A stretch of DNA of 64,000 nucleotides, taken from positions 1 through 64,000 of the forward strand of contig JALWBR010000039.1 of the NCBI GenBank assembly GCA_027037055.1, given 5' to 3'. The notes under the pieces are model-generated. The model worked only from the letters and a program-made list of their open reading frames with translations, had not been told where the DNA came from and did no database searches. The stretch comes from Aquificales bacterium. Lineage in GTDB: Bacteria; Aquificota; Aquificia; Aquificales; Aquificaceae. Position 1 is the stretch's first letter. Each line of letters begins with the position of its first letter. Below, piece after piece: positions 1 through 64,000 of this stretch. Position numbers and translations under genes: made by a program.

Positions 1-1
1 A

Positions 2-2332
2 AGGGTTTTAAAAAGGAAACTTGCAAAAAAGGCTATTGTTCTGAGGGACGGAGTGTGGAAGGAGATAGAAGCGAGATTAATAGTTCCGGGGGATGTGGTC
101 AAACTTAGGATAGGGGATATAGTGCCTGCGGATATAGAGCTGGTGGAAGGCGATTATCTGCTTATTGACCAATCCGCTTTGACTGGGGAGTCATTACCCG
201 TAACAAAGAAAAAAGGGGAAAAGGTCTTTGCCAATTCTGTAGTGAAACAGGGAGAGATGATAGGGATTGTAAAGGAAACGGGGATTAACACCTATTTCGG
301 TAAAACGGTGAAGCTTGTGGCAAAAGCGGAAAGGGAACAAAGATCCCACTTTCAGGAGATGGTTATTAAAGTCGGAAACTTTCTCATAGTAACCACCCTC
401 GGACTTGTGGCAATAATGATACTTGTTGAATTGAACAGAGGGGCGGGATGGATTGAAATCCTCAGATTCTCTTTGGTTCTCACCGTTGCCTCAATTCCCG
501 TTGCCTTACCTGCTGTGTTGACGGTAACCATGGCCGTGGGTGCTTTAAGTCTTGCAAAGAGGCAGGTTATAGTAAGTAAACTTTCCGCCATAGAAGAACT
601 GGCGGGAGTGGATATTTTGTGTTCGGACAAGACGGGTACCTTAACCCAGAATAAGATGACCATATCCGTGCCGTTTACGGTAAACGGATATACATCACGG
701 GATCTTATGTTTTATGCGGGACTTGCTTCAGCGGAAGAGAATAGGGATCCCATAGAAGAGCCAATATTTGAGTGGTTAAAGGAACATGGTTTATACGAAG
801 AATTAAAAAAATGTACGGTGGAAAAGTTTATACCCTTTGATCCAGTAAGAAAGCGAACAGAGGCGAAGGTAATATGCGGTGATGGTATTGTTACTGTTAC
901 AAAAGGGGCACCTCAGGTTATTCTCGCTTTGTCCGATCAGGAAGAGATTGATCCCCGTCTTATTCAAGAAAAGATTGAAGAATTCGCGGAAAACGGCTTC
1001 AGAACACTGGGAGTAGCCTACAAAAGGGAAGGAGAAGATAAATATCACTTTGTAGGACTCATACCTCTCTTTGATCCGCCGAGGGAGGATTCTAAAAAAG
1101 CGATTGAGGAAGCAAAAAGATACGGGGTAAATATAAAGATGATAACGGGTGACAATATAGCGGTCGCAAGATATATAGCCAAATTGCTGGGTATAGGGGA
1201 AAATATACACAGCGCAAGGGAGCTGAGGGGTGAAACTTATGAGGAGTACATAATCCTTGCGGAGATAATAGCTAAGGCCTTGCTGAAAACGGAAGGCATA
1301 TCGGAAGAGGAGGCTAACAAAAGGGCTAAAAAGATAGCGGAGTTGGTTGAAAAGGAGTTGGAAGGCAGAAAGCTACCCGCGGGTACGGTTAAAAGACACG
1401 AGTCGGAGATAATAAAAATAATTGAAGAGGCGGATGGCTTTGCGGAAGTCTTCCCAGAAGATAAATACTTTATAGTGGATAAGCTTCAGAAGGCAAATCA
1501 TATAGTGGGTATGACCGGTGACGGGGTAAACGATGCACCCGCATTAAGGAAAGCGGATGTAGGTATTGCGGTATCAAATGCCACGGACGCGGCGAGGGCG
1601 TCAGCATCCTTAGTTTTGACAGCTCCTGGTCTCATGGTCATAATAAAAGCCATTGAAATAGCAAGGGAAATATTTGGAAGGATGGAATCCTATACAATCT
1701 ACAGAATAGCGGAAACCATAAGGGTTGTCCTATTCATGAGTCTATCCATAGTCATTTTCCAGTTCTATCCCGTTACACCCATCATGATAATAATACTTGC
1801 CCTTCTCAATGACATACCCATTCTCTCCATAGCCTACGACAGATCAAGGATAGCTAAGAAACCCGTGAGATGGGATATGTATGAAATGATGGTCATGTCC
1901 TTCTGGCTCGGTATAGCAGGTGTTATATCATCCTTCCTGCTCTTCTTTCTGCTCGTAGAATATTGGGGCTTAAGTCATGATATTATAAGATCCATAATCT
2001 TTACAAAGCTGGTGGTGGCGGGACACGGTACTATTTACAATACAAGAGTAAAAGGCTGGTTCTGGGAAAAGCCTCACCCTTCACCACTGCTATGGATAGC
2101 GACCTTCGGTACGAGAATAATAGGAACCGTAATAGCGGTTTACGGATTCGGTCTTATAACCCCGATAGGATGGGAATGGGCATTATTTATATGGGGATAT
2201 GCACTTGTATGGTTTATATTTAATGATGCGGTTAAAATGGCTATACTGAAGATGTATTGGGCTAAAAAGTTTTTCTTTGCCCCGGGTCACTTCAAGTGGC
2301 TGAGGAGAGAACTCGGTGAGAAGGTAAGCTGA
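2..2332 (+). CDS. Plasma-membrane proton-pumping P-type ATPase (P3A), 5' truncated by window edge
   Basis: Ion-pumping P-type ATPase, probably exporting protons with ATP. The reading frame is open from base 2. The codons before the first possible start (GTG at 53) already read as family sequence (LRDGVWKEI leading into the actuator domain), so the true start lies upstream of the window and roughly 80-100 residues are missing. Visible motifs are TGES in the actuator domain (about 182-193), the phosphorylated Asp in DKTGTLT (626-646), TGDN and TGDGVNDAP (about 1514-1540) in the P/N domains, and a C-terminal block of hydrophobic helices. The lack of heavy-metal-binding motifs and the close match to archaeal/plant-type H+-ATPases favour the P3A class. 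The next gene starts two bases after the stop, so they are probably co-transcribed. Confidence 0.9.
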   Translation, partial: RVLKRKLAKKAIVLRDGVWKEIEARLIVPGDVVKLRIGDIVPADIELVEGDYLLIDQSALTGESLPVTKKKGEKVFANSVVKQGEMIGIVKETGINTYFGKTVKLVAKAEREQRSHFQEMVIKVGNFLIVTTLGLVAIMILVELNRGAGWIEILRFSLVLTVASIPVALPAVLTVTMAVGALSLAKRQVIVSKLSAIEELAGVDILCSDKTGTLTQNKMTISVPFTVNGYTSRDLMFYAGLASAEENRDPIEEPIFEWLKEHGLYEELKKCTVEKFIPFDPVRKRTEAKVICGDGIVTVTKGAPQVILALSDQEEIDPRLIQEKIEEFAENGFRTLGVAYKREGEDKYHFVGLIPLFDPPREDSKKAIEEAKRYGVNIKMITGDNIAVARYIAKLLGIGENIHSARELRGETYEEYIILAEIIAKALLKTEGISEEEANKRAKKIAELVEKELEGRKLPAGTVKRHESEIIKIIEEADGFAEVFPEDKYFIVDKLQKANHIVGMTGDGVNDAPALRKADVGIAVSNATDAARASASLVLTAPGLMVIIKAIEIAREIFGRMESYTIYRIAETIRVVLFMSLSIVIFQFYPVTPIMIIILALLNDIPILSIAYDRSRIAKKPVRWDMYEMMVMSFWLGIAGVISSFLLFFLLVEYWGLSHDIIRSIIFTKLVVAGHGTIYNTRVKGWFWEKPHPSPLLWIATFGTRIIGTVIAVYGFGLITPIGWEWALFIWGYALVWFIFNDAVKMAILKMYWAKKFFFAPGHFKWLRRELGEKVS

Positions 2333-2334
2333 AT

Positions 2335-3495
2335 ATGTTTTATATTTCCAAGGTTTCCCCTTTTATTTTCGGTTTGGGTATCTTCAATTTGATTTACTCC
2401 CTTATTTACAAAAGTTTGCACGGAATTGATGAAAGATTCCTTATCCTTCTTATTTACGGGTTCATCTGTACCGTAATAGTAGGTGCAATGTACCAAATAA
2501 TTCCTAATTCCCAAGGAGGAAAACTGAAACACCTTTATATCTCATACCTCGTATTTACAGGGCTTATCCTATTTTCCCTGTTTTCTTATATTTCCCATAT
2601 TACAATATCAGCATTCTTCTTCTTTATTTCCGTTCTTATCCTTTTGACTCACCTATTACCCATCATAAAAAACTGGCATCCCCCTACGGTGAAATTTCTT
2701 GGTGCTTCCCTTATGTATCTATTTTTGTCATCACTTCTTTTACTCTTAAGCGGTCTGGGTCTTATTAATGTTCAAACAGCTGTACATACCGCAACGGTAG
2801 GAGTTTTACTTAATGCGGTTTACGGTGTAGAGTTGGCGTGGATACCAATGCTAACAATGACGGCGGTTGACCTGAGAAAGGCTACCCTTCTTTTTTACAT
2901 AAAACAGATCTCAACTCCCCTTTTTATACTCGCCTTTTACACCCTTGAATACAAGTATATAGGTATGGCTTCCCTTCTTGAAATAGGTATAGCCCTATCC
3001 TTTTTGATGCTGATTTATACAACCTTAAGAAAGAGAAAAGGTTTGGCAAATGTACCCCCCGTTGTTAAGATTTTCCTTTATGCCCTTTTACTTTTACCCT
3101 TAGGCATGCTCTTAGGCTCACACATGGCTTTTCAGCCCGATAATATAAACACTTTTATAAATCTTCATATAAATGTTCTTGTTTACGGATTTGCAGTTTT
3201 TACAGTATTCGGCGGTATATTTCATCTACTGCCGAGGATAGTTTGGAACTGGCTTTATGCAGGTAAAACCTCAACAGTTACAATAAGCGATCTCGTTGAT
3301 GAAAAGGGATTTTCAAAACTTGTAAAATACTCCCTTCTTCTCTACCCCCTTTATGTGCTTACGGATATATATTTTAACCTTCCATCCCTTCTTCTATATT
3401 TATTCATTATACTTTTATACATAAAGGTTACCTTTTTGAAAACCTTAATTACAATAAAAAAGGAGAAGGAACATGGCGGTAATAAAGAAGCTTGA
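2335..3495 (+). CDS. Polytopic membrane protein resembling haem-copper oxidase subunit I / NnrS-like proteins
   Basis: About 386 residues, almost entirely hydrophobic, with roughly 10-12 predicted membrane helices. Two segments recall cytochrome oxidase subunit I-like proteins: GAMYQIIPN near residue 50, and a late helix where LHINVLVYGF is followed by GGIFHLLPRI. The regularly placed His residues (HTATVG, GSHMAF, LHINV, IFHLLP) could be haem or metal ligands. The full catalytic set of a true oxidase was not established, so no reaction is claimed. It directly follows the proton ATPase and overlaps the cupin gene by 23 bases, which suggests one operon. Alternative: a generic multi-pass membrane protein. 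The family name is a pattern-based inference. Confidence 0.5.
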   Translation: MFYISKVSPFIFGLGIFNLIYSLIYKSLHGIDERFLILLIYGFICTVIVGAMYQIIPNSQGGKLKHLYISYLVFTGLILFSLFSYISHITISAFFFFISVLILLTHLLPIIKNWHPPTVKFLGASLMYLFLSSLLLLLSGLGLINVQTAVHTATVGVLLNAVYGVELAWIPMLTMTAVDLRKATLLFYIKQISTPLFILAFYTLEYKYIGMASLLEIGIALSFLMLIYTTLRKRKGLANVPPVVKIFLYALLLLPLGMLLGSHMAFQPDNINTFINLHINVLVYGFAVFTVFGGIFHLLPRIVWNWLYAGKTSTVTISDLVDEKGFSKLVKYSLLLYPLYVLTDIYFNLPSLLLYLFIILLYIKVTFLKTLITIKKEKEHGGNKEA

Positions 3496-3805
3496 AGAAA
3501 AGTTTGACTCAGAATCAGTAACCACAGAGGTTGTTTATAACCATCCCAACGGAAGGGTGGTAAGATTCTATATACCTACGGGAAAGGAGGTAAAACCGCA
3601 CAAATCTAAATCAAGTGTATTTGTTACAGTCCTTAAAGGGGCATTGGTATTTTACATAGGTAAGGAAGACACCCATGAAACCCTGAGGGCGGGTGATTCT
3701 GTTTATTACGAACCGGAGGAGCTTCACGGATTTAAGGCATTGGAAGATTCCGTTGTTGAGGCTATAATTTCACCTGATCCTTCTTCTCAAAGGTTAAGCC
3801 TTTGA
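3473..3805 (+). CDS. Small single-domain cupin protein
   Basis: A 110-residue protein with a cupin beta-barrel pattern: HKSKSSVFVTVLKG, GKEDTHETLRAGDSVYYEP and ELHGFKALEDS. It keeps a partial metal-site pattern (His near residue 43, Glu and His near 83-85). Ligand and role are unknown; small cupins are often metal-dependent binding or sensing proteins. A purine-rich ribosome site (aaaaaggagaaggaac) sits just before the ATG, inside the end of the upstream membrane-protein gene, so translation is probably coupled. Confidence 0.75.
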   Translation: MAVIKKLEEKFDSESVTTEVVYNHPNGRVVRFYIPTGKEVKPHKSKSSVFVTVLKGALVFYIGKEDTHETLRAGDSVYYEPEELHGFKALEDSVVEAIISPDPSSQRLSL

Positions 3806-3817
3806 ATCAAAACATTG

Positions 3818-3826
3818 TGGTATAAT
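3818..3826 (+). promoter_or_regulatory. Extended -10 promoter for gyrB
   Basis: TGG followed by a perfect TATAAT (3821-3826), 14 bases before the gyrB ATG. No clear -35 hexamer lies at the usual distance and no Shine-Dalgarno sequence is present, so the leader would be only about 8 bases. Read by eye; no start site was mapped. Confidence 0.5.
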
Positions 3827-3840
3827 AATAAGAACAGCAA

Positions 3841-6204
3841 ATGTCAAAGGAAAATCAATACACAGCGGAAGCTATCAAAGCCGTAACGGGCTTAGAACAT
3901 GTCCGTCTAAGACCCTCTATGTACATAGGTGATATAGGGGAGAGGGGTCTGCATCATCTTATATGGGAAATACTTGACAATGCGGTTGATGAGGCAATGG
4001 CGGGTTTCGCCCGCAACATTACTGTTATCATCCATGATGATAATTCGGTTACAGTAGAAGATGACGGAAGGGGTATTCCCATAGATATACATCCCGAAAC
4101 GGGAAAGCCCGCTGTTGAAATGGTTTTCACACTTCTGGGAGCAGGAGGGAAATTTGATAAAAAAGCTTATAGATACTCAGGAGGTCTTCACGGTGTAGGA
4201 GCTTCGGTGGTAAATGCCCTTTCCGAATGGCTTGAAGTGGAAGTTTACAGGGACGGAAGGATATACAAACAGGAGTACAAAAGGGGAGAACCCTTATACG
4301 ATCTAAGGATCGTCGGGAAAACAACGAAAAGGGGAACAAAGGTAAGATTTAAGCCGGATGCGGAGATATTTGAAACCACGAAGATAAAGTTTGATATTGT
4401 AGAAAAGAGAATAAGGGAACTCGCTTACCTTAATCCGGAAGTTACCTTCAGACTTATAGACGAGAGAACCGGAAAAAATCTCACATACAGGTTTGAAAAG
4501 GGTATTGAAGAGCTTGTTAAATTTCTGGAAGCGGGTAAAGAACCACTATTTGACGGAATAATAAGAATTCAAGGGGACAGGGACGGGGTTATAGTTGATA
4601 TAGCTTTTCACTATACGAAGGAATACAAGGAAGTACTTGAGGGCTTTGTAAACAATATTAAGACTATTGAAGGCGGTACCCATATAACAGGATTCAGAAG
4701 CGGGCTTACAAAGGCTGTTATGAAAAGTGCTCAAACTTTAAAGCTTTCAAAGGAGCTCAAACAAACCTTTACAGGTGAAGACATAAGGGAGGGATTGGTT
4801 GGAGTGGTTGCCTGTAAGGTACCCGATCCCCAGTTTGAAGGACAAACCAAAACAAAGCTTGGAAATCAAAATGTTAAGAACATAGTTGAATCAATAACCT
4901 ATGAACACCTTATGAAGTTTTTTGAGAAAAACAGGGAAGTATTAAGACTTATAGTTGAAAAGGCTATTGAGTCAGCACTGGCAAGGGAAGCGGCAAAGAA
5001 GGCAAAAGAGCTGGTAAGAAGGAAGTCGCCCCTTGAGGATTCCGTTTTACCCGGTAAGCTTGCTGATTGTTCCGAAAAGGATCCCCACAAGTGCGAACTT
5101 TTCATAGTTGAGGGTGAAAGTGCGGGAGGTTCAGCAAAACAGGGCAGGGACAGAAGATATCAGGCAATTCTTCCGCTAAGGGGAAAAATAATAAATGTTG
5201 AAAAGGCAAGAATGGATAAGGTACTTTCAAATGAAGAGGTGAAAACCATCATAAGTGCTCTCGGATGCGGAATAGGGGATGATATAGATCTTTCAAAGTT
5301 AAGATATGACAAAATAGTCCTCATGACGGATGCGGATGTTGACGGTTCCCATATAAGGACACTGCTTTTAACCCTCTTTTACAGATATATGCCTGCACTC
5401 ATAGAGGCGGGTCACCTCTATATAGCCCAACCCCCCTTATACAGGGTGAAAATAGGAAAACAACAATTTTATGTTAAGGATGACAAAGAGTTTGACCAGC
5501 TCCTGCTTAAAAGGATAAAGGAGACATGTACATTGGTAGACGCGGAAGGGAAGCGATATAAGGGGGATGAATTGGTTGAGTTATTAAAAAATATAAAGCA
5601 CTTTGAGGAAAGTTACAGAGCGGTAATAAGAAGGAAGGGTGAGGACATAATAAATGCCTTGTTAAAAATTAAAGTAAGGGAGGAAGATTTAAGGGATAAG
5701 GAAAAGGTTAAAGAAATTGTAAATAAACTTTCGGAAGATCTTAAAGACTATAAGGTTGAAGCCAAATACGATGAACTTGAAGATGCCTACGAATTATTAT
5801 TTACCGATGAACAGGTGGACAGAAGGGTTATAATTGATGCGGACTTCCTATCATCGCTCTCTTACAAACAGATGATAGAAGGCTTTAATCTTAAGCTACC
5901 TGTTACATTAGAAATGGGAAGCAAGAAGAAAATTATAAACAGACTGGATGAGATTTATAACGATGCAATGGAAATGGTAAAGGAAAATATGGAGGTTCAA
6001 AGATACAAGGGTCTCGGTGAGATGAATCCAGAACAGCTTTGGGAAACTACCATGAATCCAGAAACAAGGAGGCTTATAAGGGTTACCCTTGAGGATGCTG
6101 CGGAAACGGACAGGATATTTTCTGTACTCATGGGTGAAGCGGTGGAGCCGAGGAGGGAATTTATAGAAACCTATGCAAAAGAGGTAAGGAATCTGGATGT
6201 TTAA
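3841..6204 (+). CDS. gyrB: DNA gyrase subunit B
   Basis: ATPase subunit of DNA gyrase, which with GyrA introduces negative supercoils. The 787 residues match the long gram-negative type. In order: GHKL ATPase domain (NAVDEA, DDGRGIP, the GGLHGVGASVVNAL lid), transducer domain, TOPRIM domain with EGESAGG (catalytic Glu about 424) and DADVDGSH (Asp 497/499/501), and the C-terminal GyrA-contact segment (QRYKGLGEMNPEQLW). QAILPLRGKI(I)NVEKA is typical of GyrB/ParE. An insert of about 150 residues between TOPRIM and the C-terminal segment accounts for the length. The 3' end overlaps the stress-protein gene by 8 bases. GyrB is preferred over ParE because of its length. Confidence 0.96.
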   Translation: MSKENQYTAEAIKAVTGLEHVRLRPSMYIGDIGERGLHHLIWEILDNAVDEAMAGFARNITVIIHDDNSVTVEDDGRGIPIDIHPETGKPAVEMVFTLLGAGGKFDKKAYRYSGGLHGVGASVVNALSEWLEVEVYRDGRIYKQEYKRGEPLYDLRIVGKTTKRGTKVRFKPDAEIFETTKIKFDIVEKRIRELAYLNPEVTFRLIDERTGKNLTYRFEKGIEELVKFLEAGKEPLFDGIIRIQGDRDGVIVDIAFHYTKEYKEVLEGFVNNIKTIEGGTHITGFRSGLTKAVMKSAQTLKLSKELKQTFTGEDIREGLVGVVACKVPDPQFEGQTKTKLGNQNVKNIVESITYEHLMKFFEKNREVLRLIVEKAIESALAREAAKKAKELVRRKSPLEDSVLPGKLADCSEKDPHKCELFIVEGESAGGSAKQGRDRRYQAILPLRGKIINVEKARMDKVLSNEEVKTIISALGCGIGDDIDLSKLRYDKIVLMTDADVDGSHIRTLLLTLFYRYMPALIEAGHLYIAQPPLYRVKIGKQQFYVKDDKEFDQLLLKRIKETCTLVDAEGKRYKGDELVELLKNIKHFEESYRAVIRRKGEDIINALLKIKVREEDLRDKEKVKEIVNKLSEDLKDYKVEAKYDELEDAYELLFTDEQVDRRVIIDADFLSSLSYKQMIEGFNLKLPVTLEMGSKKKIINRLDEIYNDAMEMVKENMEVQRYKGLGEMNPEQLWETTMNPETRRLIRVTLEDAAETDRIFSVLMGEAVEPRREFIETYAKEVRNLDV

Positions 6205-7018
6205 GAGAATTATTGTGGGTCTTGACGGTTCCCTCTCCTCTTGGAATGCAGTTGACTACGCCTTTGATCTTTCAAAGCTTATAAATGCACCAGTGATAGG
6301 CGTGTATGTTATTGATTCAAGACTTATAAATGAAACCTTTATCACGGATCTGCTCGGATTTCTCGGCTTTACCTACTATGAGGATATGACACCCAAGATA
6401 AGGGAGTTTTTAAACAAAAGGGCTGATGATGTTCTTAATCAATTTCTTGATTACGGAAGGGAGAAGGGTGTAAATGTATCTGTTGTCAAACTTGAGGGTG
6501 TACCCTACAAGGAGCTTCTGGATCAAACGGACAGGGATGATATACTCTTTATAGGAAAAAGGGGTGAAAAGTATATAAAAGGTTTTCTCCTCGGTTCTAC
6601 ATCATATATAGTAGCGAAAAAGTCCAAGTTCCCTATTTTTATGACCACCGCCAACCACAGGAATATAGAAAGGATAGCGGTTGCCTACGACGGGCGCGTT
6701 GGATCAAAAAAGTTAAATGAGTATGCAAAACTCTTCATGAAGGTTTACAACGCGGAAGTTCACTACATATATGTAAAGGAAAGCAGAGAGATAGAAGATA
6801 TAGAAACGGAGTTACTTGAAAATCTTGATTTCAAATTCGTATTTCACGGCAGGGAAGGTATGCCGGAAGAGGAAATAATAGATGTATGCAAGGAAGAATC
6901 AATAGACCTGCTTATAATGGGAGCCTTCGGAAAAGGTGAATTTAAAGAGCTTATAATGGGTAGTACCACATCCTTCATAATAAACAACCTTGATATTCCC
7001 CTACTCCTTGTTAAATAA
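6197..7018 (+). CDS. Tandem universal stress protein (two UspA domains)
   Basis: A 273-residue protein made of two UspA domains. The first covers about 1-150 (FKRIIVGLDGS... GKRGEKYIKGFLLGST) and the second about 155-273 (IERIAVAYDG... GAFGKGEFKELIMGST). Both keep the G-2x-G-9x-G-S/T nucleotide-binding pattern, so ATP binding by both halves is likely. Usp proteins are cytoplasmic and linked to stress survival; the specific signal is unknown. The ATG lies inside the end of gyrB (8-base overlap), implying translational coupling. Its 3' end overlaps the convergent gcvPB by 18 bases, with no terminator visible between them. Confidence 0.9.
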   Translation: MFKRIIVGLDGSLSSWNAVDYAFDLSKLINAPVIGVYVIDSRLINETFITDLLGFLGFTYYEDMTPKIREFLNKRADDVLNQFLDYGREKGVNVSVVKLEGVPYKELLDQTDRDDILFIGKRGEKYIKGFLLGSTSYIVAKKSKFPIFMTTANHRNIERIAVAYDGRVGSKKLNEYAKLFMKVYNAEVHYIYVKESREIEDIETELLENLDFKFVFHGREGMPEEEIIDVCKEESIDLLIMGAFGKGEFKELIMGSTTSFIINNLDIPLLLVK

Positions 7019-8455
7019 ATCCTTAAAAGTTACCCTTAGATTCCTGTTTGCTTCCGCTTCCTTTATCCTTCTTACTGGTGTTTTATGAGGGGCATTCTTT
7101 ACTATTTCGGGATTTTCCCTTGCTTCCTTTACTATATTCTTTAAAGCCTTCGCAAAGGATTTTATGGTTTGAAATGTCTCCGTCTCCGTAGGCTCTATCA
7201 TAAGGGCTTCCCTTACTATAAGGGGGAAATATACGGTGGGGGCATAAAAACCGTAGTCAAGTAACCTTTTGGCAACATCAATTGCCTTTATATCATACTT
7301 GAGTAAATTAACAGCGGATAAGACGAATTCATGAAGACACGGAGAATCCGGATAGGGATCCTTAAAGACACCCTTGAGCATGTGTTTAAGCAGTCTTGCG
7401 TTTAATACACTGTACTTTGCTACCTTCTCCAAATCCCTTCCGTAGTAAAGAATATAAGCAAGAGCCTTTATAAATACACCGTAATGACCGTAAAAGGATA
7501 TAACCTTACCTACGGACTTCGGTCTATCCCAATCAAGGTAGTATTTCTCACCGTCAAATTCAACCGATGGGACCGGAAGGTACGGTGAGAGTCTTTCGGA
7601 GACACCTATGGGACCGCTTCCTGGTCCTCCGCCCCCGTGGGGGGTTGAAAAGGTTTTGTGAAGATTAAAGTGCATAACATCAACACCCCATTTTCCCGGT
7701 TGAAACAAGCCTATAAGGGCGTTAAAGTTCGCACCGTCCATGTAAAGTAGGGCATCCCTTTTGTGGAGTTCTTCAGCTATATCAACTATATTCTCCTCAA
7801 ATATACCCAAGGTATTGGGATTTGTTATCATCAGACAGGCGGTATCATCGTCAAGCTTTTTGTAAAAATCGTCCATATCAATTTGGCCTTTCTTATTACT
7901 CTTTACTGGAACGACCTTAAATCCCCCCATACTTGCGGTAGCGGGATTTGTTCCATGGGCGGAATCGGGTATAAGCACCTTTTTCTTATTAACATTACCC
8001 CTGTCTTTATGATAAGCGGATATTAGGAGTATGCCGGTTAATTCGCCGTGGGCACCCGCAGCGGGATGAAGGCATACATCATGAAAACCTCCCAGCTCCT
8101 TTAAAAGCTCCTTCAACATAAACATAAGTTTGAGTGAACCCTGGATAAATTCTTCGGGAGCCATAGGATGGACCTCGGTAAGACTTTTAAGACTTGCAAC
8201 CTCTTCATTGATGCGGGGATTGTACTTCATAGTACACGACCCAAGGGGGAAAAAGTTTGTATCAACGGAATAGTTTTTATGAGAAAGATTGGTATAATGC
8301 CTTACAACCTCATTCTCAGGAACCGCATCTATGTTTAATTCTTTTCTTACATAATCCTTACCCACAATGTTTTCAATATCAACCCTTTCAACATCAAGGT
8401 CCGGAAGTTTGTAACCCTTGAAGTCTTCTTTACTCAGTTCAAATATTAACCTCAT
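7001..8455 (-). CDS. gcvPB: Glycine dehydrogenase (decarboxylating) subunit 2, PLP-binding half of split P-protein
   Basis: PLP-carrying subunit of the two-subunit P-protein of the glycine cleavage system. It decarboxylates glycine and passes the aminomethyl group to lipoylated H-protein. The 484 residues match GcvPB. Diagnostic segments are [12 protein letters not shown] and [12 protein letters not shown] near the N-terminus, SAHGTNPA(T)A, and the PLP lysine in [16 protein letters not shown]. Its partner gcvPA is not in this window. The start overlaps the lysS stop by 17 bases, so the two are translationally coupled. The same complex can run toward glycine synthesis, but direction cannot be read from sequence. 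Confidence 0.95.
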
Positions 8456-10163
8456 CCTTTATTTTTCTCATCGCAGGGAACAGTATAACTTCCCTTATGG
8501 AAGGAGTATCCGTAAGTATCATAACAAGCCTGTCTATACCTATACCTTCACCTGCTGTAGGAGGCATACCGAATTCTAAAGCCTTTATGAAATCTTCATC
8601 CATCTCCATTGCTTCCTCATCACCCCTTTCCTTTTCCTTTAACTGTTGCAGAAATCTCTCTCTTTGCTCTACAGGATCGTTAAGCTCCGTATATGCATTA
8701 ACAACCTCTTTGCCCCCTATGAATAATTCAAACCTTTCAACTAAATCCTCATCATTCCTGTGAGTCTTTGCCAAAGGAGAAAGAATCTTCGGGAAGTCTG
8801 TTATAAAAGTGGGTTGGATCAGCTCACCTTCCACAAAATGTTCAAATATTTTGTCAATAATTTTTGCGTGGGTCATTTCATCAACCTTTTGAAGGCCCAC
8901 TTCCTTAGCCCATTTTCTCAATTCATTTTCCCTTTTAAGGAAGAACTCCTTATCCTTACCCGTTTTCTCCTTAAGTATTTCAAAGTAGGAGACCTTTCTG
9001 TAAGGAGGTGTAAGATCAATCTCATTACCTTGGTAGGTTATTTTCATGCTCCCCAGGATCTCCCTTGCAAGGAAGGAAAGAAGCTCTTCGGTAAATTCCA
9101 TAAGATCTTTGTAGTCCCAGTAGGCAACATAGAATTCAAGCATCGTAAATTCGGGATTGTGGGTAGTATCAACACCCTCATTTCTGAAGTTTTTTCCTAT
9201 CTCGTAAACCTTTGGAAAGCCTCCCACTATAAGCCTTTTAAGATACAGCTCGGGTGCTATTCTTAGGTAAAGCTCTGACTCTAAATAGTTATGGTAGGTT
9301 ACGAAAGGCTTGGCGGTTGCACCCGAAGCTACGGGTTGTAAAACGGGCGTTTCTACTTCCACAAAGCCCCTTTCATCTAAGAACTTCCTTATTACACTTA
9401 TAATCTTACTCCTTGTTATAAAAATCCTTCTTACCTCTTCATTTGCAATAAGATCAAGATATCTCTGCCTGTATCTTACCTCAACATCCTTTATACCGTG
9501 CCACTTCTCGGGTAAGGGATTTAAACACTTTGAAAGTAAAACAAACTCCGTTACATTCACCGTCAACTCACCCGTATTTGTCCTGAACAGTGTACCTTCA
9601 ACACCTATAATGTCACCCACATCAATTATTTCCGTAAATTCTTTGTACCTTTCTTCACCAACCGTATCCTTTCTGAGGTATATCTGAATCCTGCCCCATA
9701 CATCCTGAATGTGACCGAACAGAGCCTTACCCATCTGTCTTAGGGTAACCAGCCTACCAGCTATCTTTACCTTTTCGTCCTTCGGATCAAAATCATACTT
9801 TTCCTTTATACTTGCTATACTTACTGTTTCTCCTTCCGAAACAACCGCATCAAATAGGGCGAGCTTTCCGTCCTTCCTTATTAAACTTCCTTCTAAGATA
9901 TACTCCTTATCCCTTTCCGGCTCCCATGAGGAAAACACAAGAATTTCAAGACCGCTCTCGTCTGTTACACGGGATACATAGCCCTCCTCCGTCCTGGATG
10001 TCCTTTTAATCTTAGCCCTTATCCTTACCCTTTCCCCCTTAGGATCCCTTTCCCACTTTTTTCTTATACTGCCTATGTCGGGAATCCTTCCGAATCTGTA
10101 AGGATATGGCTCCTTACCCTTGGATCTTAACTCCTCAATCTTTTTTAACCTCGTTTCTTCCAT
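8439..10163 (-). CDS. lysS: Lysyl-tRNA synthetase, class II
   Basis: Charges tRNA-Lys. N-terminal OB-fold anticodon-binding domain ([20 protein letters not shown]), preceded by a second OB-like segment typical of the longer Aquificae enzyme (574 residues against about 500 in E. coli). Class II motif 2 is around [17 protein letters not shown], and motif 3 is [11 protein letters not shown] near the C-terminus. There are two nucleic-acid-binding-type blocks (about 40-110 and 125-215), so the N-terminus appears duplicated. It follows tyrS by 21 bases, with a candidate -10 box in that gap, and overlaps gcvPB downstream. Confidence 0.96.
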
Positions 10164-10170
10164 GGGAGAT

Positions 10171-10176
10171 ACTATA
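10171..10176 (-). promoter_or_regulatory. Candidate -10 box for lysS
   Basis: On the minus strand TATAGT ends 7 bases before the lysS ATG (10163), inside the 21-base gap after tyrS. There is no Shine-Dalgarno sequence, so a leaderless internal start is possible. Weak consensus; read by eye only. Confidence 0.3.
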
Positions 10177-10184
10177 TTATCACA

Positions 10185-11363
10185 TCAACACTTTACAATC
10201 TTATAAAACCTTTTCTTACCTACCTGTACCCTCATCTCCCCTTCTATATTAATTACAGCCTTAGGATCTTCAATCTTCTCACCATTTATTTTAAGACCTC
10301 CACCCTGTATTATCCTTCTTGCTTCATTTTTTGAAGAAACAGCCCCTATCTTTAAAAGGAGATTAATGACTGAGATTTCTTCTTCAGGGATTTTTACCTC
10401 GGGAGCATCGGAAGGAAATTGTCTCTCCGAAAAAGTTCTTTCAAAAAACTCTCTCGCCTTATCCGCCTCTTCCTTGGAGTGAAACCTTGATACCAAGTAA
10501 TGGGCAAGTTTCTTTTTGGCTTCCATGGGGTGCATATCCTTTTTCATATTCTCAATATCCCTTGCAGTATAATCCGTCAATAAGGCATAGTATTCCCACA
10601 TAAGCTCATCGGATATGGACATTATCTTGCCGAACATCGTTTTGGGTTCTTCGGTTATACCTATATAGTTACCGTAAGATTTGGACATCTTTTTTACACC
10701 GTCCGTTCCCACAAGGAGTGGAAGGGTTATACAAACCTGCGGTTCAAGTCCGTATTCTCTTTGAATATCCCTTCCTACGAGAAGGTTGAACTTCTGATCC
10801 GTACCGCCCAACTCAACATCCGCCTCAATTGCTACAGAATCATAACCTTGCAGTAAGGGATATAAAAATTCATGGATGTGTATGGGAATCCCCTCTTTAT
10901 ATCTTTTATTGAAGTCATCCCTTTCAAGCATACGGGCAACCGTATATTTCGCGGATAATTCTATAACACCCTTAGTACCCAGCTTATCCAACCATTGACT
11001 GTTAAAGACTATATTTGTCTTTTCTGGATCAAGGATTTTAAAGACCTGCTCTTTATAGGTTTCCGCATTCTTTAACACCTCTTCCCTTGAAAGAGGAGGT
11101 CTCGTTTCGCTTCTGCCCGTGGGATCACCTATCATGGCAGTAAAGTCGCCTATTATAAAGTAAACCTCATGACCGAGCTTCTGAAACTGTCTTAGTTTTT
11201 GAAGAAGTACCGTATGACCAAGATGGAGATCGGGAGCGGTAGGGTCAAACCCCGCTTTAACCTTAAGGGGTTTACCCCTCTTTAACTTTTCTAATAACTC
11301 CCCTTCCTCTATTATCTCAACAGTTCCTTCCTTTATTAGTTTAAGTTGTTCCTCCGGAGACAT
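10185..11363 (-). CDS. tyrS: Tyrosyl-tRNA synthetase
   Basis: Class I synthetase charging tRNA-Tyr. The HIGH-type signature appears as HLGH ([14 protein letters not shown]) and the second as [10 protein letters not shown]-terminal S4-like RNA-binding domain ([20 protein letters not shown]) completes the 392-residue protein. GGTDQKFN(LL)VGRDIQ is the tyrosine-site region of the TyrRS-Z (Aquifex/gram-negative long) class. The ATG overlaps the stop of the upstream ompA-like gene as TAATG, so translation is probably reinitiated. Confidence 0.96.
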
Positions 11364-12019
11364 TAATAGGTAAGACCCAGTACCTTTACCGCCCTCTGTT
11401 CCCTGTAGGTTTTACCTATCATCTTTGCAAGCTCTTCTCCATAGGAAGCCATCCTTATCCTGCTCATATCAACACCTTTTTTAACCAAATAGGATGCAAC
11501 ACTTTGCGCCCTTTCCATTGACAATTTATAGTTATACCTGTTCGTTCCCCTCGGATCCGCAAACCCTATAATTAGTATCTCTGTAATGTTCTTATCCTTA
11601 AGCTGTTCAACCACTCCGTCAAGTACCTGCTTAGCCTTTTCGGACAAGGTAAATTTATCAAAGGCAAAATAGACGGTAGCTTCCACACCTATGGAAGGTT
11701 CTATGGATTCCTTTATCTTATTTTCAAGCTCATTAAGTTTACCTTCAAGGGCGTCAAGCCTGCCAGCCATATCATTTACCTTGCTATCAAGCTTTGCCAT
11801 TTTATCCTCAAGTGCCTTCATCCTTTTCTCTATATCAGCAGCCTTTTTCTTGTTTTCAAGAATTGCATTAAAGTACTCCGCATAGCATTTGTCTAAGGCA
11901 TACTTAGTAAAAACTTCCTTCGGACTTCCGCATTTGTCCACAAGCTCAGTAGAAGCATGGGAGAAACCGATAGCCATTAGAGTTATACCTGCCAACCCTG
12001 TGAACATTACCTTTTTCAT
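11363..12019 (-). CDS. OmpA-family protein with coiled coil and peptidoglycan-binding domain
   Basis: A 218-residue secreted protein. It has an N-terminal signal peptide ([21 protein letters not shown]), an alpha-helical coiled coil at about 50-100 with regular K/L/D heptads, and a C-terminal OmpA-like domain ([48 protein letters not shown]). The C-terminal domain should bind peptidoglycan. The protein could sit in the outer membrane or periplasm, but no beta-barrel is seen and no lipobox Cys is evident, so it is not a classic Pal. A Shine-Dalgarno-like ggaggt lies upstream of the ATG. First gene of an ompA-like - tyrS - lysS - gcvPB run. Confidence 0.85.
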
Positions 12020-12085
12020 TTCCCTACCTCCGCATTCTATTTTAACATAATAGGCGGTTTGTGTTAATATTTTAGAGGTTACAAA

Positions 12086-14116
12086 ATGAAAGTAATAAGG
12101 ACCGCCGTATTATTGCTGTTCCTCAATTGTCTTATCACCTTTGCATCCGCATCTTTCTTTTACAAGCAAGGGGAAGGTTTCACATCGGCGGGAATTCCCT
12201 ACAAGGTTAGGATAGAAAAGGGTTACATTATATATCCCGATTTTTCTGAAAAGTTATGTACATCCTGTTATACCGATGTTACGGGCGGTGCATTTCCCAT
12301 ATTCATTTACAGGGGTAACACTGCATACGAACTTGAAGGGTATTCCAAAGTATCTGTTTTTTCCGGAAAGGGCTACAGAGTTGACATTATTCCACGCGGG
12401 AACGGTATTGAAAAGGTATTTGTTATAGATGAATATGTGGATGTTAATGCATTAAAAATACAATTAGAAGGTATAGACTCCCTAAGGTTGGAAAAAGGAA
12501 GTCTTGTTGTAAAAACCTCTCGGGGCAAAGAGGTTGTATTTTCAAAACCTATAGGATACCAATTAATTGGTAGTAAAAAGATATACGTTGATGTCAGTTT
12601 TCGGATCATAGATAAAAACACTTACGGATTTAAGGTAGGCGTGTATGATAAAAGCAAGAAGTTATACATAGACCCTATAGTCTATTACAGAAATATAGGC
12701 GGATCTGGGGTGGAAGAACCAGTAAAACTGATTAAATCGGAAAAGGGAGACTATTACATAGTCGGGTACACCTCTTCACCAGACTTTCCCGAAGGTAATA
12801 CTAACTATCACCTTAGAATGGGTAAAAATATCTCCTGGGATATTCTTATCATAAGATTAAGCGAGGATTTAAAAAATATTAAAGGGGTAGCCATAATAGG
12901 CGGTTCAACGGAGGAATGGCCCAGATCCGCGACAATTGATAAGGAAGGAAATATATATGTATGCGGTTGGACTATGTCAAAGGATTTTCCAGTCAAAGGA
13001 AGACAGTTCGGCTCTTACACACCGAGACACTCCAAGGCTTTTGTACTGAAGATAAAAGGAGATCTAAGTGAGATAGTAAGATCCTTCAGGCTCGGTGGCA
13101 GTTTTTATGAATTTGCCTATGACATATTTATTGATGAGGAAGGATATGTGTATGTGGCTGGAGAAACATCCTCACCTGATTTTCCCATTACTAAAAATGC
13201 CTATGACAGAACATTTAACGGCGGAAGTATAGATATATTTATTACCAAGTTTGATAAGGATCTTGAGGAGATAATAGCAAGTACCTTTGTAGGCGGTAAG
13301 GACGGTGATGCACCGCTGGGGATGTATATAGATGACAGATATGTTTATATATCTGGACTTACCTGGTCCTACGATTTTCCTACAAGGGATAAAAGCTTTG
13401 ATAAAACCTTCGGAGGGATAATAGACGGTATAGTGATAAAGCTTAACAAGGATCTCTCGGAACTTGTTGCTTCCACATACATAGGAGGATCCGCACCGGA
13501 TAATGCGGGTTTTATAAGGGTTGATAATGAAGGAAACATATATGTGGGGGGTAAGACAAGCTCATGGGATATGCCTTATAAGAAGGATTCTTATAAACCG
13601 CTTATATCCGATATGCGACATCCAGATGCATGGCTCGCGGTTTTTGATCCTCTACTCTCAAAGCTTAAAGGTTTTACTTACATTGGAGGCTACGGGGACG
13701 ATACTATAAGCAACTTTATTGTAGATAAGAAATATATATTGGTGGGGGGATCCACAACCTCATACGATTTTCCCGTGACTGTGGATTTTAGAAAAAGCAA
13801 AACGGATAAAAATAACTACGATATGTTTATAGCGGAGTTTACAAAAGACCTTCGGAACATGAATCGTTCAATAGTAATAGGAGGAAGCAAACACGATCTG
13901 CTCAAATTCTTTCATAAAGAAGGAAATAGTTTAATTCTTACTGGTCTGACCTATTCTGAAGACTTATACGGCAACACAAATATAAAGGGACCTAATGACA
14001 TATTCGTAATGAAGTATGAGATAGACAACTTTCCTCTAAAGATTATCGGCACCCTTTTTATACTGATTCTCTGGGGTTTAATTTTCGGTTTCATATATAA
14101 ATATGTAAGGGGCTAA
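12086..14116 (+). CDS. Secreted SBBP-repeat beta-propeller protein with C-terminal membrane anchor
   Basis: A 676-residue exported protein. It has a signal peptide (hydrophobic stretch ending FASASFF), an N-terminal beta-rich domain of the kind that precedes SBBP propellers (about 25-200), then seven repeats of roughly 60 residues. Each repeat pairs IGG/LGG/VGG-S with a later D-x-G-x-Y-V-x-G-x-T-x-S-x-D-F-P, which suggests a seven-bladed propeller. A C-terminal hydrophobic helix followed by KYVRG would anchor it. SBBP proteins are surface or extracellular and of unknown function. GAGGT sits 8 bases before the ATG. It converges on the multihaem cytochrome gene, and a perfect hairpin spans both stop codons. 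Confidence 0.8.
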   Translation: MKVIRTAVLLLFLNCLITFASASFFYKQGEGFTSAGIPYKVRIEKGYIIYPDFSEKLCTSCYTDVTGGAFPIFIYRGNTAYELEGYSKVSVFSGKGYRVDIIPRGNGIEKVFVIDEYVDVNALKIQLEGIDSLRLEKGSLVVKTSRGKEVVFSKPIGYQLIGSKKIYVDVSFRIIDKNTYGFKVGVYDKSKKLYIDPIVYYRNIGGSGVEEPVKLIKSEKGDYYIVGYTSSPDFPEGNTNYHLRMGKNISWDILIIRLSEDLKNIKGVAIIGGSTEEWPRSATIDKEGNIYVCGWTMSKDFPVKGRQFGSYTPRHSKAFVLKIKGDLSEIVRSFRLGGSFYEFAYDIFIDEEGYVYVAGETSSPDFPITKNAYDRTFNGGSIDIFITKFDKDLEEIIASTFVGGKDGDAPLGMYIDDRYVYISGLTWSYDFPTRDKSFDKTFGGIIDGIVIKLNKDLSELVASTYIGGSAPDNAGFIRVDNEGNIYVGGKTSSWDMPYKKDSYKPLISDMRHPDAWLAVFDPLLSKLKGFTYIGGYGDDTISNFIVDKKYILVGGSTTSYDFPVTVDFRKSKTDKNNYDMFIAEFTKDLRNMNRSIVIGGSKHDLLKFFHKEGNSLILTGLTYSEDLYGNTNIKGPNDIFVMKYEIDNFPLKIIGTLFILILWGLIFGFIYKYVRG

Positions 14117-14127
14117 AAGCCCCTTAC
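14105..14127. terminator. Perfect hairpin spanning two convergent stop codons
   Basis: GTAAGGGGCT (14105-14114) pairs perfectly with AGCCCCTTAC (14118-14127) around an AAA loop. The left arm encodes the last codons of the SBBP protein and the right arm the last codons of the cytochrome, so both stops lie inside the hairpin. There is no long T tract on either side, so this is a probable, not certain, bidirectional terminator. Confidence 0.55.
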
Positions 14128-16697
14128 TGAACCTGTACAGGTCCTACCGTGGTTTCCGCAAAGTTACAAGGTACAGCCATATTTGCGGGTCTCGGACTCC
14201 AGCATGCAAAGTCAACAGAAGCAACAGCCACACAATAGTTACCAGGATTCAACCCAGTTATAGTATAACTACCACCATATACAGGCATCTGATACTCAAC
14301 ATTGTCCAATGTACTCACAACAGTGTTAGCCCTCGTCCACCAGCTACAGCTTGAACAATCCGTATTACAGCTTGATACAGGAGCATAAAATACCAAATAC
14401 CCCATAAAGTCCCTCTCATTGTTATTAGCATTCCATGTAACACTTATAGTCCCAGTTGAACCTACAGCCTGCACTCCAGTGGGTGCAGAAGGTGGCGTTG
14501 AATCCCACCCATACTCTATAGTGCCATCCCCATCACCATCCCCCTCAGGGGGTAGATAATCTGTATCAAGGCCATAGTTTGCAGGACCCATCATTCCTCC
14601 CCATGTCCCGCCGAAGCTTGATAGGAAATTGGCTACAAGACTCCATTCATTGTTATGTACCTTTCTATCAGGAAATCCATAAGAATAGTTGTTCCATAAA
14701 TAGTAAGGCATTATTGAAAAGTCACCGGAAGGAGGCCACCAATGCATCATACCCGACGGTTGACCCCTTAAGGTAGGCGGACCAACCGTGGTAGGAGAGT
14801 TTGCGGGCGGATCTCCTACTCCGAGATTTGTTACCCACTGTTTACCTAAGTCCATATAAGATCCCCCCGCAGTAGGACCGTGACACTTATGACAATAGGT
14901 CATATAAAGCTCCCTTCCATCCCTTAACCCCTGCGTCCCAGGATCGCTGTAAACTGACGGATTAGCCTCCTGGACAAACCAATTGATCATCGCCTCCCTC
15001 TGCTGTGCATCCGGTATGCTTCCCCCTGTCGCTATCCTCCTCTGTACCATCCTGTTCACTGTCTTCGTCCAATGTACTATGTCCTTACCTAAAGGCATGG
15101 CATCCCATCCATATACTATACCGAGATACAACGACATTCCCCTCGTAAGCCTCTTGTTATTCGTAGCACTCCCTATCACTATCCCATGACATGTTCCACA
15201 TGCAGCCTGCGCTATAAGTTCCGGCTCGCTTACTGGTATATACCCACAACACCCAGGTGGTGCATTGCTCACAAGCCAATTAACTATCCTGTTAAAGATT
15301 GTCCCGCCTTGACCTCCCGGTACTATAGCTCCATTCACATTTATCATCCTCCCCACCGTTATCTCCCAATCTTGTTGCCCCTTCCCGTCAAATAACCACA
15401 TGTCAAGTCCAGGACTGACTGTCAGGATCTTCTCATACCCTCTTATGCCGTGACATGACCCGCACACCGCCTTTACTATCTTCTCATCACTCCATGTTGA
15501 TACATCTCCGCAACACCCAGGACCAAAGTTGTTCTCAAGATAGCTCACTATCTTGCAATAGGGTGTTGTGGGATCTACACTGCAGTCATTTACTCCCCCT
15601 GGTACGGGACATCCGTTCTTCTCTATCATCCTCGCTACGGTAAATGCCCAGTCGTTCCTTGTCCCTGGTTGTTTTCCGTCCAAGAGGGTTACATCCACTC
15701 CTATTGCATTGAGGGTTATCCTTTGGTTTGCTACTACTAATCCGTGACATATTCCGCAAAACATTTGGGTGAGTTCTTGCCCTGTCTTTGTTGTGAGATC
15801 TGGCTGGGGTATTGCAAGGTTGGTGAGGTAGTTTACTATTTTGTCCACCGCTTGTCCGTTTATGCCTCCTGGTACTGGGCAGTTGTTTTTGTATATCATT
15901 TTCTCTACTGTCTCTCTCCATCCTTTTGCGTCTTTGTTAAGGGGTAGTTCTATGTCCCAGAATTTGTTTCCTGTTGTTATTCTTTGTCCGTTTATTATTA
16001 TTCCGTGACATGCTCCGCAGTAGACTTGTGTTAGTTGTTGTCCTGTTGCTGTGTTGGGGTCAAGGTGTTGTCCTACATTTGGTCCTACGTTGGTGTTTAG
16101 CCAGTTCACTATTCTTGTGAATATTTGTCCTTGTGTGCCTCCTGGTATTGCGCATCCGTTCTTTTCTATCATTCTTTTTACTGTCTCTGACCAGTCTTGT
16201 TTTCCTGCTGGTATTTTTATGTCTCCTCCTAAGGGGCTTTTTGTTACTCTCATTATGATGTTTGTGGGGTTGTTGGCGTCTATTATTACTATGCCGTGAC
16301 ATGTTCCGCAGGCTATTTTTACGAGTTCTGTGTCATCAGTGGGTAGGAGTTGGGTTGCTATGGTGGGTCCGTAGTTTTCTGCAAGATACTTTACTATTTT
16401 GTTGTATGTTGGCCCGTTTACTCCCCCGGGTACTGGACAGTTGTGTTGTTCTATCATCTTTGTTACTGTCTTTCTCCACTCTTCTTCTGTCTTTCCTTGT
16501 AATAGGGTTATTTGGGGCTTTCCTTCCGCTATGACTTTGTCCCCTACTTTTAAACCGTGACATTGTCCGCAGAGTTCTTGGACTAAGAGGGAAGGTTCCT
16601 TATTTGTTCTTATTTCCTTTTTTCTGTATTCTCCGCAACTTTGAAGGGTAAAGCCAAGGGAGATTATAACCACCAGAAATCCGATAAAAACTCTCAT
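14124..16697 (-). CDS. Seven-haem repeat c-type cytochrome lipoprotein with fibronectin III-like C-terminus
   Basis: An 857-residue secreted multihaem cytochrome. The signal peptide ends in a lipobox (TLQSC, Cys21), and the next residue is Gly rather than Asp, which favours outer-membrane placement. Six repeats of about 90-100 residues each carry CGxCHG (Cys43, 130, 227, 314, 412 and 500 as first Cys). Each continues with W-x2-TV-x-RMI/KMI (a Met that could be the distal haem ligand), then PGG and a K/R-IVNYL helix; repeat 6 is degenerate. Repeats 1-4 add a Cys in NGCPVPGG-like turns. A seventh motif, YCHKCHGP (Cys602), begins a more ordinary cytochrome c domain with several Met. The last 120 residues look like fibronectin III (SAPTGVQAVGS... 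TISVTWNAN). Function unknown; surface electron transfer is an inference. Confidence 0.85.
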   Translation of the reverse strand: MRVFIGFLVVIISLGFTLQSCGEYRKKEIRTNKEPSLLVQELCGQCHGLKVGDKVIAEGKPQITLLQGKTEEEWRKTVTKMIEQHNCPVPGGVNGPTYNKIVKYLAENYGPTIATQLLPTDDTELVKIACGTCHGIVIIDANNPTNIIMRVTKSPLGGDIKIPAGKQDWSETVKRMIEKNGCAIPGGTQGQIFTRIVNWLNTNVGPNVGQHLDPNTATGQQLTQVYCGACHGIIINGQRITTGNKFWDIELPLNKDAKGWRETVEKMIYKNNCPVPGGINGQAVDKIVNYLTNLAIPQPDLTTKTGQELTQMFCGICHGLVVANQRITLNAIGVDVTLLDGKQPGTRNDWAFTVARMIEKNGCPVPGGVNDCSVDPTTPYCKIVSYLENNFGPGCCGDVSTWSDEKIVKAVCGSCHGIRGYEKILTVSPGLDMWLFDGKGQQDWEITVGRMINVNGAIVPGGQGGTIFNRIVNWLVSNAPPGCCGYIPVSEPELIAQAACGTCHGIVIGSATNNKRLTRGMSLYLGIVYGWDAMPLGKDIVHWTKTVNRMVQRRIATGGSIPDAQQREAMINWFVQEANPSVYSDPGTQGLRDGRELYMTYCHKCHGPTAGGSYMDLGKQWVTNLGVGDPPANSPTTVGPPTLRGQPSGMMHWWPPSGDFSIMPYYLWNNYSYGFPDRKVHNNEWSLVANFLSSFGGTWGGMMGPANYGLDTDYLPPEGDGDGDGTIEYGWDSTPPSAPTGVQAVGSTGTISVTWNANNNERDFMGYLVFYAPVSSCNTDCSSCSWWTRANTVVSTLDNVEYQMPVYGGSYTITGLNPGNYCVAVASVDFACWSPRPANMAVPCNFAETTVGPVQVQ

Positions 16698-16784
16698 TAA
16701 AATTTATATTAGTACCACCTATTCGGAGTGTCAAATAAATTTACACATTCTATTAGACGAAAAAGATAAGAGTAAAATTATTCT

Positions 16785-18590
16785 GTGCAGGCGGTTATAC
16801 TCGCGGCTGGTATAGGAAGAAGATTAGGTGATATAACAAGAGAAATACCCAAATGCATGATAGAGATAAACGGTAAAACTCTAATAGAATCATCCATTTC
16901 AAACCTCTACAGGGCGGGCATAAAAAGGATAATAATGGTGGTGGGTCACGGTAAGGAAAAGCTGATTAATCATGTAAAAGAAAAATTCTCAGATAAGATA
17001 GATTTTGTATTTATAGAAAACAAGGATTACAGGGAAACCAACAATATATATTCCCTATACCTTGCAAGGGACCTTCTTACGGAAGACGATACTGTACTTC
17101 TTGAAAGCGATCTTATATACGATTTTTCCATAATTGATAGATTACTCAGAGATGAGAGGGAAGTTCTTGCGGTGGTTGATAAATATAAATCATGGATGGA
17201 TGGAACGGTTGTGAAAGTTGATGAAGAAGATAATATAACAGCCTTTATCCCCAAAGAGTTTTTTGATTACAAAGAAATAGACGAGTATTACAAAACAGTG
17301 AATATATACAAGTTCAGTAAGGAGTTTATGAAAGAGGTTTACCTGCCCTTCCTGAAGGCGTATATTGAGGTGTTCGGAAAGAAAGAGTATTACGAACTTG
17401 TCTTGAGGGTAATATCCGCCCTTGAAAGGGCTAATATAAAAGCACTTAAACTTAATGGGGAAAGATGGTATGAAATTGATACAGTCCAAGATATTAAGAA
17501 TGCGGAATGCATATTCTCAGATACTCCAGAAATAAAGCTTAACAATATAAAAGAAAGATACGGAGGTTACTGGAGATTTCCATATCTCAAAGACTTCTGC
17601 TATCTTGTTAATCCTTACTTTCCACCACCAAAGATGATTGAAGAGATAAAAACATACTTTAATGATCTATTATGTCAATATCCTTCTGGACAAAACACTC
17701 AGAATCTGCTGGCTTCCCTTATGTTCAATGTAAAAGAAAATTACATTACCGCAGGTAACGGTGCATCAGAACTTATAAAAGCTCTTGCAAGTAATATAAA
17801 AGGTAAGATAGGTATTGTTTTTCCAACCTTTGATGAATACCCAGCACGCTTTAAGGATGTTGAAGCTTTATTTCCCGTAAGGGAAGATCTCAGTTACGGA
17901 ATTGAAGAGCTGGAACACCTTCTTAAAAAATGTGAAATACTGCTTTTGATAAATCCCGATAATCCCAGGGGTAACTATATACCGCTCAATGATGTATTAA
18001 CTTTATTGGATCTTGCAAAGGACAAAGGCAAAACAGTAATAATAGACGAATCCTTCATAGATTTTTCCCGGGAAGGTGAAAGGGGTAGTCTTCTTAAAAA
18101 TGAAATACTTGAAAGGTTTCCGAACCTTGTGGTTGTAAAAAGCATAGGTAAAACCTACGGAATTCCGGGTCTAAGGTTGGGAGTTATTGCAACAGCGGAT
18201 AGGAATATAACGGAAAAAGTCAGGAAGGATCTTCCCATCTGGAACATAAACTCCATTGCGGAATTTTTCCTTCAAATAATAAACAAATACAAAGACAGTT
18301 ATAAAGAGGCATGCGAAAGAATTAAAAAGGAAAGGGAATGGCTTTATAAAAAACTGAACAGTATAAGTTTCCTAAGAGTACTACCATCCGAAGCCAACTA
18401 CTTCATGTGTGAAGTAAAAGACAAATTTTCCTCAAAAGAGCTTGTCCTTAAACTCTTTGAAAGAAACATCCTTATCAAGGATCTTTCGGGTAAAAAAGGC
18501 ATAAAGGGCAACTTTGTCAGAATAGCAATAAGGGGAAGGGAAGACAACAAAATATTGATTGATGCACTCAAGGAACTGGATAATGGTTGA
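16785..18590 (+). CDS. Fused LicC-like nucleotidyltransferase and fold-type I PLP enzyme (aminotransferase/decarboxylase)
   Basis: A 601-residue two-domain protein starting at GTG. Residues 1 to about 235 form a sugar-nucleotidyltransferase fold closest to LicC (CTP:phosphocholine cytidylyltransferase): AVILAAGIGRRLG, ENKDYRETNNIYSLYLA, and LLESDLIYD for metal binding. Residues about 260-600 are a class I/II PLP domain of the HisC/CobD group: TAGNGASELIKAL, NPDNPRGNY, IDESFIDF, and the PLP lysine in KSIGKTYGIPGLRLG. CobD-type members decarboxylate O-phospho-amino acids, so one reading is that the C-terminal half makes a phospho-amine and the N-terminal half activates it as a CDP derivative. 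This is inference. licD follows with overlap. A TAAAAT box lies 6 bases before the GTG. Confidence 0.8.
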   Translation: MQAVILAAGIGRRLGDITREIPKCMIEINGKTLIESSISNLYRAGIKRIIMVVGHGKEKLINHVKEKFSDKIDFVFIENKDYRETNNIYSLYLARDLLTEDDTVLLESDLIYDFSIIDRLLRDEREVLAVVDKYKSWMDGTVVKVDEEDNITAFIPKEFFDYKEIDEYYKTVNIYKFSKEFMKEVYLPFLKAYIEVFGKKEYYELVLRVISALERANIKALKLNGERWYEIDTVQDIKNAECIFSDTPEIKLNNIKERYGGYWRFPYLKDFCYLVNPYFPPPKMIEEIKTYFNDLLCQYPSGQNTQNLLASLMFNVKENYITAGNGASELIKALASNIKGKIGIVFPTFDEYPARFKDVEALFPVREDLSYGIEELEHLLKKCEILLLINPDNPRGNYIPLNDVLTLLDLAKDKGKTVIIDESFIDFSREGERGSLLKNEILERFPNLVVVKSIGKTYGIPGLRLGVIATADRNITEKVRKDLPIWNINSIAEFFLQIINKYKDSYKEACERIKKEREWLYKKLNSISFLRVLPSEANYFMCEVKDKFSSKELVLKLFERNILIKDLSGKKGIKGNFVRIAIRGREDNKILIDALKELDNG

Positions 18591-19341
18591 CAAAGAAACC
18601 CTGCGGAAAGCCCAAATGCTCATGTTAGAGATACTCGTTGAGGTTGATAAAGTGTGCAGGAAGGAAGGAATAAAATACTGGCTTGATAGCGGTACACTCT
18701 TAGGGGCTGTGAGGCATAAGGGCTTCATTCCTTGGGACGATGATCTTGATATATGTATGCCCGTTGAGGACTACGAAAAATTTTTAAGAATAGCTCAAAA
18801 GCTTCTTCCTTCTTTTTTATTTGTACAAACTAAAAAAACAGACAAAGGATACAAGAGAGATTATGCAAAGGTAAGAACTTCTAAGGGAAGGATACTTGAA
18901 GGTAACGAGTTAAAAAAGAACAGGAAAGGTTACCACCAAGGCATATTTATTGATATATTTCCTTGTATAACCATAGATGCTTCGGATTATAAATTCTACA
19001 AAATCCTATCCTGGCTTAAAGCCTACCCCGCGGAAAGATACACAGGCAGTGAAAAATTGAGGCGTTTTTTTATAAAGCTCGGGAGAAAGTTACATAAGGG
19101 TTGGAACAAGGATGATCTTATTGTTGTAAGAAGCCTTGAGTTTGTTGAACCCGACTTCTGTATAAAACTTAAAGATCTTTACCCCTTGAAGGAAGGAGAA
19201 TTTGAGGGCTACAAGTTTCTTATACCTTTTAATCCGGACGCCTACTTGAAATCTCTTTACGGCGAAAATTATATGGAACTACCCCCTCCTGATAAGAGGA
19301 TCACCCATGCCTCGCTTATAGAGATATATGATAATATTTAA
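18583..19341 (+). CDS. LicD-family phosphotransferase
   Basis: LicD proteins transfer phosphocholine or similar groups from CDP carriers onto surface glycans. The signature is at the N-terminus: YWLDSGTLLGAVRHKGFIPWDDDLDICMP, broken here as WLDSGTLLGAVRH and GFIPWDDDLDI, with the DDDLD acidic cluster. The ATG at 18583 (aagga 9 bases upstream, overlapping the previous gene by 8 bases) is preferred to a TTG at 18559. The 252 residues match the family. No membrane helix is seen, so it probably acts on the cytoplasmic side. Pairing with the upstream LicC-like fusion suggests the fusion supplies its CDP substrate. Confidence 0.88.
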   Translation: MVDKETLRKAQMLMLEILVEVDKVCRKEGIKYWLDSGTLLGAVRHKGFIPWDDDLDICMPVEDYEKFLRIAQKLLPSFLFVQTKKTDKGYKRDYAKVRTSKGRILEGNELKKNRKGYHQGIFIDIFPCITIDASDYKFYKILSWLKAYPAERYTGSEKLRRFFIKLGRKLHKGWNKDDLIVVRSLEFVEPDFCIKLKDLYPLKEGEFEGYKFLIPFNPDAYLKSLYGENYMELPPPDKRITHASLIEIYDNI

Positions 19342-19801
19342 GATGAAGTTCATTATAGCCATAATTATCCTCGGTATATCCCTGTATCTTGCATACCTTG
19401 CAAAAAATAAGATACTTGAATTTCAGTTCAGAATAGAAAAAGAAAAGTTTCCCGTACTTAACATCCTTTCCCATTTCGCTTATATATCCGTAGCAGTTAT
19501 AGGAACGCTAACATCCTTGAGTATGATGGGCGTGGATATAACAGCCCTTGTTGCTGGTATAGGCATAACCGGATTTGCAGTAGGCTTTGCATTGAAGGAT
19601 ATAATCTCAAACCTTATAGCGGGTATAATGATAATACTTTACAACCCGTTCAGGATAGGGGAGTACATAAAGGTATCGGGTTACGAAGGAAAGGTGGTTG
19701 AGATAAATCTGAGATATACGGTTCTTGAAAAGGAGGGTTCAAAAGTACTTGTACCCAACGCGACAATGTTTAAAAATATTATTACGGTTAGCAAAGTATA
19801 G
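19328..19801 (+). CDS. Minimal MscS-family mechanosensitive channel
   Basis: A 157-residue protein corresponding to the core of MscS. It has an N-terminal hydrophobic helix, a second helix (SHFAYISVAVIGTL), the pore helix region GIGITGFAVGFALKDIISNLIAGI and the beta domain NPFRIGEYIKVSGYEGKV, ending at LVPNATMFKNIITV. Typical MscS is about 286 residues; the extra N-terminal helix and the C-terminal alpha/beta cage are missing, so whether it gates alone is open. The start could be ATG 19328 (overlapping licD by 14 bases) or ATG 19343. Co-transcribed with the LicC-like/LicD genes. Confidence 0.85.
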   Translation: MIIFKMKFIIAIIILGISLYLAYLAKNKILEFQFRIEKEKFPVLNILSHFAYISVAVIGTLTSLSMMGVDITALVAGIGITGFAVGFALKDIISNLIAGIMIILYNPFRIGEYIKVSGYEGKVVEINLRYTVLEKEGSKVLVPNATMFKNIITVSKV

Positions 19802-19836
19802 AATATAAAATAAATTTAACTTTAAGGAGGTAAAGG

Positions 19837-20055
19837 ATGATACCTATGGAAGAGAAAGAAAACAAGGTGCAGGATGAGATGTTAGAAATGTATAAAAACA
19901 AAGGTGTACCCATAACCGTATATTTAACACGGGGCAACAGAATAACGGGTAAGGTTTTGAGCTATGATAAATACACAATACTGCTTGAGGTTGAAGGGCA
20001 ACACAACCTTATATACAAACACGCCATAAGCACAATAATAGCAGAAGGTAAATGA
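19837..20055 (+). CDS. hfq: RNA chaperone Hfq
   Basis: 72-residue Sm-like RNA chaperone forming hexamers that pair small RNAs with mRNAs. Sm1 is represented by KGVPITVYLTRGNRITGKVL and Sm2 by NLIYKHAISTI, the characteristic YKHA site. A strong Shine-Dalgarno sequence (aaggagg, 19824-19830) is 6 bases before the ATG; a second ATG at 19846 is possible. The stop overlaps the hflX start as ATGA, reproducing the widespread hfq-hflX pairing. Confidence 0.96.
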   Translation: MIPMEEKENKVQDEMLEMYKNKGVPITVYLTRGNRITGKVLSYDKYTILLEVEGQHNLIYKHAISTIIAEGK

Positions 20056-21167
20056 GGGCAATACTTGTAGGTATATGGAAAGATAAAGAAAGCAGGGAAG
20101 AGGTAAAGGAATCCCTCAAAGAGTTGAAGGGACTCGTAAAAGCCCTCGGGGGCAAAACCCTCGGATACATTATACAGAAGAGGAACAGCCCAGATCCAAG
20201 GTACTTCATAGGTGAGGGCAAAGCAAAGGATCTGTCCTTAATAGTAAAGGGTATAGGAGCGGATGCGATAATATTTGACGATCCCCTTACATCCTCACAG
20301 ATAAGAAACATAGAAAGCCTTATACCTGTAAAGATACTTGATAGATCAGATCTTGTTCTTGAAATATTCTCAAAGAGAGTAAAGACAAAGGAGGCAAAGC
20401 TTCAGGTTGAACTCGCCAAACTGACCCACGAACTCCCGAGAATTTACGGAAAAGGTAAAGAATTATCAAGGCTGGGGGGTAGTGTGGGAACAAGGGGACC
20501 CGGTGAGCAAGAATCGGAAATAAGAAGAAGGCTTATAAAGGCAAAAATACACAGGATAAAAAAGGAACTGCAAGAGGTAAAAAAGAGGAGAAAAGAACAG
20601 CGTAAAAGGAGAGAAAAGGAAAAAAATACAATAAAGGTAGCCATAACGGGTTACACCAATGCGGGTAAATCAACCCTGATGAATGCCCTTACAAAAAGTA
20701 AAGTACTTATAGCGGATATGCCCTTTGCAACCCTTGATACCAAAACGGCGGTTCGTTATACAAGTGAAGGTGTAAAACTCATATTCACGGACACGGTAGG
20801 ATTCATAAAGAAGATACCCCCTGAGCTTATAGAATCCTTTAAGGCAACACTTGAAGAAGTTAAAGAGGCGGACCTTATTCTTCATGTAGTTGATATATCA
20901 GTGGAGAATTGGCTTGATAACATAAAAACGGTTAAGGATATTCTCGCAGAAATAGGCGCAGGAGATAAACCCGTCTTGTATGCTCTTAATAAGGCGGATA
21001 AATTGATAAATTCCTCAAAAGACCTTGACAGTCTTACCCATCCCCTTCTTGTAGATAGCAGAGGCATACCCATATCAGCGGAGAAAGGATGGGGAATTGA
21101 CAAACTAATAGAAGAAATAATAAGATTTTCATCCGATATATCAGAGAACGAAGGAGAGAGTGGTTGA
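20052..21167 (+). CDS. hflX: GTPase HflX
   Basis: Ribosome-associated GTPase that splits or rescues stalled ribosomes, notably in heat stress. The 371 residues contain the N-terminal HflX domain (GKTLGYIIQKR, DPRYFIGEGKAKDL), a basic helical linker (RLGGSVGTRGPGE... then Lys/Arg-rich, 150-195) and the G domain: P-loop GYTNAGKSTL, DTVGFI, NKAD. The ATG overlaps hfq by 4 bases and its stop overlaps the cheR start, so translation is coupled along the operon. Confidence 0.95.
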   Translation: MRAILVGIWKDKESREEVKESLKELKGLVKALGGKTLGYIIQKRNSPDPRYFIGEGKAKDLSLIVKGIGADAIIFDDPLTSSQIRNIESLIPVKILDRSDLVLEIFSKRVKTKEAKLQVELAKLTHELPRIYGKGKELSRLGGSVGTRGPGEQESEIRRRLIKAKIHRIKKELQEVKKRRKEQRKRREKEKNTIKVAITGYTNAGKSTLMNALTKSKVLIADMPFATLDTKTAVRYTSEGVKLIFTDTVGFIKKIPPELIESFKATLEEVKEADLILHVVDISVENWLDNIKTVKDILAEIGAGDKPVLYALNKADKLINSSKDLDSLTHPLLVDSRGIPISAEKGWGIDKLIEEIIRFSSDISENEGESG

Positions 21168-21964
21168 TTGATATAGAAAAGGAAAAGCTCTTAGACACAT
21201 TAAGGCAGATCATATACAAATTGACGGGAAATTACTATCCAGATGAAAGACTTAAGATGCTTGAGTATAAAGTAAGCGGAATAATAAAAGAGATGATGGC
21301 ATCAGGTAAAAAAACAGAGGATATAGTTGACCAGATAATAAGGAATGAAGAGACTCAAAGGAAGTTGATAAATCTTATCACCGTACCCGAAACAAGATTC
21401 TTCCGTGAGATAGAACAGCTTGAAATTATTAAGAGATACATCTTTACAAAGCTTCCGGAGCCTGTCACGGTTGCAAGCATAGGTTGTTCAACCGGAGAAG
21501 AAGCTTACACCGTAGCGATGATATTAAGAGACGCGGGATTAAAGGGTACGGTAATAGGAATGGATATAAACGAAATAGCCCTGTCCAAGGCAAGGGAGGG
21601 TATATATTCAACAAAAGCCTTATCCCAAATTCCCGTATCTTACCGTAAGTATATAGAAGAAGGGGAAGATTACATAAAGGTCGGCGACGAAATAAAAAAT
21701 ATGGTTGATTTTACAAAAGCGAATCTGATAAACAGGCAAGATTTTGAAAGGTTTGCAGAATATTTCCAAATAGTCATGTGCAGGAATGTTCTTATTTATT
21801 TTGACAAACAGTCAAAGAAAAAGGCTTTAGAAAATATAAGGATATCCCTAAAAGAGGAAGGATACCTTGTACTTTCCTCAACCGAAATGCTCACATCCGA
21901 ATTTAAGGAAGGTTTTGATGCGGTGAGATTTGAAAAATTCATGTTTTACAGGAAAAAAACATGA
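21164..21964 (+). CDS. cheR: Chemotaxis protein methyltransferase CheR
   Basis: SAM-dependent methyltransferase adding methyl groups to glutamates of chemoreceptors. The 266 residues include the N-terminal helical CheR domain (about 1-75), TRFFRE, the SAM motif IGCSTGEEAYTVAM, and CRNVLIYFDKQSK. The start is TTG at 21164, overlapping the hflX stop by 4 bases. It sits directly before cheB and the ODP/MCP pair, so it probably adapts those receptors. No cheA, cheW or cheY is in this window. Confidence 0.93.
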   Translation: MIDIEKEKLLDTLRQIIYKLTGNYYPDERLKMLEYKVSGIIKEMMASGKKTEDIVDQIIRNEETQRKLINLITVPETRFFREIEQLEIIKRYIFTKLPEPVTVASIGCSTGEEAYTVAMILRDAGLKGTVIGMDINEIALSKAREGIYSTKALSQIPVSYRKYIEEGEDYIKVGDEIKNMVDFTKANLINRQDFERFAEYFQIVMCRNVLIYFDKQSKKKALENIRISLKEEGYLVLSSTEMLTSEFKEGFDAVRFEKFMFYRKKT

Positions 21965-23037
21965 TAAGGACGGTAATTGTTGATGACTCTGCGGTTGTTA
22001 GGTCCATACTTAGGAAGATATTGGAGAGCCATCCCAAAATAAAGGTAGTGGGCGAAGCATCCAACGGTAAGGAGTTACTTGAAAAGATAAGCCTTTGGAA
22101 ACCGGACATAGTAACCCTTGATGTAAACATGCCGGTTATGGGAGGTTTGGAAGTTCTACCCCTTATAAAAGACAAATGTCCCAAATGTAAGGTTATTATG
22201 ATAAGCGCCCTGACAAAGGAAGGGGCAAAGGAAACAATAGAAGCCTTAAATAAAGGAGCGATAGATTTCATACCCAAACCCAAGAGCTATTCTCACATCT
22301 TTGAATTTGAAAAGGAAATTATAAGCAAAATAATGGCAGCCCATTCTACGGAAAAGGGGATAGAGGATATTTCAAAGGAAAAGGTTATTACACCCGAGAT
22401 ACCCAGAATAACCTACAAACAACTGGAACAAAATCCGGTGGTAGCAATAGGTGTATCAACGGGCGGTCCACCCACCCTCGGTAAAATACTGCCCAAAATT
22501 GATAAAGGTTTCCCTGCACCAATACTGATAGCAATTCACATGCCCGACACCTTTACTAACAGCTTTGCGGAACATCTAAACGCCAAATGCGGGCTTAAGG
22601 TAAAAGAAGCGGAAGATGGAGAAAAATTGGAAAAAGGAACGATATATATCTCACGGGGCAGAATAAACATGAAGGTAAAAGGCACACCCCCAGATGTACG
22701 CATTGTTTATGAAGAACCAAAAGGAAATATATATGTACCTTCCGTTGACGAACTGTTCTATTCAGTGGCTGAGGTGTTCAAAAACAATGCAATAGGCGTA
22801 ATACTGACAGGTATGGGCAACGACGGTTCAAAGGGTGTTGTTGAGATAAAGAAGAAGGGAGGGATAACAATTGCAGAAGATCCGGAAACCGCAATACTTT
22901 GGGCTATGCCTCGCAATGCTATAAATACAGGAAGTATTGATTATATAGTTCCTGCTGAGCAGATACCTGCCCTCCTTGAAAAGCTGGTAGCGGGTGTAGG
23001 GGTAAAAGGAGGTGATCATGAATATAAAGGAAGTTGA
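21961..23037 (+). CDS. cheB: Chemotaxis response regulator / protein-glutamate methylesterase CheB
   Basis: Demethylates chemoreceptors, reversing CheR. The N-terminal receiver domain has the acidic pair DD (VDDSAVVRSIL), the phospho-acceptor Asp in DIVTLDVNMPVMGG and the conserved Lys in FIPKP. The C-terminal methylesterase domain has the catalytic Ser in GVSTGGPPTL, His in HMPDTFT and Asp in GMGNDGSKG. 358 residues, normal length. The ATG overlaps the cheR stop as ATGA, and its 3' end overlaps the ODP gene by 20 bases. Confidence 0.95.
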   Translation: MIRTVIVDDSAVVRSILRKILESHPKIKVVGEASNGKELLEKISLWKPDIVTLDVNMPVMGGLEVLPLIKDKCPKCKVIMISALTKEGAKETIEALNKGAIDFIPKPKSYSHIFEFEKEIISKIMAAHSTEKGIEDISKEKVITPEIPRITYKQLEQNPVVAIGVSTGGPPTLGKILPKIDKGFPAPILIAIHMPDTFTNSFAEHLNAKCGLKVKEAEDGEKLEKGTIYISRGRINMKVKGTPPDVRIVYEEPKGNIYVPSVDELFYSVAEVFKNNAIGVILTGMGNDGSKGVVEIKKKGGITIAEDPETAILWAMPRNAINTGSIDYIVPAEQIPALLEKLVAGVGVKGGDHEYKGS

Positions 23038-23797
23038 TCTCATCAACGGCCATGTTCTTTATGATGACGGGGAACATCAGTTTATATGGCTCGGTTGGGA
23101 GGAGAAGGAAGGAGCTCATGCGGTACAGGTCAATCAGTACCTTATTATTAACAGGGGCAAGGGTATCCTGCTTGATCCCGGGGGTGTTTACACATTCCCC
23201 AAGGTTATAGCAAATCTTGCCACCTATCTCAGCCCTGACGATATAATAGCCATAATATTTTCCCATCAGGATCCGGATGTTTCTTCAGGAGCAGCGCTGT
23301 GGCTTAATAACACACCCGCTACAATTTATATAAGCAAACTGTGGGAAAGGTTTATACCCCACTTCGGTATATACAATCTTGACAGGATAGTGGCGGTCCC
23401 CGACAGCGGTATGACAGTTGATTTGCCTACGGGTGATAAGATTGAAATAATACCCGCCCACTTTTTACACAGTGTGGGACAGATAAATGCCTTTGACAGG
23501 AGATCCGGCATACTCTTTACGGGAGATATAGGAGCTGCGGTTTTTAGAGACAAGAAATATCTCTTTGTAACCGATTTTGAGGAGCATGTAAAATTGATGG
23601 AAGGATTTCACAGAAGATATATGAACGGCAATGTTGCATGCAGAAAGTGGGTGGAAATAGTAAGAAGATTGAACCCTAAGATGTTGGCTCCTCAGCACGG
23701 AGCCATTTTTGAAGGGGCAAGTGTTAATAAATTTTTAGATTGGCTTTCCGGTCTCAGATGCGGTCTTGATCTTATAGACCAAATATACGGGGTGTAA
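23018..23797 (+). CDS. ODP: oxygen-binding di-iron protein (metallo-beta-lactamase fold) linked to chemotaxis
   Basis: A 259-residue flavodiiron-like beta-lactamase domain without a flavodoxin part. The metal ligand set is H83-x-D85-x-D87 ([11 protein letters not shown]), His148/His151 (PAHFLHSVG), Asp170 (LFTGDIG) and His227 (LAPQHGAIF); Asp replaces the usual Glu of the HxExD motif. ODPs of this type act as O2/Fe sensors for chemoreceptors in Treponema. The ATG at 23018 is chosen over GTG 23012 because aaaggagg lies 5-6 bases upstream. It overlaps cheB by 20 bases and is followed 2 bases later by a soluble MCP, exactly the expected partner. Confidence 0.85.
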
Positions 23798-23799
23798 AG

Positions 23800-24636
23800 A
23801 TGGTGCAGGTTACAGAGGGAAAAGCCGAGCTTTTGAAGGCTACACTAAGGGAATTTTCAAAGAAACTACATAAAGATGTTTTAAACGAAACACTGTTTAA
23901 AAAGATAAATGATATAACCTCCGTACAGATAGAAGATATTAAAAATAAATCAACAGCCATAGGCACATCCGTTGAAGAGCTAAACCAGACAACAAAAAGC
24001 ATGGCGGAGAACAGCTATGAAATAAAGAAGGGAATGGAAGAGTTTATGGACAGAAGTAAAAAGCTCAAAAATACCATATCCGAAAGGAAAAAGGAAGTCC
24101 TCAAAGCTGTTGAAGATATGAACAGTATAGTACAAGGTCTTGAGGAGTTGATAAAATTTTCCGACCAAATTAATAAAACAATAAAACAGATATATTCAAT
24201 AACTGAACAAACAACCATATTGGCTTTGAACGCATCAATAGAGGCGGCGAGGGCTGGAGATGTGGGAAGGGGATTTGCGGTAGTGGCGGAGGAGGTAAGA
24301 AAACTTGCCCAAAAGACGGAAGAGTTTGCAACAAATATTAACAGCATAGTCATAACCCTCCAAAAGAAGATGCATAAGTTTTCAAAGGATGTGGGGAAAC
24401 TAAAGGATGTTATAAACAGCACAGTTAATGCCTTTGAACATGTTGAATCTTTCTACACAGACAATCTGAAGGTTTCGGAGCAGATAGACGATTCTATATC
24501 AAGCATAGTAACATCCCTTGAAGAGCAAAGCAGTGTTGTGGCGGGTATAAGCGAAAATATTCAGCACTTTATCAGAGATATAGAAAGAATTAAGATTTTG
24601 CTTGAGACTGTTCTGAAAGCCCAAAAGAAAATTTGA
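23800..24636 (+). CDS. Soluble (cytoplasmic) methyl-accepting chemotaxis protein
   Basis: 278 residues with no membrane helix or HAMP domain. It is a long coiled coil with the conserved MCP hairpin tip ([19 protein letters not shown], then [15 protein letters not shown]), where CheA and CheW bind. The N-terminal 60 residues hold no recognisable sensor domain, so it probably senses through the adjacent ODP protein. The hairpin flanks carry the Glu/Gln-rich stretches that CheR and CheB would modify. Last gene of the hfq-hflX-cheR-cheB-odp-mcp run. Confidence 0.92.
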
Positions 24637-24639
24637 TAA

Positions 24640-24645
24640 TATAAT
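24640..24645 (+). promoter_or_regulatory. -10 box for guaA
   Basis: Perfect TATAAT ending 11 bases before the guaA ATG, with no Shine-Dalgarno sequence (cccccta precedes the ATG). The predicted leader is about 4-5 bases, so effectively leaderless. By eye only. Confidence 0.5.
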
Positions 24646-24656
24646 AAATCCCCCTA

Positions 24657-26189
24657 ATGAGGAAAAAGGGAATAATAGTATTGAATTTCGGCTCCCAGTA
24701 TGTTCAGCTTATAGCAAGGAGGGTGAGGGAACTGGGAGTTTTCAGCGAAATTGTTCCGTATTATATAACCCCCTATGAGATAAGAAAAAGGGAACCCGCG
24801 GGTCTCATATTTTCGGGAGGTCCAGCCTCCGTTTACGAAAAAGATGCCCCTCAACCCGATCCGCTTATATACGAGCTGGGGATACCCGTATTGGGAATAT
24901 GCTACGGACTCCAGGTTATGACCTTCCAGCTCGGCGGAAGGGTTGAAAGGTCAAAGACTCAAGAGTACGGAAGGGCGAAGCTTAAAATTGTAAAAGATTG
25001 CAAACTCTTTGAAGGATTACCAAAAAGCTTTGATGTATGGATGAGCCACGCGGACAAAGTGATAGATGTACCCGAAGGGTTTGAAACCTTTGCGGTATCG
25101 GAAAACTCGCCCCACGCTGTTATAGGTGACAATAAGAGGAAACTTTACGGTATCCAATTCCATCCAGAGGTAACACATACACGGTACGGTAAGGAGATAA
25201 TTGCCAACTTTGTATTCAAGATATGCAAGGGGCAAAAAAACTGGGAAATGGGAAATCTTATAGAGGAAAAGATAAGGGAAATAAGGGAAAAGGTAAAAGA
25301 CAAAAAAGTGATATCCGCAGTCTCGGGAGGGGTTGACTCAACAGTGGCATCGGTCCTGGTTCACAAAGCGGTAGGAAACAATTTAAGGTGTATATTCGTT
25401 GATCACGGTCTCCTAAGAAAGAATGAAAGGGAAAGCATAGAAAAACTGCTTAAATCAATGGGTTTACCTTTAAAGGTTGTTGATGCCTCAAAAATATTCC
25501 TTGAAAGGCTCAAAGGGGTGGAAGATCCAGAAGAGAAAAGGAAAATCATAGGCAACACCTTCATTGAGGTCTTTGAAAAGGAAGCGGAAAAGATAGAGGA
25601 TGCGGAGTTTTTACTCCAGGGCACTTTATACCCAGATGTGATAGAAAGTGCCCATGTGGAAGGGGCATCAAAGATAAAAACACACCACAATGTGGGCGGT
25701 CTTCCTGAAAAGATGAATTTAAAGCTTATTGAACCCTTCAGGGAGCTGTTTAAGGACGAAGTGAGGAAAATAGGTAAGTTACTAAACATACCTGATGAGA
25801 TACTTTACAGGCATCCCTTTCCTGGTCCCGGTCTCGCAATAAGGATAATAGGAGAAGTAAAAGAAGAAGATCTTAAAACACTGAGGGAGGCTGATTATAT
25901 ATTCACGGAGGAACTAAAGAAGGAAGGTCTCTACAGAAAGATATGGCAGGCTTTTGCCGTGTTACTGCCCATAAAATCGGTGGGGGTTATGGGAGATGTT
26001 AGAACCTATGAAAAGGTTATAGCACTGAGGGCGGTTGAAAGCGTTGACGGAATGACTGCGGATTGGTACAGATTGCCTTATGATTTCCTTGACAGGGTAA
26101 TGAGAAGGATAATAAATGAGGTGGAAGGTGTAAACAGGGTAGTCTACGATATCTCTTCTAAACCACCCTCAACAATAGAATGGGAGTAA
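24657..26189 (+). CDS. guaA: GMP synthase (glutamine-hydrolysing)
   Basis: Converts XMP to GMP using glutamine and ATP in purine synthesis. The N-terminal class I glutaminase has the catalytic Cys in GICYGLQVM and the His/Glu pair in QFHPEVTHT. The ATP-pyrophosphatase P-loop is [12 protein letters not shown], and the C-terminal dimerisation domain ends in the family-typical KPPSTIEWE. 510 residues, complete. The stop is immediately followed by the end of the convergent LysM-like gene, with no spacer or terminator. Confidence 0.97.
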
Positions 26190-26594
26190 TCATTCAGGAA
26201 GATATTTCCCGGTGCTTATCCTCCTAAGCCAGGACATATACTCCCTTTTTAAATTTTCCCTCTCTTGATGGGTAAGCTCCTTTTTATATCTAAGCCTTAT
26301 TCCCTCAGGGAGGGTCTTCCAAGGATTCTTCTTTACCTTATCCTTATTAAGTTCATAAATGGAAAGCCAACACTCCCTGCACCCATAAAGCCTTTTAGCA
26401 ACAACCTCAAGGGTTTCATTACCTTCCGTTACATAATAACCGTAAATATCTATCACAGTTTCCCTTTTTTCTACACGCGCAACCGCAGGTTTTTTGGGTT
26501 TTTCGGAAACCTGCCTCTTCGGATAAAACATAACCACCTCCGTAACAGCCAAGATAACTGCACCTATTATAAGACCTATTGCGAGAGAACTCAT
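26190..26594 (-). CDS. Membrane-anchored LysM-like protein
   Basis: 134 residues from ATG 26594, which has a gaggag ribosome site just upstream; an upstream ATG would add ten charged residues overlapping the ArsA-like gene and is less likely. There is one N-terminal membrane helix (SLAIGLIIGAVILAVTEVVMF), written here only as its range 2-22, then a basic linker, then YYVTEGNETLEVVAKRLYG and IYELNKDKVK with LPEGIRLRY. This is the layout of a single LysM carbohydrate-binding module exposed to the periplasm. The domain is divergent, so binding to peptidoglycan is inferred. Confidence 0.6.
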   Translation of the reverse strand: MSSLAIGLIIGAVILAVTEVVMFYPKRQVSEKPKKPAVARVEKRETVIDIYGYYVTEGNETLEVVAKRLYGCRECWLSIYELNKDKVKKNPWKTLPEGIRLRYKKELTHQERENLKREYMSWLRRISTGKYLPE

Positions 26595-26604
26595 CTCACT
26601 CCTC

Positions 26605-27468
26605 TCATATATCAACCTTTTCAAAAAGGAAACCCTTATCCCTTTTGAAGGGTACTTTTATTATTTTAAATCTTCCAAATTCCCTTTCCGCCCTGTTAAT
26701 AATCTCCTCCTGATCTCCTCTGTACTCTTTCGGGATATGGGAAGGCACAATCTTATTAATCACAACTGCACCTATTTTAAGCTCCAGCCTTTCTAAACTT
26801 TCTATAAGTCTCTTGGTTTCCATAAAGGACACATAATCCGGATTCATAACCACAAAAAAGTAAGTATTACCCTTCTTTATGGTAATATCCAATTTCCTTA
26901 TCCTTTCATATCTCTCCTTCAGTATATTGCTTATTTCAATATTGCCCTTCAAAGTACCGGACAAATTCTTTAAATGTTCAATATTCCTTGCTTCCTTGGA
27001 TATAAATTTAAGTAAGCTACCCGCAGAAGAAATATCCCTTAAAAACCTTAAGGTATGTCCAGAAGGAGCTGTGTCTATAATCAGGGAAGAGTATTTGTCC
27101 GCCTTTTCAACTACCAAGCGAGAAAGGAAATCTATAAGCACAGCATCCTCTGTCCCTGGAGATTCTGCCACAGACTCAACGGTTTCCTTAACCTTTTTAA
27201 AGGTTTCACTTCCTATAAACTTCCTTATATTGTCCAAAGCATTTCTTATATACTTTTTGGTCTCTTTTAATATATCTATTTCAAGGATATCCATGTTATT
27301 GGGAACGGTTACTTTAGCTTCATCCAGAATATCCGATAAAGAATGGGCAGGATCTATGGAGATGAGAAGAACCTTTTTGCCTTCCTTTGCCTTTTTAAGG
27401 GCTGAGGTGATAGAAAGGGTCGTCTTACCCACACCCCCCTTGCCTGTAAAAAAGATAATCTCTTTCAT
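26605..27468 (-). CDS. ArsA/GET3-family ATPase
   Basis: 287-residue P-loop ATPase of the ArsA/Get3 group. The deviant Walker A GKGGVGKTT is at residue 9, switch I is IDPAHSLSDIL, switch II is IDTAPSGHTLRFL, and NPDYVSFMETKR with VVINKIVP forms the later nucleotide-site region. Only one ATPase half is present, as in Get3-like proteins. No arsenite efflux genes are nearby, so a role in arsenic export is not supported; Aquificae carry such ATPases of unknown role. It lies upstream of the LysM-like gene and divergent from the YeeE-like gene. Confidence 0.88.
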   Translation of the reverse strand: MKEIIFFTGKGGVGKTTLSITSALKKAKEGKKVLLISIDPAHSLSDILDEAKVTVPNNMDILEIDILKETKKYIRNALDNIRKFIGSETFKKVKETVESVAESPGTEDAVLIDFLSRLVVEKADKYSSLIIDTAPSGHTLRFLRDISSAGSLLKFISKEARNIEHLKNLSGTLKGNIEISNILKERYERIRKLDITIKKGNTYFFVVMNPDYVSFMETKRLIESLERLELKIGAVVINKIVPSHIPKEYRGDQEEIINRAEREFGRFKIIKVPFKRDKGFLFEKVDI

Positions 27469-27475
27469 TTCTAAA

Positions 27476-27481
27476 TTTATA
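27476..27481 (-). promoter_or_regulatory. Candidate -10 box for the ArsA-like gene
   Basis: Minus-strand TATAAA ends 7 bases before ATG 27468, with no Shine-Dalgarno sequence. The divergent YeeE-like gene 30 bases away has a good one (aaaggagagg), so within this pair only the minus-strand gene looks leaderless. Confidence 0.4.
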
Positions 27482-27498
27482 TTAAAGGAGAGGATTAA

Positions 27499-28659
27499 AT
27501 GATAAAGGAAGAAATTTTAAACATCCTCGGGAAAAGGTGGCCTCCTTTTGTAGGCGGTCTTGCCATGGGTTTTTTGGTTGCCCTCATGTTCGTATGGGGT
27601 AAACCGTGGGGCGTAGCGGACGGTGTTATCGTATGGGGTGATAATTTCTGGAGTATCTTTATTGATCTTGGAGGAGAACCCAACAGCCTGTTCTTTTATT
27701 CCACCGCCCTCATAAACTGGAGTTTTATATTGGGAGCCTTTATTTCAGCCCTCGTAGGGGGTGATTTTAAGATAAGCGTACCGAGTGGAAGGGAAGCCTT
27801 GAGGGGAGTAGTAGGGGGTACTTTGATGGGAGTAGGTGCATACATGGGTTTCGGATGCACAGTAGGAGCCTTTCTGGTAGGCTTTGGAGCTTTATCAGCC
27901 TCCGCCATAAACATGATGATAGGTTTGCTTATAGGAGCTTATATAGGACTAAGGGTTTATATGAAATCACTGTCGGAGAGCGAGTCCCCCGGAAAGGTAA
28001 TAACCGTACCAAGGAATTTTCAGTTCTACCTTGGCATTATCTTCATCCTGCTAATAATATTGGTTTTATTTCTGTGGGAGAAGATCATATATGTGGGAAT
28101 GTTTGAAATAAGCGCAAGTTCACTGCTTTTCTTCGGTGTTGTATTGGGCTTAATAAATCAAAGAACACGCTTCTGTTTTGTAAGGGCTTTCAGAGAACCT
28201 TTTATGACAGGTGATGCTACAATGACCAAAGCGGCGGTTCTTGCCATAACTATAGCAGCGGTGGGAGGTTATATAGTAAAAAAGTCACCCGCCCTTTCCA
28301 TAGTTGCGGAAGATATACAACCTATGATGGTTCAACCCTCCTTCTGGTTCGGCAGTCTTGTGGGAGGCTTCATATTCGGTATAGGCATGGTCCTTGCTGG
28401 AGGTTGCTCGGTGGGAAGCATGTGGAGGGCGGGAGAAGGCTCAATAAAGTCAGCCATAGCCCTTTTCTTCTTTGCGGTTGCAGGTTCATTGACAGCTATT
28501 TTATTCAGAAAGTATGACCTCACCCACATACTTGGTAAAAGGGTATTTCTTCCCGAAACCTTGGGATGGGAATGGGCAATAACACTCCTCCTTGCCTTAG
28601 CACTCCTGTGGTACCTGTTTGCTGTATGGAATGAGAGAACGGGTAGGTTTACCGTATAG
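27499..28659 (+). CDS. YeeE/YedE (TsuA-like) family membrane transporter of sulfur compounds
   Basis: 386-residue inner-membrane protein with about nine to ten helices and internal pseudo-symmetry. The conserved Cys sites of thiosulfate transporters are present: GFGCTVG in the first half, and RTRFCFVRAF plus GGCSVGSMWRAGEG in the second. TsuA-type members import thiosulfate through these cysteines, which fits a sulfur-using chemolithotroph. No TusA-like gene is next to it. Start ATG at 27499 with aaaggagagg upstream. Its 3' end is two bases from the convergent nadE stop. Confidence 0.85.
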   Translation: MIKEEILNILGKRWPPFVGGLAMGFLVALMFVWGKPWGVADGVIVWGDNFWSIFIDLGGEPNSLFFYSTALINWSFILGAFISALVGGDFKISVPSGREALRGVVGGTLMGVGAYMGFGCTVGAFLVGFGALSASAINMMIGLLIGAYIGLRVYMKSLSESESPGKVITVPRNFQFYLGIIFILLIILVLFLWEKIIYVGMFEISASSLLFFGVVLGLINQRTRFCFVRAFREPFMTGDATMTKAAVLAITIAAVGGYIVKKSPALSIVAEDIQPMMVQPSFWFGSLVGGFIFGIGMVLAGGCSVGSMWRAGEGSIKSAIALFFFAVAGSLTAILFRKYDLTHILGKRVFLPETLGWEWAITLLLALALLWYLFAVWNERTGRFTV

Positions 28660-28661
28660 CA

Positions 28662-31959
<3,298 letters not shown>

Positions 31960-32001
31960 CTTTTTAACGCTCCTATTATATAACAGCAGAGGAGGAAGTA
32001 A

Positions 32002-33666
32002 ATGGGTATAAAAGCAAAATTAAGGCTTCTTAACGCCATTATTATAGTAGCAGGAAGTATAGTAGCCCTAATTATTTTCTTCATATCAAGAGAAGTTAAC
32101 AATGCCCTTCAACAAACAAGGGAAACAAGATATATGCTGGATACATACAAGAGCTTGCTGATTGATGTTCAGGAAGAGGCGGTAGCCCTAAGGAACATGA
32201 TATTTGATCCGAGGGATGAAAGATATCTGACTATGGCTGAGGAAACAAGAAAAAGATTAACCCAAAAGGCAAGCATTATAAAAGAGAAGTTCATGCCTAA
32301 GGCTCAAAGCAATGAGGAGAAAAAGTTAATAGATCTGCTTTACAGTCTTATTATGAGAAATGACGAAGCCAAAATGCCCATAGTTCAGATGCTTGAGCTT
32401 GAGGCGATAGATGAAGCAAAAGAGATGCTTGTGGAAGCTGAAAAGCAAATTCTTGCAGATATTTTGGGCACTATAAATAAACTTATAGAGATAAAAGAAA
32501 ATGAAATCAAGGAACATCAGAAAAATTTGGAAAAAACTGTTAACCTTGCTAATAACTTATCAGTTGGTCTTATTATTCTGAGTTTAATTGTCATAAGCTT
32601 TCTTATATGGCTTATAGGTAGAAGCATCGTTAAGCACATTGATGATATAGCAAGAATGGTAAATGATCTTGCAACCAACATGAGATTTAAAGAGTTTAAA
32701 GTAAAAGAAATGAAAGATGAACTGGACAGAATACTTACAGCACTAAATCAAATATTCTCATCCATAGGAAAGGCGGTAAATTCCATAAAGGAGCTGATGG
32801 AGAAAGTTTCCCAAGGTAATCTTCAGGTGAGGATAAAGGAAGAATACAAAGGAGACCTTGAGGATTTAAAATCCTTTATAAATAAGTCCCTCAGTAATCT
32901 CCAATCAATTGTTAGCGACATAGTAAACTTTTCATCTCAAATAGCTGACAGTATGCAGATATTGAGGGACAACGCGGTAAAGGTAAACTCGGAAAACTCT
33001 CACCTTAATGATATGGTAATAAACATAGCATCGGGTATGGAACAGAATTCTGTAGCCATAAAAAACATAGCGGAGAATTCAGCCAAAGCAAGGGCAATAG
33101 CGGATGAAGTTTCAAAGGCGGTAAGCAGTGGCAGGGATAAGATTGATACTATGGAAAAAGCTATGAATCACATAATGGAAGTAGGTAAGGAGATAGCAAA
33201 CATGACGGATACCATCATTTTCATAGCTGAACAGACAAACTTGCTTGCACTCAACGCCGCAATAGAGGCTGCAAGGGCGGGAGAGGTAGGTAAGGGATTT
33301 GCGGTTGTTGCAGATGAGGTAAGAAAGCTGGCGGAGAGTTCTGGTAAAGCGGCAAAGGATATAGCGGAATTAATGGAAAGGGCATTTAATGTTATAGAGG
33401 AAGGTAAGAAGTCTTCGGAAGCGGTTGTTGAAAGCTACGGAAAGATAGAACATGTTTCGGAAGAGATATACGAAATAGTTGAAAGTATTGCGGTATCCGT
33501 TGAAGAACAGATGAACGCCCTTGAGAGTATAAAGCAGAACATAGAGAAGATGAGGGAAATCTCGGAAAAGAATACAGGGTTCATAGAAGAGATAACCCGT
33601 GAAATAGACAGCCTTTCAAAGAAAGGGGAAGAAATGAAAGAAAAGGCAAACAGATTTCAAGTATGA
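32002..33666 (+). CDS. Membrane methyl-accepting chemotaxis protein with four-helix-bundle sensor
   Basis: 554-residue transmembrane chemoreceptor. TM1 covers about 10-30 ([17 protein letters not shown]), a periplasmic helical bundle about 32-185, and TM2 about 188-206. A HAMP-like linker follows, then the signalling coiled coil with the tip [19 protein letters not shown] and [16 protein letters not shown]. The sensor region looks like the four-helix-bundle MCP type; the ligand is unknown. A strong Shine-Dalgarno sequence (gaggagg) precedes the ATG. It stands apart from the cheR/cheB run. The 3' end overlaps the convergent phosphatase gene by 10 bases. Confidence 0.95.
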
Positions 33667-34265
33667 TTCAGATGGCAGATACGGTTTAAATAGCTTAGTT
33701 GGTATTTACCGTCCTGGTATTTTAAACAGCTTACACTTGCATTGTCTTTGTGTATATTCCACATATTTTCAAGGCCCAAACCCGTTGCAATACAAATGAG
33801 GGCATGAAGGGTTCCGCCGTGTGCAACTACGACTACTGAATCCTCTTTACTATTGCTTATATCATTCAAAAAAGATTTTACCCTTTTACAAAACTCCTCC
33901 ATGGGCTCTTGGGTAGGTAATGGATTGCGAAGGGGATCCTTAAGCCATCTTCTTAAAATATCCCCCATCTCTTCAAGGAGGTCTACAAATCTTTTTCCCT
34001 CAAGATCTCCGAAGGATATCTCCCTAATGCGGTCATCAACTTCCACATCCATACCCAAAATATCACCGATTGTAAGGGCAGTCTTTAACGCCCTCCTTTG
34101 TGGAGAAGAAATAATTCTTTTTATACCTTTGTCCTCAAAGAATACACTTACCATCCTTGCCTGTACATAACCGAGAGGTGTTAGATCGCTGTCAAGACTG
34201 CCCTGGAATATACCCTTCTCATTAAATTCGCTTTGGGCGTGTCTTACAAGGTATATACACCTCAT
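33657..34265 (-). CDS. Histidine-phosphatase (phosphoglycerate mutase) family enzyme, possible phosphoserine phosphatase
   Basis: 202-residue member of the histidine phosphatase superfamily. The catalytic His is in [10 protein letters not shown], then [11 protein letters not shown], the acid/base region [10 protein letters not shown], and the second His in [11 protein letters not shown]. Hydrogenobacter thermophilus uses metal-independent phosphoserine phosphatases of this family, and the C-terminal YLNRICHL recalls those subunits, so a serine-synthesis role is possible but unproven. Alternatives are a cofactor-dependent mutase or an unspecific phosphatase. Its ATG overlaps the gspN stop by 4 bases. 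Confidence 0.85.
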
Positions 34266-34900
34266 TGGAAGCTAACTGAAGGTTCCCTCACTGTCCCGCC
34301 TATTGTAGCCTTTATTATACCTTCTATCCTCAAATTTATTCTTGAAGACATAGGATCTTCGGGATTGAATTTGAACCTGCCCGAACCTTTCAGATCAAAC
34401 CCGTCTATTTTCATAATCGCATTTGCCTTGTCCCCCTCAAAAGATATATCAATATATTCAACATTCCTTCCCTGTATCTTAAAACCCTCCAAAAGTACTT
34501 TACCCCTTATCTCATCACCTTCTATATTGACATTACCCTCCACCTTACTGAATCTGCTCAAACATCCGAACTTCTCGGACTTAATATTGTAACGGAAAGG
34601 TCTTATCTCCAAAGCTATGTACCCCCCCCTACATTCTCCGATGATCCTTATAGCATCAACATCAACCTTGGCAACCAGCTTGTCAAAATATGCTTCCTTT
34701 TCATTCATTACATAAACACTTACTTTCTTCAAATCAATCTTATCCCACCTCTCGTGTACTTTTTCAGGAATAAGAAAGATACCCTTTTGTGAAAGAAGAT
34801 AGTCAAGGATTATATACTTGGGAAGAAACAAATAAAAGGTGAATATAAAGCCGACAATTGTAATAAGGGAATACAAAAGAATTTTAAAGATCTTCTTCAT
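34262..34900 (-). CDS. gspN: GspN-like type II secretion protein
   Basis: 212 residues with one N-terminal membrane helix (ILLYSLITIVGFIFTFYLFL, about 7-26), then a beta-rich periplasmic domain (VEGNVNIEGDEIRGKVLLEG, LKGSGRFKFNPE) as in GspN/AsmA-like proteins. In type II secretion GspN is an accessory inner-membrane component with no clear mechanism. The gene begins 17 bases inside the 3' end of the secretin gene, strongly linking the two. The rest of the secretion machinery is not in this window. Confidence 0.65.
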   Translation of the reverse strand: MKKIFKILLYSLITIVGFIFTFYLFLPKYIILDYLLSQKGIFLIPEKVHERWDKIDLKKVSVYVMNEKEAYFDKLVAKVDVDAIRIIGECRGGYIALEIRPFRYNIKSEKFGCLSRFSKVEGNVNIEGDEIRGKVLLEGFKIQGRNVEYIDISFEGDKANAIMKIDGFDLKGSGRFKFNPEDPMSSRINLRIEGIIKATIGGTVREPSVSFQ

Positions 34901-36923
34901 CCTCTTCTTCTGAAACCCTTTGTTTTTCCTCGGACTGCCTTATAAGCTTTTCAAGTTCTTCCGAAATCTTTTTATGCTCCTCCGTAATCTTTGTAAGCTC
35001 TTCCGGAGAATTTATTATATAAGGTGTTATAAACACAAAAAGGGTGGTCTTGTCACTTTCCCTTTTGCTCCTCTTAAAAAGATATCCGATAATAGGTATT
35101 CTATGAAGCACGGGAATACCTTCCATGGCTCTTATTGTTTTTGAACTGACGAGCCCTCCGAGGATTACAGTTTGACCGTTTTCAACCACAATATCCGAAT
35201 TCACAAATCTGTTTGATGTGACGGGAACAGTATAACTTATACCTCCTATCTGAGGGGTTTCAAATCTTATTATCTCTTGAAGCTGAAGATCAACAGAAAG
35301 CCTCAGATTATCCCCCGATACAGAAGGTACAACATTAAGCTCCAGTCCCACCTCCCTGTAGTCATAGGTTATTATGGGCTGTCCGTTTATATCAAACTTT
35401 ACTCCCGAGGCAAAGGGTACAACCTGACCCACCTTAATTGTAGCCTCTTGATTGTCAAGGGTCATTATTTTAGGATTGGAAATTATATTAAAACCGCTAC
35501 CCTTCTCTATAAGGGAAAATAGAAGCACAAGATCTGGAAAGAAAAGCTTGGTTGTTCCTACCTGAACTTCCGTTCCGCTTTTACTGAAAGTACCCAGTAT
35601 AAAACTGCCAGAAGAGAAAGCACTGTATATATCATTCAAAGATGTACCACCAAAGGCTGCACTTCCCTGCTTTCCTATAATCTGCCATTTAACACCCAGC
35701 TCAAGCAAACTGCTCAAGGAAACTTCCGCAATGGTAACCGCTATCAGGACCTGCTTCCTCCTTATGTCTATCTTTTCAATAAGCTTCTTTATACCCTTGT
35801 ACTCTGAAGGTGTAGCATACAAAATGATTGAATTTGTACCCCTGTCAAAACCTATCCTCATACCCTCCCGGGTGGTTATGATACTTATACCCTTTGGCTG
35901 TCCAGGTTTTGGCGCCCTCTTTTTGGGTCTTGCAGGTGCGGGTTGTGTTCTACCGGTGGGCCCGGGGGAAGGTGTTTTGGGCTGTTGGGTTTCTGGTTTT
36001 CTCAGACGAAGGGGTTGAAGCTTTCTTGTAACCCTACCGCCCCTCTGGAAAAGGCTTTTAAGTGTTTCCGAAACCTCATCAACGGATGTAAATTGAAGGG
36101 GGATAACATAATAACTTCTCTGATCAAGTCCTGCAACCTCTTTATCAAGAAGTTCTATCAACTTCTCTATCTGTTTTTGGGCTTCCTCCGGGGCAAACAC
36201 AACAAGGGAATTTGCAGACTTTATTGTGGCAAACAAGACCTGATTGCCGTATTTTCTTTGAAGCAAACCGGAAAGAGGAGATATTGCCCTTTGAACCTCC
36301 TCCGCGGGGATATACTTCAACCTGTATATCCTGAGGACACTCTGAATGTCTTCCCTGTCAAGCTGTTTAAGGAGTTTTTTCAACTTATCTATGTTCAAAC
36401 CCGTATCGGAAACAATAATGGAGTTTGAAGGATTATGAACAGAAACCCTTGCAAAGTTGGAAAGAAAAGGTCTCACCGCATTTAACAGTTGTTGGGCATC
36501 CGTGTTCTCCGCGGTATAAATGTAAATACCTATCTGTCCGGGAGCCTTCGGTTTTCCCACCTCCGCAAAAGAAACCGCCTGACTTGAAGGCATTATTCTC
36601 ACTATTCCCTTCTTTTCAATAACACCGTATCCCTGAAGGTTAAGGGCAAGGGTAAAAATGGACCATGCTTGATTCAAGGGTATAGGTTTTGAAGATGTGA
36701 GGGTTATCTTACCCCTTACCTTGGGATCAAGAATTATATTTCTGCCCGTCAATTCCGACATAAATCTCACTACGGAAGATATATCAGCATTTTTAAAATT
36801 AAGAATTACCTTACCTTCCCTACGCGCCTTTTCTATCTCCTTTGAAAATTCAGCATCTACCCGTGATAAAGCGGGTATGCTTAAAAAGAAGATTGCCCCT
36901 ATTATTATTAAAATTCTTTCCAT
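34884..36923 (-). CDS. gspD: Type II secretion secretin GspD
   Basis: 679-residue outer-membrane secretin. A signal peptide (about 1-22) precedes N0 (VILNFKNADISSVVRFMSE), then three N domains (about 130-430). The N3 domain is interrupted by a Pro/Lys-rich linker (about 305-345, many P, K, R and T). The C-terminal secretin domain has VPFASGVKFD and VVENGQTVILGGL near 610-625. An acidic tail (EEEDEEDL) closes the protein. AAAGGT precedes the ATG. The gene lies between the DUF523 and gspN genes; it could also serve a pilus machine, but coupling to gspN favours type II secretion. Confidence 0.93.
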   Translation of the reverse strand: MERILIIIGAIFFLSIPALSRVDAEFSKEIEKARREGKVILNFKNADISSVVRFMSELTGRNIILDPKVRGKITLTSSKPIPLNQAWSIFTLALNLQGYGVIEKKGIVRIMPSSQAVSFAEVGKPKAPGQIGIYIYTAENTDAQQLLNAVRPFLSNFARVSVHNPSNSIIVSDTGLNIDKLKKLLKQLDREDIQSVLRIYRLKYIPAEEVQRAISPLSGLLQRKYGNQVLFATIKSANSLVVFAPEEAQKQIEKLIELLDKEVAGLDQRSYYVIPLQFTSVDEVSETLKSLFQRGGRVTRKLQPLRLRKPETQQPKTPSPGPTGRTQPAPARPKKRAPKPGQPKGISIITTREGMRIGFDRGTNSIILYATPSEYKGIKKLIEKIDIRRKQVLIAVTIAEVSLSSLLELGVKWQIIGKQGSAAFGGTSLNDIYSAFSSGSFILGTFSKSGTEVQVGTTKLFFPDLVLLFSLIEKGSGFNIISNPKIMTLDNQEATIKVGQVVPFASGVKFDINGQPIITYDYREVGLELNVVPSVSGDNLRLSVDLQLQEIIRFETPQIGGISYTVPVTSNRFVNSDIVVENGQTVILGGLVSSKTIRAMEGIPVLHRIPIIGYLFKRSKRESDKTTLFVFITPYIINSPEELTKITEEHKKISEELEKLIRQSEEKQRVSEEEDEEDL

Positions 36924-36930
36924 TTTACCT

Positions 36931-37743
36931 TTAAGTATTATATAATTTCAGTCTGAAAGGATAAGGTCTTAAGTATCTAATCAATCTTTCGTCCTTCACC
37001 TTCCTCATATTCATGATTGCATCCGCAAATTCCTGTCTTGATATACACCCCCTCATAAAATCCCTCTCCAATTCCGCAGGCACGGGAATAAATCTCTTAA
37101 GAAGTTGTAGATAAAAGATGTTTCTCAACGGTACACCCAAAGATCTTAGTATGTCCGAAAGGGACGGACTTGAGCCTATCCGGGGATTAAAGGCTTTAAG
37201 CAGATATATATTTTCCTTTAAAAAACCCTCCATACCTTTTGTTTCAAGATCGTATAACATAAATACCTTTATAAAAAATTCATCAATCTTTCCATATTCA
37301 TCAACATCCGAGATGGCGGGAATGTAAAATCTTCTTTTTCTCACATATTCGTAAAATAACCCTTTGTTCTTATCTATCTCAACCTCATCCTTTATATCAC
37401 TGAAAACCTTAGCATCACCCAAAGAGCAACTCGGCGACTTTGACTTTCCTATGAATCCGTGAAATGCCCCCACCTCTTTAAGGAAATCCCTCGCAAACCT
37501 GTTTATTGAATGGGTTAGGTCCCTGTTGGTTGAAACCTGAATCATCCTAATAAAACCTTGTTTCCTTACAAGCTTGATGGGGTATCTCGGCACCCCCAAT
37601 CCTACCCCCACCTCTGGACATACGGGTATAAGATTGACATACTCTGATATATAATTAAGCCAAGACAGACTCACATCTTTACCGTCATATCTGTAGGGAT
37701 ATCCCAGAAGACATGCACTTACAAGCACCTTAGGCTTTCCCAT
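36931..37743 (-). CDS. DUF523 (TudS-like) protein with C-terminal extension
   Basis: 270 residues. The N-terminal 140 carry the DUF523 pattern: SACLLGYPYRYDG, PVCPEVGVGLG, and SPSCSLGDAKVF, giving three conserved Cys (about 11, 42 and 107). In the family member TudS, three such Cys bind a [4Fe-4S] cluster used to desulfurise thiouracil. The remaining 130 residues are helical and unrecognised, possibly a divergent DUF1722 domain. The stop is 7 bases before the gspD start, so it heads the DUF523-gspD-gspN-phosphatase operon, although no link with secretion is obvious. Confidence 0.8.
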   Translation of the reverse strand: MGKPKVLVSACLLGYPYRYDGKDVSLSWLNYISEYVNLIPVCPEVGVGLGVPRYPIKLVRKQGFIRMIQVSTNRDLTHSINRFARDFLKEVGAFHGFIGKSKSPSCSLGDAKVFSDIKDEVEIDKNKGLFYEYVRKRRFYIPAISDVDEYGKIDEFFIKVFMLYDLETKGMEGFLKENIYLLKAFNPRIGSSPSLSDILRSLGVPLRNIFYLQLLKRFIPVPAELERDFMRGCISRQEFADAIMNMRKVKDERLIRYLRPYPFRLKLYNT

Positions 37744-37758
37744 GGATGGATAGGATTT

Positions 37759-37772
37759 ATTATATCTACAAT
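37759..37772. promoter_or_regulatory. Adjacent divergent -10 boxes for the DUF523 gene (-) and the DIP synthase gene (+)
   Basis: ATTATA (37759-37764) reads TATAAT on the minus strand, 15 bases before ATG 37743. TACAAT (37767-37772) faces plus and ends 8 bases before ATG 37781. The plus-strand gene has no Shine-Dalgarno sequence. The gap between the genes is 37 bases. Confidence 0.4.
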
Positions 37773-37780
37773 ATTTATTT

Positions 37781-39061
37781 ATGCAGGCGGTAATACTCTC
37801 CGCAGGATACGGAAGAAGGCTTTATCCAATAACCGATAACAAGCCCAAATCCCTTATCAAGGTTGCTGGTAAAGAACTACTTCTAAGACATCTGCAACTT
37901 CTTAATGAACATGGCGTAGAGGAATTTATAGTTGTTACAAACAATATGTATGAAGAGCAAATAAGAAATTTTTTAAGAAGGTTTCCCTACAAGGTGGAAG
38001 TTGTTGTAAATCCGGAACCAGAGAGGGGTAACGCCTCTTCACTTTACTGCGCAAGAGACAAGATAAAAGATACATTTGCGCTTGTTATGTCTGATCATGT
38101 TTATGAAAGCGTGTTTATAGAAGAAGCTCTAAAAGGGAAAGGAATAATTGTTGATGAACTCGGAAGATTTGTAGATATTGAAGAATCCACGAAGGTCTTG
38201 TGTGTAAACGGTAGGGTGGAAGATATAGGTAAAGATATAGATAAATGGAATTGCTATGACACAGGGTTTTTTATTCTTGATGCGGATATATTTGAAACCC
38301 TTGAAAGACTTATGAAAGAAAAAAGAACGGTTGAAATGAGCGAACTTGTAAAGGAGCACAAGCTTGAGTGTACCCATGTGTCCGGATTATTCTGGATGGA
38401 TATTGACACATTGGCTGATCTTGAAAGGGCAAAGAAGTTGCTTATTGAAAAATCAGTAAAGGGAACAGGAGACGGCTTGGTATCAAGATTTATAAACCGG
38501 AGAATCTCGGTAAAGATTACGGAAGCACTCATTGATCGCTTAACCCCTATGCAAGCCACATTCATTTCCTTTATCGTGGGAATAATAGCATCAGGCATAG
38601 CCCTTATATTTCCCCCTCTCGGAGGTTTGGTGTATCAGCTAAGCTCCATACTTGACGGTGTTGACGGTGAGATAGCAAGGGCGTCCCTTAATACCTCCAA
38701 ATTCGGCGGATGGTTTGATTCCATCCTTGATAGATATGTTGATTTCTCATTCCTTTTAGCACTCGGTATATACCTCTCGCCCCCTTTATGGATGTGGGCA
38801 ATAGTAATGCTTGCAACTGTGGGTTCCGTGATGGTAAGTTATTCAACAGAAAGATATAAAGGTGAATTCGGTGAAAACATATATAAAACTATAGAAATAA
38901 TGAACTACATACCTGGTAAAAGGGATGAAAGGATTTTCTTTATAATGATAATGACGATACTCGGATACATAGAAGAACTTTTTTTAATTCTGGCTATTGT
39001 AACTAACTTGAGGGTTCTCGCAACAATCTTTATGGTAAAGCTTTATAAGGGGACAGCGTAA
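37781..39061 (+). CDS. Bifunctional CTP:inositol-1-phosphate cytidylyltransferase / di-myo-inositol-phosphate-phosphate synthase (IPCT-DIPPS)
   Basis: Two-domain enzyme for the thermolyte di-myo-inositol phosphate. The N-terminal cytidylyltransferase (about 1-230) has AVILSAGYGRRL, the metal-site Asp in LVMSDHVYE, and the nucleotide-site RGNASSLYCA. The C-terminal CDP-alcohol phosphotransferase domain (about 240-426) carries D-G-x2-A-R-x8-G-x3-D-x3-D as LDGVDGEIARASL...GGWFDSILDRYVD, with several membrane helices. It would activate inositol-1-P with CTP and condense it with a second inositol-1-P to give phospho-DIP. Known in Archaeoglobus, Aquifex and other hyperthermophiles. The convergent neighbour is inositol-phosphate synthase. 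Confidence 0.93.
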   Translation: MQAVILSAGYGRRLYPITDNKPKSLIKVAGKELLLRHLQLLNEHGVEEFIVVTNNMYEEQIRNFLRRFPYKVEVVVNPEPERGNASSLYCARDKIKDTFALVMSDHVYESVFIEEALKGKGIIVDELGRFVDIEESTKVLCVNGRVEDIGKDIDKWNCYDTGFFILDADIFETLERLMKEKRTVEMSELVKEHKLECTHVSGLFWMDIDTLADLERAKKLLIEKSVKGTGDGLVSRFINRRISVKITEALIDRLTPMQATFISFIVGIIASGIALIFPPLGGLVYQLSSILDGVDGEIARASLNTSKFGGWFDSILDRYVDFSFLLALGIYLSPPLWMWAIVMLATVGSVMVSYSTERYKGEFGENIYKTIEIMNYIPGKRDERIFFIMIMTILGYIEELFLILAIVTNLRVLATIFMVKLYKGTA

Positions 39062-39070
39062 AGCCCTCCC

Positions 39071-40177
39071 CTATCTTTCCCTCTCGCCTCTTATAAACTC
39101 TTCAACCATTTTTCTTGCCTGATAATCCGGATATTGAACGGGAGGATGCTTCATAGTATAGGCACTTATTGAATACAACGGTCCCGCCACACCCCTGTCC
39201 CTTCCGAGCTTGCAACATCTTATCGCATCTATTATTGACCCCGCACTGTTTGGAGAATCTTCAACATCAAGTTTTGCTTCTACATACATGGGAACATCCC
39301 CGAATAGCCTTCCTTCTATCCTTACATAGGCTATCTTTCTGTCCTTAAGCCAAGGTACCCAATCGGAAGGACCTATGTGAACATTCTCCCAACCTATATC
39401 ATAAGGTAGCAGGGAGGTAACCGCTTCCGTTTTGGAAACCTTTTTGGTCTTGAGTCTGCTTCTTTCAAGCATATTCAGGAAATCTGTATTTCCTCCGAAG
39501 TTAAGCTGATAGGTCCTGTCTATCTTAACACCCCTGTCAATGAAAAGCTGGGTTAGTGTTCTGTGAAGTATTGTGGCACCTACCTGTGATTTTATATCAT
39601 CACCTACAACAGGTATTCCCGCGGATTCAAACTTCTCAGCCCATTCTTTATCGGAAACTATGAAAGTGGGCATTGCATTTATAAAAGAAACTCCCGCCTT
39701 CAAGCATGCCTCCGCATAAAACCTTGCCGCCTTCTCGGAACCGACGGGAACATAATTTATAAGAATGTCCGCCTGTGTTTCCTTTAAAACAGACACAACA
39801 TCCTCAAGTTCATCCTCCTTTTCATCCGCAAGTACAAAAGTCCTGTCTTCGGGATAGTTTTTCATGTGATCCGCAAAACCGTCAAGCACTTTACCCATTC
39901 TGACCTTGACACCAAGCTTAGGAACATCTGGTTCAAAAACCGCTGTGCAGTTGGGAAGGGAATATATAGCCTCGGAAACATCCTTCCCAACCTTTCTCTT
40001 ATCAATATCCCATGCAGCAACAACTTCTATATCCCACGGTTTATAACCACCAACATCTTCAAACATCAAACCGCTTACACCTACAGAACCTTTCTTTTTG
40101 TAGTAAAAAATTCCTTGAATAAGAGAACTTGCACAGTTGCCGACACCTACTACCGCTATGCGTATCTTTCCCGCCAT
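39071..40177 (-). CDS. ino1: Inositol-1-phosphate (myo-inositol-phosphate) synthase
   Basis: NAD-dependent conversion of glucose-6-phosphate to inositol-1-phosphate, the first step of DIP synthesis. The 368 residues match prokaryotic MIPS: Rossmann [14 protein letters not shown] at the N-terminus, NYVPVGSE, the catalytic [15 protein letters not shown] and [12 protein letters not shown], and EDSPNSAGS. aaggaggt lies before the ATG. It converges on the IPCT-DIPPS gene 9 bases away, completing the pathway apart from the final phosphatase. It has its own well-formed promoter and a leader of about 70 bases. Confidence 0.95.
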
Positions 40178-40254
40178 TAGCCTACCTCCTTCTCGGAATT
40201 TAGGAATAGGTCATTATCCCAATGTTACATATATCCCGAGTGCTTTATTATCGT

Positions 40255-40284
40255 ATTTTAACTTTAAAAAACCCGCCTTGTCAA
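40255..40284 (-). promoter_or_regulatory. -35/-10 promoter for the inositol-phosphate synthase gene
   Basis: On the minus strand a perfect TTGACA (40279-40284) is separated by 18 bases from TAAAAT (40255-40260). The predicted start near 40248 leaves a leader of about 70 bases before ATG 40177, unlike the leaderless pattern seen elsewhere. The rest of the 186-base gap (40178-40363) holds only AT-rich sequence and a weak inverted repeat (TTAAAC...GTTTAA). Confidence 0.5.
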
Positions 40285-40363
40285 TATTCCCACAGACTTT
40301 TTAAACAAGAAAGGGTTTAACTTTAACAGTCATCTACCATTTCAAAAGCTGAATTATTGTATT

Positions 40364-40891
40364 TTAAACACTGTTGTGCTCCTTTAAATATTCATTTTTA
40401 TATTCAACATAATTTCTTGCGGACTCCTTTATCATCCCAATCTCCTCATCCCTGAGTTCCCTTATTATCTTTGCCGGAACTCCCGCAACAAGTACTCCTG
40501 TGGGTATCTTCTTATTCTGGGTTACGAGAGCCCCCGCACCGACTATAACAAAATCCTCAATCTCAACCCCATCCATAATAACAGCACCCATACCTACAAG
40601 GATACAATTACCGAGTGTACAACCGTGAAGTATTACCCCGTGACCCACCGTTACATCATCACCTACAATTGTAGGATATGTTTCATGGGTAACATGTACA
40701 ACCGAGTTATCCTGAATATTTGTCCTTTTCCCTATTCTTATATAATTGACATCACCTCTTATAACCGTCCCGAACCATACGCTTGAATCCTCACCTATCT
40801 CCACATCTCCTATGACAGTGGCGTTTTCCGATATATAGACACCTTTCCCGATCTTCGGATAAATACCCTTATACCCTTTTATAAGTCCCAT
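40364..40891 (-). CDS. Gamma-carbonic-anhydrase-like hexapeptide-repeat protein
   Basis: 175-residue left-handed beta-helix protein of the YrdA/CaiE/gamma-CA group. It has repeated [LIV]-G-x4 hexapeptides (VIGDVEIGEDSSVWFGTVIRGD), a metal-site region with VTHETYPTIVGDDVTVGHGVILHGC giving three His, and a C-terminal helix. It could hydrate CO2, useful to a carbon fixer, but many homologues show no activity, so only the fold is firm. The ATG is 7 bases from a minus-strand TATAAT, with no ribosome site. Confidence 0.85.
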   Translation of the reverse strand: MGLIKGYKGIYPKIGKGVYISENATVIGDVEIGEDSSVWFGTVIRGDVNYIRIGKRTNIQDNSVVHVTHETYPTIVGDDVTVGHGVILHGCTLGNCILVGMGAVIMDGVEIEDFVIVGAGALVTQNKKIPTGVLVAGVPAKIIRELRDEEIGMIKESARNYVEYKNEYLKEHNSV

Positions 40892-40898
40892 CTTCCCA

Positions 40899-40921
40899 AT
40901 TATACAGCTTAAGGTTATATT
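40899..40921. promoter_or_regulatory. Divergent -10 boxes for the gamma-CA-like gene (-) and small membrane gene (+)
   Basis: ATTATA (40899-40904) is TATAAT on the minus strand, 7 bases from ATG 40891. TATATT (40916-40921) faces plus, 11 bases from ATG 40933. Neither start has a Shine-Dalgarno sequence; the two ATGs are only 41 bases apart. Confidence 0.45.
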
Positions 40922-40932
40922 ATTCTACATAG

Positions 40933-41139
40933 ATGGTAAAGTATATCATCTACGCTATCATCTTTATACTTGCGGTTGATCATTTCTATCAACACTACGG
41001 GTATAAGGTTATAAATACTATTGCAAGTTATTTTTCAAACAGACCCGTTCAGGTATTTGAGGAAGAAAAGGAAAGAAAAAGCATGGTGGACAATATAATA
41101 GAAAAGGTGAAGGAAATATACGAGGATATGAGGAAATGA
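40933..41139 (+). CDS. Small single-helix membrane protein
   Basis: 68 residues: one N-terminal membrane helix ([20 protein letters not shown], about 4-23), then a charged helical tail rich in Glu/Lys ([26 protein letters not shown]). No family is recognised. It is judged real because its stop overlaps the ribBA start as ATGA and because a -10 box precedes its ATG. Role unknown. Confidence 0.6.
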
Positions 41140-42350
41140 GGGAAGAATTCATATTCAGCCCGGTAGAGGAAGCCATTGAAGATATAAGAAAAGGCAAGAT
41201 GGTAATAGTGGTGGACGATCCAGACAGGGAGAACGAGGGGGATCTCGTAATGGCAGCAGAGAAGGTTACCCCAGAGCATATAAACTTCATGGCAAAGTAC
41301 GGGAGGGGTCTTATATGTCTTACCTTAACTCCGAAAAGGTGTGAAGAGCTTGATATTCACCCCATGACCTCACGAAATACGGACCCCAAGGGTACATATT
41401 TTTGTGTGTCCATAGATGCCCATCCGAGATTTGGAACAACAACGGGCATATCCGCACATGACAGGGCAACAACAATAAAGCTGGCGGTAAGTCCGGAAGC
41501 AAAACCATCCGACTTTGTAAGACCAGGGCATGTATTCCCCCTTAAGGCAAAGGAGGGGGGAGTTCTGGAAAGGGCGGGGCATACGGAGGCATCGGTTGAT
41601 CTTGCAAGGCTTGCTGGCTTATATCCCGCAGGAGTTATCTGCGAAATAATGAACGATGACGGAACAATGGCAAGACTCCCTCAACTTGTAGAATTTGCCC
41701 GCAGGCACAATCTTAAGATAATAACGATAGCGGATCTTATAAAGTACAGGCTTAAAAAAGAAAGGCTTGTTGTAAGGGAGGCTTCCGCCCACCTTCCCAC
41801 ACCATGGGGTGTTTTCAAGATACATGCTTACAGGCATGTTCTCACCGACGAAGAACAGATCGCCCTTACCATGGGTGAATGGAAGGAAGATGAACCTGTT
41901 CTCGTCAGGGTACATTCAGAATGTTTGACGGGAGATGTATTCAAGTCCATGAGATGTGATTGTAGGCCTCAACTTGAAAAAGCCCTTGAGATGATAGCGG
42001 AAGAAGGAAAGGGAGTGCTGGTCTATATAATGGGTCATGAGGGAAGGGGAATAGGTCTCGTAAACAAGATAAAGGCTTATGAGCTTCAAGAAAAGGGCCT
42101 TGACACGGTTGAAGCAAACGAAAGGATAGGCTACCCACCGGACCTGAGGGATTACGGTATAGGTGTACAGATACTGCTTGATCTTGGAGTAAGAAAGATG
42201 AGGTTGATGACCAATAACCCGAGAAAGATAGTAGCCCTTGAAGGTTACGGTCTTGAAATAGTAGAGCGAGTCCCCATAAAGATAGATCCTTCCCCCCACA
42301 ACAGGGTATATCTGGAAACAAAAAAGAGAAAGCTGGGACACCTTCTGTGA
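41136..42350 (+). CDS. ribBA: Bifunctional riboflavin enzyme: DHBP synthase / GTP cyclohydrolase II
   Basis: Supplies both precursors of riboflavin. The N-terminal 3,4-dihydroxy-2-butanone-4-phosphate synthase (about 1-205) has [16 protein letters not shown] and RPGHVFPL(K). The C-terminal GTP cyclohydrolase II (about 210-404) has the zinc site [17 protein letters not shown] and GHEGRGIGL with the catalytic Arg. Both halves look intact. The ATG overlaps the small membrane gene by 4 bases. No FMN riboswitch sequence is seen upstream. Confidence 0.96.
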
Positions 42351-42428
42351 AGTTTATGTGAAAGAAATGGACATAAAAAACGATAAAAAGTATGTTAAAT
42401 ATCAGGAAAAAAAGAGGAGGTAAAAAAA

Positions 42429-43067
42429 ATGCGAGAAGTCTATTTCTCCACAAAGCAAGCGGTCAGGCTTAATAAGGAGAAGGGTTTTACATTAATTGAA
42501 CTGCTCGTTGTTATTGCCATCATAGCAATATTGGCTGCAATAGCCATACCCCAGTTTGCCCAATTCAGGATGAGGGCATTTAACTCCGCAGCGGAATCGG
42601 ATATAAGGAACCTCAGAACCGCTGAAGAAGCTCTTTATGCGGATTACTTCATATACGGACTTACGGGAGAGGGTAATCTACCTACAAGCGGTGTTTCGTG
42701 TGGTAACGGTATAGTCCTTTCCGGACCCATGGGACCAGCAACTGCAACGGGTGTAACAGGTGCTTATATAGCAGGGGTTTATAGTACAACAACCACCTCA
42801 GGAACAGTTGATGTTGTAGCAGCAGTCGGCATAAGTGTAAGCAGTAATGTTGATATGCAAGCAAATGTTAACAGCAGTTGTCAAACATACACTGCTGTGT
42901 CTCATCACAACGGCGGTGACACAGCCTACGGTATAGATGCGGAATCAACAAGCATATATGTACAGAAAAATTCCAACTTTGCAGGTGATACAAGGGGAAG
43001 CCTGCCCGTATCGGTACCGACTCCCACCTCCAATATAGACTTCTCCTCTCCCTGGAGAGCTCAGTAA
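42429..43067 (+). CDS. Type IV pilin / pseudopilin (likely major pilin)
   Basis: 212-residue prepilin. Class III signal: a basic leader ending in KG, then FTLIELLVVIAIIAILAAIA with Glu at +5, and a long N-terminal helix. The mature part is rich in Gly/Ser/Thr, with two Cys (CGNG and SSCQTY) that may form a disulfide. gaggaggt lies 7 bases before the ATG. It follows ribBA by 78 bases and is followed by a strong hairpin, so it may be transcribed separately at a higher level than the ABC genes downstream. PilA or a type II pseudopilin are both possible. Confidence 0.85.
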   Translation: MREVYFSTKQAVRLNKEKGFTLIELLVVIAIIAILAAIAIPQFAQFRMRAFNSAAESDIRNLRTAEEALYADYFIYGLTGEGNLPTSGVSCGNGIVLSGPMGPATATGVTGAYIAGVYSTTTTSGTVDVVAAVGISVSSNVDMQANVNSSCQTYTAVSHHNGGDTAYGIDAESTSIYVQKNSNFAGDTRGSLPVSVPTPTSNIDFSSPWRAQ

Positions 43068-43074
43068 AAAAAAA

Positions 43075-43097
43075 GGGTGCCCCGTAGAGGGGTACCC
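43075..43097 (+). terminator. Hairpin after the pilin gene
   Basis: GGGTGCCCC (43075-43083) pairs with GGGGTACCC (43089-43097) around GTAGA, nine base pairs with one G-U. A nine-base A run precedes it and there is no T run directly after it, so it may terminate, or only attenuate, transcription between the pilin and ABC genes. Confidence 0.6.
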
Positions 43098-43104
43098 CCT
43101 ACAA

Positions 43105-43110
43105 TATAAT
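43105..43110 (+). promoter_or_regulatory. -10 box for the ABC transporter genes
   Basis: Perfect TATAAT ending 8 bases before ATG 43119, directly downstream of the pilin hairpin. There is no Shine-Dalgarno sequence. It supports a separate, leaderless transcript for the ABC-TPR-pilin genes. Confidence 0.45.
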
Positions 43111-43118
43111 TGTTTTAT

Positions 43119-43826
43119 ATGTATCCCTTAGAAGTAGAAGGATTGAAATATAAAAACATAATAAAAGGGATTAATCTTAAAGTAACAAAGGGAGAGGTCT
43201 TCGGATTTATAGGTCCCAACGGCGCTGGGAAAACAACAACAATTAAGCTTATAATGGGTTTCTTAAAACCTTCAGGAGGAGATATAAAAATATTCGGAAA
43301 GGACAACAGGGATAAGAGTATCAAGCTTAAGATAGGTTACATGCCGGAAAAACCTTTTTTGTATGAAAATATGAGCGGAAGGGACTTCCTTAAATTCAAC
43401 TTTATGCTTTACGGGGATCGTGTGGATGGAGATTACTGGGAAAGGATCAAAGAACTTTCCGAACATCTTGAAATAAACTACCTTGATAAAAGGATAGGAA
43501 CCTATTCAAAAGGTATGCTTCAGAGATTTACCCTGCTCCAGAGTCTCGCCCATGATCCAGACCTTATAATACTTGATGAACCCATGTCTGGTCTTGATCC
43601 CGTAGGTAGAAAGCTGGTAAGGGAACTAATCCTTTCCCTTAAAGAAAAGGGTAAAACTCTGTTCTTCAGCACACATATACTTCCCGATATTGAAGCCTTG
43701 TGTGACAGGGCAGGCATAATAATAAAGGGTGAACTCGTACACACCCTTGAGGCTAAATCTTCATCCGAAATTGAGAAGATATTTATGGAATACATTGATA
43801 GAATGGGGGTAAAGGAAATATATTAA
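43119..43826 (+). CDS. ABC transporter ATP-binding protein
   Basis: About 235 residues. Walker A is GPNGAGKTTTIKL, the signature YSKGMLQR is a variant of LSGGQ, Walker B is LIILDEPMSG, and the H-loop is FFSTHIL. The sequence is closest to DrrA/NatA/CcmA-like exporters rather than importers. ATG 43119 is preferred over TTG 43110 because it fits the -10 box spacing. It overlaps the permease gene by one base and lies between two prepilin genes, as in the PilGHI exporter locus of Myxococcus. Confidence 0.9.
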   Translation: MYPLEVEGLKYKNIIKGINLKVTKGEVFGFIGPNGAGKTTTIKLIMGFLKPSGGDIKIFGKDNRDKSIKLKIGYMPEKPFLYENMSGRDFLKFNFMLYGDRVDGDYWERIKELSEHLEINYLDKRIGTYSKGMLQRFTLLQSLAHDPDLIILDEPMSGLDPVGRKLVRELILSLKEKGKTLFFSTHILPDIEALCDRAGIIIKGELVHTLEAKSSSEIEKIFMEYIDRMGVKEIY

Positions 43827-44626
43827 TGGGATACCTACGGGCTTTCATATACCTTGTCTTTAAAGAAAGTATAAGAAGGAAAACATTTTACGGAACGCTT
43901 TTACTATTTATAATAACCCTCCTTATATCCCGCATTCTTATGTCCTTTGCCCTTCAGGATCTTACAAAGTCTTTAATTGATTTTTCCTTTGCCTTTTTGA
44001 AGTTTTTCATCATGTTTATAGCCCTCTTTGTAACAGCTGATATAATGGCTGACGACTTGAGAAAAAGGACGGTTTACATACTTCTTTCAAAGAATATAAC
44101 GCGGGAAGAGTATATATACGGAAGGTTTACGGGAATTCTCATTTTATTACTAATTGCTACTATAGTCTTATCATCCATAACCCTTCTCTTTTCCTATATT
44201 AATAACCTCTCTATTCAACCCGCTTACAAAAAAGAGATAGTTTTGATTAACATTATTCCCTTTATGTTATCCCTGTGGATAAAAAGCTTTCTCCTTTCCT
44301 CCGTAGTGATATTTTTCTTCTCTTTCATTGACAGCTATATACTCATTATCTTCTCCTCCCTTATAGTTTATATGGCGGGGTCTTCCATTGAAAATATCTA
44401 CTACTTTGTAGAACTTTACAGCGATAAGTTTACAGCTTTTACAAGGTACACGGTTACCCTTATGTTTTACTTGCTACCTAATATGTCATCACTAAGCTCC
44501 GACATACTTATCAATCTTGCTGAGCTAAATATATCAAAATTCCTACTTGATACGCTCAAGTCCATATCTTACTCCGCCCTGCTTATACTTACAGCGGGAT
44601 ATATTTTTAAAAGGAGGGATCTATGA
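43826..44626 (+). CDS. ABC-2 type membrane permease
   Basis: 266-residue integral membrane protein with about six helices (for example TFYGTLLLFIITLLIS and KFFIMFIALFVTADIM). The segment ADDLRKRTVYILLSKNITREEYIYGRF is characteristic of ABC-2 permeases such as NatB and CcmB. It overlaps the ATPase start-stop junction and the next gene by 4 bases. Together they should form an exporter or extrusion machine; the substrate is unknown. Confidence 0.82.
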   Translation: MGYLRAFIYLVFKESIRRKTFYGTLLLFIITLLISRILMSFALQDLTKSLIDFSFAFLKFFIMFIALFVTADIMADDLRKRTVYILLSKNITREEYIYGRFTGILILLLIATIVLSSITLLFSYINNLSIQPAYKKEIVLINIIPFMLSLWIKSFLLSSVVIFFFSFIDSYILIIFSSLIVYMAGSSIENIYYFVELYSDKFTAFTRYTVTLMFYLLPNMSSLSSDILINLAELNISKFLLDTLKSISYSALLILTAGYIFKRRDL

Positions 44627-45492
44627 AGATTTTTCTGATATTAATTCTTATCATAGTTAACATCATAACCTCTTACGGACTATCAAAGCTGGTTAAAGAA
44701 GAAGATCCCGCAATTTTTCTCACCCAGCATTTCGGAATATTTATACCCGTTTCCAAGGACTTTCATACTCTTTTGGGAAACATAGGACTTATAAACACAT
44801 TAGCCTATGCGGGTAAAAAGACTGAGGAAAAAGGCTACATCTCAAAGGAAGAAGCTATAAAAATTTATAGATCTCTTAATACCATATCACTGCTAAACAC
44901 ATCTTTCTTTGATGTCTATTATGTTACAAATGCCCTTTTAACATGGGACGCTGAAATGTACGAAGAGGCAATTGAAATAGAAAAGAGGGGCCTTGCTTAT
45001 ATAAGGGACTGGAGATTACCCTTCTATATAGGCTTCAACTACTTCTTTTTCCTCAACGATAACGAACTGGGTGCTTATTATATAAAACTTGCCACGGAAT
45101 ATGATAAATCCAAAAGGAACAACCTTCTTCCCCTTCTTGCATCAAGACTGTACTATGAGGAAGGAAAGATAGATGTAGCAATGGGTATATTGAGAGAACA
45201 GATAAGGGTTATAAAGGAAGAAAGATTAAAAGAAGCCCTCAAAAAAAGGCTGGAATCCCTCAAGAAAGTAAAAGCTATCTACAATGCCATGAAGATATTT
45301 GAAGAAAAATTCGGCAGAAGTCCGAATAATATTAAAGAGCTGGAAGAGGCAAAACTTATTCCTCCCGATTTAAGGGATAGCCAGGGAGGAAGGTTTTATA
45401 TTACCAAGGAGGGAAAGGTAAGAAGTGAGATTGAGTTCAGATATCTTCATACGAAGAGAAATTACAGGGGTCAAGGGCTTCACACTGATTGA
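44623..45492 (+). CDS. Membrane-anchored TPR-like protein of the pilin/ABC cluster
   Basis: 289 residues with an N-terminal membrane helix (FLILILIIVNIITSYGL, about 3-19) and then an alpha-helical body with TPR-like pairs (YEEAIEIEKRGLAYI, LGAYYIKLATEYDK, GKIDVAMGILREQIR). The C-terminal motif FGRSPNNIKELEEAKLIPPDLRD, followed by GGRFYITKEGKVRS, is common in proteins linked to prepilins. Possibly a periplasmic partner of the exporter, comparable in position to PilG of Myxococcus. Its last 68 bases overlap the next prepilin gene in another frame. Confidence 0.65.
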   Translation: MKIFLILILIIVNIITSYGLSKLVKEEDPAIFLTQHFGIFIPVSKDFHTLLGNIGLINTLAYAGKKTEEKGYISKEEAIKIYRSLNTISLLNTSFFDVYYVTNALLTWDAEMYEEAIEIEKRGLAYIRDWRLPFYIGFNYFFFLNDNELGAYYIKLATEYDKSKRNNLLPLLASRLYYEEGKIDVAMGILREQIRVIKEERLKEALKKRLESLKKVKAIYNAMKIFEEKFGRSPNNIKELEEAKLIPPDLRDSQGGRFYITKEGKVRSEIEFRYLHTKRNYRGQGLHTD

Positions 45493-45973
45493 GCTTCTTA
45501 TTGCTGTAGTGATCCTTTCAATTCTGGCTGGTTTTGCCATGATGCAATATAACCGATATAAAATATCTTCCTACAATTCCACCGCGGAAACAGATATGAG
45601 AAACCTTATGACCTACGAGATATCCTTCTTAACAGGATATCAAACCTTCGTAGCATTTAATGTGGAAGATATATCGGAGGGGGGTGTGGTAAGGAAAACC
45701 GTAAATCTTCCGGATGGATCCACCGAAGAGTTTAAATTCATAGGATTCTCACCAGGTGTAAGAGGATGTGTTAAGGTTCAAGATGAAAAATTTGCCAACG
45801 GAGGAGTCAAACACAACAAAGGCACCAAGTATGTGGGATACGACTTTGATACTGGTTTATTCCTGCACAAATTTGGAGATATAGGGGTTAAATTGCAAAA
45901 CAGCGACATACCTGATGTGGAAAAGAGGACCATCGCAGAATGGTCCGGTTGGGAAAAAGGCTTAGGTAAATAA
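45425..45973 (+). CDS. Second type IV prepilin / pseudopilin
   Basis: 182 residues with a prepilin signal (TGVKG, then FTLIELLIAVVILSILAGFA, Glu at +5) and a C-terminal globular part containing one Cys (VRGCVKVQ). Its post-helix region (YNSTAETDMRNLMTYEISFLTGYQTF) parallels the first pilin (FNSAAESDIRNLRTAEEALYADYFIY), so the two are paralogues. The start is uncertain: GTG 45425, TTG 45431 or a later codon, all within the preceding gene. No ribosome site decides it. Confidence 0.82.
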   Translation: MRLSSDIFIRREITGVKGFTLIELLIAVVILSILAGFAMMQYNRYKISSYNSTAETDMRNLMTYEISFLTGYQTFVAFNVEDISEGGVVRKTVNLPDGSTEEFKFIGFSPGVRGCVKVQDEKFANGGVKHNKGTKYVGYDFDTGLFLHKFGDIGVKLQNSDIPDVEKRTIAEWSGWEKGLGK

Positions 45974-45976
45974 TCA

Positions 45977-46447
45977 TCAAAGTTTTATCTTTCCTTTAAA
46001 CTCCCTTTCAAGCTGTCTTCTGAGATCCTTTTCCCTCAATTCCCTGCGCCTGTCATGAAGTTTCTTACCCTTGGCAAGGGCTATTTCAACCTTCACCTTA
46101 CCGTTTCTAAAATAGAGTTTAGTAGGTATTAGGGTATATCCCTTCTCTTGCATCTTACCCCACAACCTCCATATCTCCCTTTTGTGGAGAAGTAACTTCC
46201 TTGTTCTAAGAGGATCCGGTGGTTTTACAGTGGAGAATTTGTAAGGAGCTATATAAAGGTTATAAAGCCAAGCCTCGCCGTCCTTTATCCTTACAAAACT
46301 ATCCTTAAAAGATACGCTTTGGCGATTTCTCAATGATTTTACCTCAGAACCCTCAAGAACAATACCCGCCTCATATCTCTCAAGTATCTCATATCTATGA
46401 CCCGCCTCCTTGTTAACTGCTATAATTCCGTCTCCCTTCTGTTTCAT
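45977..46447 (-). CDS. smpB: SsrA-binding protein SmpB
   Basis: Binds tmRNA and brings it to stalled ribosomes in trans-translation. It has IAVNKEAGHRYEILERYEAGIVLEGSEVKS at the N-terminus (given in parts: AVNKEAGH, GIVLEGSEVKSLR), LHKREIWRL in the middle, and the basic tail HDRRRELREKDLRRQ. ATG 46447 gives 156 residues, the usual length, and sits 7 bases after a minus-strand TATAAT. An ATG at 46456 would lie inside that -10 box. Confidence 0.95.
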   Translation of the reverse strand: MKQKGDGIIAVNKEAGHRYEILERYEAGIVLEGSEVKSLRNRQSVSFKDSFVRIKDGEAWLYNLYIAPYKFSTVKPPDPLRTRKLLLHKREIWRLWGKMQEKGYTLIPTKLYFRNGKVKVEIALAKGKKLHDRRRELREKDLRRQLEREFKGKIKL

Positions 46448-46454
46448 ATTTCCC

Positions 46455-46462
46455 ATTATAAT
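46455..46462. promoter_or_regulatory. Palindrome ATTATAAT serving as -10 box in both directions (smpB and AtpZ-like gene)
   Basis: The eight bases contain TATAAT on both strands (minus 46455-46460, plus 46457-46462). Minus-strand ATG 46447 is 7 bases away and plus-strand ATG 46471 is 8 bases away. Neither has a Shine-Dalgarno sequence. The most compact of several such sites in the window. Confidence 0.55.
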
Positions 46463-46470
46463 CTTTCCCG

Positions 46471-46665
46471 ATGAGGGGCAAAGATATTTCCGCCTTCGCA
46501 GTAGGCACACACATACTCGGAGGTATAATTGCGGGCATGATAATAGGTTACCTTATAGACAGATTCATAGGCACCTCACCGTGGGGACTGCTCATATTTC
46601 TCATAATAGGTATAATATCCGGCTTTTTAAACGCTTACAGAGAAATGAAAAAGGTGCTAAAATAA
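46471..46665 (+). CDS. AtpZ/AtpI-like small membrane protein
   Basis: 64 residues with two helices: THILGGIIAGMIIGYLIDRF and WGLLIFLIIGIISGFL. G-x3-G-x5-DRF(I)G followed by PWG is the pattern of the AtpZ family, which is linked to F0F1-ATP synthase assembly or Ca/Mg uptake. No atp operon genes are present nearby. It ends 8 bases before the IscU-like gene. Confidence 0.72.
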   Translation: MRGKDISAFAVGTHILGGIIAGMIIGYLIDRFIGTSPWGLLIFLIIGIISGFLNAYREMKKVLK

Positions 46666-46673
46666 ATATCACT

Positions 46674-47096
46674 ATGAAGGTGGCGGAGTATCTCAAGGAA
46701 GGACCCAAAAATATGGTTGAGGAAGCCCTTGACGGCTACAACAAAGTTGGAGAATTCAAATCAGGATGCCACAAAGTGAATATTATGCTAAAAGTTGAAA
46801 GGGGAAAGGTGAAGGATTGTAAATTTACCGCAACAAAAAGATGTAAGAAGCTCCTCGCGGTGGCGGATTATGTATGCGAAAATGTAAAAGGTAAATCCGC
46901 AAAGTCCCTATCCATAAGCGAGGAAGATATAGTCAGCTTTTTCGGAGACGAAAAGGAAACGGACAAAATAAAGAACAGGGCTGAGATCGTCCTCAATGCC
47001 TTAAATAACGCTTTGAACTCATCTGGTGAAAAGAAGGTGGAGAAAACATCAAAGGCAAAGAGGGGATGCGGAGCTAAGAAGAAAAAAACCTGTTAA
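46674..47096 (+). CDS. IscU/NifU N-terminal-like protein with basic Cys-containing tail
   Basis: About 140 residues. The first 80 resemble the IscU/NifU N-terminal scaffold fold (KVERGKVKDCKFTATKRC, then ENVKGKSAKSLS like the family's VKGKT-x-EEA helix). Cys residues are in SGCHKV, KDCKF, KRCKK and DYVCEN, but the canonical three-Cys spacing is not clearly kept. A Lys-rich tail ends RGCGAKKKKTC. It might be a degenerate Fe-S scaffold or a metal-binding relative. The ATG at 46674 is chosen; longer in-frame extensions run through smpB and AtpZ coding sequence. Confidence 0.55.
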   Translation: MKVAEYLKEGPKNMVEEALDGYNKVGEFKSGCHKVNIMLKVERGKVKDCKFTATKRCKKLLAVADYVCENVKGKSAKSLSISEEDIVSFFGDEKETDKIKNRAEIVLNALNNALNSSGEKKVEKTSKAKRGCGAKKKKTC

Positions 47097-47710
47097 TCAT
47101 AGCCTGCGCTATCAAATTCGTTTAAATCGCGGGCTTCCCCTACCCCGCCCCACGGTTTCTTTCCGTAAAAGATTGTCCCCTCTTCTTTTATATTACTGAA
47201 CTCAGCACCCGAAAATTTTGCCCTTCGCAAATCCGTGTTTATAAATATAACACCATCCAATTTTGCTCCCTCAAAATTTGCATCTTTCAAAAAGGCTTTT
47301 GAAAAATCTACTACCTCAAGTACGGCATTTCTGAAGCTTATCTCCTCACCCTTTATATTAGCAAACACCACATTTTTTATTCTGCTCTCCGAGAAATCCC
47401 CGAGACCTATAAAAGCATTCCTAAAATCTGAATCTTTTATGACCGCCCCCTTGAAGCTGACCCTCTGCAGGTTAGCATGATGAAAACTGGTACCGCTTAT
47501 AACGCATCCTTCAAAGGATGCGTCACTCAAAAAGGCTTCACCGAAATCAACCTCCGTTATATTAATCCCGTTAAAATTTGCACCCGTAAGGGTTGACCCC
47601 GAGAATATACAACCTTTGAGATCATAACCCCTGAAATCTTCAAAGGAAAGATCCATATTTGAAAAATCCCTTGTTGTTTCAATTATCTTGTTTACATCTA
47701 TCTTGCCCAT
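47093..47710 (-). CDS. Pentapeptide-repeat protein
   Basis: About 205 residues of tandem A(D/N)-[LF]-x-x-like pentapeptides (ANFNG, VDFGE, ASFEG, TSFHH, ANLQR, VSFKG, SDFRN, GDFSE, ANFEG) forming a right-handed quadrilateral beta-helix. No targeting signal is seen. Some family members mimic DNA and protect gyrase, but function cannot be deduced here. ATG 47710 is preferred to TTG 47731. The 3' end overlaps the convergent IscU-like stop by 4 bases. Confidence 0.85.
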   Translation of the reverse strand: MGKIDVNKIIETTRDFSNMDLSFEDFRGYDLKGCIFSGSTLTGANFNGINITEVDFGEAFLSDASFEGCVISGTSFHHANLQRVSFKGAVIKDSDFRNAFIGLGDFSESRIKNVVFANIKGEEISFRNAVLEVVDFSKAFLKDANFEGAKLDGVIFINTDLRRAKFSGAEFSNIKEEGTIFYGKKPWGGVGEARDLNEFDSAGYD

Positions 47711-47716
47711 GATATG

Positions 47717-47722
47717 TATAAT
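47717..47722 (+). promoter_or_regulatory. -10 box for mtnP in a 20-base divergent gap
   Basis: Perfect TATAAT ending 8 bases before the mtnP ATG (47731). The opposite strand offers TATACA (47715-47720), only 4 bases from the pentapeptide-protein ATG, so the minus-strand assignment is weaker. There is no ribosome site on the plus side. Confidence 0.45.
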
Positions 47723-47730
47723 TTTAACCA

Positions 47731-48564
47731 ATGCTCGGCGTTATAGGAGGAAGCGGACTTTACAAAATAGAAGGTTTTAAGAAAATTGATGAATTGGAAA
47801 TTGAAACCCCTTTCGGCGAACCCTCCTCCCCCATAATTATTGCGGAGTATGAGGGTAGAAATCTCGCCTTTCTTTCAAGGCATGGCACCGACCATAGCAT
47901 ACCTCCCCACCTTGTCAACTACAGGGCTAACATATGGGCTCTCAGGGAGGTTGGAGTTAAAAGAATACTCGGAATCGGAGCGGTGGGCAGTATAAATGAG
48001 AAAATAAAACCGGGTGATTACATAATAATTACTGATTTTCTTGACTTTACAAAATCAAGGAAGAGCACATTCTATGAAGGAAGATTCGGCAAGAAAGTAA
48101 AAGGAAAAGGAAAGGTTGAAGATCTGATAAATTCAAAAAGAGTTGTTCATGTGGACATGACAGATCCTTACTGTTCAGAGATAAGAGCCATACTTAAAGC
48201 CGTACTTTCAGAGAAGGGCTATCCTTTCAAGGAAAATGGTGTATATGTATGTACGGAAGGTCCCCGTTTTGAAACGCCTGCGGAGATAAGGGTATTTAAA
48301 AAATTGGGAGGAGATGTGGTGGGTATGACCGGATACCCTGAAGTGGTTTTGGCACGAGAGCTGGCACTCTGCTATGCATCCCTTTGCATCTCTGCAAATC
48401 CCGCGGCGGGTATAGCGGGTTACAAACTTACGAGCGAAGAGGTTATAAATATGATGAAGGCGAAGACAACCGAAATAGGTGAAATAATAAAGGCTCTCAC
48501 AATTAAAATTACCGATAAGCATTCCTGCGATTGCGGTAAAACCCTTGAGGGGGCGGGGATTTAA
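47731..48564 (+). CDS. mtnP: 5'-methylthioadenosine phosphorylase
   Basis: Cleaves methylthioadenosine to adenine and methylthioribose-1-phosphate in methionine salvage. 277 residues: GVIGGSGLY at the N-terminus, [19 protein letters not shown] (phosphate/ribose site), [16 protein letters not shown], and [22 protein letters not shown] phosphorylase is favoured over purine nucleoside phosphorylase by the SIPPHxVNYRAN pattern; a CDCGKT tail adds possible disulfide cysteines common in thermophile enzymes. The last 4 bases overlap the convergent korB end. Confidence 0.94.
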
Positions 48565-49451
48565 ATCGCTTTGGGTTTACACGCATCAATAAGCTCCTGA
48601 ACGGTGGGTATGCCCGATGCGGTGTACCTTTCCCTTACCCTCCGCATCCTTTCATCGTATGTTTCCTTAATTCCTTTATAGAAAATACCGATAGGAACGG
48701 GAGCATCAGGATTGTAGTAGTGGTCAAGATCATGAAAGGCAAGTTCCAACGCTTTTTCATAATCCGCAGGATCGTGACCCATTTCGTTTATATCTTTTGT
48801 CTTGTTTTTATAATATTTGAAGGTATCCACCTTATTAAAGGTAGGGCATGGGGACAGAACATTGACAAAGGAAAAGCCCTTATGTCTTATTGCTTCTTCA
48901 AATATGTAAGCCATGTGCTTAGGATTACCCGCATAGGTTTGGGCGACAAAGGTAGAACCGTATGCAAGCATAGTTGCTATGGGATTGAGGGGTGGATCAA
49001 TACTACCGTAGGGTGTTAACGATCCGTAAAGTCCCTCTCTTGAAGTGGGTGATATCTGGTTTTTCGTTAAACCGTAAATCTGATTATCCATGCATATAAC
49101 AGTTATATCAATATTTCTTCTCGCAGCATGGGGATTGTGACCCGCCCCTATGGAAAACATATCACCGTCGCCCGTTTCAACCAATACGGTTAACTCGGGA
49201 TTTGCCAGTTTTATCCCGACCGCAACCGGTATAGCTCTTCCGTGAAGGGTGTGAACCGAATAGTTTTTCATAAATAAAGGTGCCCTTGACGAACAACCTA
49301 TTCCAGAAACGGAAACTATATTCTCGGGAGGTAATCCCAATTCTGAGAAAGCCTTGGTAAGGGCTGCTATAACACCGAAGTGACCGCATCCAGGACACCA
49401 TGTCGGTTCTATATCACTCCTGTAATCCGCCGGCTTAAGTTTAATATCCAT
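48561..49451 (-). CDS. korB: 2-oxoglutarate:ferredoxin oxidoreductase beta subunit
   Basis: Thiamine-diphosphate subunit (296 residues) of a two-subunit 2-oxoacid:ferredoxin oxidoreductase. [14 protein letters not shown] is at the N-terminus, the TPP/Mg site [12 protein letters not shown] at about 85-96 and the second half around [11 protein letters not shown]. In the reductive TCA cycle it carboxylates succinyl-CoA to 2-oxoglutarate. ATG 49451 is chosen over an upstream TTG because GGAG precedes it at good spacing. It directly follows korA. Pyruvate specificity cannot be excluded by sequence alone, but the neighbours favour 2-oxoglutarate. Confidence 0.92.
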
Positions 49452-49462
49452 CCTGTTACTCC

Positions 49463-51289
49463 TCAAATTATTCCATAAGATTTCTCACCATATATGTCGG
49501 AAGGTGTCAATCTACCAGCAGACATTTCGGGATTATTAATAAGATAATCAATAAAATCTTCCACCTCTTTCGGTATCATGGGTTCTCCCCTGTAAATACA
49601 AAAAGAAACAGCATCAATACCCACCTCCGCCTTCAGAATTTTGGCAAGCTGACCGCTCCAGTTCGTTTCGGGTATGGCAATCCTTTCACAGGAATTAACA
49701 AAACCTTCTATAAGATCCTTCCTTATAGGCCATAACAACTTCATATATAGGGCATTAATCTTTATACCCTTACTCCTTAACCTCTCTATGGCTTCCTTTG
49801 TTACAGAACCTGTAAGTCCCCATGTTATAACACCTACATCCGCCTTTGAGTAAGGCATATCAAACTCATAAAATCTTTCCGCATCCTCTCTCAAGAGTTT
49901 CTCCAGCTTATTCATTCTCTTTTCCATCTGCCATGTCCTTATGTCAGGCCTGTTTCTCGGATCAGAATTCTCCTGATGCTCAAGACCAGTTATGGCATGT
50001 ATAGCTTCGGGATCACCAGGAATACCCACGGGTGTTATACCATCCTCCGTAAATAGGGCAAACCTGAGAAACCTACCCGCCTTCTTAAATCTGCCTTCCG
50101 GATCCTCCTCCTTCCTGTAAATCCACCTGTTTTCAATCCTTATATTCTCTATCTTCGGAGTAGGAAAAGCCTCAGCCCTTAAAGAAAGGGATGCATCCGT
50201 CAACAGAATAACAGGAATCTGATACTTTTCCGCGAGATTAAAGGCTTCCACCGTGAGGTAAAAACTTTCTTCAACATTTATGGGAGCAAGTACAGCCCTC
50301 GGAATCTCACCGTGACCTCCGTAAACCGCATGGAACAGATCCCCCTGTTCATGTTTGGTGGGCATACCTGTTGCGGGACCGGTCCTCTGAACATCCACTA
50401 TAACAACGGGTGTTTCTGTCATACCCGCATAGGAAAGGAACTCCGTCATTAAAGACAAACCAGGACCCGAAGTTGCTGTCATAGACTTAACACCCGCAAA
50501 GGAAGCCCCTATAGCCATACCGAGGGAAGCTATCTCATCCTCCGCTTGGTAAAGCCACCCGCCCACCTTTATAAGATCTTCAACTATATAGTTCCCTACA
50601 GTGGTTGCAGGCGTTATAGGGTACGCAGCATAAAACTTACAACCCGCAACTATAGCTCCCTTAGCAACAGCCTGATTTCCCTCCATTATAACCACATCCT
50701 TGGGTTGGCGGGGGGAAGGGAATTTGTAAGGATCCGCCTTTTTAAGATTTTCCCGAACATAATTTATACCGAGCTCCAGAGCCTTGTAGTTAAGGCTTAT
50801 AACCTCCTCCCCTTTCCTAACAAACCGCGCTTTAATAGAATCCCTGATGGATTGAGAAGGTATATCAAACAATCCACAAAGAACACCGAGGGCAATTACA
50901 TTTTTGGTTATGTATGCCTTCATAACATCCTTGGCAAGTTCCGAAAGAGGAACGGGATAAAGTATCACCCCTTTATGTTCTTCAGGCTCAAAATCGGAAG
51001 AATCATAAACAAGTACGGTTCCTTCCCTCAAGTGCTTCTTATTGAAGAAGTAAGCTTCACCATTGAAACAACAGAGGATATCAAAGGCATCCCCCGTAGA
51101 ATAAAGCTTTTCATCGGAAATCCTAACAGTTGATTGGGCATATCCCCCCTTTATCTCCGCGGGAAAACTTTTAAAATTAACAACCTCATAACCCGATCTC
51201 GCAGCAGCCTCGGTAAGAAAATCACCAGCGGATATAACACCCTCTCCGCCTTCACCACCTATCTTTATAGTTAGATCAAACCGAGCCAT
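49463..51289 (-). CDS. korA: 2-oxoglutarate:ferredoxin oxidoreductase alpha subunit (fused gamma-alpha)
   Basis: 608 residues from ATG 51289, preceded by aaggaggg; a longer in-frame extension is not supported. The N-terminal gamma-type domain (about 1-190) has IGGEGGEGVISAGDFL and SFPAEIKGGYAQS. The alpha domain follows, with PITPATTVGNYI, AEDEIASLGMAIGAS and TSGPGLSLM. This fused layout is the KorA type of Hydrogenobacter and archaea. It works with korB and a ferredoxin, fixing CO2 onto succinyl-CoA. The 129-base leader upstream contains a possible hairpin. Confidence 0.93.
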   Translation of the reverse strand: MARFDLTIKIGGEGGEGVISAGDFLTEAAARSGYEVVNFKSFPAEIKGGYAQSTVRISDEKLYSTGDAFDILCCFNGEAYFFNKKHLREGTVLVYDSSDFEPEEHKGVILYPVPLSELAKDVMKAYITKNVIALGVLCGLFDIPSQSIRDSIKARFVRKGEEVISLNYKALELGINYVRENLKKADPYKFPSPRQPKDVVIMEGNQAVAKGAIVAGCKFYAAYPITPATTVGNYIVEDLIKVGGWLYQAEDEIASLGMAIGASFAGVKSMTATSGPGLSLMTEFLSYAGMTETPVVIVDVQRTGPATGMPTKHEQGDLFHAVYGGHGEIPRAVLAPINVEESFYLTVEAFNLAEKYQIPVILLTDASLSLRAEAFPTPKIENIRIENRWIYRKEEDPEGRFKKAGRFLRFALFTEDGITPVGIPGDPEAIHAITGLEHQENSDPRNRPDIRTWQMEKRMNKLEKLLREDAERFYEFDMPYSKADVGVITWGLTGSVTKEAIERLRSKGIKINALYMKLLWPIRKDLIEGFVNSCERIAIPETNWSGQLAKILKAEVGIDAVSFCIYRGEPMIPKEVEDFIDYLINNPEMSAGRLTPSDIYGEKSYGII

Positions 51290-51358
51290 CCGCCCTCCTT
51301 TTTCAGCAAAGCCCGATAGTGGACCACCAATCCTATCACTCCCAAAGTAGATAAAGCA

Positions 51359-51381
51359 GATAGCCACTCCTACAGGCTACC
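51359..51381 (-). other. Possible leader hairpin upstream of korA
   Basis: In the 129-base korA-cfiA gap, GGTAGCC and GGCTATC (minus strand) can pair around a nine-base loop, and a second arm pair GATAG/CTATC lies nearer korA (51314-51337). There is no T run and no recognisable riboswitch pattern. Could be an attenuator, an mRNA-processing site or chance. Confidence 0.25.
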
Positions 51382-51418
51382 ACAAAATAGATTACTGAAT
51401 CCCTGCCAAAAAATCAAC

Positions 51419-53368
51419 CTATTGATAACTTTTATCCTCTTTGTAAGGCTCTATCCTTATTAAGGCATCATCCGGATTTACCTGATCTCCGGGCTTGACA
51501 AATATTTTCTTAACAATACCGTCTATGGGAGCATGGATCTCGTTTTCCATCTTCATTGCTTCAACTATTGCTATGGTCTGACCCTTTTCAACAGGCTGAT
51601 TTTCTTTTACAAGTATTTTTACCACTTTACCCGGCATGGGAGTTGTAGCATCTCCTGGTTGAGAAGCCTTAGGGATACCCGTTTCTTCTTCTGAAGCAAC
51701 CGCACTCGCACCGCCCGAAGGTACAGCCTCCTTTATCGGGGAAAGTTGGATTTCCTCAAGCCTTCCATCAATTCTCACATAGTATTTTCTCGGCTTTCCG
51801 GGTTCAGAATGGGCGCTTACACCCTCCACTTTAACCCTGAACTTCTCACCGTGATAGACTATATCAAACTCAACGGGCGCAGCATTGGCAAGGGTGCCAG
51901 CGGGAGCTTCGGTAACTTCTGGGAGTTCCTCAACAGGTTCGGGATGAAGCTCACCCTTCTCTCTTAAAGAAAGGAACTCTTTTGCCTGCATGGGGAACAG
52001 TATGTAAAGGAGTATCTCTTCGTCCATAGGTTCCCTACCTATAATTTTAAATACCTCTTCCTTTGCTTTGTCCCATTCCTCTTGATCAGCCAAGTCACCC
52101 GGTCTTATGGAAAAGTCCGGCTCTTTACCAGGTCCCAAGATCTTTTCCGCAAGCTCCTTAGAGATGGGACCCGGCGGTTTACCATATTTTCCTTCCACAT
52201 AATCCCTGACTTCCTTTGTTATGGTTTTGTATCTCTCACCGGTTATTACATTCAGGACCGCCTGAACACCCACTATCTGAGATGAGGGAGTAAGAAGGGG
52301 AGGATAGCCGAGATCCGCCTCAACCCTGGGGACTTCCTCAAGGGCTTCTTCCATTTTATCAAGGGCATTAGCCTCCATGAGCTGGGCAACCATATTTGAT
52401 ATCATACCGCCAGGAATCTTATGTATAAGCACCTTTGCGTTAACACCCGCATATTCCGTTTCATACTTCTTATATTTTTTCTTTATCTTCTTGGCTTCCT
52501 CCGCAGCCTCCGCTATCTTTGAAAGATCAAGCCCCGTATCAAAGGGAGTACCTTGAAGCGCAGCAACTATTGTTTCTGTGGCGGGATGGGAAGAACCGAA
52601 GGCTAGGGGTGAAAGTACTGTATCAAGCATGTCAACCCCTGCAAGGACTGCCATCATGTGGTTTATTGTTGCCATACCGCTCATGTCGTGATTGTGAAGC
52701 AGAACGGGTATCCTACCTTCGGTTGCCTCCTTTAATCCCTTTATAATCTGATAGCATTCAAAGGGAGGCATTATGCCCGTCGCATCCTTGAAGGATATCC
52801 AATCGGGTTCCATCTCCGCCAATTCGCGGGCATACTCCATCCATTTCTCATAGGTATGAACAGGTGAACGGGTATAACTTATCTCCGCATGAACCTCGCC
52901 TCCGAACTCCTTTATTGTCTTAACCGCCACCTCTATATTCCTATTATCATTAAGAGAATCAAAAACCCTGAAAACGGTAATACCGTTCTCTATACACTTC
53001 TCAACAAATTTTTTAACGGTCTTATCGCTTCTCGGTCTGTAACCCACTATATTCTGACCCCGGAAGAGCATTTGGAGTTTTGTATTCGGCATAACCTCCT
53101 TTATTCTCCTGAGCCTTTCCCACGGGTCTTCCTTAAGATACCTCAGACATACATCGTAGGTAGCACCGCCCCACACCTCTACCGCATAAAATCCGCACTT
53201 ATCCAGCTTTTCGCAAAGGGGAAGCAGGTCATCTGTCCTCACCCTCGTTGCGAGTTTACACTGTTGACCGTCCCTTGGTGTTAGGTCGGATATATGAATT
53301 TTCTTTCTTATACCCTTTTTCTCATACTCCTTCAACTTTTCCCTTATTTCTTCAATCAACTCTACCAT
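51419..53368 (-). CDS. cfiA: 2-oxoglutarate carboxylase large subunit (carboxyltransferase + biotin carrier)
   Basis: 649 residues, matching the large subunit of the 2-oxoglutarate carboxylase of Hydrogenobacter thermophilus, which makes oxalosuccinate. The carboxyltransferase TIM barrel (about 25-310) has DLTPRDGQQC, the metal-binding LLHNHDMSGMA, and a PYC/OadA-type helical region. A linker is followed by the C-terminal biotinyl domain with EAMKMENEI, where the Lys carries biotin. Pyruvate carboxylase subunit B or oxaloacetate decarboxylase alpha are the alternatives; flanking icd and korAB favour the 2-oxoglutarate enzyme. Shine-Dalgarno aaggaggt before the ATG. Confidence 0.88.
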   Translation of the reverse strand: MVELIEEIREKLKEYEKKGIRKKIHISDLTPRDGQQCKLATRVRTDDLLPLCEKLDKCGFYAVEVWGGATYDVCLRYLKEDPWERLRRIKEVMPNTKLQMLFRGQNIVGYRPRSDKTVKKFVEKCIENGITVFRVFDSLNDNRNIEVAVKTIKEFGGEVHAEISYTRSPVHTYEKWMEYARELAEMEPDWISFKDATGIMPPFECYQIIKGLKEATEGRIPVLLHNHDMSGMATINHMMAVLAGVDMLDTVLSPLAFGSSHPATETIVAALQGTPFDTGLDLSKIAEAAEEAKKIKKKYKKYETEYAGVNAKVLIHKIPGGMISNMVAQLMEANALDKMEEALEEVPRVEADLGYPPLLTPSSQIVGVQAVLNVITGERYKTITKEVRDYVEGKYGKPPGPISKELAEKILGPGKEPDFSIRPGDLADQEEWDKAKEEVFKIIGREPMDEEILLYILFPMQAKEFLSLREKGELHPEPVEELPEVTEAPAGTLANAAPVEFDIVYHGEKFRVKVEGVSAHSEPGKPRKYYVRIDGRLEEIQLSPIKEAVPSGGASAVASEEETGIPKASQPGDATTPMPGKVVKILVKENQPVEKGQTIAIVEAMKMENEIHAPIDGIVKKIFVKPGDQVNPDDALIRIEPYKEDKSYQ

Positions 53369-53398
53369 TCACAGCCACCTCCTTAAACTTATATAAAA

Positions 53399-54817
53399 CT
53401 AAAGACCGTGATATGCGGCGATGACCGCAGAAATGAAGGCTACATAATCTTCCTTATCCCTGTGTTCTTTATATTCAAAAACCTGAGGATGGGTATCAAG
53501 ATATTTAGTAGTAAACTTACCAGCTCTAAAATCAGGTTCCCTCATAATCTCTATGAGAAGGGGTATAGTAGTTTTCACCCCTGTTATCTCGTATGTTTCA
53601 AGGGCAGCCTTCATCCTATCAACAGCTATCTCCCATTCGGGTGCCCAGACTATAAGCTTGGCTATCATGGAGTCATAATAGGGTGTTACTTCAAACCCCC
53701 TTGAAGCTGCATGTTCAACCCTTATACCAAATCCACCAGGTACATAGTACCTTTCTATGGTTCCTATGGAAGGGGCAAAGTTCTTCTTAGGGTCCTCCGC
53801 ATTAATCCTGCACTCTATGGAATAACCGTTGAAGGTTATATCTTTCTGCTTATACCTGAGTTTCTCACCCGCAGCTATCCTTATCTGCCATTTAACTATA
53901 TCAACACCCGTTACCATTTCTGTAACCGGATGCTCAACTTGTACCCTCGTATTCATCTCTATGAAATAAAGGTTCCCTTCTTCATCAGCTATAAATTCCA
54001 TGGTACCCGCGTTGTAGTAACCTATCTCCTTCGCAGCCTTTACAACAAGCTCACCGTAATACTCCCTCTTCTCGGGTGTAAGTATAAGGGAAGGTGCTAT
54101 CTCAACAAGCTTCTGATTCCGCCTCTGAATGGAACAATCCCTTTCACCGAGATGTATAACATTACCGTATTTATCACCGAGTACCTGATATTCTATATGC
54201 TTTGGATTTTCTATAAATTTTTCAAGCAACAACTCACCCTTTCCGAAAGCCTTCTCCGCCTCACTGTAGGCGGACTCATAGTTTTTAACAAGCTCCTCTT
54301 CATTCCTGCATATCCTTATTCCCCTTCCTCCTCCCCCAGCAGTTGCCTTCAAAAGGACGGGATAACCCACATCCTTTGCTATAGCCTTTGCTTCCTCCAC
54401 ATTCTTTAACACCCCGTCACTACCAGGCACAACCGGGAGGCCCGCCTTTTTCATAACCTCCTTTGATCTCGCCTTATCACCCATAAGGGCTATAACTTCT
54501 GAAGAGGGACCTATAAAGGTAATACCTTTTTCTTCACAAAGCTTTGCAAACTCTGCATTCTCCGCAAGGAAACCATATCCTGGATGGATTGCATCCGCAC
54601 CTATCTCAAGGGCAAGATCCACAATCCTGTGCATATTGAGATATGTATCAAGCGGATCCACCCCTATCATATATGCCTCATCCGCCATCTTCACATGGCG
54701 TGCTGTAGGTTCTACATCAGAGTATATTGCAGCGGTTTTTATCCCCAACTCCTTAGCCGCCCTTATTATCCTGCACGCTATCTCACCCCTGTTGGCTATA
54801 AGGAGCTTCTTGAACAT
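53399..54817 (-). CDS. cfiB: 2-oxoglutarate carboxylase small subunit (biotin carboxylase)
   Basis: 472 residues, the exact size class of CfiB. ATP-grasp biotin carboxylase with the N-terminal KKLLIANRGEIACRIIRA, the ATP loop KATAGGGGRGIR, the EKFIENPKHIEYQVLGD strand, and EMNTRVQVEHPVTEMVTG. It carboxylates the biotin on CfiA. AccC of fatty-acid synthesis is the main alternative but would not sit directly upstream of the carboxyltransferase. aaaaggaggt precedes the ATG. The 115-base AT-rich gap upstream (54818-54932) probably holds a promoter; no clear -35/-10 pair was settled. Confidence 0.9.
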   Translation of the reverse strand: MFKKLLIANRGEIACRIIRAAKELGIKTAAIYSDVEPTARHVKMADEAYMIGVDPLDTYLNMHRIVDLALEIGADAIHPGYGFLAENAEFAKLCEEKGITFIGPSSEVIALMGDKARSKEVMKKAGLPVVPGSDGVLKNVEEAKAIAKDVGYPVLLKATAGGGGRGIRICRNEEELVKNYESAYSEAEKAFGKGELLLEKFIENPKHIEYQVLGDKYGNVIHLGERDCSIQRRNQKLVEIAPSLILTPEKREYYGELVVKAAKEIGYYNAGTMEFIADEEGNLYFIEMNTRVQVEHPVTEMVTGVDIVKWQIRIAAGEKLRYKQKDITFNGYSIECRINAEDPKKNFAPSIGTIERYYVPGGFGIRVEHAASRGFEVTPYYDSMIAKLIVWAPEWEIAVDRMKAALETYEITGVKTTIPLLIEIMREPDFRAGKFTTKYLDTHPQVFEYKEHRDKEDYVAFISAVIAAYHGL

Positions 54818-54932
54818 TAACTACCTCCTTTTGCATGCTCACATTGAGTCTTTTAAATTTATCATAAATTACTATGTAAATTCAAATTTCATAAATTATT
54901 AAATATCTTGTTAATATTACCTTACCATCTAT

Positions 54933-55538
54933 TCACTTTTTTAAAAGCTCTTCTATACAAACTCTCTTACCCTCAACAATCTCAAAATCATCCTTCCAAT
55001 CCTGAACCACCCACTTTTTTCCCTTTTCCGCCACCATCACCTTTTTTGTTTTGGTAAATATCCATATAACCCTCTCCACACCCGCATTTAATAAATCTTG
55101 TGTTTTTTCATAGGCATACTCTTCCATACCTCCATATTTTGTAAGATCCGCCTTAGTATCCACCTCTATAACTACTAAGGGCGCGACCGGTATTAGCTTA
55201 TTCTCCGTCAGATAAGGTTTAACCTTTTCCCTTTCAAATATGGCTATATCAAGATTTCTCCAAGAGCCTTTAAGAAATTTGAAGCCTATTTCATTAAATA
55301 AAACTTCATATCTGCTCATATCCAGAGTCTTAAGCAGGAAACCAACCAAAAGCCTAATTAAATATGCTTGTATTCCGCTACTCCCCATGACAGCCTCCGG
55401 CGGAATCTCCCCCCTGAGGACTCTTTTATAGTCCCGATAATATATTGGCTTTCCGTTTACCTTCTCGTAGGTTAAAAGCCTTAAAAGTTTCTTCTTTTCT
55501 TCCTTAGAAAGTTTTTTCTTCCCTGCAGTTTTTACCAT
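54933..55538 (-). CDS. Uma2-family (DUF820, PD-(D/E)XK-like) protein
   Basis: About 201 residues. The nuclease-like core is NLDIAIFERE, then PLVVIEVDTKAD (E-x-K type catalytic pair) and TQDLLNAGVERVIWIFTKTKKV, as in Uma2 proteins common in cyanobacteria and thermophiles. A basic N-terminus is present. Substrate and role are unknown; the family is often mobile and multicopy. It lies in line with the carbon-fixation genes but has no evident functional link. ATG 55538 is chosen over TTG 55544. Confidence 0.75.
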   Translation of the reverse strand: MVKTAGKKKLSKEEKKKLLRLLTYEKVNGKPIYYRDYKRVLRGEIPPEAVMGSSGIQAYLIRLLVGFLLKTLDMSRYEVLFNEIGFKFLKGSWRNLDIAIFEREKVKPYLTENKLIPVAPLVVIEVDTKADLTKYGGMEEYAYEKTQDLLNAGVERVIWIFTKTKKVMVAEKGKKWVVQDWKDDFEIVEGKRVCIEELLKK

Positions 55539-55550
55539 ATCCAAACTTTA

Positions 55551-55970
55551 TTACTTTACAATTTCTATCTTGTATTCAATTGGTGCTACCTTGTTTATCA
55601 TATAAGCTATTGAACATGTTCCAGGATCATATATGGTCTTATCAAGACCTTTTTTAACATCCTCCTCGGTAACATCACCCTTTACCCTCACCGTAAGATA
55701 TATTTTTAAAAATATTTTGGGATATCCTTCTGTTTTCCTATCAGCGTCCGTTTCTATCTCTATGTCCTCCACATGCTTTCCCTCTTTATGAAGAGCCTCG
55801 TAAAGGTGGATACCTACACAACCCGCAATTGAATGGAACAAAAGCTCTGGCGGTCTTATACCCCTTCCCTTTCCTCCCACATACTCCGCAGCGTCTATGG
55901 GGACTTCTCTTCCCGCTGGACCTATTCCTACAAAGTGAAAATCCTCCTTCTGTTTAACCCTTACTTTCAT
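55551..55970 (-). CDS. OsmC/Ohr-family protein
   Basis: 139-residue OsmC-like protein. The two redox cysteines of the family appear in SIAGCVGIHLYEAL and DPGTCSIAYMI, so a thiol-dependent peroxidase is likely, though many YhfA-type members are uncharacterised. GKGRGIRPPELLFHSIAGC is the typical dimer and active-site region. It lies between icd and the Uma2 gene on the same strand, so it may be co-transcribed with icd. Confidence 0.85.
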   Translation of the reverse strand: MKVRVKQKEDFHFVGIGPAGREVPIDAAEYVGGKGRGIRPPELLFHSIAGCVGIHLYEALHKEGKHVEDIEIETDADRKTEGYPKIFLKIYLTVRVKGDVTEEDVKKGLDKTIYDPGTCSIAYMINKVAPIEYKIEIVK

Positions 55971-55990
55971 TCATAACCTCCTTAACTCAT

Positions 55991-57262
55991 TTATATTCTT
56001 TTGATAATCTCCTCCGCAAATTCATTCGTAGATAATTGCCTTGCCTCCACCCCCTGCTTCCTGAAACCGGCGGCTATATCGGGGGTTCCTATTCTGTCCT
56101 CAAGTGCCTTTTTTACAGCGGAGTATATTCTCTCAGAAGCCTCTCTCCATCCGAGGTACTCAAGCATCATGGCACCGGAAAGGGTGATAGATATAGGATT
56201 AGCTATACCTTGCCCAGCAATGTCCCAAGCGGTACCGTGAGTGCTTTCAAAGAGGGCATACCCGTCCCCTATGTTACCGCTGGGTACATAGCCTGGTCCT
56301 CCTACCAAGGCGGCAGCGAGATCTGATATATAATCCCCATTCAAGTTCTGCGTAACAATAACATCATAAGCTTCAGGTCTTAAAACAAGCTGCATAAGCA
56401 TTTGATCAGTTATGACCTTTGTAAGAAGCACCTGTCCTTCCTCTGGTTCTCCCTCAGTTATGACCCTACCTTGGAACTCCGGTTCCCTGGCAACCTCAAA
56501 TCCCCAATTAATAAAGGCCCCCTCCGTTGCCTTCATAATGTTCCCCTTACCGACAAGGGCAACAACCTTCTTACCCGTATCAAGGGCATATCTGAGTGCC
56601 TTTCTCACATGCCTTTTGGTTTTATACTCACTCATAGGCTTTACGGTTATACCGCAATCATCGGGCAGTGCATACTCAGAAACGCCCATCTCTTTTATAA
56701 AGAATTCCCTTACCCTTTTGGTAGCTTCCTGACCTGCCATGTACTCAATTCCCATATAAACATCATCAGAGTTTTCCCTAAAAACCGTTACATTGACCCT
56801 TTCGGGAAAGGGTATGGCAGACGGTTGACCGAGCCATACAACGGGTCTTATGGCGGAATAAAACTCCATTGACTGTCTGAGTATGGCATTTAATGATTTG
56901 CCTCCCTTACCTACAGGAGTTCCCAAGGGTCCCTTTATGCCAACTATAGCCTTCTTTAAAAATTCAAGGGTTTCTTCGGGCATTCGTTTGCCCGTTTTCT
57001 CCTCAGCCTTATCACCCGCAAGCAACTCAACCCACACTATACCTTTGGACGATCCGTAGCTTTTCTCAACAGCCCTGTTCACTATCTTGATCATGCAGGG
57101 GGTTATCTCAGCTCCTATCCCGTCACCTTCAATATAAGGTATGATGGGGAAATCGGGAACATCTATGGTTCTGTCTTCCCTCAGCCTTATATATTCACCT
57201 ACATCCGGCTCCCTTATACCCTTTTCCCACACATAAACCCTGTCTTCTTCCTTCAATACCAT
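55991..57262 (-). CDS. icd: Isocitrate dehydrogenase (oxalosuccinate reductase), NADP type
   Basis: 423 residues of the E. coli-type homodimeric family. The substrate loop is SMEFYSAIRPVVWLGQP, FRENSDDVYMGIEY follows, a catalytic Lys lies in VGKGNIMKATEGAF, the Asp metal ligands are in DQMLMQLV/NGDYISDLAAALVGG, and the nucleotide loop is STHGTAWDIAGQG. In the reductive TCA cycle it reduces the oxalosuccinate made by CfiAB to isocitrate. ggggtgat precedes the ATG. It heads the minus-strand icd-osmC-uma2-cfiB-cfiA-korA-korB array. Confidence 0.95.
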   Translation of the reverse strand: MVLKEEDRVYVWEKGIREPDVGEYIRLREDRTIDVPDFPIIPYIEGDGIGAEITPCMIKIVNRAVEKSYGSSKGIVWVELLAGDKAEEKTGKRMPEETLEFLKKAIVGIKGPLGTPVGKGGKSLNAILRQSMEFYSAIRPVVWLGQPSAIPFPERVNVTVFRENSDDVYMGIEYMAGQEATKRVREFFIKEMGVSEYALPDDCGITVKPMSEYKTKRHVRKALRYALDTGKKVVALVGKGNIMKATEGAFINWGFEVAREPEFQGRVITEGEPEEGQVLLTKVITDQMLMQLVLRPEAYDVIVTQNLNGDYISDLAAALVGGPGYVPSGNIGDGYALFESTHGTAWDIAGQGIANPISITLSGAMMLEYLGWREASERIYSAVKKALEDRIGTPDIAAGFRKQGVEARQLSTNEFAEEIIKRI

Positions 57263-57320
57263 GACATCACCCCTTGACTTATCAGGAGTTTAATGTATTA
57301 TAACCGAAACAACAGCCTGT

Positions 57321-57326
57321 TAGAAT
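57321..57326 (+). promoter_or_regulatory. Candidate -10 box for the dicarboxylate symporter gene
   Basis: TAGAAT ends 7 bases before ATG 57334 with no Shine-Dalgarno sequence. It fits the same spacing as other apparently leaderless starts in the window but is off-consensus. Confidence 0.35.
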
Positions 57327-57333
57327 AAAGTTT

Positions 57334-58518
57334 ATGAAAAAAATACTATCTATTGAAAACCTTACCCTTATTGCAATTATACTCTCTGTACCTTTCGGCA
57401 TTTATTTTAAAGAATTATCAATAAACATCTCCCTTATAGGTACAATTTTCTTAAATCTTTTAAAACTCGTTATAGTTCCGCTTATACTCTCTTCCGTATT
57501 AGTCAGTATTTTGGGTCTTAATTCACTTACCAGAATAAAGGAAGTGGGCATAAAAACACTTATATATTACATGTCAACAACTACTATTGCTGTTATAACA
57601 GGTTTGCTTATAGTAAACTTCTTCGGATTTGAGAGTAATGCAGAATTTTCCGGAAAAGAATTTTCCTTGGATAAGGAGATAAGCCTTAAGGATTTTATCC
57701 TCAGTCTTATACCCTCCAATCCCGTAGAAAGCTTGGCGGAAGGAAAGGTAATCCAAATTATCATATTCTCCATTCTGATAGGAATGGCACTTCTCAAGAT
57801 AGCGGAAGATAAAAGGAGTGTTATCTTCAAATTCTTTGACGGTTTAAATGACGGTCTTATAGTACTTACAAGGTGGATAATATATCTCACACCCTTGGGA
57901 GTCTTTTCAATAGTTTCTTCCCTCGTAGCAGAAAAGGGTATTGATCCCATTCTCGGATTATGGAAATATGCACTCGCTGTGTTTACCGGGCTTCTTGTCC
58001 ATGCGGTTATAAATTTGGGACTTATAGCCTATCTTGTGGGCAGGTTTAATCCCCTTGATTATTTTTTAAGAATAAGGGAAGCGGTTATAGTTGCCTTTTC
58101 AACAGCCTCAAGCTCCGCAACACTGCCCGTTTCCATGGAAGTTGCGGAAGAGAAGGGGGGAGTAAAAAAGAAGACTGCGGGTTTCGTGCTTCCTTTGGGA
58201 GCAACAATAAATATGGACGGAACAGCCCTTTATGAAGCGGTGGCGGTTCTATTCATAGCGAGTATATACGGCATAGAGCTTGGTCTATACCAACAGATAA
58301 TAGTAGCCCTTACAGCAACCCTTGCATCCATAGGTGCTGCTGGCATACCCGGGGCGGGACTTGTAACGATGGTAATGGTTCTCAATGCGGTGGGTTTGCC
58401 CCTTGAGGGTATAGGTGTAATACTCGCGGTTGACAGATTTCTTGATATGTTAAGGACATCGGTAAATGTGTGGGGAGATTTGGTAGGTACCAAGGTTGTA
58501 GATAGATTCGTTAAATAG
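57334..58518 (+). CDS. Dicarboxylate/amino acid:cation symporter (DAACS, GltP/DctA family)
   Basis: 394-residue membrane carrier with eight helices plus two hairpins. The diagnostic segments are the serine-rich tip of hairpin 1 (FSTASSSATLPVSMEV), NMDGTALYEAVAVLFIA in helix 7, and IPGAGLVTMVMVLNAVGLP in hairpin 2 with DRFLDMLRTSVNVWGD in helix 8. It would import glutamate, aspartate or C4-dicarboxylates with Na+ or H+. It neighbours icd divergently, but regulation together is not demonstrated. Confidence 0.93.
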   Translation: MKKILSIENLTLIAIILSVPFGIYFKELSINISLIGTIFLNLLKLVIVPLILSSVLVSILGLNSLTRIKEVGIKTLIYYMSTTTIAVITGLLIVNFFGFESNAEFSGKEFSLDKEISLKDFILSLIPSNPVESLAEGKVIQIIIFSILIGMALLKIAEDKRSVIFKFFDGLNDGLIVLTRWIIYLTPLGVFSIVSSLVAEKGIDPILGLWKYALAVFTGLLVHAVINLGLIAYLVGRFNPLDYFLRIREAVIVAFSTASSSATLPVSMEVAEEKGGVKKKTAGFVLPLGATINMDGTALYEAVAVLFIASIYGIELGLYQQIIVALTATLASIGAAGIPGAGLVTMVMVLNAVGLPLEGIGVILAVDRFLDMLRTSVNVWGDLVGTKVVDRFVK

Positions 58519-58534
58519 TGTTATATTAAATATC

Positions 58535-58613
58535 AGCCCTGCAACGGGACAGGGTGAACTCCCCCAGGCCCGAAAGGGAGCAAGGGTAAGCCCGCCGTCC
58601 CGTGTGCGGGGTC
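58535..58613 (+). ncRNA. ffs: Signal recognition particle RNA (4.5S type)
   Basis: About 79 bases that fold as bacterial small SRP RNA. The terminal helix pairs GCCCTGCA/ACGGGAC (58536-58550) with GTCCCGT/TGCGGGG (58597-58611). The apical domain has CAGG...AGCAAGG around a CCC-GAAA-GGG tetraloop stem, the conserved Ffh-binding arrangement, and GGTGAAC before it. It lies between the symporter and the molybdenum-enzyme gene. Ends are judged from base pairing. Confidence 0.9.
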
Positions 58614-58652
58614 ATAAAAAGTCAAATACCCGCATATTAACATATAAAGCAA

Positions 58653-59216
58653 ATGGAAAGAAGGCTTCCCCCAGGTCAGCAGTGGATAGATGAACCCCTT
58701 ATCTATGACATAAACAAAAACTTCTCCATTCCAGAAGAAAAAGATATATACCTTTACATAGTAGGAGAGGTTAAGAATCCCTTAAAGATACCTTATTTGG
58801 AAATAATCAACAGCGGGAATCTGAGCAAGATAAAGGCGGATTTTCACTGTGTAACGGGGTGGAGTGTTAAAGATATAGAATGGGAAGGTATATTGGCAAA
58901 ACACATAATAGAGGTGGTAAAGCCCTCAGAAGATGTTAAATGGGTGTATGTAAGGTGCTATGACGGATACTCAGCAAGCTTTCCTTATGAATTCTTTAAA
59001 AAAGAAGATTCTCTGATAGCGGTAAAGATGAACGGTAAAAAACTACCTACGGAGCACGGATATCCCTTCAGGGTGGTTGTTCCCTCCCTTTACGCCTGGA
59101 AGAGTGCGAAGTATGTGCATACCGTTGAGTTTTTGAAAGATGAAAAGAAAGGCTTTTGGGAGCTAAGGGGCTATCATCCCATGGGTGATCCCTGGAAGGA
59201 GGTTAGCAACAGTTGA
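58653..59216 (+). CDS. Sulfite-oxidase-fold molybdopterin protein (YedY/MsrP-like, no signal peptide)
   Basis: 187 residues of the sulfite oxidase/YedY molybdopterin fold. The Mo-binding Cys is in ADFHCVTGWSVKD, followed by VYVRCYDGYSASFP, HGYPFRVVVPSLYAWKSAKYV and the ending YHPMGDPWKEV. It has no Tat signal, so it is probably cytoplasmic, and it is shorter than MsrP (about 330 with leader). Substrate unknown; such enzymes are common in archaea and thermophiles. A weak TATAAA is close to the ATG. Its last codons overlap the beginning of the tnpB open frame. Confidence 0.85.
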   Translation: MERRLPPGQQWIDEPLIYDINKNFSIPEEKDIYLYIVGEVKNPLKIPYLEIINSGNLSKIKADFHCVTGWSVKDIEWEGILAKHIIEVVKPSEDVKWVYVRCYDGYSASFPYEFFKKEDSLIAVKMNGKKLPTEHGYPFRVVVPSLYAWKSAKYVHTVEFLKDEKKGFWELRGYHPMGDPWKEVSNS

Positions 59217-59254
59217 AAAATAGTGTGCAGTTCTGTGCAAAAACGCAATATGGG

Positions 59255-60760
59255 ATGCGGGAGATAAAGGGAGAGAATTATACCATTCAAGCAAGGCTAA
59301 AGGTCAAAGGAGAAGAGAAGAAAACCCTTGACGACCTCATGAGAAGGTGGTCATCTTGTATGAGGTTCGCATACAAAAGACTTTTGGAAGGAAAGAAGAG
59401 AAACGATCTCAAGAGAGAACTCCAGATCAAGTTTAACCTCAATTCCCGCTATGTGGACGATGCAATATTGGAAGCCCAAAGCATTATAAACCTCTCCAAA
59501 GAACTCGGTTTCAAGCCCGAGAAGATCATATTCGGAGGGAGAAATCTCTTTGAAAAACTTTCCAAAAACCACCTTTCGGAGAAACAAAAGGAGATGCTTA
59601 GAAAGGAATGGAAAGAGAAAAGACAGTACAACCTATACTCAAGAGGAGACAAGTCAAAAAGCGGGAACCTCAACCTGAGAATTGCCAAAAAAGAATATAA
59701 ATATTACCTGAGAGTGAATGTAGGAAGTAGAAAATGGATACTCTTAGAACTTGTAACTTCCCACAAAAAGTGGGGGCTATTTGAAAGCTTCTTAATTCAG
59801 GGAGTTCCTTACTCGGTCAGGCTCAAGAAAAAAAACAGAAGGTATTACGCCTACATCACCTTTGAAGAGTATTTGCCTGAAGTGGAGATAGGTTTTGAAA
59901 AAGGAGCTATAGGGATAGACCTGAACGCTTTCCCTTCCCACATAGCTTGGGCGGAAGTCGGCAAAGATGGGAATCTGATAAGCTACGGGGAAATACCCAC
60001 ACCTCACCTTTTTGACGGTAGAAAGACAAAGAGGGATTACTGGGCATGGCAGTATGCACATGAGGTAGTGAGGATTGCTTTAGAAAAGAGAAAGGGGATA
60101 GTTCTTGAAGATCTGAGGCTCAAAGAAAGGGGCTTTAGAGGAGATTGCACAGGAAGGAAATCAAGGAGGATAAAACATAATTTCTCATACAAGAAGCTCA
60201 AGGAGAGGATAATCCACCTTGCAAGGAGATACGGGATAGCGGTAAAAGAGGTAAACCCTGCATACACGAGTGTGATAGGGATGCTCAAGTATGCACCGCA
60301 GTTATCACTGACTAAGGATATAGCTTCCGCCTGGGTAATAGCTCGTAGGGGATTGGGGCTATCTGAGGGAGTGCCCAGGAACTACAAGGTGTTCCTTCAG
60401 GTAGCTCAAGGAAGCCCTCAGCGTGAGTCAGGGAGGGCTGATGGGTCAACCGATGGAAGGAACCTGTCAGCTCCGAAGCACCCGAAAGGGGCTTTGTATA
60501 ATCTCTGGCGAGTGCTGGGGGTAGCGGTGCTGACTGCACTCTCCCCTGAGAGACAAGAAACTCCCAGGTGTCTCTCTCCCCTGAAGCGGTTACTCATTTC
60601 AGGGGACGTGGGGAGAACCCTTGAAGGGCGTGAGGTCCTGGGACCTGGGACAGGGCCTATGGGTGCTCAAATGCCGCCTGCCGGGTTTCTGGGCACCCTG
60701 AATAGGCGGGGTATAAATAGCCCGGCACCCGAGCTGTGTACAATTACACAGTTTGGGTAA
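59255..60760 (+). CDS. tnpB: TnpB-family RNA-guided nuclease/transposon protein lacking the zinc finger (IS605 OrfB type)
   Basis: Open frame of up to 515 codons. ATG 59255 is preferred; a TTG at 59213 that overlaps the upstream stop would add 14 residues. The RuvC triad is visible: Asp in AIGIDLNAFPSHIAWAEV, Glu in GIVLEDLRLKERG, and the third Asp in LTKDIASAWVIARRGLG. The usual CxxC...CxxC zinc ribbon between VNPAYTSVIG and the third Asp is missing, which marks a distinct zinc-finger-less subgroup. No tnpA accompanies it. The last 120 codons are GC-rich with several hairpins and may overlap a guide (omega/reRNA) region; the true protein end is unclear. Confidence 0.8.
   Translation: MREIKGENYTIQARLKVKGEEKKTLDDLMRRWSSCMRFAYKRLLEGKKRNDLKRELQIKFNLNSRYVDDAILEAQSIINLSKELGFKPEKIIFGGRNLFEKLSKNHLSEKQKEMLRKEWKEKRQYNLYSRGDKSKSGNLNLRIAKKEYKYYLRVNVGSRKWILLELVTSHKKWGLFESFLIQGVPYSVRLKKKNRRYYAYITFEEYLPEVEIGFEKGAIGIDLNAFPSHIAWAEVGKDGNLISYGEIPTPHLFDGRKTKRDYWAWQYAHEVVRIALEKRKGIVLEDLRLKERGFRGDCTGRKSRRIKHNFSYKKLKERIIHLARRYGIAVKEVNPAYTSVIGMLKYAPQLSLTKDIASAWVIARRGLGLSEGVPRNYKVFLQVAQGSPQRESGRADGSTDGRNLSAPKHPKGALYNLWRVLGVAVLTALSPERQETPRCLSPLKRLLISGDVGRTLEGREVLGPGTGPMGAQMPPAGFLGTLNRRGINSPAPELCTITQFG
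60577..60751 (+). other. Structured right end of the tnpB locus, candidate omega/reRNA scaffold
   Basis: Several stems lie close together: TCCCCTGAA (60577-60585) with TTCAGGGGA (60598-60606); AGGTCC (60633-60638) with GGACCT (60641-60646); GGGTGC (60661-60666) with GCACCC (60693-60698); and CTGTGTA (60734-60740) with TACACAG (60745-60751). TnpB guide RNAs arise from exactly this position, the 3' end of tnpB and the element end. Any guide would be the sequence just beyond the element, near trpD2. Confidence 0.4.
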
Positions 60761-60771
60761 CCAGGAGAGGT

Positions 60772-61749
60772 ATGGATGATATTTTAAAGAGGGTATGCAG
60801 GGGTTGTATGAATCCAGGACATCTGACAAAAGAGGAAGCCAGGTCGGTCTTTGATTATATCCTCAAAGGTGAAGGTGATCCCATTCAGATATCCGCCTTT
60901 TTAGCAGGAATGAGGATGAAGGGAGAAACCCCAGAGGAACTTGAAGGTTTTTATGAGGCGACCGTATCCAGAAAGAGGGAAATAGGAAGCAAGGTAGAGA
61001 ACGAATTGGATTTGGGAGTTAACTATGACGGCAAGATAAAAACACCCCATATACTGCCCTCTGCTATTTTTATTGCAATGGGATGCGGAGTTAATCTGTC
61101 ATCTCATGGTACGGAAGGTGTACCCGCAAAATTCGGTCCCGGCTTTATAAAGGTGTTCGGAAAGATGATAAACACGGAAGGATCACTTTTTATTAAAGAG
61201 GGTTTCCGCTATGCGGATCAAAAGGAATTTGTCCAAGAGCTTTATAAGTTAAAGGAAATAAGGAAGAAGCTCGGGTTCAGAACATTTATCAATGTTATTG
61301 AAAAGCTGTTAAACCCTTTTAATGCGGATAGTATAATTACATCGGTTGCACACAATCCTTACTTTGAAAAGGTTTACAACCTATTAAATAAGGTAGGCTT
61401 TAAAAGGATAACAGTGGTCAAAGGTGTTGAAGGGGGTATTGAACCTTATCCTGACAGGAAAACAACCTTGATGCTTGACGGAGAGTTAACAGAAATTGAT
61501 CCTTCATCGTACGGTCTGATCTCCGATCTTCCCAAGGGCAATCTAAGTATTGAAGAGCAAGCAAAACTTAATATATCCATTATAAAAAATGAAAACAATA
61601 TCTACAAAACTTGGGCTTTACTGACATCAGCCCTTATCCTGCTTGCCTCCGGTAAGGTTCCAAGTATAAAGGAAGGTATTGAGCTTTCTAAGGACTGCCT
61701 TGAATCGGGAAGGGCAAAGGAATGTTTTGAACGGTTTGCATCAGGGTAA
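60772..61749 (+). CDS. TrpD2/YbiB-like anthranilate phosphoribosyltransferase homologue
   Basis: About 325 residues of the nucleoside phosphorylase / TrpD fold: [36 protein letters not shown] at the N-terminus (quoted in part), then [21 protein letters not shown] and a late helical domain. The TrpD PRPP motif GTGGDG is replaced by GVNYDGK, as in YbiB (TrpD2), a nucleic-acid-binding relative without transferase activity. So tryptophan synthesis is unlikely. ATG 60772 has ggagagg upstream; upstream in-frame codons lie in the tnpB element. The 3' end overlaps the convergent regulator by 9 bases. Confidence 0.75.
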
Positions 61750-63240
61750 TTTTATACCGTACTTCTTTATCCTGTAGGAAACCTGCCTCGGCGTCATACC
61801 CAGGAGTTTTGCAGCCCTCTTTATAACATAACCGCTTTCAGCCAATGCCCTTTCTATCTGCTCCTTCTCCATCAATTCTATTGTTGAGGGAAGCTTCTTC
61901 CCTGCATAAGAAGTTTCCTCCTCAGCCCTTACCTTTTCCACACTTTCAATTATTTCCCTCGGTAAATCCCTCCTTCTTATAACACCGTCCGAAGAGAGGA
62001 TGACAAATCTCTCAATAAGATTTTGTAGCTCCCTGACATTACCGGGCCAATCGTATCTCGTTAGGATATCTATAACTTCGGGTTCAATAACCACCTCCTT
62101 CTTATATTCCTTTGTAAACTTATCAAGGAAGTAACCTATCAGAAGGGGTATATCTTCCCTTCTTTCCCTCAGGGGAGGTACGTATATGGGTATAACATTC
62201 AATCTGTAATATAGATCCTCCCTGAATTGTCCCTTTTCTACGAGCTTTTTAAGGTCCTTGTTGGTTGCCGCTATTACCCTTATATCAACCTTAATAACCT
62301 TGGTACTTCCGAGAGGCTCTATCTCCCTTTCCTGGAGTACCCTCAGTATCTTTGCCTGAAGGGGCAGAGGCATATCACCTATCTCATCAAGGAATATGGT
62401 TCCTTCATGGGCAAGGGCAAATTTCCCCTTCTTTGATACATAAGCACCGGTGAATGCACCCTTTTCATAACCGAAAAGTTCAGCCTCCAACAAATTCTCT
62501 GGAATTGCTGCACAGTTGACCTTTATAAAAGGTTTTGAAGCCCTCGGACTCAAAAAGTGTATAGCCCTTGCTAAAACCTCCTTTCCTACACCGCTTTCAC
62601 CCATAAGCAAGACTGTTGCGGATGTTTCTGCAACCTTGTGAACATTCTCAAGCACTTCCATTATGGCGGTACTTTTTCCTATAATGCCTTCAATCTTGAG
62701 ATTTGAATATACCCTTTTAAGTTCTATCTCCAACGCCTTTTTCTCATCCCTGAACTTCTGCCATGTCCTTACATGCTGGGCTATAAGGCCCGCCACCATA
62801 TTTAAAAATCTCAGGTAATCATCCATTGACTCCTTTTTTGTATATTCCCTATCACAGCTGAGCACCCCAATTACCTTACCCTCAACCTTCAAAGGTACAG
62901 CCATAAAAGCAATCTTTCCCTTTATATTTCTTTTCCACACCTTATTTAGAAACTCAGGCTCCTTTGATATATCAGGTATTATCATAGGTATTCCGTGTTT
63001 CCATACCTTCCCTATTATCCCTTCACCCTTTTTAAAACTGACCTGGGGAGCCTTTGTATTTGAAGTAGCCCTTACGACAAGCTCACCTGCCTCTGAATCA
63101 ACCATAGTAAGTGTAACCCTCTCAAATCCCATAAGCTTTTCAAGGAGCCTTAGTACATAAGGAAGGGATTTATCAACAGGTTCACCGCCGAGTACTTTGC
63201 TTATCTCATAAATAGCCTCTAATGCTAACTTCTCCTGCAT
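61741..63240 (-). CDS. Sigma-54-dependent activator of NifA type (GAF, AAA+, Fis HTH)
   Basis: 499-residue enhancer-binding activator. It has an N-terminal GAF domain (about 1-165), then a short linker. The AAA+ domain (about 185-420) has Walker A GESGVGKE, the sigma-54 contact GAFTGA, Walker [12 protein letters not shown], and the arginine finger region [13 protein letters not shown]. The C-terminal Fis-type HTH ([31 protein letters not shown], in part) resembles NifA. Nitrogen-fixation regulation is plausible since several Aquificae fix nitrogen, but no nif genes are visible here. Its start is 15 bases from the divergent ACT gene. Confidence 0.92.
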
Positions 63241-63242
63241 AT

Positions 63243-63252
63243 TATAATTATC
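63243..63252. promoter_or_regulatory. Overlapping divergent -10 boxes for the NifA-like (-) and ACT (+) genes
   Basis: TATAAT (63243-63248, plus) ends 7 bases before ATG 63256. ATTATC (63247-63252) reads GATAAT on minus and ends 6 bases before ATG 63240. The whole divergent gap is 15 bases. There is no ribosome site on either side. Confidence 0.5.
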
Positions 63253-63255
63253 ATA

Positions 63256-63765
63256 ATGAAAAGATATCTCCTTTTAACAGCAGGTCAAGACAGGCCTGGT
63301 ATAGTAGCGGATGTAACAAAGGTTCTGTACGAAAAAGGGTGCAACATAGAAGATTCATCAATGACCCGTATAGAAGACGAATTTGTAATAATGCTTATAT
63401 TCACGGGTGATATAAGATCGGAAGACTTTGATCACTTAAGGAAAGAGCTACTCATAGAATTGAAAGAATTGCCAGAGAGAAAAGAAATAAAGAAGTATCC
63501 AAACAAGTTTATAGTCTCCTTTTACGGTGGTGACAAGCCGGGTATAGTCTATCGTATATCCAGTAAGCTTAAGGAGAAGGGAGTAAATATATGTGATATG
63601 AGAACTAAAAGGACCGGCGGGGAAAGACCCATATATTTAATGACAATGGAGCTTGAAGCGGAAGATCATATAGATGAAAACATTTTAAAAGAAGAACTAC
63701 AACTCATCTCAAAAGAATTGAATATAGAACTCTCCTTATCACCCATTGAAGAGGTAAACCTTTGA
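63256..63765 (+). CDS. Double ACT-domain protein (GcvR-like)
   Basis: 169 residues composed of two ACT domains: [36 protein letters not shown] (about 2-80, quoted in part as [15 protein letters not shown]) and [33 protein letters not shown] (about 88-169). ACT pairs bind amino acids; GcvR in E. coli regulates glycine cleavage genes, but here the divergent neighbour is a NifA-like activator, so its partner is unknown. The stop overlaps the def start. Confidence 0.85.
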
Positions 63766-64000
63766 AACTCCAAATACTAACCTACCCAGATCCCCGATTG
63801 AGAAAGATCTCGGAAGAGGTAAAGGAGATTGATGGCAACCTTAAAAAGTTTGTTGATGCCCTTATTGAAACCATGTATGAAAAAAAAGGATGTGTAGGTA
63901 TAGCAGCGCCTCAAGTAAACTTTCATAAAAGGATAATAGTGGTTGATTCTACCCGCTTCAGAAGACCTCCACCAAACCCCATAGGACTGCAAATACTTAT
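63762..64000 (+). CDS. def: Peptide deformylase, 3' truncated by window edge
   Basis: Removes the N-formyl group of new proteins. Frame open to the end of the window from a TTG at 63762, overlapping the ACT-gene stop (TTGA). About 79 residues are visible: LQILTYPDPRLRKISEEV, then the first active-site motif as GCVGIAAPQV (family GxGxAAxQ) and RIIVVD. The later EGCLS and HExxH motifs lie outside the window. Confidence 0.9.
   Translation, partial: MKLQILTYPDPRLRKISEEVKEIDGNLKKFVDALIETMYEKKGCVGIAAPQVNFHKRIIVVDSTRFRRPPPNPIGLQIL

Follow-up and report, generated by a model that had tools for sequence, protein, structure and literature searches.

Bidirectional promoters that arise from symmetric -10 elements were reportedly treated in E. 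coli by Warman and colleagues in 2021. Promoters of this type have already been described in E. coli (Warman et al. 2026) and in Salmonella (Middlemiss et al. 2023) (PMC12825309, PMC10268837). At the five bidirectional E. coli promoters that were tested, basal transcription is so low that the two directions do not compete, and they interfere with each other only on strong activation of one of them (PMC12825309). Leaderless genes, in turn, are known from the Aquificae, where TA-led genes make up 20.7-32.4% of the genes in the two genomes in which they were detected (Zheng et al. 2011, PMC3160421). The locus described here belongs to a hot-vent Aquificaceae bacterium and lies in a window of 64,000 nt of contig JALWBR010000039.1. 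Like the E. coli and Salmonella promoters, it carries overlapping -10 hexamers on both strands; like the TA-led genes of Zheng et al. (2011), which come from the same group, its genes have a TATAAT-type signal some 10 bp ahead of the start codon and no Shine-Dalgarno (SD) sequence. We consider it probable, on sequence evidence, that the locus is a bidirectional, -10-only housekeeping promoter that gives two leaderless mRNAs.

A putative shared box between smpB and an AtpZ-like gene

The two genes are divergent, and the gap between their ATGs at 46447 (smpB, minus strand) and 46471 (AtpZ-like gene, plus strand) comprises 23 bases (46448-46470). Read along the plus strand, positions 46445-46473 consist of CAT (46445-46447), ATTTCCC, ATTATAAT (46455-46462), CTTTCCCG and ATG (46471-46473). 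The consensus TATAAT is present on both strands of ATTATAAT, the two hexamers being offset by 2 and having 4 bp in common (Table 1). A sequence-only reading of the window had pointed to this shared 8-base palindrome with TATAAT 7 and 8 bases from the ATGs, and both its coordinates and its distances are correct; the 23-base gap that it gave is confirmed on recounting for the smpB ATG at 46447, and, in line with its statement that neither gene has an SD, no usable one precedes either start. On the plus side, the 29 nt that lead up to the AtpZ-like ATG contain a single G, at -1, which leaves no possibility of an SD, and on the smpB side the sole SD-like stretch is GGGA, 3 nt from the ATG. A -35 element could not be recognised at the palindrome in either direction.

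Both products have Pfam matches, to ATPase_gene1 over residues 8-57 of the AtpZ-like protein (2.8e-15) and to SmpB over the full length of the SmpB protein (residues 12-154, 1.2e-57). The AtpZ-like start is fixed by an in-frame TAA upstream (46459-46461) with no start codon between, and the N-terminus M[RK]GKD is conserved in most Aquificaceae homologues. The gene that follows (46674-47096) has no Pfam match and a Lys- and Cys-rich C-terminus, KRGCGAKKKKTC, and it adjoins the AtpZ-like gene throughout the genus.

Table 1. Features of the smpB/AtpZ-like locus and the two other pairs with exact ATTATAAT close to both starts
Feature	Position	Strand	Basis or remark
smpB, favoured start ATG 46447 (alternative in-frame ATG 46456)	45977..46447	-	Pfam PF01668; homologue N-termini
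AtpZ-like small membrane protein (ATPase_gene1), 64 aa	46471..46665	+	Pfam PF09527; start fixed
ATTATAAT palindrome, 8 bases; putative overlapping -10 elements for both directions	46455..46462	.	Sequence; identical in 4/4 species of genus
TATAAT, putative -10 for AtpZ-like gene, 8 nt before ATG 46471	46457..46462	+	Spacing fits genome-wide 7-8 nt peak
TATAAT, putative -10 for smpB, 7 nt before ATG 46447	46455..46460	-	Spacing fits genome-wide 7-8 nt peak
Spacer CTTTCCCG, 8 nt, without SD, variable within genus	46463..46470	+	Sequence; genus comparison
Spacer GGGAAAT (minus strand), 7 nt, no SD at usable spacing, variable within genus	46448..46454	-	Sequence; genus comparison
Exact ATTATAAT between purC and carbohydrate phosphorylase	L216 9017/9044	divergent	Genus g9
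Exact ATTATAAT between GNAT acetyltransferase and nfeD	L251 1800/1823	divergent	Genus g5

Spacing statistics and compact divergent pairs

The palindrome is not rare in itself, as the window holds 2 copies of ATTATAAT against 3.65 expected; we therefore dropped its rarity as evidence, and what is unusual is its position. To place that position, we used a partial sample of the host genome (708 kb, 647 called starts) and 400 kb from each of four other Aquificaceae genera (G004, G007, G011 and G013), which together form a five-genus set of partial samples. Genes were called by our own simple in-frame hexamer model, whose choice of starts is imperfect and whose ATG scoring bonus might matter slightly; its start errors should blur TATAAT peaks, not create them. 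In the host, the distance from exact TATAAT to the start is 7 nt in 9 genes and 8 nt in 13, amounting to 22 of the 647 genes, over a background of about 1 per position further upstream, and a TATAAT peak at 6-9 nt is also found in the four other genera. The same peak is missing in our outgroup control, a single genome from another family of the order (G036), which is SD-rich (60% SD-like starts). Across the five genera, an SD-like motif accompanies 3 of the 124 starts that have exact TATAAT 6-9 nt away, compared with 889 of the 2041 others. Leaderless genes should show just such a near-exclusion, which also fits the published share of TA-led genes in Aquificae (PMC3160421). The leaderless-type promoters of the family show no -35 enrichment (16/124 versus 17/124 at a shifted control position). 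Both starts at the smpB/AtpZ-like locus have the sequence features of this type, with TATAAT at 7 and 8 nt, within the genome-wide peak, and no SD.

Divergent genes in the five genera are often packed closely: of 276 divergent pairs, 83 have a start-to-start gap of at most 35 bp, with a mode at about 20-30 bp, versus 2 of 40 in G036 (Fisher p = 4e-4). SD-like motifs occur at 7% of the compact divergent starts and at 34-35% of the other divergent starts (Fisher p = 1.7e-13), and 46% of compact-pair starts have a -10 match at 6-9 nt. Among the 69 gaps of 13-35 bp, 21 carry on both strands a -10 at leaderless spacing, whereas dinucleotide shuffles of these gaps (200 runs) give 2.5, with a maximum of 8; the smpB/AtpZ-like pair falls outside the 21 because the gene caller took the upstream smpB ATG. 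The registers of overlap vary, the commonest offsets being -4, -1 (the 18-bp class of the literature), +2 (the ATTATAAT register) and -3. Exact ATTATAAT at 6-9 nt from both starts, expected 0.06 times in the 69 compact gaps, was seen twice in addition to the smpB/AtpZ-like case, in unrelated gene pairs of two other genera. Genome-wide spacing, SD near-exclusion and recurrence in other genera lend good, though indirect, support to the earlier proposal of one -10 shared by two leaderless genes.

Other compact pairs are present in the window. The only other ATTATAAT (63240-63256) again lies between divergent genes, 15 bases apart, which encode a GAF/sigma-54 activator (minus) and an ACT-domain protein (plus); TATAAT is 7 nt from the plus ATG and GATAAT 6 nt from the minus ATG, and the gap is identical in two relatives. 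At 30368-30397, a compact divergent pair that includes NAD synthase (minus) has TATAAT (minus) and TAAAAT (plus), each 8 nt from its start, and a spacer with one change in two relatives. At 47710-47731, 20 bases separate the starts of a pentapeptide-repeat gene and a nucleoside phosphorylase-family gene, and TATAAT lies 8 nt upstream of the plus ATG.

An alternative, which we regard as unlikely, is that only one direction is a real promoter. The reverse match would then simply follow from the symmetry of the -10, and the other gene would be transcribed from a promoter within its neighbour. AT stands before TATAAT in 21 of the 124 leaderless-type promoters, so about one-sixth of them are palindromic with no need for a reverse gene. 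Moreover, a second exact TATAAT, with TG before it, is located inside smpB (46421-46426, plus strand); it could serve the AtpZ-like gene, which would then have an SD-less leader of about 38 nt, and this, along with the want of a recognisable -35, counts against a bidirectional promoter. However, both starts lie at the preferred 7-8 nt spacing, and in other genera TATACT or TATATT precedes the AtpZ-like gene by 8-9 nt (L046, L042; TATACT at 8 nt in L046). The TATAAT inside smpB, for its part, is accounted for as smpB coding sequence, and G002 has lost the TG in front of it.

The smpB start and the history of the pair

An earlier in-frame smpB ATG (46456-46454), missing from the sequence-only reading, overlaps the palindrome. 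If smpB started there, the gap would be 14 bases, the minus-strand TATAAT would run into the start codon, and smpB would depend on a promoter within the AtpZ-like gene, with the palindrome serving as the -10 of the plus gene only. The frame is indeed open to 46510 with ATG 46456 in frame, and an MGNM or MGYM N-terminus can be read in other members of the genus too. Even so, we judge this start highly improbable. In most smpB homologues of related genera, the start lies a single residue ahead of the second ATG (M-AKQTGEHIIAVNKEA in L004, MSKDSGKHIIAVNKEA in L006), for which reason 46447 is favoured. TATAAT stands directly against the start codon in only 2 of the 647 genes, and no good minus-strand promoter is found inside the AtpZ-like gene, where the best match is 9/12 (46631-46603). 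In another genus (L006), smpB has its own TATAAT, 6 nt from the start. In L014, again of another genus, in the region immediately upstream of position 1501, smpB has another divergent neighbour, which may encode a lipoprotein, with ATTATAAT between the two, 14 nt from the smpB ATG.

It is scarcely credible that the palindrome, symmetric as it is, acts as the binding site of a dimeric regulator, instead of or besides a promoter box, since its 8 bases are few for an operator and correspond to a pair of overlapping consensus -10 boxes, and the 33 ATTATAAT sites in 708 kb, many of them inside genes, are unrelated to one regulon.

The sequence-only reading had also suggested asking whether the palindrome is kept in relatives, those with named records being Aquificales/Aquificaceae MAGs. 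All 4 of the available species of the genus retain it unchanged, while the spacers vary at 3 of 15 sites (0/8 versus 3/15). A palindrome that persists while its spacers change agrees with constraint, albeit in a statistically weak way, as so few variable spacer sites leave the comparison little power. The contrast is too shallow within one genus for conservation to be used as decisive evidence, and we set it aside in that role. The -10 hexamers of the other window pairs (30368/30397 and 63240/63256) are likewise kept in relatives, which adds little.

The divergent smpB/AtpZ-like arrangement was seen in the host's genus only, and on this ground we rejected a conserved functional pairing of smpB and AtpZ. 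Some other genera have a leaderless-type box before smpB or the AtpZ-like gene singly. The pair thus seems to be peculiar to this lineage, in which two leaderless genes came to lie side by side around a single box, and it does not look like an old coupling of the two functions.

Proposed mechanism and relation to described promoters

Under the bidirectional promoter that we favour, a sigma-70-type holoenzyme would bind the palindrome in either orientation. In one orientation, RNA is predicted to start at the AtpZ-like ATG or up to two bases from it (46469-46471); in the opposite one, it would start at the smpB ATG or one base from it (46448-46447), which places the two predicted transcription starts 21-24 bp apart. 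With RNA starts at or next to the ATGs, both mRNAs would be leaderless or nearly so, and ribosomes would initiate at the 5' AUG itself. The geometry of the overlapping -10 elements suggests that the two bound polymerase states exclude each other. The sequence-only reading went further and had transcription of smpB and the AtpZ-like gene compete, which is not supported as stated, given that the five E. coli promoters show no competition at the basal level (PMC12825309); what survives of it is the proposal of one -10 serving both leaderless genes.

Neither bidirectional promoters with a symmetric -10 nor leaderless Aquificae genes are new in themselves. What appears to be new is their routine combination into compact pairs, as we found no description of compact divergent leaderless pairs on a symmetric -10 as a regular arrangement in a search that excluded most subscription journals. 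We lean, by a little, towards the view that such compact head-to-head pairs are the standard divergent arrangement in Aquificaceae, where about 30% of divergent pairs are compact, many of them probably on one overlapping -10 without leader, SD or -35. Leaderless mRNAs need no space between promoter and start codon, so leaderless translation would allow this packing around one -10, and it would tie the initiation of both genes together. If this is true, a whole bacterial family routinely packs divergent genes around one -10 box, and both the trade-offs of overlapping -10 elements between gene pairs outside E. coli and the general evolution of compact divergent pairs in leaderless lineages become testable. 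Start-codon annotation in Aquificaceae would also improve, since TATAAT 6-9 nt upstream marks the start.

Among the described systems, Zheng et al. (2011) take TA-led genes singly and mention neither one -10 for two divergent leaderless genes nor the word "bidirectional". In Deinococcus-Thermus, another phylum, a -10 box adjoining the ORF yields a leaderless mRNA, as proposed here (Zhong et al. 2025); that study is without any mention of divergent, bidirectional, opposite or palindrome. In one 50-kb stretch of Thermus thermophilus pTT27, we observed a divergent pair of cobT and a histidine phosphatase gene with a 26-bp gap (L278 42511-42538), hinting that compact leaderless pairs may exist in that phylum too. 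The bidirectional TATA promoters of Pyrococcus furiosus also use one element for both strands in a hyperthermophile, but they differ in relying on archaeal TBP/TATA, in a distance of 49 bp between transcription starts, and in producing antisense RNA in a head-to-tail context (PMC6640164).

The closest comparison remains with the E. coli and Salmonella promoters. There, one polymerase binding event excludes the other, as we infer for this locus. The predicted distance of 21-24 bp between transcription starts falls within the 7-25 bp range of the Salmonella study, and distances of 18, 10 and 23 bp are common in E. coli. The commonest register (18 bp, with -7T and -11A reciprocally paired), which is preferred and not required, is not the one found here, where ATTATAAT gives 21 bp at ideal spacing. 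Unlike those promoters, the locus has the 8-bp ATTATAAT register, with hexamers offset by 2, and is without a recognisable -35. Finally, whereas the divergent RNA in Salmonella is often antisense and non-coding, both transcripts predicted here start at protein-coding start codons.
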